Shown here one piece after another: positions 1-39,290 of a stretch of 39,290 nucleotides of DNA (its first letter is position 1; each line of letters opens with the position of its first letter). A program made the translations under genes and the position numbers. The DNA comes from Myxococcales bacterium (lineage in GTDB: Bacteria > Myxococcota_A > Polyangia > Polyangiales > Polyangiaceae): assembly GCA_947473045.1 (NCBI GenBank), contig CANJCO010000050.1, forward strand, positions 1-39,290. Reading direction: 5' to 3'. Below the pieces are notes generated by a model, which worked only from the letters and a program-made list of their open reading frames with translations, was not told the DNA's origin and made no database searches.

Positions 1-146
1 AGCAGGCCGTTGAAGAACGGCCTGCTAGCCTTTCATCTCGGGGAGGTATGCACCTCCCCGCCCCGAAAAACGCGGTTTTTCGGGGTCCCCACCCCACGCA
101 ATTGGCTTCGCCAATTACTATCAGGGTGTTTTTCAACACCCTGCTA
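1..146. repeat. Hairpin-array repeat element, copy 1 (MITE/REP-like)
   Basis: Five stem-loops follow each other almost without spacers: 1-26 (11-bp stem, GAAG loop), 39-60 (9 bp, ATGC loop), 61-85 (11 bp, GCG loop), 100-116 (7 bp, TTC loop) and 122-143 (9 bp). The two outer hairpins are inverted copies of each other: the left end and the reverse complement of the right end agree at about 19 of 24 positions. This gives terminal-inverted-repeat architecture. A second copy at 12717-12865 is about 90% identical by eye. No transposase is encoded. The left edge touches the window start, so the element may extend outside. The right end supplies the TAG stop (144-146, minus strand) of the CPBP gene. 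A role in transcription termination is also possible. Confidence 0.85.
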
Positions 147-860
147 GAGCACCAAGATCCAGGCGTCGTAGAGCGTGTGCGCCCACGTGGCCGCCGCGAA
201 CCCGCGCGCCCAGTAAATGAGCGTCAGCGCGAGGCCGAGCACCCAACGAAACACGAAGGTCCGGAGCTCGAACACGTCGCCGAGCGGCCCGACGTAGTGC
301 ACGCCGCTGAAGATCGCAGCGCAGCCGATGGCCCAAAAAATGCCCCAAAACACGCGCTTGGCGGCGCTCATCTGCGGCGCGAGGAGCATCGCGAGGAGCT
401 TGCCGCCGACGGCGAACAGGATCACGCGGTAGGTGAGCTCTTCGTAGAATCCGGCGCCCATCGACATGATCAGGCCGGCGAAGCCGCTCATGGTGACCTT
501 GCCCGCGAACACGTGCGCCACCACGTAGCCGCCGACCAGCCGCATCAGCAGGGCGTAGATCACGCCCTCGATGGCGATTTGAACGAACTTCGACGTCTTG
601 AACGCGTGCCCGCGTCCGAGCCACGCGAAGCCGCCCGCGAACACGGCGCCGATGGCCGACGTGACGAGCAAGTACATCGACGTGTTGCCCTCGGTGAGCC
701 TGAGCAGCTCTCCGGTGACCAGGTCGCTCGCGTTGCGAACGTGCAGAAACACCACGCCGAGGTGGTAGCCGATGAAGATCGGCAAGGTCAGCGCGAGATC
801 GACCCACGCGCCCGGTTTGGCGGCGAGTTCGTCAGCGTCCAGCGCTCCTTCGCCGCTCAT
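144..860 (-). CDS. CPBP family intramembrane metalloprotease-like protein
   Basis: A 238-residue polytopic membrane protein. It carries the CPBP (CAAX protease/bacteriocin-processing, glutamic-type) motifs: EELTYR with Glu140, Glu141 and Arg145, a FSGVH motif with His188, and WAHTLYD with His228. These residues form the family's intramembrane active site, so it is probably an active protease; the substrate is unknown. It lies 55 bp after the UbiA gene on the same strand and may be its operon partner. A GGTAGG stretch just before the ATG is the only ribosome-binding-site candidate. The TAG stop is the terminal triplet of the repeat at 1-146, so the original C-terminus may have been longer. Some myxosortases that cut MYXO-CTERM tails belong to this fold; assigning this gene to that job would be speculation. 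Confidence 0.85.
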   Translation of the reverse strand: MSGEGALDADELAAKPGAWVDLALTLPIFIGYHLGVVFLHVRNASDLVTGELLRLTEGNTSMYLLVTSAIGAVFAGGFAWLGRGHAFKTSKFVQIAIEGVIYALLMRLVGGYVVAHVFAGKVTMSGFAGLIMSMGAGFYEELTYRVILFAVGGKLLAMLLAPQMSAAKRVFWGIFWAIGCAAIFSGVHYVGPLGDVFELRTFVFRWVLGLALTLIYWARGFAAATWAHTLYDAWILVL

Positions 861-915
861 GGGCCTACCATGGGGTCAATCGCCCGCGCGCGCCAGATTT
901 CGGCGTATTTCAGCC

Positions 916-1923
916 CTAACCAGCCGGACGCAGGCGGTAGACGATGGCGACGACGACCACGCTCCAGAGCACGAGGTTCAGCACGAAAGGCACGTCGCGC
1001 AGCATTTCCTGGGTGGGCGACTCCGACCGCAGGCCGCGCCCGGCCTTGCCGCTGACGAGCATGAGAAACCGCAGAATGCCGAAGATCGTGAACGGCGCCG
1101 TGAGCCACAGCCAGTGCGAGTTGAAGAAGTCGCAGGTCGCGGGATCGAGCGTGTACGCCACGTAGGTCGCGGCGGTGGCCGTGCCGGTGAGGGCGAGGGC
1201 CACGTTCAGGCTCCGCTTGCCGTAGGCCTCGAGGGCAGCGCGCTGCTTGCCGGCGGTCTCGCCTTCGAGCTCGTGGCGGCGCTTTCCGAAGCCCAAAAAC
1301 AGGGCGAGAAGCGCAGTGCAGGCGATCATGTAACCGCTGACGTGCACCCGCGTGGCGAAGCCGCCGGCGAGCACGCGCAGCACGAAGCCGAACGCGATGA
1401 GTCCGACGTCGAGGAAGGCGATCTTCTTGAGCCTGAAGCTGTAGGCGACGTTTTCGACGAAATAAACGAGCGCTACGCAGCCGAACCACATGTCGACGAA
1501 GAACGCCACGCCGAGCGAAGTGGCGATCAGCGCCGCCGCCATGAGCTTCGCGAGCGACTCGGGCACTGCGCCGCTCGCGATCGGGCGCGCGCGCTTGACC
1601 GGGTGCACCCGATCGGCCTCGACGTCGACGAGATCGTTGATCGTGTAAACGGCGCCGGCGAGCAGGCAGAACACGAGCGTAGCGACCATGGCGCGCCCCG
1701 ACACCGTGAGGTTCAGGGCGGGGCCGGCGGGCGTGGAGAGAAAGACGTCCTTGTGGAAGAACATCGGCGCGAGCACAAAGAGGTTCTTCACCCACTGGTG
1801 CGGCCGGATGGTCTTGATGAGACCCTTGACCAGGCTGCGCGCGCGCGGGGCGGCGGCTTCGTCCGAGGATGGGCCGGAGCCTCGCTCGGGATCGGGTTTG
1901 GGGGCTGCAGCGGGGAGGGTCAC
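916..1923 (-). CDS. UbiA-family prenyltransferase, decaprenyl-phosphate phosphoribosyltransferase-like
   Basis: A polytopic membrane enzyme of about 335 residues. The first Asp-rich motif is NDLVDVEAD (about residues 96-104), followed by RVHPVKRARPIASG. That NDxxDxxxDRxHPxKxxRPIASG pattern is typical of the DPPR-synthase branch of UbiA (Rv3806c-like), which transfers phosphoribose from PRPP to a polyprenyl phosphate at the inner membrane. A second motif, YSFRLKKIAFLD, sits in the middle. The start chosen is GTG at 1923, because GAAGG lies 7 nt upstream. An ATG at 2037 is in frame but would add a Pro/Arg-rich tail unlike the family and would overlap the start of the divergent gene. The nearby CPBP gene probably follows in the same transcript. 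In actinobacteria the pathway feeds arabinan synthesis; the product's fate here is unknown. Confidence 0.85.
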   Translation of the reverse strand: MTLPAAAPKPDPERGSGPSSDEAAAPRARSLVKGLIKTIRPHQWVKNLFVLAPMFFHKDVFLSTPAGPALNLTVSGRAMVATLVFCLLAGAVYTINDLVDVEADRVHPVKRARPIASGAVPESLAKLMAAALIATSLGVAFFVDMWFGCVALVYFVENVAYSFRLKKIAFLDVGLIAFGFVLRVLAGGFATRVHVSGYMIACTALLALFLGFGKRRHELEGETAGKQRAALEAYGKRSLNVALALTGTATAATYVAYTLDPATCDFFNSHWLWLTAPFTIFGILRFLMLVSGKAGRGLRSESPTQEMLRDVPFVLNLVLWSVVVVAIVYRLRPAG

Positions 1924-2031
1924 AGCGCGGCCTTCATAACCCGGCGGCGGCCAAAAGCCATAGAAAGCCGCGGGTCCGCCGGGTGGCTTCGGAGGCTTGC
2001 CCCGGCGCCTTCGCCAGTGTTGACTCCGCAT

Positions 2032-5000
2032 GTGCATACCCGACTGCCTGCAGCCTCCGTCGTCACGTTCGCCGCGGTACTCGTTGCGGCCGGCGCCAAC
2101 GCAGGGCCCCGCAGCGACGATTCCGAGCGTTTGCCGAGGCTTTCAAGACTCGTGGCCGAGGCCTCGCGCGCCGAAGCGTCGCAGTCGTATGCGGCGATGC
2201 GCGCGATCTGGCAGGAGTGGGATCAGGGCGATCCTGCCGAGGTCGAAGAGGCCCTGCGCAGCGTCTCCCGCGCGCGCACAGGCGCCACGCGGGTCTATGC
2301 CGATCTGCTCGGTGCCTACGCTCGGCGACGGCGCGGCGACATTGACGGTGCGCGCGCGGAAATCAAGCGACTCGGCTACGTCTCGTCCTGGCTGGTGGCC
2401 GGCGCGTTCGACAACGAAGGCAAAGCGGGGATGGGGCGCACCTTCGGGCCCGAGCCTGATGCCCTCCCGGGCGCCGCCGACGATCTGCCCAACCTGATGG
2501 CGCAGAGCTACCCGGGCAAGGAGCGCAAGGTCGCCTGGCGGCCCTCGACCGCGAGCTTTCCGTTCGGGTGGGTCGACTCGGGTGTGCTGGTTCGTCCGAC
2601 CGAGAAGGTGTGCGTGTTCGCCACCACGTTCGTGCGCGACCCGTCTTTGAAGGCCGGTCAGCGTCGCGCCGCTTCGATCTGGACTGGTAGCGCGGGCGCG
2701 ATGCGCGCGTGGTGGAACGGTACGATGGCCACTGAAGACCTCAAATACAGGTCGTTCGACGCCGAGCGCCTCGCCGCCAGCGTGACCCTCGAGGCCGGCT
2801 ACAACCGCGTGGTCGTCAAGGCCTGCGGCGACGACACCGCGCCGATGTTCACCTTCCGAGTGGGGCGCGCCGACGGGGCGCCCGATCCGTCGATCGAGGT
2901 GTCGGCCGACGCGGCGCAGGCCGCGAAATATTTGCAGACTACAAGTAAGTCGCCCCTGCCATCCCAGACGGTCACCGGGCCGCTCGCGGCGCTGACGCGC
3001 CAGGCCGCGTCGGGCGACGCCGCTGCGCTCGAGGCTTATGCGCGCTATTTGGTGGCGACGCAGTCGGATGACGAGGCCGAGCATCTCGCGCGCGATCTTG
3101 CGACAAGAGCGGCCAAAAAGACGCCCGGCGTCAAGCGCGCCCTGCTCGCCGGAATGCTGGCCGAGAGCCGAAATCAGCGCGGCGAGTGGATCGAGCTGGC
3201 CGAGTCGCTCGTCGCGAAGGGAGGCGCGACGCCGGAAGAGCAGATGCTGGCGCTGCTTGCCCGCGCGGCGCACACGCGCGCCGGGGTGAACTGGCGCGAC
3301 GCCGTGCCGCTCTACGAGGAGGCGCTCGCCCGTGACCCCGACGATGTCACCGCGGTGCTCGCCCGCGTCGATCTGTTCGCCGAGGCCAACCTTCGCGCGA
3401 CAGCCCTCGCGTTCCTCGAAAAAGCCCTGACGCGTCGTCCCCGCAGCGTCGCGCTCGTGCGCGCCATGGTGGGCGCCCTGCGCCAGGAGGACCGCACGAC
3501 GCAGGCGGACGAAATGGAGGCGCGCTACGCCGCACTGCGCTTCGACGACGCCACGTTTCTGCGCGGAAAGCTCGAGCTCGCCCTCGCCCGCAGGGACGCG
3601 GCGACCGCGGTGCGGTGGGTCGAGCGCCTGCTGTCGCTGGAGCCCGACAGCGAGTCGTCGCTCCATACAGCGGCGTTGGCCTACTTGCAGCTCGGCGATT
3701 CGGGGCGCGCGACTGCGATGTACAAGCGCGCGCTCGAGCTGGCGCCTGAAGACGTGGACGCTCTGAGAAGGCTCGCGGACCTCGACGCCATCGCGGGTCA
3801 GCAGGGCGAGCAGCAGGCGCTGCTGCGCAAGATTGTCGAGCTGCAGCCGCAGGCCAAGGACGCCCGCGACTACCTCGCGCACCTCGAGCCGAGCAAGCCC
3901 CGCCCCGACGAGGCGTACGCCGTCGCGCCGAAGGATTTTCTGGCGAGGCGCGACGCTCCCGCGCAAGGCGCCGACAGCCGCCGGCTGGTCGATCTCGACG
4001 TGGTGACCGTGTTCCCCAACGGCCTGTCGAGCAAGTTCACGCAGGTGGTGTTGCAGCCGCTCACCGAGGCCGCCGCCCAGTCGGCGCGCGTCTACGGGTT
4101 TGCGTTCGAGGCCGACAGCCAGTCGGTGCAGATTCGCGCCGTGCACGTCTACCGGAAGACGGGCGAGATCGACGACTCGTTCGAGACCGGCACGAGCGGC
4201 ACCGATGACCCTTCGATGGCGATGTACTCGAGCGCGAGTGCCTACCGCGTGCGCGTTGCGCGCCTCGCCCCGGGTGACGTCGTCGAGCTGCAGTACCGCG
4301 TCGAAGACGTAGCCGAGCGAAACGCGTTTGCCGATTACTTTGGTGACGTCGAATATCTCCAGTCGAGCGAGCCCGTGGGCCTCGCCAAGTACGTGCTGAT
4401 TACGCCCAAATCGAGGAAATTTTACTTTAATAAGCCCGCGCTGCCAAACCTGGTATCAACTGTCGAGGACCGCGCCGACACCCGCATCTACCAATTTGCT
4501 GCGAGCGATGTTCCCGCCGTGCTCCCCGAGCCAAACCAGCCGCCATTTTCCGAGTTTCTGCCCCATATTCACGTGTCGACGTATGAATCGTGGGACGATA
4601 TGGGCAAGTGGTACTGGGGATTGGTGAAAGACCAGTTTCTGGCAGACGACGAGGTGCGAAAGCGCGCCTTCGAAATTACGCGTGGCAAAAAGACCGAGCG
4701 CGAAAAGATCGCCGCCGTATACGATTTTGTCGTTCAAAAAACGCGTTATGTCGCGCTCGAATTCGGCATTCACGGGTTCAAGCCCTACAAGTGCTCGCAG
4801 ATCTTCGCGCGCGGGTTTGGCGACTGCAAAGACAAGGCGACGCTGATCGTGTCGATGCTTCAGGAGCTCGGGATCCCCGCCACGATCGTCGTGGTGCGCA
4901 CGGGGATGCGGGGCGACTTCGAGGGATCGCCCGCGAGCCTCGCGCCCTTCGATCACGCGATCGCCTATGTGCCTTCGCTGGATTTGTATCTCGATGGAAC

Positions 5001-5751
5001 TGCCGAATACACGGGCTCGCGCGAGCTTCCGGTGATGGACCGCGGCGCCCTCGCGCTGCAGATCAACCAGGGCAGTCCCAAGCTGGTTCACCTGCCCGAT
5101 CCGCCGGCGGCCGAGAGCGTCACCACGCGCGGCGTCGAGGCCACGGTCGCGGCGGATGGCACTGCCGCGCTGAGCTATACGCTCGCGACGACGGGCGCGT
5201 ACGCCGCATCGTGGAGAATGCGCTACCACGCCGAGGCCACGCGCAAGCAGCGCCTGCAGGAGGACCTCGGATCCGAGGTTCAGGGGCTCGAGGTGCTGTC
5301 GGTAAAGGCAGGCGATCTCGAGGACATCGAGCAGCCGCCGACCCTCGAAGTGCGCGCGAAGGCGCCGTCTTTCGGGCGTCGCGAGGGCGAAAACGTCAGC
5401 GTTCCGATGGGGCCGGCGCCGTACCTCGTTCGCGAGCTGGCGCCGCTCTCCCAGCGGCGGCTCGATGTGCGACTGCGCGCGCAGTCGACGACCGTGACCG
5501 AGTCGGTCGTGAAGCTCCCTGCTTCCGCGAAGATCGTGAGCCTGCCGGTGGCGGCGGCGTCTGCGACTGTCTACGGCAGCTTTCAGATCGCGGTCGACTC
5601 CTCGGGCGGACAGGTGCGCATGAAGAGCACCGTCACGCTCTCGCGCTCGCGCATTTCAGCGGCGGAATACCCCGCATTTCGCTCGTTTTGCGAGTCGGTC
5701 GACCGCGCCCTGGGTCAGCGGCTCGTCGTCTCTACAGGGCCACGCACATGA
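2032..5751 (+). CDS. Exported TPR / DUF3857 / transglutaminase-like protein
   Basis: A protein of about 1239 residues. The proposed GTG start gives a signal peptide ending near ANA-G; other GTG/TTG codons at 2017-2022 are possible and no good Shine-Dalgarno is seen. The first half is helical with tetratricopeptide-like repeats (e.g. ALAYLQLGDSGRATAMYKRA). A DUF3857 beta-rich region follows (VVTVFPNGLSSKF onward), then a transglutaminase core with the full triad: Cys932 in GDCKDKA, His975 in FDHAIAY and Asp988 in YLDGTAEY. A beta-rich C-terminal region closes it. DUF3857-transglutaminase proteins are exported and may cross-link or cleave envelope proteins; the substrate is unknown. The stop overlaps the next start (ATGA), so the two giant proteins are translationally coupled and probably act together. 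Confidence 0.88.
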   Translation: MHTRLPAASVVTFAAVLVAAGANAGPRSDDSERLPRLSRLVAEASRAEASQSYAAMRAIWQEWDQGDPAEVEEALRSVSRARTGATRVYADLLGAYARRRRGDIDGARAEIKRLGYVSSWLVAGAFDNEGKAGMGRTFGPEPDALPGAADDLPNLMAQSYPGKERKVAWRPSTASFPFGWVDSGVLVRPTEKVCVFATTFVRDPSLKAGQRRAASIWTGSAGAMRAWWNGTMATEDLKYRSFDAERLAASVTLEAGYNRVVVKACGDDTAPMFTFRVGRADGAPDPSIEVSADAAQAAKYLQTTSKSPLPSQTVTGPLAALTRQAASGDAAALEAYARYLVATQSDDEAEHLARDLATRAAKKTPGVKRALLAGMLAESRNQRGEWIELAESLVAKGGATPEEQMLALLARAAHTRAGVNWRDAVPLYEEALARDPDDVTAVLARVDLFAEANLRATALAFLEKALTRRPRSVALVRAMVGALRQEDRTTQADEMEARYAALRFDDATFLRGKLELALARRDAATAVRWVERLLSLEPDSESSLHTAALAYLQLGDSGRATAMYKRALELAPEDVDALRRLADLDAIAGQQGEQQALLRKIVELQPQAKDARDYLAHLEPSKPRPDEAYAVAPKDFLARRDAPAQGADSRRLVDLDVVTVFPNGLSSKFTQVVLQPLTEAAAQSARVYGFAFEADSQSVQIRAVHVYRKTGEIDDSFETGTSGTDDPSMAMYSSASAYRVRVARLAPGDVVELQYRVEDVAERNAFADYFGDVEYLQSSEPVGLAKYVLITPKSRKFYFNKPALPNLVSTVEDRADTRIYQFAASDVPAVLPEPNQPPFSEFLPHIHVSTYESWDDMGKWYWGLVKDQFLADDEVRKRAFEITRGKKTEREKIAAVYDFVVQKTRYVALEFGIHGFKPYKCSQIFARGFGDCKDKATLIVSMLQELGIPATIVVVRTGMRGDFEGSPASLAPFDHAIAYVPSLDLYLDGTAEYTGSRELPVMDRGALALQINQGSPKLVHLPDPPAAESVTTRGVEATVAADGTAALSYTLATTGAYAASWRMRYHAEATRKQRLQEDLGSEVQGLEVLSVKAGDLEDIEQPPTLEVRAKAPSFGRREGENVSVPMGPAPYLVRELAPLSQRRLDVRLRAQSTTVTESVVKLPASAKIVSLPVAAASATVYGSFQIAVDSSGGQVRMKSTVTLSRSRISAAEYPAFRSFCESVDRALGQRLVVSTGPRT

Positions 5752-8700
5752 AAAAATCGCTTCTGATCCTGTCGCTGCCGGCGCTGTTCGCGCTGGCCTG
5801 TGCGCACAGCGCGCCCCAAAGGGCTGTCGCGCCGACGCTCGCGAGCCTCCGCGAGGCCGCGCGCGTGTCTCCCGACGCAGAGGTCGTAGGACGTTGGCTG
5901 CTCACGGAGCAGGTCGCGCCGGGCGGTGACGTCGCGCAGGCGGCAGCCGCCTTGCAGCGGCTCGCGACGCTGGGCGGCGACGGGCTCTACGCGAGCTTCG
6001 CGCGCGGCCTTCACCACGAAGAGCACGGGCACCCTGCGGCGGCGGCCGACGGCTACGTGGCGACGCTGCGTGCGGCCAGCCGTAGCAGCGACGCGATGTC
6101 GCCGCTGCTCGCGTGGTTTTGCGCGAGCCGTTTGCGCGGGCTGCGAGGATCGGTCGCCGGGCTCTACGACAAGCACCGCTCGGCGCTCGATGCGCTGGTC
6201 GAAAAGCCCGGATCGCTGGGTTGGCGCTCCGCTGCCGAGCTCGCGGACTGGTCGCTCGCCGAGGCCCACAGGCGCGCCGACGCGACCGGTAAGGCGTACG
6301 ACGCCCTGGCGACTTCGCGCGGCGGTTGCATCGCCGGGCTTCGGCTCGCGGGACCGTTCGGAAAGGGCACGACTGTCGATCGGCGCCGCAGCTTCGAGGC
6401 GGAGTCACCCGGACCGTGGCCGGCCGCGTGGAAGGGCGACGCCGCCCGGGGAACCCCGCCGCACCAGCTGAAATCCGAGCAGAGCGCCTGCCTCGCTGCG
6501 AGCGGCGAAGCACGGGAGCCCGGCGTTTATTACGTGGAGGGCTTCGTGCGGGTGCAGTCCGAGCGCGACGTGATCCTCGCGGTTCAGGGCGGCATCAAGG
6601 TGTGGGTCGACGACGCCCCGGTGCTCGAGCGTGACCTCGAGGCGTGGGGATCGTGGCAGAAGTTCGGCGTTGCGCTGCACCTTCGCGAGGGCCGCCACCG
6701 CATCGTCGCGCGTCTGCTCGACGACGCGACCAGCATTCGCATGTACGAGCCCGACGGCACCCCTGCGCGCGTGACCGCCGACCGCGACGCCCGCGCGCCC
6801 TACGTGCTGTCGGCGCCGAACGTTGGACCCGATCCGAACCCTGTCGCTCCGATCGTCGCCGCGGAGGCCGCGCGATCTCCGATCGAAGCCTTTGTTGCGA
6901 GCACCATCGCGCACATCGAAGGGCTCGATGACGTGGCGAGCGTGCTGATCGCGCCGCTCGTCGAAGCGAAGGACGCGGGGCCGGTCGCCCTCGAGAGCGC
7001 CGGACTCTTCGCGGCCGGCGACGGCGCCTTGCCGGCGGATGTGCGGCGCACGACGCAGCGCACGCTGGTAACGCGGGCCGCTGCGCGCGATCCGGGGCTG
7101 TGGTTTTCGCGCGCGTGGGGCGTGATCGATGCGGCCGAGCAGAAGGGGCTCGTCGACGCGGTGGAGCCTCTGCGGAAGCTGGTGGCCGAGTTCCCCGACG
7201 AGCCGGAGATCCTCGAGGAGCTCGCGAAGGTGTACGGCAAGCTGGGCTGGCGCGCCGAGCGACTTCAGACGCTCGAAGAGCTCGCGACGCGCTTCGCCGA
7301 CGATGTGCGCGCCTTGCGTGCCTACGCCGCTGTTCTCGACGACGAGGGGCCCGCGCACAAATTCGACGCCATCGGAGCGCGCATTGGCCGCCTCGACCCC
7401 GACGCGGAAATCGACCTCGATCGCGCGCTCGCGCGCCGCGACTGGAAGGCCGCCATCGCCGAGCTCGATCGGCTGCAGAAGCGCCGCCCCGACCGCAAGG
7501 AGCTCGCGAGTCGCATCGCAGCGGTCCTGCAGCAGGCGGGAGATCCCGCTGCCGCGGTGGCGCAGCTCGAAAAAGCCCTGTCGAAAAACCCCGACGACGC
7601 GACGAGCCGGTTTCGGCTCGCCGACCGCGCATATGCAGGCGGTGACACCCTGGCGCTGCGCAAGGCGCTCGCCGAGGCGCTGCGGGTGGGCGCGAGCACG
7701 GGCGAGCTCCAGAGCGCGCTCGACCTGCTCGAAGGCGCCACGGATCTCGAGCCGTACCGCCGCGACGGGCGCGCGGTGATTCAGGAGTTCGAGGCCTGGG
7801 AGAAGCGCGGCAAAAAGATGGAAGGCGTCGCGGCGCGCGTGCTCGACTACGCGGCGCTTTGGGTCAAGCAAGACGGTTCGAGCCAAATGCTCGAGCACGA
7901 GATCTTGCGCATTCAGTCTCAGGAGGCTGTCGGCGAAGAGGCCGAACAGCGGGTGCCCACGGGCCTCACGTTGAAGCTGCGCGTCATCAAGCCGAACGGA
8001 ACGATCCTCGAGCCCGAGGCCGTGTCGGGCAAGTCCACGCTCACGATGCCGCACCTCGAGGTCGGTGATTACCTTGAAATCGAGCACATTACCGATACGG
8101 CAGGCGATGGTGAGGGAGGCCTGCGTTACCAGGGCCCGCAGTGGTTTTTTCGCGAGGCCGACAAAGGTTACTGGCGCAGCGAGTTCGTGGTCGTCAGCCC
8201 GAAGGACCGCGCTCTCGAGGTCGAAACGCGGGGCAGCGTCGGCGCCGTATCGCGTACCGATCTCGGCCTGTTCGTCGAGCAGCGCTGGCGCGTCGACGAG
8301 AGTCCGCCGCTGGTTGCCGAGCCCGAAGCTCCGAGCCCCGCGGAGTTTTTGCCCAGCGTGCGTCTGGGCTGGGGAATCAGCCTCGAAGGCACGGTTTCGC
8401 GCCTGATCGACGCGGTCTCCGACGCGACCCCGCTCGATCCGCGGCTTCGCGCGTATGCCGAAGATCTCGTGCGGGGCGTGCCCGCCAGCGACAAGGCCGA
8501 GCGTGCGCGGCGGGTCTACCGGGCCGTGCTCGACCGAATTCAGGACGGGCAGGAAAAAGACGGTCGCCGGGTCGTGCTCGGCAAGAGCGGCTCGCGTCAG
8601 GCTGCGTTCGTTCACCTTTGCAAACAGCTCGGTATTTCAGTCGATATTGCGCTCGCAAAAGACAAACTCGCGATGCCGCCGATCGGAAGGCGCAGCGAGG

Positions 8701-9506
8701 TCGAGGGCTACGACGCGCTCGTGCTCCGCGTGGGCACCGGGGGCGCGGGCACGTGGATGACCGTGAGCGACAAGTTCGCGCCGTTCGGGTACGTGCCCGC
8801 GGAGATGCGTGGTCAGCCCGCGATTGTGCTCGTGGAAGGCGCCCCGCGCGAGGTGGTCGCCGCGTCCGGCCCGCAGGACGCGCTTCGCGTGGTGGGGCGC
8901 GCCGACCTGAAGGCCGACGGCAGCGCCGTGGTGACGCTCGAGCAGAGTTACGCTGGCAAGGCCGGCATTCGGATGCGTGGCATCTTCGACAAAGTGCAGG
9001 AGAGCCAGCTGTACGCGTTCGTCGAGTCCCGGCTGCTGAGCGGCTCGCTGCCGGGCGCGCGCGTCCGCGATGTGAAGCTCGAAAATCAGTCGGACCTCGA
9101 CAAACCGCTCGTGCTTCGACTGGTCGCCGAGGTGCCGCAGCTGGCGCGCGCGCAAGGCGACAAGCGCGTCGTTCGCTCGCCGTTTCCGATTCATCTCTCG
9201 CAGCTCGCGTCGCTGCCGCAACGTCAAACGCCGCTGCTCATCGGTGCGTCCTCGCACGTGGAGGTCACCTTCGACTTCGTCGCGCCGGACGCGGTGAAAA
9301 TGCCCGCGAGCGTCCCTGTCGGCGAGGCGCGCGACGGCGAGCGCGTGATCGTCGTGCGCGACGCCGTGCGTGGTCACGTGCTGCACCTCGAGCGCGTCGT
9401 CGACATTCCCGCAGGTCGCGTTGCCCCGGAGAATTACGCGGCGTTCGTGCGTTTCACCCAGTCCGCCGACGAGCTGCTCGAGCGCGAGATCGCGATCGGG
9501 CAGTAG
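5748..9506 (+). CDS. DUF3857/TPR lipoprotein with degenerate transglutaminase domain
   Basis: A lipoprotein of about 1252 residues. The start MKKSLLILSLPALFALAC is a classical lipobox signal, and the ATG overlaps the previous stop (ATGA), which fixes the start. It has the same layout as its neighbour: helical TPR region, DUF3857 (VKQDGSSQMLEHEIL onward), transglutaminase-like fold and beta-rich tail. The catalytic residues are gone. Where the partner has GDCKDKA, this protein reads GKSGSRQ with Ser947 at the Cys position, and the FDHA block is replaced by YDAL. It also carries a PA14-like or lectin-like stretch around VYYVEGFVRVQSERDVILAVQGGIKVWVD (start and end of motif near residues 261-289). 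It is likely a catalytically dead paralogue acting as a lipid-anchored partner or scaffold. The next gene converges 3 nt after the stop. Confidence 0.87.
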   Translation: MKKSLLILSLPALFALACAHSAPQRAVAPTLASLREAARVSPDAEVVGRWLLTEQVAPGGDVAQAAAALQRLATLGGDGLYASFARGLHHEEHGHPAAAADGYVATLRAASRSSDAMSPLLAWFCASRLRGLRGSVAGLYDKHRSALDALVEKPGSLGWRSAAELADWSLAEAHRRADATGKAYDALATSRGGCIAGLRLAGPFGKGTTVDRRRSFEAESPGPWPAAWKGDAARGTPPHQLKSEQSACLAASGEAREPGVYYVEGFVRVQSERDVILAVQGGIKVWVDDAPVLERDLEAWGSWQKFGVALHLREGRHRIVARLLDDATSIRMYEPDGTPARVTADRDARAPYVLSAPNVGPDPNPVAPIVAAEAARSPIEAFVASTIAHIEGLDDVASVLIAPLVEAKDAGPVALESAGLFAAGDGALPADVRRTTQRTLVTRAAARDPGLWFSRAWGVIDAAEQKGLVDAVEPLRKLVAEFPDEPEILEELAKVYGKLGWRAERLQTLEELATRFADDVRALRAYAAVLDDEGPAHKFDAIGARIGRLDPDAEIDLDRALARRDWKAAIAELDRLQKRRPDRKELASRIAAVLQQAGDPAAAVAQLEKALSKNPDDATSRFRLADRAYAGGDTLALRKALAEALRVGASTGELQSALDLLEGATDLEPYRRDGRAVIQEFEAWEKRGKKMEGVAARVLDYAALWVKQDGSSQMLEHEILRIQSQEAVGEEAEQRVPTGLTLKLRVIKPNGTILEPEAVSGKSTLTMPHLEVGDYLEIEHITDTAGDGEGGLRYQGPQWFFREADKGYWRSEFVVVSPKDRALEVETRGSVGAVSRTDLGLFVEQRWRVDESPPLVAEPEAPSPAEFLPSVRLGWGISLEGTVSRLIDAVSDATPLDPRLRAYAEDLVRGVPASDKAERARRVYRAVLDRIQDGQEKDGRRVVLGKSGSRQAAFVHLCKQLGISVDIALAKDKLAMPPIGRRSEVEGYDALVLRVGTGGAGTWMTVSDKFAPFGYVPAEMRGQPAIVLVEGAPREVVAASGPQDALRVVGRADLKADGSAVVTLEQSYAGKAGIRMRGIFDKVQESQLYAFVESRLLSGSLPGARVRDVKLENQSDLDKPLVLRLVAEVPQLARAQGDKRVVRSPFPIHLSQLASLPQRQTPLLIGASSHVEVTFDFVAPDAVKMPASVPVGEARDGERVIVVRDAVRGHVLHLERVVDIPAGRVAPENYAAFVRFTQSADELLEREIAIGQ

Positions 9507-9509
9507 CGG

Positions 9510-10163
9510 TTACTTGCCCGAGTCTTTCGGCGACCACGTGCCGCCGTCACGCTCGGTGGCGATGCGCTCCCGCACGACGGCATAGGCGTCATCCTGCTTG
9601 AGCTGCTCGTCGATCGCGGCGATTCGGGCCGCGGCCGACGCGGGCATCGCTGCGGCGTCGCTGTGATTGCCGGCGTACTCCTCGTAGCGCCTCCACGCCG
9701 TCTTCGCCTCGTCCCACTTCTTCTGACGCTCCTTGAGCTCGGCCAGCACAAACAGGACCTTGGCTTTTACCGAGGGCGCCTTGTCGGCGACGTTCTCGGC
9801 CTGATTCATCGACGCTTCGGCCTCGCTCAAGTTGCCTTGAACCAGCTGCGCTTCGGCCAAAAGGTAGTGCCCGAGCGGATTGGCGGGCTGGAGCTGAATC
9901 CCCTTGCGGTACTGCTCCATGGCGCCTGCGAAGTCGCGCGACGTAGCCTTCGCGTTGCCGAGCGCGACCGCCTCCATGAAGCGGCTGATGTGGAGCCGGT
10001 TGTCGGGATCGTAGGAGTCGACTTCAGTCTTCGGGCCGGCGTCTGCCACGGCTTTTGGCTGCTTTGCGGGCGCGCCGGCGGCGAAGCTCGATTCGCTCGG
10101 GGCGAGCATCGCGAGGCCGGCAGCGAGGGCTGCGACAGACACGAACACCATGCGGAGCTTCAT
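9510..10163 (-). CDS. Exported tetratricopeptide-repeat protein
   Basis: A protein of 217 residues starting MKLRMVFVSVAALAAGLAM, with a signal peptide cleaved probably after SFA-A. Longer in-frame starts only add an Arg/Pro-rich stretch. After an Ala/Lys-rich linker there are two or three TPR units (AMEQYRKGIQLQPANPLGHY; AEAQLVQGNLSEAEASMNQA; LAELKERQKKWDEAKTAW). TPRs mediate protein-protein contacts, so a periplasmic adaptor or assembly role is plausible but unproven. It ends 3 bp from the convergent DUF3857 lipoprotein gene and is divergent from the SpoA gene, with 98 bp between that may hold both promoters. Confidence 0.8.
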   Translation of the reverse strand: MKLRMVFVSVAALAAGLAMLAPSESSFAAGAPAKQPKAVADAGPKTEVDSYDPDNRLHISRFMEAVALGNAKATSRDFAGAMEQYRKGIQLQPANPLGHYLLAEAQLVQGNLSEAEASMNQAENVADKAPSVKAKVLFVLAELKERQKKWDEAKTAWRRYEEYAGNHSDAAAMPASAAARIAAIDEQLKQDDAYAVVRERIATERDGGTWSPKDSGK

Positions 10164-10261
10164 GGGGCGCAACGCTACCAGAGGCGCCAGCGGCGGCTCA
10201 AGCCTCGGCCGTCGCCTACCGCTTGCCCGCACGCCCCGCCAGTCGCTAGCGTGGTACCATT

Positions 10262-11362
10262 GTGGCAGCGGTTCGCCCCTATCCCTGGCGTGCGCTCGAG
10301 TCGCTCCAGCGGCGGGACGTCGTCGCGGCGAGCGCGTTGTCGCGCGGCGTTGCCGGCATCGTCGATGTGGGCGCGGTGGCCGCTGCGGCTTCCGAGTTGC
10401 TCGGGGCGCGCCTGCAGGCCCGCCTGCGCGGGGTCGGAAGCGCTGCGGCGCTCGCAGGGCCGTCGGTCGGGGTCGTCGTCGAGCCCGCAGGCGGCGGAGC
10501 GGCGGTGCACATCGAGGCGGAGGCAGGGCTGGTCGCCGCCGCGCTATCCCGGGGTCTTCGTCGCCCGTCGCCGCGCGTCATCGACCCCGCCCGCGCCTTG
10601 AGCGATGCGTCGGCCGGCGCGTTTGCGGCGGTTATCGTTGCGGCCGCGCGTCGTGCGGGGTCGCCGCTGCGCGCGGTGGCCGCGAGCGGATCGTCCGAGC
10701 GAACCGCGTCGCTGATGCCCGCAGACTGCGGCCTCGCAACCTTTACGGTGCTCGTCGATGACGACGCGTTCGTCGCGCGCCTGTCGGTTGCCGATACTGG
10801 TGTTGCGCCTTCGCGGGGCCTGAACTTGCGTGAATTGCGCTCGCTCGGCGACGTGCGCCTGCCGCTGACGATCGTGGCGGGGCGCGCCCGGTCGACCGTC
10901 GCGGACGTTGCATCGCTGCGCATCGGCGACGTTTGGCTCGGGGGCTGCGAATCGCTTCGCCTCGAAAACCGGGCGTGGTCGGGCGACGTGAGCCTCGCCT
11001 CGAACACGTCTGAGCGCGGGCTTCCGGCCCGCCTCCTCGAGGGCGACCGGATCGTGCTACGGGAGGGGGTCGCGGAGCTCGCGTGGGCTCCCGTCAACGA
11101 GGACGAAATGGTCGACGAAGCGACGTTGCTCGATTCTATGGCGGATGTGCCCGTGGTGGTACGCGTGGAGATCGGCGCTGCATCGATGACCGCGCGCGAG
11201 TGGGCGCAGCTCGGCGTGGGCGATGTCGTCGGGCTCGGAAAGCGCATCGGCGAGCCGGCGGTGCTGCGCGCCGGAGGCGTTGAAATCGCGCGCGGCGAGC
11301 TCGTCGAAATTGAAGGCGAAGTCGGCGTGCGCATCGTCACCCGCATCGGATCTGGGTCGTGA
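10262..11362 (+). CDS. FliM/FliN-SctQ family protein (SpoA domains), orphan C-ring component
   Basis: A soluble protein of 366 residues from a GTG start. The last about 70 residues (VPVVVRVEIGAASMTAREWA ... ARGELVEIEGEVGVRIV) form a clear SpoA (FliN C-terminal) domain. A second, weaker SpoA-like block (LPLTIVAGRARSTVADVASL) precedes it. Two SpoA domains behind a long N-terminal region is the layout of SctQ/YscQ, the cytoplasmic sorting-platform protein of type III secretion, rather than FliN. No other flagellar or type III gene is present here. The stop overlaps the GTG of the following lipoprotein gene (GTGA), so the two are co-translated. It may be a component of a dispersed myxobacterial T3SS or a repurposed C-ring protein. 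Confidence 0.8.
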   Translation: MAAVRPYPWRALESLQRRDVVAASALSRGVAGIVDVGAVAAAASELLGARLQARLRGVGSAAALAGPSVGVVVEPAGGGAAVHIEAEAGLVAAALSRGLRRPSPRVIDPARALSDASAGAFAAVIVAAARRAGSPLRAVAASGSSERTASLMPADCGLATFTVLVDDDAFVARLSVADTGVAPSRGLNLRELRSLGDVRLPLTIVAGRARSTVADVASLRIGDVWLGGCESLRLENRAWSGDVSLASNTSERGLPARLLEGDRIVLREGVAELAWAPVNEDEMVDEATLLDSMADVPVVVRVEIGAASMTAREWAQLGVGDVVGLGKRIGEPAVLRAGGVEIARGELVEIEGEVGVRIVTRIGSGS

Positions 11363-11877
11363 AGAGGCTGGCCGCCGCCTCGCTGCTGGCGCTGCTGGCC
11401 TGCAGCAAGCACGATGACGCTGCGGGCGCGGCTCCGTCGCCATCGACTTCGGCGCCCAATGCTGCTGCCTCGGCAGCGCCGGCCACGCCGAAGGCGCCGT
11501 CGTCGTGGGCGGGAAAGTACGCCGCGAATGCCTCGGATTTCTATGTGCCGGACGCTGCCGAATACGGCGGCTTCAAGTTTCGCGGCGAAGACGCGGGCGA
11601 CGGCGTCGGCGAGGGCTCGCTGCGCATCGGAATCGATCCGGTGACCCGCGCAGTGTCGGGCTCAGTCGACGGGCCGCTCGGCGCCATGAGCGTGGTCGGG
11701 CTGCGCGATGGCGACGCGGTGACGTTCACCGTGCGCCCCAATGAGCTCTCCGACGCTGCCTATTTCGGAACCGGGACGGCGAAGGTCGTCGGTGGCAAGC
11801 TGATCGGCGAGCTGCGCGCGTCCCGTGCGCGCGCCAACGTGATTCGCGTAGCTACGTTCTCCCTCGATCCATCGTAG
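11359..11877 (+). CDS. Small lipoprotein of unknown function
   Basis: A protein of 172 residues beginning MKRLAAASLLALLAC with a type II signal peptide (lipobox LLAC). An Ala/Ser/Pro-rich linker to about residue 50 follows, then a compact, probably beta-rich domain (YAANASDFYVPDAAEYGGF ... GGKLIGELRASRARANVIRVA). The GTG start shares bases with the stop of the SctQ-like gene. Coupling suggests a membrane-anchored partner of that protein or a housekeeping passenger; no family is recognised. A perfect 12-bp palindrome GCGCCCGGGCGC lies at 11886-11897 just after the stop, but it has no T tract. Confidence 0.75.
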   Translation: MKRLAAASLLALLACSKHDDAAGAAPSPSTSAPNAAASAAPATPKAPSSWAGKYAANASDFYVPDAAEYGGFKFRGEDAGDGVGEGSLRIGIDPVTRAVSGSVDGPLGAMSVVGLRDGDAVTFTVRPNELSDAAYFGTGTAKVVGGKLIGELRASRARANVIRVATFSLDPS

Positions 11878-12105
11878 TCGCGCCGGCGCCCGGGCGCAGC
11901 GATCGTCGGCCGCGCCGTTGCCGTGCAACCGAGACCCGTTTCCGTACGCGCCCGGGGGTGACCGGCGGACCCTCCGGTTCGAAAATGAATGCATAACGCA
12001 TGCGTTCCGTGGTCGACGCCGGGGCGCCTGATTCCGGCGGAAATACCGACGCCGCCGTGGCGACCGACGCCGCCACCGACAGAGCGGTTCGGCCGACGCT
12101 TCGCT

Positions 12106-12489
12106 TCAGCGCTTCTGCTTCGTTCGCTGCGTGACCCACGCGGCTGCGCCTTCGAGCGAGGGGAACGAGCGAACCGTTGCGCGCCGCGCCAGGGCCCGCA
12201 TGTTCGCCTGCACGCGCACCATGTCGGAGCTCGCTACGAGCGCGACCACGTCGTGCAGGGCGCGCCGCTGCGCCCACTGCCAGCAACGGTCGCGCGATTC
12301 GGTCTCCACGACCTCGACAATCTCCCGGGTGTCGAACACCACGGCGCGCAACCGCGTCAGCTTGAGCGCAGCATCGACGGCGTCCAGGGCCGCCTGCTGC
12401 ACGGCCAAATCGCCGCCCGGAAAGTCGGCGTGGTAGCGCAGCAGCACGTAGGTGCGCTCGGCGCTGCAGGTGAACGTAGGTGCGCGCAC
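12106..12489 (-). CDS. Small STAS/SpoIIAA-like protein (hypothetical)
   Basis: A protein of 127 residues from a GTG start. Alternating strand-helix pattern and the block LTRLRAVVFDTREIVEVVE resemble STAS/SpoIIAA-like single-domain proteins found in Myxococcota. No catalytic motif is seen. The hydrophobic core pattern and codon bias support a real gene over the overlapping frames on the plus strand, which read as low-complexity Arg/Pro/Ala. The 228 bp downstream (11878-12105) show no convincing gene. They hold a perfect palindrome AACGCATGCGTT at 11995-12006 and a hairpin at 11961-11978. Confidence 0.65.
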   Translation of the reverse strand: MRAPTFTCSAERTYVLLRYHADFPGGDLAVQQAALDAVDAALKLTRLRAVVFDTREIVEVVETESRDRCWQWAQRRALHDVVALVASSDMVRVQANMRALARRATVRSFPSLEGAAAWVTQRTKQKR

Positions 12490-12548
12490 GGCGCGTGATT
12501 CGGTAGCAGATTTTCAGCCCGTCGCGAAAATGCGTTGAACAGGCGCGT

Positions 12549-12671
12549 TTATGGCGCGATGGCGAGTTCGAGGCCGGCGGCCGCGGCGACGGTCGTGCCC
12601 GCGGCCAGCCACGCTGCGTCGGCCGCGCACCCGACCGCTGCGAAGAAGAAGAACGCGGGCCGCCGGGGCAT
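12549..12671 (-). CDS. Possible small membrane ORF or gene remnant
   Basis: A 40-residue frame from an ATG at 12669-12671, beginning MPRRPAFFFFAAVGCAADAA and ending with a TAA at 12549-12551. It is strongly hydrophobic with a positively charged start, like a signal anchor or membrane-segment fragment. The open frame continues upstream to the edge of the repeat at 12717-12865, so it could be the 3' remnant of a gene broken by that insertion. No ribosome-binding site is obvious. It lies in a 373-bp gap (12490-12862) that otherwise holds only the repeat. Confidence 0.3.
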   Translation of the reverse strand: MPRRPAFFFFAAVGCAADAAWLAAGTTVAAAAGLELAIAP

Positions 12672-12716
12672 CGCGGCCGCCTCTGCGAGCGCATGGCGCA
12701 GCTGCGGGAAGGCTCT

Positions 12717-12865
12717 AACAGGCCGTTGAAGCAGCGGCCTGCCAGCCTTTCATCTCGGGGAGGTATGCACCTCCCCGCCCCGAAAAACGCGGTTTTTCGC
12801 CGGTCTCCACCCCACGCAATTGGCGTCGCCAGTTCCTGGCAGGGTGTTTTTCGAGCGCCCTGCTA
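12717..12865. repeat. Hairpin-array repeat element, copy 2 (MITE/REP-like)
   Basis: Same five-hairpin order as the copy at 1-146, about 90% identical by eye with three single-base insertions. The second hairpin and the core of the third are unchanged. In hairpins 1, 4 and 5 the 3' arms carry A-to-G changes, four in total, each facing a T. Pairing is therefore kept as G-T (G-U) on the plus strand, while the minus strand would have A-C mismatches. The right end again supplies the TAG stop (12863-12865, minus strand) of the adjacent gene, here the EamA transporter. No clear target-site duplication is visible. Confidence 0.85.
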
Positions 12866-13801
12866 AGATTTCGCCGCGGCGGGCGCGCTCGCGCGCCGCG
12901 TTGAAACGATGCCGACGCCGGTGAGGATCAGCGACGCAGCGACGGCGAGCTGCGACGAGATGTGCTGCCCGAGCTGAAGCCACGCGAGCAGCGCGGAAAT
13001 GATCGGCTGCAAGTAAATGTAGACGGTCACCAGCGTGGGCGACGACCGCCCGAGCGCCCACGCGTTGCACGAATACGCCACGATCGTCGGCATCGCGAGG
13101 ATGTAGGCGACCAGCCACCAGGCTCGGGGCGACCAGGTCGGCGCCTCGCGCAGCAGCGTCGGCATGCCGAAGGGCGCGAACAGAAGCGCGCCCCAAACAA
13201 ACACCCACGTGACGACCGTCATCGCCCCGAGGCGCTGAATCGACCGCCGCGAGAGCACGATGTAAAGCGAGTACGACAGCGAGTTGATCGACACGAGCAG
13301 CGCGCCGCGGTCGAGGTCACGAACCCCCGTGAGCCAGACTACGCCGGAGAGCGCGAGCGCGAGCCCGGCACCAAGCCGCCAGCTGGGCCGCTCCATACGA
13401 AACGCCACCGATATGGCTGCCGTGAAGATAGGAATCGTTACAGACAGAAGCGCCGCTGACACGGGCCTCGTCGTGCGCAGGCCGACGAGAAAAAGCGTCT
13501 GGTTTACGGTGATGCCTAGCAGCGACAGGCCCGCGAGCTCGAGCCGGTCACGCCACGTGGTCGCCGAGCGCAGCGCCAGCGCCTGCGTAATGCCGAAGAA
13601 CGCGATCGCGGCGCCGCCCATGCGCACCATCGCGAGCGCCCAGGGGTCGATGCCCTCTCCGCCCGCAGCCCGCGCGCTCATCGCGATTTTTCCCTCGACG
13701 GTTTGCGACGCGAAGGCGAGCTGCACGACGAGCAGCGCAGCGTGCGTCTTCCACGCCGAGGTCTTCGCCGAGGTACGCGCAGGGGCAGGGGAGGTGGTCA
13801 C
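12863..13801 (-). CDS. EamA/DMT family transporter
   Basis: A protein of 312 residues with about ten hydrophobic segments in two EamA repeats (residues about 20-150 and 165-300). A typical DMT signature is WALAMVRMGGAAIAF in the first half and ALLVSINSLSYSLYIVLSRR at the start of the second. The family exports amino acids, metabolites or drugs across the inner membrane; the substrate cannot be predicted. The GTG start at 13801 overlaps the TGA of the upstream PDZ gene (GTGA), which decides against a longer frame running through that gene. The TAG stop is supplied by the repeat at 12717-12865. The C-terminus (STRRASAPAAAKS) is a normal polar tail, so little coding sequence seems lost. Confidence 0.9.
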   Translation of the reverse strand: MTTSPAPARTSAKTSAWKTHAALLVVQLAFASQTVEGKIAMSARAAGGEGIDPWALAMVRMGGAAIAFFGITQALALRSATTWRDRLELAGLSLLGITVNQTLFLVGLRTTRPVSAALLSVTIPIFTAAISVAFRMERPSWRLGAGLALALSGVVWLTGVRDLDRGALLVSINSLSYSLYIVLSRRSIQRLGAMTVVTWVFVWGALLFAPFGMPTLLREAPTWSPRAWWLVAYILAMPTIVAYSCNAWALGRSSPTLVTVYIYLQPIISALLAWLQLGQHISSQLAVAASLILTGVGIVSTRRASAPAAAKS

Positions 13802-14361
13802 GGAAGTTGATAGCGCAGCTCGATGAGCCTTCCGCCCCGCTCGATGCGAACGGCTGCGTAGCTGGCCTGCCGGGCGGTGACTAGCATCTGCAGCCACGCG
13901 TCGGGCGACGAGAAATCAACTCCGTTCATGCGGAGCAGCACGTCGCCGTCCTCGAGGCCCAGCTCGGCCGCGCAAGGGCCCGCCGGGCTCACTTCCATGC
14001 CGGCCATGGCGCCGCCGTCGGGGAACACCGGCGAAATCGCCGAAGCGCCCGACATGAGCTCGGTGCGCAGGGCGGCCAGCATGGCCTCGGTCGCGGCAAA
14101 GTCGTTCGGCGTGGTCGACGAGGCGTGCGCGCTGCAAGTGTCGGACGGCACGTTTCGGCGCGCGGGTCGGGCGGCCGGCACAGCAGGCGCCTCGGCGTCG
14201 CGATCGGCCACGAAGGCGATCGGCGCATGCTCGCCGGGTGGTGGATCGGCCGAAACATTGCCCGGCAGCGCGCGGGTGGGCGCCCCGCATGCGGCCATCA
14301 GGAGCGCGCCGCCGAGCGCTGCCCGCTGGCGAAACCACGCTCCAGACCCTACGTCCCGCAC
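13798..14361 (-). CDS. PDZ-domain lipoprotein (GspC-like C-terminal domain)
   Basis: About 187 residues from a GTG start; a longer frame upstream is Arg-rich and would cross the divergent ccm promoter. The N-terminus WFRQRAALGGALLMAAC is a lipobox signal. A Pro/Ala-rich linker follows, then a PDZ domain (ISPVFPDGGAMAGMEVSPAG ... LGLEDGDVLLRMNGVDFSSP ... IERGGRLIELRY). That order resembles the C-terminal PDZ of GspC, and also DegP-type PDZ domains; the HR domain of GspC is not recognised. It probably binds protein termini in the periplasm. It is translationally coupled to the EamA gene. Confidence 0.75.
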   Translation of the reverse strand: MRDVGSGAWFRQRAALGGALLMAACGAPTRALPGNVSADPPPGEHAPIAFVADRDAEAPAVPAARPARRNVPSDTCSAHASSTTPNDFAATEAMLAALRTELMSGASAISPVFPDGGAMAGMEVSPAGPCAAELGLEDGDVLLRMNGVDFSSPDAWLQMLVTARQASYAAVRIERGGRLIELRYQLP

Positions 14362-14446
14362 CGCGCGATTGTAGCGTCGCACGCGGCGCCTCCGCGGATT
14401 ATTCACTGCGCCGCCTCTCGCGCGGCCTACACTCTTGCGGCGATCC

Positions 14447-17398
14447 ATGTGGCAAAGTCTCCCCGCGTTCGGCACGGTTGTTCTCTTCTGCGTCATGGTC
14501 GCGGCCAGCTACACGTTCGCCGTGTCGCTCGCGGCCGGATCGACGGGCCGCCTGCGAACGTTGCAGTCTGCACGCTTCGGCGCGTTCGGCACGGTCGCGC
14601 TCGTCGCGCTCGCGGTGCTGGTGCTGGCGTACGCCTTCGTGAGCCACGATTTCAGGCTCCGTTACGTCGCCCACTACTCTGATCGCTCGATGTCGATCGG
14701 CTACCTGCTCACGTCGCTCTGGGGCGGGCAGGACGGGTCGATTCTGTGGTGGCTGTTTTTGCTGAGCCTTTACATCGGCGCGTGCGTGGCGTGGCTGGGC
14801 AACCGCTACCTCGCGCTGCAGCCCTACGTCATCGCGACGCTGATGGGCATCGTGCTGTTTTTTACAGTGCTGATGACCTTCGCCGCGAACCCGTTTTCAA
14901 CGAGCATCGCGGGGGCGCGCCCAGACGGTGAGGGGCTCAACCCGCTTCTCCAGAACTTTTACATGATCATCCACCCGCCGAGCCTCTACACGGGCTTCGT
15001 CGGGTGCTCGATTCCGTTTTCGTTCGCCGTGGCAGCGCTGATTACGGGGCGCCTCGACGACGAGTGGATCACCGCGGCGCGCAAGTGGGCGCTGTTCGCC
15101 CTCATGTTCCTGGCGATCGGCAACACGCTCGGCATGCTGTGGGCCTACGAAGAGCTCGGATGGGGCGGCTACTGGGCCTGGGATCCGGTCGAGAACGCCG
15201 CGTTCATGCCGCTGCTCACGATGGCCGCCTACATGCACTCGGTCATGATTCAAGAGCGCCGCGGCATGCTCAAGGTGTGGAACGTCTTTCTCATTTGCCT
15301 GACGTTTTTCATGACGATTTTCGGCACGTTCCTCACGCGATCGGGCGCCATCGCCAGCGTGCACTCGTTCGCGCAGAGCGGAATCGGCGCCTATTTCGCG
15401 TGGTTTTTGTGCCTGCTCGCGGCGTTTTGCGCGACGCTCATCATGTACCGCTGGCCCGAGCTGCGAAGCCTCAAGCCCACGCGACAGCTGCGCATCGCGG
15501 CGATCGCCACCGGGTGGGTGTTCATCCTCGCGTTCGTGCCGGGGTTTTATCTGCTGCTGGGCAAGCTCGTCATGCCGATGGGCGTGAAAGTGAGCGTGAT
15601 GGCGATCAGCGCGGGCGCGATGGTCTACGTGGGCCTTGAAGTCGTCTACCGCCGCCTGACGCGCGGCCTCGACCTGGCCCACGAGCGGCCCCGGCTCGAG
15701 TCGTTCGTGTCGCGCGAATTTACGTTTCTCATGAACAACTGGGGGCTGCTGGGCTTCCTGCTGTTCGTGCTCGTCGCCACGACCTTTCCGATGCTCACCG
15801 AGGCCATCAGCGGTGAAAAAGTCTCGGTTGGGCCGCCCTACTACAACGCCTGGGTGCAGCCGCTCGGCCTCATGATCTTCGGGCTCATGGGCGTGGGTAC
15901 GCTGTTCGGCTGGAAAAAAACGAGCGACGCCCTCCTTCGACGGGCCTTCCGCGCGCCCCTGCTCGCGACCGCTTGCGCGATCGCGCTGCACTTCGCGCTC
16001 GGCAAAGCGCTCGGCTTCCCGGCCGTCGTCTACGGCGACCCCATCTATCCGGGCGCGCTCGGCACCGGGCTCCGCACCTTCAACGCCCACACGCCGTGGC
16101 TCGGCTTTGGGATGGTCGTGTTCAACGTCACGGTCACGGTGCAGGAGTTCGTGATGCTCTTCCGCTCGCGGAACAAGAGCGGAGCCTCGAAGGGCGCGAG
16201 CCCGCTGTGGGCGATCGGCGCCGTGATGGCGCTGCTGTCGGCGGGAGGCACGCTCTATTTCCGGCGCATGTTCCCGAGCCAGAGCGCGCTCGCGATCACC
16301 ACGGTTTTGGCTGCGATCGTGGGTCTCGTCGGGCCTTACTTCGTGTTCACCATGGTGACGCTGCCCCCTCCGTCGAGGCGCCGTTACGGCGGCTACGTGG
16401 CGCACCTCGGCATCGCGCTCATGCTCCTCGGCTTCACCGGCAAATCGTGGAACGTCGACCGCGAGACGACCCTCAAGCCGGGCCAGAGCTACCACGTTGA
16501 GAACTACGACCTCACTTACCGCGGCGAGCGCATGGAGCTCGACAACCAGAAGCGCATGGTGTTCGTCGACATCGACGTGGTGCGCGACGGGCGCCCGGTC
16601 GGAACGCTCTCGCCCGCCAAATTCATCTACAACAAGATGCGTGAGTCGCCGACGACCGAAGTGGCCATGGGTCACTCGCTGCGCGACGACCTCTACCTCG
16701 TGCTCGGGTCCGTCAACCCCGAGAGCAAGGTCGCCTCGCTTCAAATCCACGTAAACCCGCTGGTATCGTGGATCTGGCTGGGCGCGATCGTGCTTATTTT
16801 CGGCTGCGTCGTGAGCATGTGGCCTGAGTTCGCGCCTGAAGAGTCGCGCGTCTGGTCGGTGGTCCGCGGCGGCGCGATGGCGGCGGCGAGCTTCGCGATC
16901 GGCGTCTCGATCGCCGCGATGCCCGCGCCGGCGTTCGCAGCCCAGCAGCCTGGCGCCGGCATGAGCAGTCTGCACGCCGGCACTGTGCGCATCGACGACG
17001 CCCGCGAGCGCGCTGTGTTCAACGCCCTCCGATGCATGTGCGGCTCCTGCGCGCGCGACCTGCTCTCCACATGCTCGTGCGACACGGCCGATGAGGCTCG
17101 CGCGGCCATCCGATCGGCGATCAGCCGCGGCGAGACCAACGACCAGATCATCGAGGCCTACGCGAAAGACAACGGCGTGGAGTCGCTCGCGGTGCCTCCC
17201 AACTCGGGTGCGATGCGGTTCATCTACGCGCTTCCGCTCGTGGCCATCGTCGCGGGCGGCGCGGGCGTGGTGGCGCTCGTGCGTCGCTGGAAGCGGCCCA
17301 ACCCCGTCGCAGAGAGCGCAGCGCTGCCGGGCAAGCCTGCAGGACGCGACGCCTACGACGACCGCCTCGACGCCGAGCTGAGAGACCTCGATGGCTGA
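14447..17398 (+). CDS. ccmF: CcmF-CcmH fusion, cytochrome c heme lyase
   Basis: A protein of 983 residues. The first about 800 form CcmF, a polytopic heme lyase that attaches heme to apocytochrome c outside the inner membrane. It shows the tryptophan-rich heme-handling motif WGGYWAWDPVENAAF at 239-253 and conserved blocks such as HPPSLYTGFVG. After a periplasmic region and another membrane segment, residues about 850-960 are a CcmH/CycL domain. Its cysteines are C863, C865, C868, C876 and C878 (CMCGSC and TCSC) instead of the usual LRCPVC. A terminal helix (FIYALPLVAIVAGGAGVVAL) follows. CcmH normally reduces the apocytochrome and hands it to CcmF, so fusion is functionally sensible. ATG 14447 is chosen over a TTG at 14435. 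The 3' end overlaps the next gene by 8 nt. Confidence 0.92.
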   Translation: MWQSLPAFGTVVLFCVMVAASYTFAVSLAAGSTGRLRTLQSARFGAFGTVALVALAVLVLAYAFVSHDFRLRYVAHYSDRSMSIGYLLTSLWGGQDGSILWWLFLLSLYIGACVAWLGNRYLALQPYVIATLMGIVLFFTVLMTFAANPFSTSIAGARPDGEGLNPLLQNFYMIIHPPSLYTGFVGCSIPFSFAVAALITGRLDDEWITAARKWALFALMFLAIGNTLGMLWAYEELGWGGYWAWDPVENAAFMPLLTMAAYMHSVMIQERRGMLKVWNVFLICLTFFMTIFGTFLTRSGAIASVHSFAQSGIGAYFAWFLCLLAAFCATLIMYRWPELRSLKPTRQLRIAAIATGWVFILAFVPGFYLLLGKLVMPMGVKVSVMAISAGAMVYVGLEVVYRRLTRGLDLAHERPRLESFVSREFTFLMNNWGLLGFLLFVLVATTFPMLTEAISGEKVSVGPPYYNAWVQPLGLMIFGLMGVGTLFGWKKTSDALLRRAFRAPLLATACAIALHFALGKALGFPAVVYGDPIYPGALGTGLRTFNAHTPWLGFGMVVFNVTVTVQEFVMLFRSRNKSGASKGASPLWAIGAVMALLSAGGTLYFRRMFPSQSALAITTVLAAIVGLVGPYFVFTMVTLPPPSRRRYGGYVAHLGIALMLLGFTGKSWNVDRETTLKPGQSYHVENYDLTYRGERMELDNQKRMVFVDIDVVRDGRPVGTLSPAKFIYNKMRESPTTEVAMGHSLRDDLYLVLGSVNPESKVASLQIHVNPLVSWIWLGAIVLIFGCVVSMWPEFAPEESRVWSVVRGGAMAAASFAIGVSIAAMPAPAFAAQQPGAGMSSLHAGTVRIDDARERAVFNALRCMCGSCARDLLSTCSCDTADEARAAIRSAISRGETNDQIIEAYAKDNGVESLAVPPNSGAMRFIYALPLVAIVAGGAGVVALVRRWKRPNPVAESAALPGKPAGRDAYDDRLDAELRDLDG

Positions 17399-18062
17399 CG
17401 CGCAGACGACCCAGGCCGACGCCTTTGAGCGCAAGCTCGCAGGGTGGGTTCGCACGGCGGTGCCTGTGGCGACGCTCGCCTCCGCGCTCGTGCTTGTCGT
17501 GATGGTGGGACCCGGGCCGGCCATCCTCGTGCTCGCGGCCGGGGTGCTCCTCGGCGCAGTGATGGCCCTGTGGACGAGCCTGCGGAGCTTGACGGGCGAT
17601 GCGCCGCTCGCGGAGGGCTTCGACGACGGGGGGATCAAGGCTCGGGCCTCCGAGGCCGAGTCGAGCAAGCGCGCCGCCCTCCGCGCCCTCAAAGACCTCG
17701 AGCATGAGCGCGCGATCGGCAAAATCGACGAGGCCGACTACGCGGCCCTCTCCGGACAGCTGCGCGATCGTGCGAAGACCCTGCTGCGCGAGCTCGACGA
17801 CGAAATCGCTCCCATGCGCGCGCGCGCTGAACAGATCGCCCTGGCCCACTTGAAGAAAAAAGGCCTCTTGCCCGCTGGCCCCGACGAGGCGACTGCGCCC
17901 GCGGCCGCGGAGTCATCCGAAGCCGCGCCCGAAGCCGCGCCGGCCGCTGCGCCCGAGGGCCGGCCGGTCTGCGCGAAGTGCGGCACCTCCAACGACCACG
18001 ACGCTGCATTCTGCAAAAAGTGCGGCGCGCCGATGGGTGACGCGCCCGGGGAGGAAGCATGA
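17391..18062 (+). CDS. CcmI-like membrane protein with C-terminal zinc ribbon
   Basis: 223 residues: two hydrophobic helices (about 20-38 and 42-60), then a CcmI-type helical motif (ALRALKDLEHERAIGKIDEA, residues 97-116), an Ala/Glu/Pro linker, and a zinc ribbon with C194, C197, C208 and C211. CcmI helps present apocytochrome to the CcmFH lyase. Its position directly after ccmFH, overlapping by 8 nt, supports a maturation role. The zinc ribbon is not part of classical CcmI. With two helices, the ribbon would be on the cytoplasmic side if the N-terminus is inside. The next gene overlaps by ATGA. Confidence 0.8.
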   Translation: MADAQTTQADAFERKLAGWVRTAVPVATLASALVLVVMVGPGPAILVLAAGVLLGAVMALWTSLRSLTGDAPLAEGFDDGGIKARASEAESSKRAALRALKDLEHERAIGKIDEADYAALSGQLRDRAKTLLRELDDEIAPMRARAEQIALAHLKKKGLLPAGPDEATAPAAAESSEAAPEAAPAAAPEGRPVCAKCGTSNDHDAAFCKKCGAPMGDAPGEEA

Positions 18063-19315
18063 GGCTCGGTGTTTGCGTGGCTGCGCTTCTGCTGCCCGCC
18101 CTGTCGTGGGCCGGCGAAGCGCCTTCGTCCGCGCCTGCTGCGATGCCCGCCGGCCACCCGGCCGCTCCATCGCAAGACGAGTCGGACGGCGTTTTTCGCG
18201 CGCCGCCCGACGCGACCGAGGACGACCCGACGCTACCCGACGGCGCCATCGCGGTGAGGCTGCGCGACGCGCTTGACCGACCCATCCCCGCGGTCGCGAT
18301 CACCCTCGGCGTCATCGAGCAGTCGATCGCGAAGGGCGAAAATCGCAAGCACCTCTCGGCCACGAGCGCACCCGACGGAACGGCGATGTTTGGCGGGCTC
18401 CAGTCGGGCAGCGGCGTCGCGTACCGCGTCAGCGTTGCGCGCGAAGGCGCCAGCTTCGCGGCGGCTCCATTTCAGCTCCGCGAACACGGAGGCATGCGCG
18501 TCACGCTCCACGTCTATCCCGTCACGCGCGACATCAAGCAGGCCACGGTTTTCATGCAGGGCGCGCTGTTCGTCGACGTGAAGGACGACCGCGTTCAAAT
18601 TCAGCAGGCCTTTCGCGTGGCCAATTTCGGCCCCGTCGCGTGGGTCCCCGACGCCGTCACGGTCGACCTGCCCGAGGGCTTCAGCGCCTTCAACGCGCCT
18701 CAGGCCATGAGCGATCAGGGCTTCGATTCGGTGCCGGGCGGCGCCCGATTGCGCGGTACGTTCGGCCCGGGCGAGGGCGACATCGGCTATTCGTGGCAGC
18801 TGCCCTATGGCGGTGAGCGCGACGTCAGCTTCGAGGTCACCTTGCCACCGCACATGGCCTCGCTCATCGTGCGCGGAGCGGCTTCGGGTCAGGTGCGCCT
18901 CGAAGTTGAAAGCCAGGTGGGCTCCGGCTGGACGCCGTTCGCGGCGCCCGAGCCCGATCGCGACGAGCAGGGAAATCGGCTGCTCGTCACAGGCAAACAG
19001 GTCAAGCCGAACGACCCTCCGCTCAAGCGCGTGCGCGTCTCGGTGCGCGATCTCCCCACGCCGGGAATGGGCCGCTGGATCGCGTCTTCGCTGGCGATTT
19101 TCGCAGTCGGGATCGGCCTCGCGCGCTACGGCAGGAAATCGCAGCCGGGCGACGACAAAGCCGCTGCGAAGGGCGAGCGGGCGGCGTGGCTGCAGGAGCT
19201 CGAAAATCTCGAACGCGCGCGGACCACAGGTGACGTCGGCCCGAAGACGTACGAGCGCGCGCGCCGCGAGATGATCGACGGTCTGGCGCGAACGCTGCTG
19301 AAGAAACGGGCATAA
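18059..19315 (+). CDS. Exported membrane-anchored protein of the ccm operon
   Basis: 418 residues with a signal peptide (MRLGVCVAALLLPALSWAG) and an acidic/Pro-rich linker. A carboxypeptidase-regulatory-like beta domain follows at about residues 60-160 (AIAVRLRDALDRPIPAVAIT). A further beta-rich region leads to a single transmembrane helix near 339-357 (WIASSLAIFAVGIGLARY). The cytoplasmic tail (ELENLERARTTGDVGPKTYE) matches the CcmI-like motif of the preceding gene. This layout suggests a periplasmic substrate- or partner-binding protein for cytochrome assembly. The start is fixed by the ATGA overlap with the previous stop and a nearby GGGGAGGAAG. No terminator with a T tract is seen; hairpins lie at 19318-19334 and near 19340-19360. 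Confidence 0.8.
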   Translation: MRLGVCVAALLLPALSWAGEAPSSAPAAMPAGHPAAPSQDESDGVFRAPPDATEDDPTLPDGAIAVRLRDALDRPIPAVAITLGVIEQSIAKGENRKHLSATSAPDGTAMFGGLQSGSGVAYRVSVAREGASFAAAPFQLREHGGMRVTLHVYPVTRDIKQATVFMQGALFVDVKDDRVQIQQAFRVANFGPVAWVPDAVTVDLPEGFSAFNAPQAMSDQGFDSVPGGARLRGTFGPGEGDIGYSWQLPYGGERDVSFEVTLPPHMASLIVRGAASGQVRLEVESQVGSGWTPFAAPEPDRDEQGNRLLVTGKQVKPNDPPLKRVRVSVRDLPTPGMGRWIASSLAIFAVGIGLARYGRKSQPGDDKAAAKGERAAWLQELENLERARTTGDVGPKTYERARREMIDGLARTLLKKRA

Positions 19316-19437
19316 GGGCCGCACAATGGCCCGCGTAGCGCCGCTGTGGCGGCGACGCAGGTGGCCCGTCAAGCAGCCCCGAACGGCCGCGCGTTGGCCT
19401 CCGCGGCGAGGCACCATGGCCGAGCTACGACTGCGGA

Positions 19438-19833
19438 CTACACGCCGAGGAGCTTGTTCATCGAGGCCTCGTCGGCCGGCGTGAACGCGAACTCCTCGAA
19501 GCGCTGGCTCGGTACCCACCTGAAATCGTGCACGGCGAGGGCCTCCAGGGCATCACTGGCGAGGGTGCATTCGTAGAGAAAAAGATCGACCGTGTAGTGC
19601 TCGTACGGGTGACTCACGAACGAGATCATTTTTCCGCAGCGTATCTCTGCGCCGAGTCGGTGCTTCACTTCGCGGGTGAGCGCCTCGGCGTCGGTCTCGC
19701 TTGCCTCGACGCGCCCGCCTGGAAACTCCCACAACAGCGGGAGCACAGCACCGGGCCGCCGCTGCGTGATGAGATAGGCTCCGCTGCGCTCGATGACGGC
19801 AGCGACGACGCGAATGGTGCGCGTGCTGGCCAT
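19438..19833 (-). CDS. Nudix-fold protein with altered Nudix box
   Basis: 131 residues, MutT-like: an N-terminal strand RVVAAVIERSGAYLITQRRP, then GGRVEASETDAEALTREVKH. Mapped on the Nudix box (GX5EX7REUXEEXGU), G40, E46, R54 and E55 are present. The metal-binding EE pair is His58-Arg59, which should impair pyrophosphohydrolase chemistry. The C-terminal part (HDFRWVPSQRFEEFAFTPAD) resembles (deoxy)nucleoside triphosphate pyrophosphohydrolases that clean 8-oxo-dGTP or similar. It starts at the ATG sharing its A with the TGA of the FHA gene (TGATG), so it is coupled to it. It may be a sensor or ligand-binding Nudix rather than an enzyme. Confidence 0.82.
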   Translation of the reverse strand: MASTRTIRVVAAVIERSGAYLITQRRPGAVLPLLWEFPGGRVEASETDAEALTREVKHRLGAEIRCGKMISFVSHPYEHYTVDLFLYECTLASDALEALAVHDFRWVPSQRFEEFAFTPADEASMNKLLGV

Positions 19834-20948
19834 CACATCGCGACGCGAAACAGCTGCTGTCCCATGAGCAGCACATCGCCCGACGCGAGCGAAGTCTCGC
19901 CCCCGATGCGCTGAAACGTGCCGTTCGAGCTGCCCAGGTCGGTGAGGAAGAGCCGGCCGCCGTCCCACGACAGGTGGCAGTGCAGGCCCGAAACATAGCC
20001 GTCTTCGGGAAACAGCACGTCGCCGCGCTCGCGCCCGATGTGCAGGCCCGTGGCGGGAACGGGGAACGCGTTGCCGGTGCTGTCGCGGCCGATCACGAGG
20101 GCGATGCGCCCAACGTAGGCCTCGCTCGGAGCGCCAAGGCGCTCGACGCCGTCGGCCGAGCCCGCCAGCGGGGCAATCGACTCGTAGCGGATGATCTCCT
20201 GGCCGATGCGGAACACATCGCCCGGCGCGAGCTCGACCGGAATGTCGCGCGGCACCCTTTTGTAGACGCCGTTGAGCGAGCCCGCGTCGCGAATCGACAG
20301 CCCGCCGCCCGCGCTCAAGGTGAACACGGCGTGACGCGGCGACAGGTAGCTGTCACCGGCGAAAATGCTGCCGGTGTCGCGACCTACTGCGGTTTCGGGG
20401 GCGCTCGGCAGCGCGTAGGTGCCGGCCTCGGTGCCGTCGGCGCGGAGCGCGGTGAGCACGACCGCGCTGAGCACGGGCGCGGCGGGCGGGGGCGGCTCAA
20501 AGACCACCGGCGGCGCATAAGCGATGGGCTGGGCTGCCGGCGCTGGAGCCTGCGGAGCCATCGAAAGCCGGGTGCCGCACGTAAGGCAGAAGGTGTTTGA
20601 CGCGGCGTTTGGCGAGCCGCACTGCGGACAGCCGGGCGACGGATCGGTCGCGGCCGGCGCCGGGTAGTCTTGCGCGACCTGCGCCGGAGCGGCGGGCGGC
20701 ACGTAAGACGGCGCGGGCGGCGGCGCCACGTAGGCAACAGGCGGCGCGTACGCGGGGGCTGGCTCGACGTGGGCCGGCGCGACGTAGGCGGGAGCCGCGG
20801 CCGCTGCGACGTGCTTCACTCCCTGAGCGGGCGTCTTGGGCGGCGCAAACGGACGCGGCGCAGCGTCGCGGGGCAGTTCAGCGCCGCAGCCAAGGCAGAA
20901 CTTGTAGTGGTCCTGGTTGTCCTTGGTGCACTTCGAGCAGCTAATCAC
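19833..20948 (-). CDS. Double-FHA protein with two zinc ribbons
   Basis: 371 residues, no membrane segment. A zinc ribbon at residues 4-21 (C4, C7, C18, C21) is followed by a Pro/Ala/Tyr-rich linker and a second zinc ribbon (CPQCG ... CLTCG). Then two FHA domains: the first with VGRDTG, SPRHAVF and LNG; the second with IGRERG, VSGLHCH and SSNGTF. FHA domains bind phosphothreonine, so this is probably an adaptor for a Ser/Thr kinase pathway, which myxobacteria use widely. The GTG start is supported by GGAGG 6 nt upstream. The coupled Nudix gene follows. No kinase is nearby in this window. Confidence 0.88.
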   Translation of the reverse strand: MISCSKCTKDNQDHYKFCLGCGAELPRDAAPRPFAPPKTPAQGVKHVAAAAAPAYVAPAHVEPAPAYAPPVAYVAPPPAPSYVPPAAPAQVAQDYPAPAATDPSPGCPQCGSPNAASNTFCLTCGTRLSMAPQAPAPAAQPIAYAPPVVFEPPPPAAPVLSAVVLTALRADGTEAGTYALPSAPETAVGRDTGSIFAGDSYLSPRHAVFTLSAGGGLSIRDAGSLNGVYKRVPRDIPVELAPGDVFRIGQEIIRYESIAPLAGSADGVERLGAPSEAYVGRIALVIGRDSTGNAFPVPATGLHIGRERGDVLFPEDGYVSGLHCHLSWDGGRLFLTDLGSSNGTFQRIGGETSLASGDVLLMGQQLFRVAM

Positions 20949-21184
20949 GTGCGGCCTCCGAGGCTCAGGCCGCCCGCGAAGCGCCCCGCCATTGCGAGAA
21001 GCACACGAGCGAACCGGACCACGAGTATTCATACCCGCGGGGCCTGGTCAAGCCTGCGGTGGCCGCGTTCGGGCGCGCCGGGCGAATTGTCGCGCGCCGG
21101 GCGCGTCCTGTCACAATCCCGCACGCCCGCCGGCCGCGCGCGACTAAGCTGGCGCCCCAAACTTCATCACCCGGAGCGAACCTC

Positions 21185-21760
21185 ATGCTTGCAGCCACCT
21201 ATCCCGCGATCAATGTGCCCGGCGAGGGCCAGCTTTATGCCCGTCTCGTCACCACCGAGGGCACCCTCGTCGCCCGCCTCGAAGAAGAGCGGGCCCCCAA
21301 CACGGTGAAAAACTTTGTCGGGCTCGCCACGGGCACGCAGGAGTGGGCCGACCCCAAGACGGGCGAGACCAGGCGCGGCGTGCCCCTTTATGACGGCACC
21401 ATCTTTCATCGCGTCATCGCTGATTTCATGATTCAGGGCGGCGATCCGACTGGCACCGGTCGCGGAAACCCGGGCTACCGTTTCGCCGACGAGTTTCACC
21501 GCGACCTTCGCCACACCGGTCCCGGTGTGATGTCGATGGCCAACAGCGGCCCGAACAGCAACGGCTGCCAGTTCTTCATCTGCGAGAAGGCGACTCCCTG
21601 GCTTGACGGCAAGCACGCAGTCTTCGGCACGGTCGTCGTTGGCGCCGAGCTCGTGCCGAAGATCACCCGCGTCGCGAAGGCGCCCGGCGATCGCCCCACG
21701 ACCGACATCGTGCTCCAGCGCGTCGAAATCTTCCGCAGCGCCACCGTCCCCGAAGCCTGA
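21185..21760 (+). CDS. Cyclophilin-type peptidyl-prolyl cis-trans isomerase
   Basis: 191 residues covering a single cyclophilin domain without signal peptide, so probably cytoplasmic. Family motifs are present: APNTVKNFVGLA, FHRVIADFMIQGGDPTGTG with the catalytic Arg, GVMSMANSGPNSNGCQFFI and HAVFGTVVVG. The usual active-site Trp position reads WLDGKHAVFG. The enzyme speeds proline isomerisation during folding. The ATG is preceded by GGAG 8 nt upstream. It stands alone, divergent from the FHA gene across 236 bp that contain the direct repeat CGCGCCGGGCG, and it ends at a clear hairpin-T5 terminator. Confidence 0.93.
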   Translation: MLAATYPAINVPGEGQLYARLVTTEGTLVARLEEERAPNTVKNFVGLATGTQEWADPKTGETRRGVPLYDGTIFHRVIADFMIQGGDPTGTGRGNPGYRFADEFHRDLRHTGPGVMSMANSGPNSNGCQFFICEKATPWLDGKHAVFGTVVVGAELVPKITRVAKAPGDRPTTDIVLQRVEIFRSATVPEA

Positions 21761-21771
21761 CGTTTGCGCGG

Positions 21772-21793
21772 CGCCGCTCTTCGCGGCGTTTTT
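21772..21793 (+). terminator. Intrinsic terminator after the cyclophilin gene
   Basis: Perfect 6-bp GC stem CGCCGC/GCGGCG with loop TCTTC, followed directly by TTTTT. It lies 11 bp after the cyclophilin stop and separates it from the starch operon. Confidence 0.8.
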
Positions 21794-21809
21794 GCGCTTC
21801 GGCGCTGTC

Positions 21810-21829
21810 GTAACGCAGGCCTGAGTTAC
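21810..21829. promoter_or_regulatory. Candidate operator of the starch operon
   Basis: GTAACGCAGGCCTGAGTTAC is a 20-bp inverted repeat with one mismatched pair, centred on GGCC. It lies between the cyclophilin terminator and the operon start, about 78 bp upstream of the first codon. Its size fits a homodimeric regulator site, such as a LacI/GntR type, but no regulator gene is in the window and no convincing -35/-10 pair was seen. Confidence 0.5.
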
Positions 21830-21906
21830 TTTCTGCTGCCGGCCCTGCCGTTCGGTGCTATTTTGGGCCCTTCGTCGTTCGTCGCGGCGAGAGGGAGCGC
21901 TTGGCC

Positions 21907-24900
21907 GTGCGCAGTCAGATCTTTGTCTCGTGCGTCGTCGGTGCGTCGCTCGTGAGTGCCCTTGCGCAGGCCACCGCCGAGCCCCATGGCTCGACGCGGT
22001 ACCTGCCGAGCGCCAACGGGCGCGCATCGATCGCCTATGACGCGCAGGCTCACAAGCTCACCCAGCTGCTCGAGCACCCGTACAGGTTTCCCCAGCAGGG
22101 CGTGGAGACCCGCAATTTTGCCTACGACAGCTACCCCGGGCTTCGTGTCGGCTCGGCGAGCGCGTGGCTCGACGGTATCGCGCCCACGCGAACCGAATAT
22201 GTGCAGGGTACAGGCATCGTGCACGTCGCCCGCTCGTGGCAGGGGCTCTCGATCGACGAGTACGACTTCGCGCCGATGAGCCTCGGCGAAAACGCCGCGA
22301 TCACTGTGCTCACGGTCACGCGCCAGAGCGGGTCCGGCCCGATCAGCGCCTACCAGCTCTTCAACTTTCACCTGGGCGCGGGCGCTCCGGCGCCGTCGAG
22401 CGCAAGCGAGAGCATCGCCTTCGACGCCGGTCGCGACGCCTTTTACGAGTGGGGACCGAGCGGCGTGGCGATGGGCTACGGCGCCATCGGCGCCTCGTCG
22501 CACCACGCCTCGACGCCAAACAATCCCTACGGTTCGCTGCTCGCGGGGCAGGATCTGGCCGACAACGGGGGCACGGCAGGCGCGACCGGCGACGCCGTTG
22601 CGGGGCTCGAAGCCTCGCTCGGCGCCGTGGCGCAAAACGCGAGCGCGACCACCGGATGGTTCGTCGTGCTCGCCCCCGATGCGCAGGCGGCTCCTGCGGT
22701 CGACCGCGTGCGCGCGTGGATCGCGGGACGGAGCGCGGCGAAGCTCTTGAGCGACGAGGTCGCCCAATGGGCCGCGTGGCAGACGCCGGCTCCGGCGGGC
22801 GCGAGCGTGCTCGAAGCGCGAGCGTGGGCGCAGGCGCAGGCCACCTTGAAAATGGCGCAAGTCGCATCGACGGGCGCGAGCGACGGGCAAATCGTGGCCA
22901 GCCTCGCGCCGGGCAAGTGGAACATCGCGTGGGTGCGCGACATGGCCTACGCCACCGTCGCGCTGAGCCGTTCAGGGCACCTCGCCGAAGCGAAGCGCGC
23001 GATTGAATTTCAGCTCGGCGCAAAAGTGGGAGCCTACCAAACGTACGTAGGTAGTCCCTATCAAATTTCTGTGGTGCGATACTTCGGCGACGGTACCGAA
23101 GAGAGCGACGCAGACTCGAACGGTCCCAACATCGAGTTCGATGGATTTGGCCTTTTTTTATGGGAGCTTGAGGAATATGTGAAGGCGTCGGGCGACGCCG
23201 CGATGCTCGCCTCCGCGTGGCCCGCCGTCTCGAAGAAAATTGCAGACGTGCTGGTGAGCCTGCAGGAGCCGTCGGGGCTCATCGCGGCCGATTCGTCGAT
23301 CTGGGAGGTGCACTGGAAGGGCCAGCAGAAGCACTTTGCCTACACGACCATCACGGCCGCGCAGGGGCTGTGTTCGGCTTCGCGGCTGGCGCAAAAACAG
23401 GGCGACCCCGGGCTGCGCGCGGCCTACCTCGCCGCAGGGCAGAAGGCGCGCGATGCGCTCTTGACGCGCCTGCGCGCCCCCGACGGCACCCTCGCGCAGG
23501 CGACCGAGTCGCTCGCGGCAGGCCACGCGTGGCTCGACGCCGCGGCCGTCGAGGCGATCGGCTTCGGACTGGTCGACGCGAACAAACGCACCGCGCGCGC
23601 GACCCTCGCCGCGCTCGCCGCGGGGCTGGTGCCGCCGAGCGGCCGGGGGTTCATGCGCAACGACTCGGGCGGTTGGTACGACTCGCAGGAGTGGATTTTC
23701 GTCGACCTGCGCGCGGCCGCCGCGCTGGGTCTTGCGGGCCGCGCTTCTGACAGCGCGCCGCTGCTGGCGTGGAACGTCGCGCAGGCTGAGGACAACTTCG
23801 GCATTTTTTCTGAGCTGCACGACCGCGTCACCGCCGACTACGCGGGCGAAGCGCCGATGGTCGGCTTCGGGGCCGGCGCCTACGCGCTCGCGCTGCTCGA
23901 CCGCGGCCGCGCGCCTGCGCTCGGATGCGAGGCCTACGCGAGCGAGCCGGACGAACCCGTCGACGCGGGAGCGCCCGACGGATCCATCGCGCCCGGCGCC
24001 GACGCGGCTCCGACGGCTGACGGCGGTGGTGGGCGTCCTGGCGCTTCGGGCGCCTCGGACTCAGGATGCGCCGTGGCCGCGCCCGGCGCAGCGGGCGGGG
24101 AAGCGGCTGCGACGATGATCGCCCTTGTTTTGGGCGCGCTCGCGCTTCTCCGTCGTCGGAGCGCCGCAGCGCTCGCGGTCTTCGCTTCGTGGGCGCTTCT
24201 GGTCGGGTGCTCTGAGAGCCCGCCCGCGTCCGGCAGCGACGCCGAGGCTCCGGGCGACGGCGGCAGCGACGCGTCGTTCGACGCCGGCCCGCCGATCGAC
24301 GTCGACGCCGGCGCGTGCAAGACGACCTTTCGCTTCAAGCCGGCCGCCGGTCACCTGGCGAGCGCTGTCAGTGTCGCGGGCGAGTGGGACGCGTTCGCGG
24401 CTCCCGGAGCTGCGATGCAGGGGCCCGACGCCGACGGCGTGTTCACGGCCGAGGTGTCGCTGGCGCCCGGCTGGTATGCCTACAAGTTGATCGTCGACGG
24501 CGCGTGGCAGCTCGATCCGGGGGCCAGCACCCGAAAATATTCGGGCGGCATCGAAAATTCCGGCGTCGTCGTCAGCGACTGCTACGCGCCGACGCTCGCG
24601 CTGGCCTCCCAGTCCAGCGCTCGGCCGACCGCCGGCAACGGCCACTACGCGGCGAAGGTCGCCTTTCAACGCGGAGCGGCGCAAACGCAGATCGACCCCG
24701 CGAGCGTCAAGGTCACGCTTCGCTCCGACTTCGCCACGTCACCCGTTGCTGCCACCGTGGACGCGCAGTCCGGGTCGATCGCGTTCGATGCAGGCTCCCT
24801 GAAAGATGCAAAATACACGCTATTGATCGACGCGAGCGATCGCAAGGGCAGGGCCGCCAAGACGCTGCGCCTCGTGACCTGGATCGAGCCGGAGCGCTTC

Positions 24901-26436
24901 GACTGGCGTGACGCGACGCTCTACATGGCGATGACTGATCGCCTCAAAAATGGCGATCCCGGCAACGACGTGAGCAAGACCGCCGGCGTCGATGTTCGCG
25001 CCGATTTTCAAAACGGCGATCTGCAGGGCGTGCGGCAGGTGGTGGCCTCGGGCGCGCTCGACAAACTCGGCGTGCGGGCGCTGTGGCTGACGCCGTTTCA
25101 GTCGAACCCGAAGGGCGCGTTCGACTCCGATGATGGCGTGCACAAAGTGACCGGCTACCACGGCTACTGGCCCACCGAGGCGCGCACGGTCGAGCCCAGG
25201 ATCGGCGGCGAGGCGGCGTTGATCGCGCTCGTGAAAGAGGCGCACGCCCACGGCATTCGCGTGATCATGGATTTCGTCGTCAACCACGTGCACGCCGAGC
25301 ACGCCTACTTCAAGGCGCATCCGGAGTGGTTTCGCACCGGATGCCTCTGCGGCACGAACAACTGCGACTGGACCACCCACCGCCTCGACTGCCTCTTCGC
25401 GTCGTACATGCCCGACGTAAACTGGACGGTGCCGGAAGTGAGCACCCAGTATGGCGACGACGCGGTCTACTGGCTCGACCACTTCGACCTCGACGGCTTT
25501 CGCCTCGACGCGGTCAAGCACGTCGAAGACGCGGCGAGCATCAACCTCGCGTCGCGCATTCGCGGCGAGTTCGAGGCCAGCGGCACGCGCGTGTTTCTCA
25601 CCGGCGAGACGGCGATGGGCTGGTCCGACTGCGACTTGACATGCAACCAGTCGCAATACGACACCATCTCGCATTACATCGGGCCGGGCGGGCTCGACGG
25701 GCAGTTCGATTTTCCGCTGTATTACGCGGTTCCGATGCAGGTGTTCGCCTCGGACGCGCACGGCATGCTGCACGCGGACTACTGGACGCAGGCGAGCCAG
25801 TGGCAATACCCCGCCGGCGCGGTGATGTCGCCGTATGTGGGCAGTCAGGATACGCCGCGCTTTGTGACGCTCGCCGATTACCGGGGGCAGGACGGCGCCC
25901 ACTCGGGATCGGTGCCGGGCAACAAGTGGACGAATGTCGCCGCCGCGCCCACGACGGCCGAGCCCTACGAGCGGCAGCGCCTCGCGATGGCGTGGCTGCT
26001 CGGCGCTCCGGGCGCTCCGATGATTTACTACGGAGACGAATACGGCGAGTGGGGCGGAGCCGACCCGAACAATCGCGTGATGTGGCGCGGGGAGCAGTCG
26101 CTGTCGGCCCAGGAGTCGACGACGCTTTCGTTCGTGCGGAAGCTGGGCGCTGCGCGTCGCGAACTGGTCGCGCTTCGCCGCGGCGCCTACGGGCACGTCT
26201 ACGCGACTGAGGACGTGCTCGTGTTTGCGCGGCGCGCCTCCTCGGGCGAGGTCGCGCTGGTGGCGCTGTCGCGGGCCACGGCGCCGCGGACGTTTACAGC
26301 CCCGCTGTCCGTCTCCCTCGCCCTGCCCGATGGCCAGAAGCTCAGCGATCGCCTCGGCGGCCCGGACGTCATCGTGGCCGCCCAATCGATCACGCTTACC
26401 CTCGCGTCGCGGGGCGTGGCAGTACTGTCGCCGTGA
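21907..26436 (+). CDS. GH15 glucoamylase - MYXO-CTERM - lipoprotein signal - GH13 amylase in one frame
   Basis: About 1509 residues, uninterrupted. The start is GTG 21907 (AGGGAG 9 nt upstream); TTG 21901 is possible. A signal peptide ends near ATA-E. Residues about 25-670 are a GH15 glucoamylase (AWVRDMAY; candidate catalytic Glu467 in IWEVHW and Glu595 in QEWIFVD), which releases glucose from alpha-glucan ends. An Asp/Pro/Gly linker leads to a MYXO-CTERM-like tail: SGC with Cys721, a hydrophobic helix, and Arg749-751. With no stop, a second hydrophobic stretch ends in a lipobox LVGC (Cys768). Then come an acidic linker, a CBM48/E-set-like domain (RFKPAAGHLASAVSVAGEW), and a GH13 alpha-amylase domain (DFVVNH, Asp1201 in FRLDAVKH, Glu1234, Asp1315). 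Region IV reads SQD instead of NHD. The protein may be cut into two anchored enzymes. An ATG at residue 737 could also start the second half separately. Confidence 0.85.
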   Translation: MRSQIFVSCVVGASLVSALAQATAEPHGSTRYLPSANGRASIAYDAQAHKLTQLLEHPYRFPQQGVETRNFAYDSYPGLRVGSASAWLDGIAPTRTEYVQGTGIVHVARSWQGLSIDEYDFAPMSLGENAAITVLTVTRQSGSGPISAYQLFNFHLGAGAPAPSSASESIAFDAGRDAFYEWGPSGVAMGYGAIGASSHHASTPNNPYGSLLAGQDLADNGGTAGATGDAVAGLEASLGAVAQNASATTGWFVVLAPDAQAAPAVDRVRAWIAGRSAAKLLSDEVAQWAAWQTPAPAGASVLEARAWAQAQATLKMAQVASTGASDGQIVASLAPGKWNIAWVRDMAYATVALSRSGHLAEAKRAIEFQLGAKVGAYQTYVGSPYQISVVRYFGDGTEESDADSNGPNIEFDGFGLFLWELEEYVKASGDAAMLASAWPAVSKKIADVLVSLQEPSGLIAADSSIWEVHWKGQQKHFAYTTITAAQGLCSASRLAQKQGDPGLRAAYLAAGQKARDALLTRLRAPDGTLAQATESLAAGHAWLDAAAVEAIGFGLVDANKRTARATLAALAAGLVPPSGRGFMRNDSGGWYDSQEWIFVDLRAAAALGLAGRASDSAPLLAWNVAQAEDNFGIFSELHDRVTADYAGEAPMVGFGAGAYALALLDRGRAPALGCEAYASEPDEPVDAGAPDGSIAPGADAAPTADGGGGRPGASGASDSGCAVAAPGAAGGEAAATMIALVLGALALLRRRSAAALAVFASWALLVGCSESPPASGSDAEAPGDGGSDASFDAGPPIDVDAGACKTTFRFKPAAGHLASAVSVAGEWDAFAAPGAAMQGPDADGVFTAEVSLAPGWYAYKLIVDGAWQLDPGASTRKYSGGIENSGVVVSDCYAPTLALASQSSARPTAGNGHYAAKVAFQRGAAQTQIDPASVKVTLRSDFATSPVAATVDAQSGSIAFDAGSLKDAKYTLLIDASDRKGRAAKTLRLVTWIEPERFDWRDATLYMAMTDRLKNGDPGNDVSKTAGVDVRADFQNGDLQGVRQVVASGALDKLGVRALWLTPFQSNPKGAFDSDDGVHKVTGYHGYWPTEARTVEPRIGGEAALIALVKEAHAHGIRVIMDFVVNHVHAEHAYFKAHPEWFRTGCLCGTNNCDWTTHRLDCLFASYMPDVNWTVPEVSTQYGDDAVYWLDHFDLDGFRLDAVKHVEDAASINLASRIRGEFEASGTRVFLTGETAMGWSDCDLTCNQSQYDTISHYIGPGGLDGQFDFPLYYAVPMQVFASDAHGMLHADYWTQASQWQYPAGAVMSPYVGSQDTPRFVTLADYRGQDGAHSGSVPGNKWTNVAAAPTTAEPYERQRLAMAWLLGAPGAPMIYYGDEYGEWGGADPNNRVMWRGEQSLSAQESTTLSFVRKLGAARRELVALRRGAYGHVYATEDVLVFARRASSGEVALVALSRATAPRTFTAPLSVSLALPDGQKLSDRLGGPDVIVAAQSITLTLASRGVAVLSP

Positions 26437-27914
26437 GTTTTTCGATGATGCCCACTTCCGTTGCCGTGCGCGGCGCGCTCGCGTTCGCCCTGTTTTCGGC
26501 CCGCGCGCTCGCCGACGACGCGCCTGCCGCTCCCGCCGAAGCGTTGTCAGCTCCGGCAGCCGCCGCTCCTTCGCCCCCGGCAGCGCCCGCCGTTGCGCCG
26601 TCGGTCGCAGACGCGGGGCGCTTCGAGTTCGGCTCCTACGGCCGCGTGCGCATCGCGAGCGACCTGCGTGGCGGCGTGGGTCGCACCGTGAACGTGGTGG
26701 CGAACGGAACGCGCATCGACGAAGACAGCTACGCGGAGCTCGAGCTGCGCCGCGAAGACACCTGGAAGGGCGGTGCGACCACGAAGGTCGTCGCCACCCT
26801 CGCCCTGTTTTCGCCGTTTTTTCACTTCAGCGGCCGCCCCGAACAGCAGCTCGCAGTGCGCAACCTGTTCGTTCAGGGCAGCGTCGGGAGCCTCACGCTG
26901 TGGGGCGGATCGCGCATGTACCGCGGCGATGACATCTACCTGCTCAACTGGTGGCCGCTCGACAACCAGAACACCCTCGGGGGCGGCGCCGCCTACGCGA
27001 TCGGGCCCGACACTACGCTCGCAGCCCATGTGGGAATGCAGCGCCTCGACAACGCCTACCAGTCGCAGCAGGTGCTCGCCGTGGCGCCGTTCGGCAGCGG
27101 CACCGTCGCCGTGCAGCAGCTCGACCGACCCCGCACGATCGAGAGCGTGAAGTTCACGCAGCTGGTTCGCAACGGGCGCCTGTTCCAAGATCCGAAGGCG
27201 GGCTTCAAGTGGGTGCTCTACGCCGAGGCGCACCAGATTTCCGCGGGCGTCGCGCGCGATGCGCTCACCGCGCAAGATCGCGGGCTGCCGCAGGATTACG
27301 GCTTTTTGGCGGGCGCGCAGCTCGGTATCTGGTCGGGCGAGCGCGACACGCACCTCAACTTGTTTCTGCGTCACGCCCGAGGGCTGGCCGCCTACGATCC
27401 GCTGGCCGCGCCGCAGACGTTCGCCAACGACAAGTCCACGATGGGCACCACCGAGAGCCTTATTGCCCTCGGCGGTAACTACGAAAAAGAGGCGTTCGGA
27501 ATCGTTGGCGGGGCCTACCTTCGCGCGTTCCGCGACGGCGACCCCTCAGCGACCACCACCCAGAAATTCGACGAAGGCACCGTCGTGCTTCGCCCTCAGG
27601 TCTACCTGGGACAACACTGGGGCGTAGGCGGAGAAGCCAGCTTTCAGGCGCGGCGGCTCGCCGTCCCCGATCCCGAACAAACCTCCCAGCCGCTTACTGC
27701 GTCGCTGTGGCGGTTCGGCGTCATGCCCTATTTCTCGCCGGCGGGCCGAGGCACCTTCAAGCGCCCCCAGCTGCGGCTCGTGTACGTCGCCACCCTGCGA
27801 AGCCGCGGCGCGCAGGAGCTCTACGCCGCGCAGGACGTCTTCGCTCAGCGCAGCGTCGAGCACTTCCTCGGCCTGAACGTGGAGTGGTGGTTCAACTCGT
27901 CTTCGCAGCCGTGA
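26433..27914 (+). CDS. LamB-like maltoporin / carbohydrate porin
   Basis: 493 residues from a GTG that overlaps the previous TGA (GTGA); ATGs at 26445 and 26448 are alternatives. A signal peptide ends at ALA-DD, followed by a Pro/Ala linker. The rest alternates like an outer-membrane beta barrel (FEFGSYGRVRIASDL; LTLWGGSRMYRGDDIYLLNW; AGAQLGIWSGERDTHLNLF). It closes with VEHFLGLNVEWWF, the terminal strand typical of LamB-type porins. It probably lets maltodextrins made by the flanking amylases cross the outer membrane. The context, between two GH13 enzymes, is the best functional evidence. Confidence 0.85.
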   Translation: MSFSMMPTSVAVRGALAFALFSARALADDAPAAPAEALSAPAAAAPSPPAAPAVAPSVADAGRFEFGSYGRVRIASDLRGGVGRTVNVVANGTRIDEDSYAELELRREDTWKGGATTKVVATLALFSPFFHFSGRPEQQLAVRNLFVQGSVGSLTLWGGSRMYRGDDIYLLNWWPLDNQNTLGGGAAYAIGPDTTLAAHVGMQRLDNAYQSQQVLAVAPFGSGTVAVQQLDRPRTIESVKFTQLVRNGRLFQDPKAGFKWVLYAEAHQISAGVARDALTAQDRGLPQDYGFLAGAQLGIWSGERDTHLNLFLRHARGLAAYDPLAAPQTFANDKSTMGTTESLIALGGNYEKEAFGIVGGAYLRAFRDGDPSATTTQKFDEGTVVLRPQVYLGQHWGVGGEASFQARRLAVPDPEQTSQPLTASLWRFGVMPYFSPAGRGTFKRPQLRLVYVATLRSRGAQELYAAQDVFAQRSVEHFLGLNVEWWFNSSSQP

Positions 27915-27925
27915 GGAAAGCCAGT

Positions 27926-29761
27926 ATGCGCGTTTTAGTTCTCGGCCTCGGAGCCATCGCAGCCCTCGCCGTGGTCGCCACCCACACAACAGCCTGCGTG
28001 CAGATCCCCGACCAGGGCAAGCAGCCGGCGCTCGCCACGCACGTCGTCGACTGGCGCGATGAGGTGATCTACCAGGTGCTGATCGATCGCTTCGCCGACG
28101 GAAACATCAACAACAACTTCGGCGTGAGGCCCGGTGCGCTCGCGCGGCACCAGGGCGGCGACTGGCGCGGGCTCGAAGATCACCTCGGCTACCTGCAGGA
28201 AATGGGAGTCACCACATTGTGGATATCTCCCATTGTGAAGAACGTGGAGACCGACGCCGACGTCGACTCGTATCACGGCTATTGGGCGCAAGATCTCACC
28301 CAGCTCAATCCGCATTTTGGCGACCTCGCCTCGCTGCGGTCGCTGGTGGCGAGCGCCCACGATCGCAACATGAAGGTCGTGCTCGACATTGTGACCAATC
28401 ACATGGGGCAGGCCTTTTATTATGACATGAACCTAAACGGTCACCCCGACATCTACATCGGCGGCACCGGCACGACCTCGCCCCTCACGCGGGTCAGCGA
28501 GTACGATCCCGACTGGGACGCGCGCGGGGTTCAGGCGCAGACTTCGCTCGGCCTCGATGGCCGGGCCCCGATGATTTTCATCGACGATCCCGCGATCAAC
28601 CGCGTGCCGCCCGGCTGCATCGACACCCTGTCGCCCGACGGGCGGTGCATCCTCGGTTCGCCGCGCGGGTACCACGGCTTTGGCCGCATTTTGAACTACG
28701 ACGACGACAAGCAGCGCATGCTCGGCGACTTTCCGGGGGGCCTGAAAGACGTAGCGACTGAGCTCGACGAAGTGCGACAGGTCATGATCGACAGCTACGC
28801 GCGCTGGGTCGAGCTGCTCGACCTCGACGGCTTTCGCATCGACACCGTCAAGCACGTGGAGCACGAGTTTTGGCAGGTGTTCTCGAAGGCGGTCAGGCAG
28901 CGCCTCGCCGCGCAGGGCAAGGCGAACTTTCTCATGTTCGGCGAGGCCTTCGACGGAAACGACGAGCTGCTCGGCAGCTTCACGCGCCCGGGCGAGCTCG
29001 ACAGCGTCTTTTATTTCTCACAGCACTTTCAGGTGTTTCGCGACGTGTTCCAAAACGCCCACGACGTGAAGGCGCAAAAGGGAACCTCCCAGATCAAGAC
29101 CCTTTGGGAGTCGCGCGCGAAGAGCTATGGCTCCGCGCCGCAGGAAAACGGGATTGGCGTCGCACCCACAAAAGCGCTCGTGAACTTTCTCGACAACCAC
29201 GACGTGAGTCGTTTTCTGTTCGAGGCGCAGGGCGACGTGCCGGCGCTGCGAAACGCGCTCACCCTGCTGCTGACCGAGGACGGAATTCCGTGCGTCTATT
29301 ACGGCACCGAGCAGGACTTCGCCGGCGGAAATGACCCGGCCAACCGCGAAGTGCTGTGGACCACCGGCTTTGCGACGACCGGCGACACGTTTCGGCATGT
29401 CTCGAAGCTCGCGGGGCTGCGGCGCGATTATGTGGCGCTGCGGCGCGGTGACACGAAGGTGGTCTATGCGACCGACCATGTTGGCGACGAGTCCGACGCG
29501 GGCGTCTTTGCCTTCGAACGCGCGGCCGGCGACGCGGGCGCCAGCTATGCCCTGGTCGTGATGAACACCAACGCGCGGCATAAGAGCACCACCTCGGACG
29601 CGTCAGGAATGAAGGTGAACGCGGCCGCGGGCAGCTCGCTCGTTGACGTGCTGGACCCTGCCCGGACTGCCTATGCCGTGGGCAGCGACCAGACCCTTCG
29701 CCTCACGCTCGGCGCGCAGTCTGCGATGGTGCTGGTGCCCAGCGGGCAGGTCGTTCACTGA
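27926..29761 (+). CDS. GH13 alpha-amylase lipoprotein
   Basis: 611 residues. The N-terminus [18 protein letters not shown] ends in a lipobox (TTAC), so it is lipid-anchored. The ATG has AGGAAAG 5 nt upstream and lies 11 bp after the porin stop. All four GH13 regions are canonical: [14 protein letters not shown] with nucleophile Asp306, GEAF with acid/base Glu340, and DNHD with Asp426. Insertions after region I carry a possible metal-binding loop. It cleaves internal alpha-1,4 bonds or maltodextrins; the exact specificity (alpha-amylase, neopullulanase or cyclomaltodextrinase) cannot be read. With the porin and the GH15/GH13 protein it forms a starch-use unit. Confidence 0.92.
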
Positions 29762-29788
29762 CCCGCCCTCCCCCCGCGAACGGGTCGC

Positions 29789-30937
29789 TCAGTTGGCTGG
29801 TTTGACCGCCACGTGCGGAACCTTCTTCGCTTCCGCGGCGGCCGCGCCCGCCTTCGCGGCGCTCTCGGCTTTTGCTTCGGCCGCCTTGGCGTCCGCCTTG
29901 CCCTCGGCCTGCGTTGCGCCGCGCTTGATGCCGTGCTTCTGCAGCACGAGGCCTTCGAGCTTGTCCATCAGCTCGGGGTGCTGCTCGAGGTAAGTCTTGG
30001 CGTTTTCGCGGCCCTGACCGATGCGCTCGCCGTTGTACGAAAACCACGCGCCGCTCTTTTCGACGATGTTGAGCTCGCTGGCGAGATCGATGAGGTCGCC
30101 TGAGCGCGAGATGCCCTGACCGTAGAGAATGTCGAACTCGACCTCGCGGAACGGGGGCGCCATCTTGTTTTTGACGACCTTGACGCGCGTGCGGTTGCCG
30201 ATGACCACGGGGTCTTTGGTGCCCGACGCGGCGGCCTCTTTGATCGCGCCAATGCGCCGGATATCGAGCCGCACGCTGGCGTAGAACTTGAGTGCGTTGC
30301 CTCCCGTGGTGGTCTCGGGTGAGCCGAACATCACGCCAATTTTCATGCGGATTTGGTTGATGAACACGAGCAGGCAGTTGCTGCGCGCGACCGTGGAGGT
30401 CAGCTTGCGAAGCGCCTGACTCATGAGGCGCGCCTGGACGCCGACGTGGCTGTCGCCCATGTCGCCCTCGATTTCGGCCTTGGGAACGAGCGCCGCGACC
30501 GAGTCGACGACGACGATATCGACCGCGTTGCTGCGCACGAGCATGTCGGCGATTTCGAGCGCCTGCTCGCCGTAGTCGGGCTGCGACACGAGCAGCTCGT
30601 CGGTGTTTACGCCGAGCTTGCGGGCGTAGGCGGGATCGAGCGCGTGCTCTGCGTCGATGAAGGCCGCGACGCCGCCGGCGCGCTGTGCGCTCGCGATGGC
30701 GTGCAGCGTGAGGGTGGTCTTGCCGCTCGACTCAGGGCCGTAGATCTCGATGATGCGCCCCTTGGGGTAGCCGCCGATGCCGAGCGCGAGATCGAGCCCG
30801 ATGCTGCCCGTTTGGATGACCCCGACGTCGGCGTTGAGGACGCCGTCTTTCAGGCGCATGATGGAGCCCTTGCCGTACTCTTTCTCGATGGAGGCGAGGG
30901 CGAGCTCGATGGCTTTCTGGCGGTTCTTGTCTTCCAT
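29789..30937 (-). CDS. recA: RecA recombinase
   Basis: 382 residues. Walker A GPESSGKT is at 67-74, and the Walker B region reads [20 protein letters not shown]. Loop L2 is [20 protein letters not shown]. RecA forms filaments on single-stranded DNA for recombination and triggers LexA self-cleavage. The C-terminus is a long Ala/Lys/Glu-rich tail ([17 protein letters not shown]) rather than the short acidic tail of E. coli. The ATG is preceded by GAGGAG 7 nt upstream. Its promoter and LexA-like site lie at 30981-31010. It converges on the GH13 gene, with a weak GACCCG/CGGGTC hairpin (29760-29786) between. Confidence 0.98.
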
Positions 30938-30956
30938 GGCGGGGCTCCTCGGGACG

Positions 30957-32171
30957 TTGGGCGGTCGGGGTAGAAGGCAGAGTATACTGCTTACTTGTTC
31001 AGTATGGCAAGGGCTCTGCAACACAACGCGATCGGGCGCTGATTTTCGACGAATCGCGGCGGGCGCGCTTCAGGCAGGGCTGCTGCTCGCTTGCCACGAC
31101 GACGCCCCGAAGCCAACCCCCGCGGCGCAGGTGTTACCCCTCGCGCACGAGGTCGCCCCCGACGGCGCGATCGCGGCGACAGTCGTCGATCCGGCCGCGC
31201 CCGCAGGCGACCTGCTCGCCGACGTCGCCGCGTTTTCCTCGCTCGAAGCCTGCATCAAGCAGCGCGCGCCGCTCGATGCGGTCGTGAGCGATGCGCTCGC
31301 GAGCATCGGCTACGGTACGTTCGTGCGGGACGCCTGCCGCGTGCTCGAGGCGGCAAAGACGCGGGACGCGACGCGCTGCGCGTTAATCGACGCGAGCGCG
31401 CTGAAATACCGCTGTGAGAGCGTGGTTGCGGTCGTTGCCCGGCGCGCCGACGGATGCCCGCTCGCAGCGACGTCTTCGGAAGACGGTCGGGACTCCGTGT
31501 GCGTTGCGTGGTCGCTACGCAGCCGCGCGCTGTGTCGCGGGGCCGATGCGCGCTCGCGGACGCGTTGCGAGGCCGTCGTCGCGGGCGATGCAAAGCCGTG
31601 CGCGTCAATCGCGCTCGCAGAAGATCGTCGCGACTGCGCACGCGATGTGGAGCGCTGGCGGTCGATCGTCGCCGAGGGCGGCGCGCCTGCGATCGCGATC
31701 AAGGCGCCGTCGGCAACGCTTGAGGTCCACGGCGCAGACGGTCGCGCCGATCCCGCGCTCACCAGCTTCGACGCGTCGGGCGTGCTGTCTCGCGGGGTCG
31801 TGGTCGTGAAGGGGCCGCGCAGGTCCAGCCTTCGCGTCGGTGATCTGGAGGCGCTCGGCTCGCCAAGGGCGGCGTCGCCATCGTCGCGCGCGAAGCTCTC
31901 GTTTGCGCTCGATTTTGGCCCCGAGGCGTCTTCGCAGGCGTCGCTCCGTGATTTCAGCCTCAGCGTGCCGGGCGCGGCGGAGCTGTCCTGCGCGCCAGGC
32001 CGCTGCGAGCTCTCCGTGAAAGACGTGCGCGTCGATGCCTCGCGGGGCGGTGCCGTTTCGCTGTCGGTCGCGGGGCGCGTCGGCGTCTCTCCGCAGGCGT
32101 TTCAAGTCCGCGCGACCCTGTCGACGTTCGTGCGCGACGTCGTCGTCGAAGCCGCCCCTGCGCCGCGCTAA
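30957..32171 (+). CDS. Cysteine-rich lipoprotein-like protein of unknown function
   Basis: The frame is open to 32171. A hydrophobic stretch [11 protein letters not shown] forms a lipobox with an acidic/Pro linker after it. The next about 160 residues hold many regularly spaced cysteines (CIKQRAP, DACRVLE, TRCALID, YRCESVV, GCPLA, VCVAW, LCRGA, RCEAVV, PCASIA, DCARD), suggesting disulfides in an exported domain. The C-terminal half is probably beta-rich. No ATG/GTG/TTG lies between 30960 and the lipobox in this frame; TTG 30957 is the nearest upstream and would overlap the recA promoter. An ATC at 31053 sits just before the hydrophobic stretch. The start is therefore uncertain, and no function is assigned. 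Confidence 0.6.
30981..31010 (-). promoter_or_regulatory. recA promoter with overlapping LexA-like palindrome
   Basis: On the minus strand TTGCCA and TATACT are separated by 18 bp, a good sigma70-type promoter 44 bp before the recA ATG. The inverted repeat ATACTG-N10-CAGTAT (30984-31005) fills the spacer and touches the -10. Its spacing equals the E. coli SOS box (CTG-N10-CAG). On the plus strand CTGCTTACTTGTTCAGT agrees at about 14 of 17 positions with the Myxococcus xanthus lexA motif as I remember it (CTRHAMRYBYGTTCAGS). Confidence 0.75.
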
Positions 32172-32187
32172 ATTCCCACGCCCGCGT

Positions 32188-32217
32188 TTGGGTGCAGCCA
32201 GGCATCTGGCGTATGAT
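32188..32217 (+). promoter_or_regulatory. Sigma70-like promoter of the 32226 gene
   Basis: TTGGGT and TATGAT are separated by 18 bp. The TATGAT lies 8 bp before the ATG, so the 5' leader would be only one or two nucleotides: a near-leaderless message. Confidence 0.45.
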
Positions 32218-32225
32218 TCACAGCC

Positions 32226-32762
32226 ATGCGGCGCGCTGGCCTTTTGATCGCGTTCGGAGCAGCGGCCTTCCCTGCGGCGGGAGTCGTAGCGTGCGCAGAC
32301 TTGCTCGGCGTCGATGATGGCCTGCCGCGCCGCGATGACGCGTCGGTTCGCGACGCAGTGTCGGCCGATGCGGCGTTCGAGGCCGCGCCGACCCTCGCGT
32401 GCGGGGCGACGACGTGCAACGCTGCCGCGGAGGCTTGCTGCCGAACGGCGATCGATGCCGGCCCCGACGCCGCATCATTTCAGTTTCGCTGCCTCGCGGA
32501 CGCCTCGGCGTGCACGTCGGACGGCGACGCCCTCTATGCTTGCGATCGGGGCGCGAGCTGCGCCGCGCAGGGTCATGCGGGTCAAGTGTGCTGCGGGCGC
32601 GGCGGGCCGACTTCAGGCTCGAGTTGCACGGCGCTCGGCGACTGCCTCGACGGCGGCAGGGTGCTCTGCGCGCCGGGCAACAACGCCGAGTGTCCGCTTG
32701 ATTCAGGGCTCACGTGTCAGGCGAGCGAGGTCAACAACGCAGGCTTCTCGGTCTGCAAATAA
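32226..32762 (+). CDS. Exported cysteine-rich protein, probable lipoprotein
   Basis: 178 residues with N-terminus MRRAGLLIAFGAAAFPAAG ending in a possible lipobox VVAC. The following ADLLGVDDG resembles exported proteins common in Polyangia. The mature part has many cysteines in pairs (CGATTCNAAAEACC; CTSDG; CDRGASC; VCCGRGG; CTALGDC; CAPGNNAEC; LTC; VCK), consistent with a small disulfide-rich surface domain. No enzyme motif is seen. It converges on the phosphoesterase gene; a 5-bp stem GCGCC/GGCGC lies between the stops. Confidence 0.75.
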   Translation: MRRAGLLIAFGAAAFPAAGVVACADLLGVDDGLPRRDDASVRDAVSADAAFEAAPTLACGATTCNAAAEACCRTAIDAGPDAASFQFRCLADASACTSDGDALYACDRGASCAAQGHAGQVCCGRGGPTSGSSCTALGDCLDGGRVLCAPGNNAECPLDSGLTCQASEVNNAGFSVCK

Positions 32763-32791
32763 GCAGACAGGCGCCTCGGGCGCTGCGCGGA

Positions 32792-33529
32792 CTAAACGCC
32801 GATGAACAGCCGGTGCGCGAAGTTGCGCTCGAGCTTCGCGCGGAGCACTTTGTCGGCCGCCAGCTCGATGTCGTACTCGATGCGCTTGAACTCGAACCGC
32901 TTCTCGTCGCTGTCGTAAATCGTGTAGCTCGCGCGATTGTCGAAGTCGCGCGGCTGCCCGACCGAGCCCACGCTGACGATGTATTTCTTGCCCTCTTCGA
33001 GCACGAAATCGACCGACGGAAGCTCCTCGACGCCGCTCTTCGTGAGCGCAAACACCTTGCAGAGGTGCGAGTGACCGATGAGCGTCAGGTGGCCGAGCTT
33101 TTCGTAAATGGCGATGCACTCGCGGGCCTGCTCGGGCGCGAAGATGTACTCGAACTCTTCGAGGCGAACCGGCGAGCCGTGGCACAGCAGGAGGTTAATC
33201 TCGCTGAGCATTTCCTGGTACGGCAGCGTCTTGAGCCACGCCATGTTTTCGGCGGAGATCATCGACGCGTGTGCGTCGAGCGCGTGCCGCGCCGCCTCGT
33301 AGTAGTACGAGTAGTCCATGCGCCCGCCGACCGCCGCGTCGTGGTTGCCGAGGATCGTCTTGCGGGCTACGTGCCGCACGATGTCGGCGCACTCGTTGGG
33401 AGAGCCGCCGTAACCGACCGTGTCGCCGAGGCAGTAGTACGTATCGATGCGCTCGCTGCGGTACGCCTCCAATACGGCCGAGAGGGCCTCGTAGTTGGCG
33501 TGGACGTCGCTGAAAATGCCGAGGCGCAT
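32792..33529 (-). CDS. Calcineurin-like metallophosphoesterase
   Basis: 245 residues, cytoplasmic. Metal-binding motifs appear in order: FSDVHAN (Asp8, His10), CLGDTVGYG, LGNHDAAVGG, LCHGSP and IGHSH. This is the YfcE/MJ0936-like branch of calcineurin-like phosphoesterases, which hydrolyse phosphodiesters with two metals. The true substrate is unknown; some relatives act on nucleotides or RNA. ATG 33529 is chosen over TTG 33541 because the motif-bearing strand begins there (MRLGIFSDVH). It is divergent from the gene at 33598. Confidence 0.9.
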   Translation of the reverse strand: MRLGIFSDVHANYEALSAVLEAYRSERIDTYYCLGDTVGYGGSPNECADIVRHVARKTILGNHDAAVGGRMDYSYYYEAARHALDAHASMISAENMAWLKTLPYQEMLSEINLLLCHGSPVRLEEFEYIFAPEQARECIAIYEKLGHLTLIGHSHLCKVFALTKSGVEELPSVDFVLEEGKKYIVSVGSVGQPRDFDNRASYTIYDSDEKRFEFKRIEYDIELAADKVLRAKLERNFAHRLFIGV

Positions 33530-33597
33530 GGGATTTCTCAAAGGCTAGGGTGTTTTGCGCGGGAACGCTAGCTCTGGCGCGTGGTACATCGCCTGAC

Positions 33598-34254
33598 ATG
33601 GGCAATCCTCCCAACGTGAACAGCGGCCTCAACGGGGCCGGCGCCCATGACGACGAGGGGCCCGACGACGACCACGACGACGAAGCGCCGCTCGCCGAAG
33701 AAGAGGTGGCAGCACCGCCTGCCGAGGTGATCGAGCTCGCCGCTTCGTGCGTGCGCTTCGTGCTCTCGAAGTACAAAGTGACCCTCGATTTTACGTCAGA
33801 TACGCTGTCGCTCGTCGATCAGTACCTGCGCGACGCGCGAGCTGAGCTGGTGGTTCGTCCCGAGGCTTCGACGCTCATCGCGTCTGCGGCCGGCGCCTAT
33901 CTCGGCGAGGTCGTGAGGCGCCGCTTCGGGGGCTACTGGCGCGCGGTCGGGGACCCAAGCACCTGGCGCGTGATGCTCAGCCGGGTGTATCTCTCTTTTA
34001 ATCCCGTCGGCATGGCGCTCGAAGCCCTCGAGCTGCGCGATCAGGAGGGGTGGCACGCGCATGTGGCCCTCGGGCCCGGCGAGCGCGAGCTCATCGATGC
34101 GAGGCTCGCGGCGCTGCCCGAGGTCAGCGAAGAAGAGTATTTCGCGCCGTCGACCCGCTTCGACGTGCTCGAGGTCACCGTCGAAGCGCTGCGCGCGCAC
34201 ATGCACGACGGCGGCACTGGGGACGTGCGCTTTTCGCCAGACGATTACACCTGA
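33598..34254 (+). CDS. Hypothetical acidic protein
   Basis: 218 residues. The first about 35 are Asp/Glu/His-rich and probably disordered (DDEGPDDDHDDEAPL). A folded domain follows: CVRFVLSKYKVTLDF, then RPEASTLIASAAGAYLGEVV, then a central FGGYWRAVGDPSTWRV. The block 'YLGEVVRRRFGGYW' recalls small proteins of unknown function that measure peptide or phosphorelay partners, but no family is assigned. There is no signal peptide, so it is probably cytoplasmic. No Shine-Dalgarno is seen before the ATG. It converges on the lipoprotein gene at 34280. Confidence 0.75.
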   Translation: MGNPPNVNSGLNGAGAHDDEGPDDDHDDEAPLAEEEVAAPPAEVIELAASCVRFVLSKYKVTLDFTSDTLSLVDQYLRDARAELVVRPEASTLIASAAGAYLGEVVRRRFGGYWRAVGDPSTWRVMLSRVYLSFNPVGMALEALELRDQEGWHAHVALGPGERELIDARLAALPEVSEEEYFAPSTRFDVLEVTVEALRAHMHDGGTGDVRFSPDDYT

Positions 34255-34279
34255 CCCTCGCGACCAGTCGCGGAGCGCC

Positions 34280-35536
34280 CTACTTGGCGCCCGATCCTGC
34301 GTCGGCCGCGCCGAGCTCGCTCGAGCCTGGCGCGAACGTGGTCGCGGGTGGTTCGGCCTCGTCGCCGAGAAACGTGCGCCACTCGACCTGGTATTTTCCT
34401 CGCATCAGCCCCGAGAGATCGGTCTTTCCTCGCGGCGCGAGCCACGCCGCGGGGGCGCCGTCGATCCACGCGATTCGCAGCGCGTCGGTGGCGTTGGCGA
34501 GGGTGAGCGTCGCGCGCGGATCGCCCGGCGGAAGCGGCTGGGGACCGACCTCGATCGCCACCGTGTGCATCGACGCCAGCTCGCCCGCGGTCAGCATGAT
34601 CGCCGCCCACTCCCGCGGCACCGGGTCAGTCGTGAAGGCCGCGTTCTGGGGCGGAACCGCGAGCTGGGCTGCTCCCAGGTCCGATCGCCGTGAAAGCGCG
34701 AGGCCCTCGAAAACCAGCCCGCCGCGCGAACTCCAGCGCAGCTCGGCGCGCACGGGAACCTCGTCTGCCTGGGCGATCGCGGTCGAAGGCGGGGCGCCCA
34801 TCAGCTCGAGCAGCATCCGCGAAAGCAGCGCGCCCGCGTCTGCGCAGCCGTCGACCCGAGCCAGCTCGAAGGTGGCCTTCGCGCTTCGACTCGTGACCTC
34901 GACGCGCCTCGTCTTCAGGCCGAGCCTCTTCGGGCCGTCACCCCTGTTTTCGGCGGTCGCCATGGCTGTGGGCGCCACGTCGAGGCGTCGCTCTCCGAGC
35001 CAGGCGCGAAGGGCGCCCGATGGCAGCACGCGGTAGTGCGCCAGCGAAGGCTCGACGAGCAGGTGTCCGTAGCGATCGGCGCGCCCACGCAGCTCCCAGC
35101 CCTCGGGCACGAGCCAACCGGGTCCCGTGAGCCGGGCGCGAATGCGCGTGGGGATGAGGTCGATCTGCAGGCGCGGGTCGAGGCGCTTGCGTGCGCCCTC
35201 GATGGCCTGGACGGAGACCTCCGGCGCGCGCGTGATGGCGGGGGGATCGATGGGCCGCAGCGCCGCAACAAGCGTGTAGGTTGCAGGCGTTCCCGCGTCT
35301 CGTCCGGGTGCAGTCGCCGTCGGCGTGTCGCGCTCGATCGGCTCGTCGGCGCGCATCGGCGTCGGCGGCGGCCCTGCGTCTACTGCTGGAGGTGACGCGG
35401 CCGTTCTCGCCAGGGGCGTCGCGATCGGGGCGGGCTCGGCTGTGGCCTGGGGGCTGGCCTGCGCGTCTGACAGCGCGGCGCCCGATGCGGGCGACCGGCA
35501 GGCTGCCAGCGCGAAGAGGAGCAAAAAGCAGCGCAC
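34280..35536 (-). CDS. Lipoprotein of unknown function
   Basis: 418 residues from a GTG: the N-terminus MRCFLLLFALAAC is a lipobox signal. Residues about 20-80 are an Ala/Pro/Thr-rich linker. The remainder (PEVSVQAIEGARKRLDPRLQ ... GPGWLVPEGWELRGRADRYG) looks folded with mixed strands, and no family is recognised. It lies 23 bp after the HAD hydrolase on the same strand and is probably co-transcribed with it. A much longer open frame upstream overlaps the HAD gene and is Arg/Pro-rich, so it was not used. Confidence 0.75.
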   Translation of the reverse strand: MRCFLLLFALAACRSPASGAALSDAQASPQATAEPAPIATPLARTAASPPAVDAGPPPTPMRADEPIERDTPTATAPGRDAGTPATYTLVAALRPIDPPAITRAPEVSVQAIEGARKRLDPRLQIDLIPTRIRARLTGPGWLVPEGWELRGRADRYGHLLVEPSLAHYRVLPSGALRAWLGERRLDVAPTAMATAENRGDGPKRLGLKTRRVEVTSRSAKATFELARVDGCADAGALLSRMLLELMGAPPSTAIAQADEVPVRAELRWSSRGGLVFEGLALSRRSDLGAAQLAVPPQNAAFTTDPVPREWAAIMLTAGELASMHTVAIEVGPQPLPPGDPRATLTLANATDALRIAWIDGAPAAWLAPRGKTDLSGLMRGKYQVEWRTFLGDEAEPPATTFAPGSSELGAADAGSGAK

Positions 35537-35559
35537 CGGCCGTAGCCTACCGCAAGGGC

Positions 35560-36303
35560 TCAGCGCGCGAAGTCGGAGATCACATGAACGAGCGCGGCGG
35601 GAGGCGGCGCGCCGGGCAGGTGCTGCGTGTCGAGCAGGCAAGACTCCGCGCCCGGAAAATGCGCGAGGAGCACGTTGCAGTTCGCAGGCTCGTTGTCGAA
35701 CACCGCGACGACCTCGCCGAGGCGGCCGAGATCGGGGCCAACGAGCCGTTTGAACGCTTCGTCGGGCATCAACGCATCGGGCTTGAGCACCAGCTCGGTG
35801 CCGACCACACCGATCGGAAAGCCGCTGTCGCGCAGGCTGGCGAAGGTGCCCGCCCCCATGAGCGGCAGGTCGCGTCCGGTGAAGTAGACGACAACCGCGC
35901 CTGCGTCGTAGCAGTCGCGCGCGAACGACACGGCGCCGGCGAGGGCGACGTCGAACTTCAGGTGGCTGTCGACGAAGAACCGGTCGCGCCAAAACGTCTC
36001 GGCCTGCGCCACCAGCTCGGTGCGCGTGACGCCGATGTTGGCGAGCGAGTCGGTGAGCAAATAGGCCATCTTGTTTGGCGTCGCTGCGCGCAGGCAGGCT
36101 GCGGCTTCGGGCTCGCGGTCAGCCCACTGCTCGGCGAGCTCATGGAGAATGGCGACCGTGCGCGGGCGGTTGTCGAACAGCGTGCCGTCGAGGTCGAACA
36201 CGATGACCGGGGGCACCCCGGCTTTGCGGTCGCGGCACCGAAGGACGATGCCTTCGAGCAGGTCGCGTTGTCGATCGGCAGCGAGGACGGCGTAGGCGCT
36301 CAT
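35560..36303 (-). CDS. HAD-superfamily hydrolase
   Basis: 247 residues. The catalytic motif I is FDLDGTLFDN with Asp37 (nucleophile) and Asp39. Motif II is VVYFTGRDLP, a conserved Lys occurs in LVLKPDAL, and the acidic motif is AVFDNEPANC. These define a haloacid-dehalogenase-type phosphatase; the substrate is unknown. The N-terminal extension of about 30 residues (VLAADRQRDLLEGIVL) is helical. A perfect TATAAT lies 9 bp before the ATG. It is the first gene of a two-gene unit with the lipoprotein at 34280. Confidence 0.85.
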   Translation of the reverse strand: MSAYAVLAADRQRDLLEGIVLRCRDRKAGVPPVIVFDLDGTLFDNRPRTVAILHELAEQWADREPEAAACLRAATPNKMAYLLTDSLANIGVTRTELVAQAETFWRDRFFVDSHLKFDVALAGAVSFARDCYDAGAVVVYFTGRDLPLMGAGTFASLRDSGFPIGVVGTELVLKPDALMPDEAFKRLVGPDLGRLGEVVAVFDNEPANCNVLLAHFPGAESCLLDTQHLPGAPPPAALVHVISDFAR

Positions 36304-36312
36304 AGGGCGCGC

Positions 36313-36318
36313 ATTATA
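36313..36318 (-). promoter_or_regulatory. TATAAT -10 box of the HAD gene
   Basis: Perfect TATAAT on the minus strand, 9 bp before the ATG. A start site 6-7 nt downstream leaves a leader of only 2-3 nt, so the mRNA is probably leaderless. No good -35 is visible at 16-19 bp. Confidence 0.5.
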
Positions 36319-36409
36319 CACCCGCCACGCGCGGCCGGCGCAAAAGGCTGGTCCGCGGACGCCGCAGGGCGACGCGCGCCCACGTGTGCTACTGCGCGTC
36401 CTACCCAAA

Positions 36410-37531
36410 ATGGCGCAGCAGCGAGACCACTACGAGGTGCTCGGCGTCGAGCGAACCGCGACCCAGGACGACGTCAAAGCCGCCTTTCGCAAGCTCGCCC
36501 AGCAGCACCATCCCGACAAAAATCCCGGCGATCCGGGGGCGGTTTCCCGCTTCAAAGAGATAAACGCCGCCTATCAGGTGCTCAGCGATCCCCAGCGCCG
36601 CAGCATGTTCGACCGGTTCGGCCAGCGCTCGGAGGAGGCCGGCTCGCCCTTCGCGTCGGGCGGCCCGTTCGCGGGCGGGGTCGTCGACATCAGCGACATC
36701 GCCATCGACGGCATTCTGGGCGATTTGCTCGGGGTCTTCGGCGTCGGAAAGGGTGATCGCGGCGACCTGACGCGCGAGCTCGAGGTCACGTTCGAAGAGG
36801 CCGCGTTCGGCTGCGAAAAGCAGATGACCTACGATCGCGTCGTCACGTGCGGCGATTGCAAGGGCTCGGCGAGCGCCCCGGGCTCCACGCCCGAGCGCTG
36901 CACGGCCTGCTCGGGCAAGGGTCGCGTGCGCATTCAACAGGGCCTTTTGCCGATCGCCGTAGAGCGAACCTGCGCGGCGTGCCGGGGCTCGGGCCGCGTC
37001 GTGCGCGATCCGTGCAAGGGATGCCGCGGCAGCGGCCTGATGGCGAGCAAAAATACGCTGTCGATCACCATTCCTCCGGGCGTCGAACCCGGGGCGACGA
37101 GGCTCGTTCAAGGCGCGGGCAACCGTCCCCGGCCGGAGCGGCCCGCCGGCGATCTCGAGATCACGATCCTCGTCAAGGCGCACCCGTTTTTCCGACGCAT
37201 CGGCGATGACGTCACCTGTCAGGTGCCGGTGTCGTTCACGCAGGCGACGCTCGGCGGCGACGTCGAGGTGCCCACGCTCGAGGGCCGCGCGAAGATGAAG
37301 GTGCCCGCGGGCACGCAGCCCGGCACCGTGCTGCGGCTGCGGGGCAAGGGCATTCCGCGGCGAACCGGGGTGGGGCGCGGCGATCAAATGACCGAAGTGA
37401 CGATCGAGATCCCCACGAAGCTCTCGGCGCGCCAGCGCGAGCTGATCGAGCAGCTCGCCGTCGAGCTCGCCGAGACGGTTCAGCCCGAGCAGCGCACCTT
37501 CATGGATAAGCTGCGCGACCTCTTCGGGTGA
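36410..37531 (+). CDS. dnaJ: DnaJ (Hsp40) co-chaperone
   Basis: 373 residues, type I DnaJ. The J domain carries HPD at 34-36, which stimulates DnaK ATPase. The Gly/Phe region is short (SPFASGGPFAGG). The zinc-binding domain has four Cys motifs: CGDCKGSA (from C147), CTACSGKG, CAACRGSG and CKGCRGSG; the first ends in Ala instead of Gly. C-terminal substrate-binding domains (LSITIPPGVEPGATRLV; KVPAGTQPGTVLRLRGKG) complete it. No dnaK or grpE lies nearby. The ATG at 36410 (MAQQRDHYEVLG) is preferred to a TTG 24 nt upstream. Confidence 0.95.
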   Translation: MAQQRDHYEVLGVERTATQDDVKAAFRKLAQQHHPDKNPGDPGAVSRFKEINAAYQVLSDPQRRSMFDRFGQRSEEAGSPFASGGPFAGGVVDISDIAIDGILGDLLGVFGVGKGDRGDLTRELEVTFEEAAFGCEKQMTYDRVVTCGDCKGSASAPGSTPERCTACSGKGRVRIQQGLLPIAVERTCAACRGSGRVVRDPCKGCRGSGLMASKNTLSITIPPGVEPGATRLVQGAGNRPRPERPAGDLEITILVKAHPFFRRIGDDVTCQVPVSFTQATLGGDVEVPTLEGRAKMKVPAGTQPGTVLRLRGKGIPRRTGVGRGDQMTEVTIEIPTKLSARQRELIEQLAVELAETVQPEQRTFMDKLRDLFG

Positions 37532-37753
37532 GCATTCGCTGCGAACGTTGCTTCTCGCGAGGCGCGTAACTTCCGCGGCGCGGGTCCGACATGGCCTCGT
37601 CTCCAAGCAGGATCGCAGGTGTTTCCGCGATGGCCTCTTCGCGTTTCCGCGCTGGGCGACCGTCCGGAAGCGCCCCGACGTGGCGGCCCGAGCCTTGCTC
37701 TCAGGTCCGCCATGCACGTGGCCGTGCGCAAGCCGGGGCCGAGGAGCTTCCCA

Positions 37754-38863
37754 ATGCCTGTCGATCTGGTCGTCGTCTACAGCCCCGTCGGCGGAGGCCA
37801 CAAGGCCGCCGCGCTCGCCCTCGTCGAGGCAGCCCGCTCGAGCGGCCAATCGGCCGAGGCGCTCGACCTTTTCGAGTTCGCGCCGCGGGTCGTGGGCGAT
37901 ACCTACCTCGCCGCCCATCTCAACTGGACGGGAATGGCGCCCGACTTGTACGGACGCGCGTATCACGGCTCGAATCGGCGGGGCGGCGCGTGGGAGCCGG
38001 TTCGCCTCAAGTTCGACCAGCTGCTCTTTGGCCCGCTGCTTGACCGCATCGCGCAGCTGCAGCCCCGGGCTGTTGTCGGCACGCATCACCTGCCGCTCGT
38101 GGTGCTCGGTCGCGCGCGGCGCAAAGGGCTGCTGGACGCGCCGCTCACCGCGGTCGTGACCGACTACGCGAGTCACGCCGTATGGGCCGAGCGCGGCGTC
38201 GACGCGTTCTGCGTGCCGTCTGCGGCGGCCGGCGAGGATCTCGTGCGCCATGGCGTCGACGCTGGTCGAGTGTATATTACAGGCATTCCCGTGCGCGCGG
38301 CCTTCGAGCGAATCGCGCCGCTGAGCGCTCCGCAACACGGCGCGCAGCTTCGCGTGCTCGTCACGAGCGGCGGCTTCGGCGTGGGGCCAACCCGCGAAAT
38401 CGTTCGATCGCTGGCGGGCGCGGCCGGCGTCGCGGTCACCGTTGTGTGCGGCGCGGCGGCGCAGCTGCGCGACCAGGTCGCGCGTGACGCGCAGGCGCTG
38501 GGCGCGGCGGTTCGCGCGATCGGCTACGAGCGCGACATGCCTGCGCGGGTTCGCGAAGCGCACGTTGTGGTCGGTAAGGCCGGAGGACTGACTGTGAGCG
38601 AGACGCTGACCGCCGGGCGTCCGATGGTCGTCGTGGGCGCGGTGCCCGGCAACGAAAAGCTGAATGAAGCGTTCGTCGTCGGCAGCGGCGCGGGCGTGGT
38701 GGCCTCGCCAGGAGACGTGGGCGGCGCCGTCGTCGCACTTTGGGCGAGCGGGGCGCTGGCGCACATGGGCGCGATGGGGCGCGCGGCCATCGTTCGCAAC
38801 GCGGCGGTCCGGGTGCTGGGGGTCACCGCGTCGCTCGCGGGCCGCCGAAGCCGCGCCGCGTGA
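37754..38863 (+). CDS. Glycosyltransferase, MGDG-synthase / MurG-like (GT28)
   Basis: 369 residues. The N-terminus VVVYSPVGGGHKAAALALVE is the Gly-rich acceptor motif of MGDG synthases and processive diacylglycerol glucosyltransferases. The C-terminal half has the GT-B nucleotide-sugar part (VVVGKAGGLTVSETLTAGRP). Enzymes of this group put sugar on diacylglycerol at the membrane, making glycolipids. A strong GAGGAG lies 7 nt before the ATG at 37754 and decides the start. The 222 bp upstream (37532-37753) show no convincing gene. Confidence 0.87.
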   Translation: MPVDLVVVYSPVGGGHKAAALALVEAARSSGQSAEALDLFEFAPRVVGDTYLAAHLNWTGMAPDLYGRAYHGSNRRGGAWEPVRLKFDQLLFGPLLDRIAQLQPRAVVGTHHLPLVVLGRARRKGLLDAPLTAVVTDYASHAVWAERGVDAFCVPSAAAGEDLVRHGVDAGRVYITGIPVRAAFERIAPLSAPQHGAQLRVLVTSGGFGVGPTREIVRSLAGAAGVAVTVVCGAAAQLRDQVARDAQALGAAVRAIGYERDMPARVREAHVVVGKAGGLTVSETLTAGRPMVVVGAVPGNEKLNEAFVVGSGAGVVASPGDVGGAVVALWASGALAHMGAMGRAAIVRNAAVRVLGVTASLAGRRSRAA

Positions 38864-38909
38864 CGGCCACCGGTGAGCTGGCGCGCACTGCGCCCGGAGC
38901 GGCGACGTA

Positions 38910-38923
38910 ACTCACATGTGAGT
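38910..38923. promoter_or_regulatory. Palindromic candidate operator before the ABC ATPase
   Basis: ACTCACATGTGAGT is a perfect 14-bp palindrome. Directly after it, TCACGCG occurs twice with two bases between (38923-38938). Both lie about 80-100 bp before the ATPase start, in the only sizeable gap near the right edge. Confidence 0.45.
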
Positions 38924-39011
38924 CACGCGAATCACGCGTTGAAATCAGCCTGATCGCTGCCTCGGTGGTTGCGTCGGCGCCCGGTCGCGGCGACGATGAT
39001 TTCTCCCATGA

Positions 39012-39290
39012 ATGCGCGTCATGCCTGAGTCATCGCCTTCGCCGCAAACCGCTCCTGCGCAGGCGCCCCGCGAAGCGGTCGCCGCGGCCGCCGTCGCGTC
39101 GCCGGTGCGGTGCGCGGCCAAAGGCGTGCGCAAGGCCTTCGGCACTACTCCCATTCTCAAGGGCGTCGACGTGTCGATCGACGAGGGCAGCTTCGCCGTT
39201 CTCGTTGGGTCGAGCGGATGCGGCAAAAGCACGCTGCTGCGACTCGTCGCCGGGCTCGAACAGGTCGACGAAGGCTCGATTTGGCTGGCC
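39012..39290 (+). CDS. ABC transporter ATP-binding protein, partial (MalK/UgpC-like)
   Basis: 93 codons are visible and the frame runs off the right edge. After an Ala/Pro-rich start of about 30 residues, the fold begins ([20 protein letters not shown]) and Walker A follows as GSSGCGKST, then [18 protein letters not shown]. This spacing is typical of importer ATPases such as MalK, UgpC or CysA, but the signature motif and C-terminal domain are outside the window. ATG 39012 or 39021 could be the start. A link to maltodextrin uptake with the starch operon is only a guess. Confidence 0.85.

Follow-up and report, generated by a model that had tools for sequence, protein, structure and literature searches.

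One frame for a GH15 and a GH13 enzyme

The window, that is, the whole stretch of 39,290 nucleotides analysed here, carries on its + strand a single open frame of 1511 aa (21901-26436) with the overall layout GH15-hairpin-GH13. The coding order begins with a probable signal peptide and the GH15 enzyme, which an Asp/Gly-rich linker connects to a MYXO-CTERM-like tail; RRR and a second hydrophobic segment come next, and behind the lipobox lie a CBM48-like module and, last, the GH13 enzyme. The features of the locus are as follows.

TTG 21901 or GTG 21907, + strand: frame start candidates, equally possible; stop at 26434-26436, upstream open to 21814
21907..21978, + strand: probable Sec signal peptide, (V)RSQIFVSCVVGASLVSALAQATA then EPHG, by pattern from direct reading of the sequence
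22837..23463, + strand: GH15 catalytic domain match (PF00723, E 3.2e-7); the whole GH15 region spans about 21979-23920
24058..24159, + strand: MYXO-CTERM-like sorting tail, with SGC (Cys 24067-24069), hydrophobic segment and RRR; TIGR03901 positions 1-33 of 34
24112..24150, + strand: first hydrophobic segment TMIALVLGALALL, hydropathy 2.61 over 13 residues
24115..24117, + strand: in-frame ATG within the first hydrophobic segment; no other ATG was found from which the second half could be started on its own
24151..24165, + strand: Arg-rich turn RRRSA, net charge +3, which closes the first signal and opens the second
24166..24204, + strand: second hydrophobic segment AALAVFASWALLV, hydropathy 2.30 over 13 residues
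24199..24210, + strand: lipobox LVGC, Cys at 24208-24210
24358..24576, + strand: CBM48-like module (AMPK1_CBM; PF16561, E 1.2e-8)
24931..26055, + strand: GH13 catalytic domain (PF00128, E 3.4e-36)
26433..27914, + strand: porin-like next gene with weak LamB similarity; its GTG start shares four bases (GTGA, 26433-26436) with the stop of the fused gene
27926..29761, + strand: third enzyme gene, a separate GH13 starting at ATG 27926, with its own lipoprotein-type signal

An earlier reading of this DNA made from the letters alone (the sequence-only reading) had claimed one frame with a stop-free junction between the GH15 and GH13 parts. The frame was found to read through to 26436, and the residue positions given in that reading, when counted from GTG 21907, were exact (Cys721 at 24067-24069, ATG737 at 24115, Arg749-751 at 24151-24159 and Cys768 at 24208-24210).

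The GH15 half exceeded the Pfam PF00723 gathering score (30.1 bits versus a cut-off of 22), a match that is weak on a single sequence, and no PDB match was found for this half as a single sequence. A 9-member GH15 profile matched the dextran dextrinase 9ju0 (E 4.3e-10), which we take to be a GH15 enzyme, with SSIWE aligned to YSIWE of 9ju0. The GH13 half scored 125.9 bits against the PF00128 gathering score of 22. Its Asp, Glu and Asp residues, presumably the catalytic acids, align with those of the alpha-amylase 4e2o, and Gln replaces His before the last Asp. The gene order GH15, GH13, porin, second GH13 was also found in L036 and L038, and on the basis of this recurrence we read the region as a putative starch-utilisation locus.

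The junction reads SGC-AVAAPGAAGGEAAA-TMIALVLGALALL-RRRSA-AALAVFASWALLV-GC, its two cysteines being spaced 47 residues apart. Bacterial lipoprotein export acts via Lgt and signal peptidase II. By pattern, the junction shares with such lipoproteins a positive, Arg-rich n-region (RRRSA), a hydrophobic stretch (AALAVFASWALLV) and a lipobox ending in Cys (LVGC), but this signal begins inside the 1511-aa frame instead of at an N-terminus and holds its n-region in common with another sorting signal. With MYXO-CTERM/myxosortase sorting (TIGR03901; MrtX, MrtC), the junction shares the order of Cys motif (SGC), hydrophobic helix (TMIALVLGALALL) and Arg cluster (RRR), as well as a genome-encoded MrtC. 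It differs in that the tail is internal, with 758 residues after the Arg cluster in place of an extreme C-terminal position, and in that its TIGR03901 score (17.6 bits in the protein scan and 15.5 in the genome scan) is below the curated cut-off of 20.

The codon-position G+C coding pattern is unbroken across the junction (GC3 0.80 before and 0.86 after), and a consensus scan of 21700-30000, which covered promoters of the sigma-70 type only, found no promoter or terminator at 24000-24350. Between 24001 and 24480, the stops in the other two frames are confined to 24116 in one and to 24018 and 24213 in the other; in the GH13 frame itself, start codons are absent from the Arg codons to 75 bases downstream. 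Thus, a single indel at the junction would not yield two tidy genes.

Fused and split relatives of the GH15/GH13 pair

When the GH15 half was used as query, 33 of the 183 genomes searched in the order gave matches at E <= 1e-90. Among 39 close relatives, 19 had a match at 0.001; both counts include the window's own genome. A pair was counted when a GH13 lay no more than about 0.75 kb from the GH15 and was encoded on the same strand, and the identical L029 and L056 were counted once. The results showed that 18 pairs are readable on one contig, of which 15 are separate and three are fused, namely the window, L042 (G030, family f7) and L043 (G038, family f8), so that the fused pairs come from three families in all. 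The GH15 gene of every separate pair ends in a MYXO-CTERM-like tail and a stop; a lipoprotein-type GH13 start was read in six of them, and in L040 the GH15 and GH13 genes overlap by four bases (GTGA). Among the readable relatives the nearest is G150, with 63% identity in GH15, and its pair is also split: on its GH13-side contig, a tail GGGCGC...LRRRSR with a stop is followed by MNRVLATASAATVVLALGACG. Given this split relative, the fusion in the window may be recent.

With G150 included, the readable adjacent pairs number 19, of which three are fused and 16 consist of two genes. Both separate and fused forms, which the sequence-only reading had suggested looking for among relatives, were therefore found, and the case that it named as contrary, homologues that are always two genes, does not hold. 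The tally leaves out L035 (1.6 kb between the matches), L037 (7 kb), L087 of G060 (one open frame only through a run of N that covers the junction), G001 of the same genus (contig end inside GH15), other contig-end loci and loci without a same-strand GH13 in the stretch fetched. The fused state needs three changes on both the GH15 tree (40 rows) and the GH13 tree (21 rows), and these are forced by well-supported branches. A single origin of the fusion is thus unsupported; on these trees, one gain followed by two losses is possible.

These relatives bear on the explanation that two neighbouring genes were joined in the window by a sequencing or assembly error. The window comes from a 138-contig draft genome, the fused relatives G030 and G038 are also drafts, and G150 is split, all of which would fit such an error. 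However, the indel reasoning above and the finding of three fused homologues in three families argue against it, as does the same architecture in low-contig assemblies of 1-5 contigs (G036, G155, G181, G105, G188, G309 and G254). Overall, an error of this kind is judged very unlikely.

Recurrence of the hairpin in Myxococcota

A MYXO-CTERM scan of the window's own genome gave 33 matches at E <= 10, of which 30 were fetched. Among the 25 best tails (at least 14.5 bits), 23 end 0-15 residues before a stop and two are internal; the five fetched matches with the lowest scores (partial, at most 12.6 bits), three of which lie inside frames, were not counted. The second internal case in this genome, L100 (G000:C25:33759), is a protein of 288 aa in which a short MYXO-CTERM peptide and RRRSRR precede a type I signal (AHA/AE), with a DUF3575 domain after it.

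A four-hairpin profile was then run over the 183 genomes of the order and a ten-hairpin profile over 377 genomes of the phylum, and 40 of the many long stop-free matches were read. Of these, 29 proved to be internal hairpins and 11 were ordinary tails (10 internal and 10 ordinary among the 20 order-level places; 19 internal and one ordinary among the 20 phylum-level places). Together with the four starting cases, in-frame hairpins of the form MYXO-CTERM, Arg-rich loop, second signal occur in at least 33 proteins, whose N-halves fall into at least 13 clusters as defined by BLAST at 1e-6. As these proteins were chosen through hairpin-built profiles as long stop-free matches, the numbers show existence and not prevalence, and the set contains near-duplicates (L173 with L174, at about 99%, and L237 with L240, at 94% in the C-half). 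In one example, a lipoprotein of about 390-430 aa comes after a part with sub-threshold similarity to zinc phospholipase C; other domains found in hairpin proteins are GDSL lipase, subtilase, amidase and Kelch/TPR. The loop charge was net positive in 13 of 13 hairpins examined. When ten hairpins were scored with TIGR03901, six passed the cut-off of 20 (21.5-29.7 bits), and the four below it were the window (17.6), L042 and L043 (17.2 and 14.1) and L172 (14.3).

One cluster, F9, has both halves homologous in ten proteins from seven families. Its C-half was present in 136 of the 377 phylum genomes at 1e-25. The best 79 C-half rows (E <= 1.2e-91) each come from a different genome; the open frame spans at least 1230 aa in 71 of them and only 391-967 aa in the other eight, some of which may be contig-end cuts. 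A number of weaker rows, many of them from f26, lie in frames of 639-782 aa. The existence of short F9 relatives was counted against the polyprotein explanation considered below. In a junction set of 28 F9 proteins (the ten cluster proteins and 18 picked for long frames), the order Cys, helix, Arg-rich loop, helix, Cys was present in all 28. Both Cys columns of the alignment are kept in 28 of 28, a degree of conservation found in 21 of 1263 well-filled columns, while the flanks of the hairpin drift (mean commonest-residue share of 0.41 near the hairpin versus 0.44 overall). This two-cysteine conservation was measured in F9, the GH15/GH13 family having three fused members.

In the window's own genome, the F9 protein is encoded by two genes that are split exactly at the hairpin. 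The gene for the N-half, with 39% identity to L260, codes for a MYXO-CTERM at its very end. Its stop codon shares one base (TGATG) with the ATG from which the C-half (44% identity) is read, and the C-half opens with MNARTCLVGALALTLAGVANPGC, a separate lipoprotein-type start. Taken together with the fused and split GH15/GH13 pairs, this gene arrangement indicates that the fused and the split form stand in for one another at the same point, the hairpin, in two unrelated families, and that the split halves have signals of their own.

A neutral fusion of neighbouring genes, tolerated without benefit, would agree with the adjacent or overlapping genes of many relatives and with the scatter of the fused state on the trees. 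Against it stands F9, which is fused phylum-wide with both cysteines invariant, and we regard such a neutral fusion as distinctly improbable.

The GH13 enzyme could also be made separately through an internal start at ATG 24115 or at TTG 24130, a second in-frame start candidate in the window, in which case the same DNA would serve as sorting tail and as signal peptide. The sequence-only reading had put forward ATG 24115 as an alternative. This ATG is in frame; the 13 bases examined contain no SD-like motif, and a purine-rich stretch (GGGGAAG) lies farther upstream. The product, however, would open with 12 mostly hydrophobic residues ahead of the Arg cluster. A start-codon scan was performed on 51 hairpins (the 33 and 18 from F9). 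The result showed that 38 of them have some ATG, GTG or TTG at a workable distance, but 13, including the fused homologue L042 and the same-genome L100, have none that would give a signal of 14-35 residues. A workable start with an SD-like motif was present in only two of the 51, leaderless or SD-less starts being outside the scan. In L171, the scan placed the processing site six residues early, and the lack of starts there was confirmed separately. Internal initiation is therefore possible in the window but fails as a general account, being ruled out for 13 of 51 hairpins, and we consider it quite unlikely as the source of the GH13 enzyme. The chance of a start at ATG 24115 and the split state of G150 were likewise counted against the polyprotein explanation.

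Sorting machinery and fate of the fused chain

The window's genome encodes a myxosortase of the MrtC type (NF040594 equivalog, 273.7 bits versus a cut-off of 195; L136:4583-5293, minus strand), in whose sequence the EExxxR and HxxxN motifs are visible. Against the MrtX model the same protein scored 112 bits, below the cut-off of 180. According to Guo, Haft and Wall (2025; PMC11980579), the myxosortase MrtX cuts the MYXO-CTERM of TraA in a manner dependent on conserved cysteines, also in E. coli, and lipidation before the MrtX cut is proposed.

With a probability of roughly 0.6, we consider that the gene encodes an exported polyprotein and that the two processing signals of the hairpin free two separately anchored enzymes. 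The N-terminal signal peptide would export GH15, and the MYXO-CTERM helix would stop transfer and keep its Arg cluster on the cytoplasmic side. There the cluster would double as the n-region of a lipoprotein signal peptide, whose helix, the second of the hairpin, would re-enter the membrane and export GH13. Cleavage at Cys 24067 would fall to a myxosortase (here MrtC) and cleavage before Cys 24208 to signal peptidase II. The two starch enzymes would be released in equal numbers, each with its own lipid anchor, and a hairpin of about 46 residues would stay behind in the inner membrane. In split relatives, the two proteins would be supplied by adjacent or overlapping genes. The topology, the lipidation, both cuts and the surface location of the window enzymes are what we infer from these signals. 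The sequence-only reading had already pictured an in-out hairpin with two signals in a polyprotein, and this picture is supported by the occurrence of the hairpin in at least 13 unlike clusters, the invariance of the F9 cysteines in 28 of 28 junctions, the fused/split exchange and the presence of MrtC.

The fused chain might instead be left uncut or be cut at one site only, the hairpin then being a two-helix anchor or tether that joins both enzymes. A continuous frame is equally expected of an uncut chain, and the sub-threshold MYXO-CTERM scores in all three fused GH15/GH13 proteins would agree with it. On the other hand, a plain anchor needs no two cysteines, yet F9 keeps both in 28 of 28 while the hairpin drifts, and the two halves also exist as separate genes, each with its own signal. 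On balance, a tether seems doubtful. That TIGR03901 stays below 20 bits in all three fused GH15/GH13 proteins, and that an uncut membrane-tethered two-enzyme protein would give identical DNA, were both counted against the polyprotein explanation.

Several known systems resemble the polyprotein explanation in part. The cytochrome b/c1 polyprotein encoded by fbcH of Bradyrhizobium is one translation product with an internal cleaved signal sequence; it is likewise a single bacterial product with an internal signal, but it comprises respiratory proteins and has no sorting tail. Abdul Halim et al. in 2017 reportedly described an archaeosortase substrate with a non-terminal tripartite signal that is processed; compared by title, this case likewise has a sorting signal away from the C-terminus, but it is archaeal and involves another enzyme. 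The NCBIfam entries midcut-by-XrtH (NF033207) and lipo-invert (NF058595) are alike by name, as signals for mid-protein cutting or unusual anchoring. The window segment gave no match to either model at E <= 1, and membership was below cut-off where tested, the best case being L172 (18.2 of 45 and 28.8 of 37, respectively). Weak matches to the lipo-invert model mean little, since all 14 control genomes examined gave them as well.

The closest precedent lies in PMC11980579, which treats ORFs with an internal MYXO-CTERM as rare cases and names MXAN_5598 as possibly two fused genes, with an N-terminal part proposed to be processed and anchored. MXAN_5598 is like the window protein in having a mid-protein MYXO-CTERM and in being judged a possible fusion of two genes, but what follows the MYXO-CTERM there is a beta-barrel of the outer membrane that carries OmpA domains, whereas in the window protein it is a GH13 enzyme. 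The generic MYXO-CTERM motif is described there as GCGC, and the window tail has one Cys. In the portion of the paper covered here, the internal cases are given neither a lipobox nor a second signal peptide that makes use of the same Arg cluster, and neither a pair of enzymes nor a family spread over the phylum is mentioned. A literature search that covered few subscription papers and no supplements found no description of a MYXO-CTERM tail that runs through one Arg loop into a lipobox or signal peptide, no conserved family of MYXO-CTERM/second-signal fusions, and nothing on such fusions beyond PMC11980579. Rare internal MYXO-CTERM segments have therefore been published before; in the literature covered, the back-to-back second signal sharing the Arg loop, the enzyme pair and the phylum-wide family appear to be new.

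More broadly, we give about even odds to the view that Myxococcota have a standing class of secreted polyproteins, in which one hairpin would place two lipid-linked signals back to back around one Arg loop, cuts by a myxosortase and signal peptidase II would release the parts in a fixed ratio, and fused and split forms would interchange, one of the fused forms being kept phylum-wide.

C-terminal sorting tags and lipoprotein signals are usually taken as marks of protein ends; here they stand back to back in mid-protein, in at least 13 unlike clusters of one phylum. The hairpin also bears on the question of which enzyme lipidates the MYXO-CTERM Cys. As MrtX acts on MYXO-CTERM in E. coli (PMC11980579), the polyprotein idea is directly testable in that host. 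If both cuts are made, some large annotated surface proteins of Myxococcota would really be two proteins, and these bacteria would co-produce surface proteins at a fixed ratio through signal-dependent polyproteins.

The fused enzyme gene and the gene that follows it

21901-26436, forward strand: fused GH15/GH13 enzyme gene
26433-27914: porin-like gene

In the GH13 domain of the fused enzyme (window 24931-26055), the final motif reads GSQD, compared with DNHD in 4e2o, His being replaced by Gln. The start of the porin-like gene overlaps the stop of the fused gene. Its product bears a weak likeness to maltoporin LamB and may represent a separate family of maltodextrin porins.

GH15/GH13 loci in relatives

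At L087 (G060:C76), the GH15/GH13 junction is overlain by a run of N, and for this reason its fused or split state is unreadable. At L080 (G054:C97), the match to GH13 at 9663-11752 is split into two abutting pieces, perhaps reflecting a stop or frameshift in the gene or in the assembly.

Other hairpin proteins and their partners

The genome containing the window has another internal MYXO-CTERM tail, followed by a type I signal peptide (L100, G000:C25:33759-33866, and L135); this hairpin links a DUF3575 protein to a short peptide. In the same genome, the hairpin-bearing family F9, which is fused across the phylum, is encoded by two genes with a 1-base overlap (L274, G000:C25:16500-22500). Two differing putative polyprotein genes with MYXO-CTERM/lipobox hairpins adjoin each other at L230 (G347:C398:15873 and 23060), one of them having a subtilase N-half and a C-half with Lamin-tail domains.

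The N-half of L168 (G019:C322) belongs to a family common to L169 to L171, and BLAST gave no match between its C-half, past the hairpin, and theirs. This may be a case of partners being swapped at one and the same junction.
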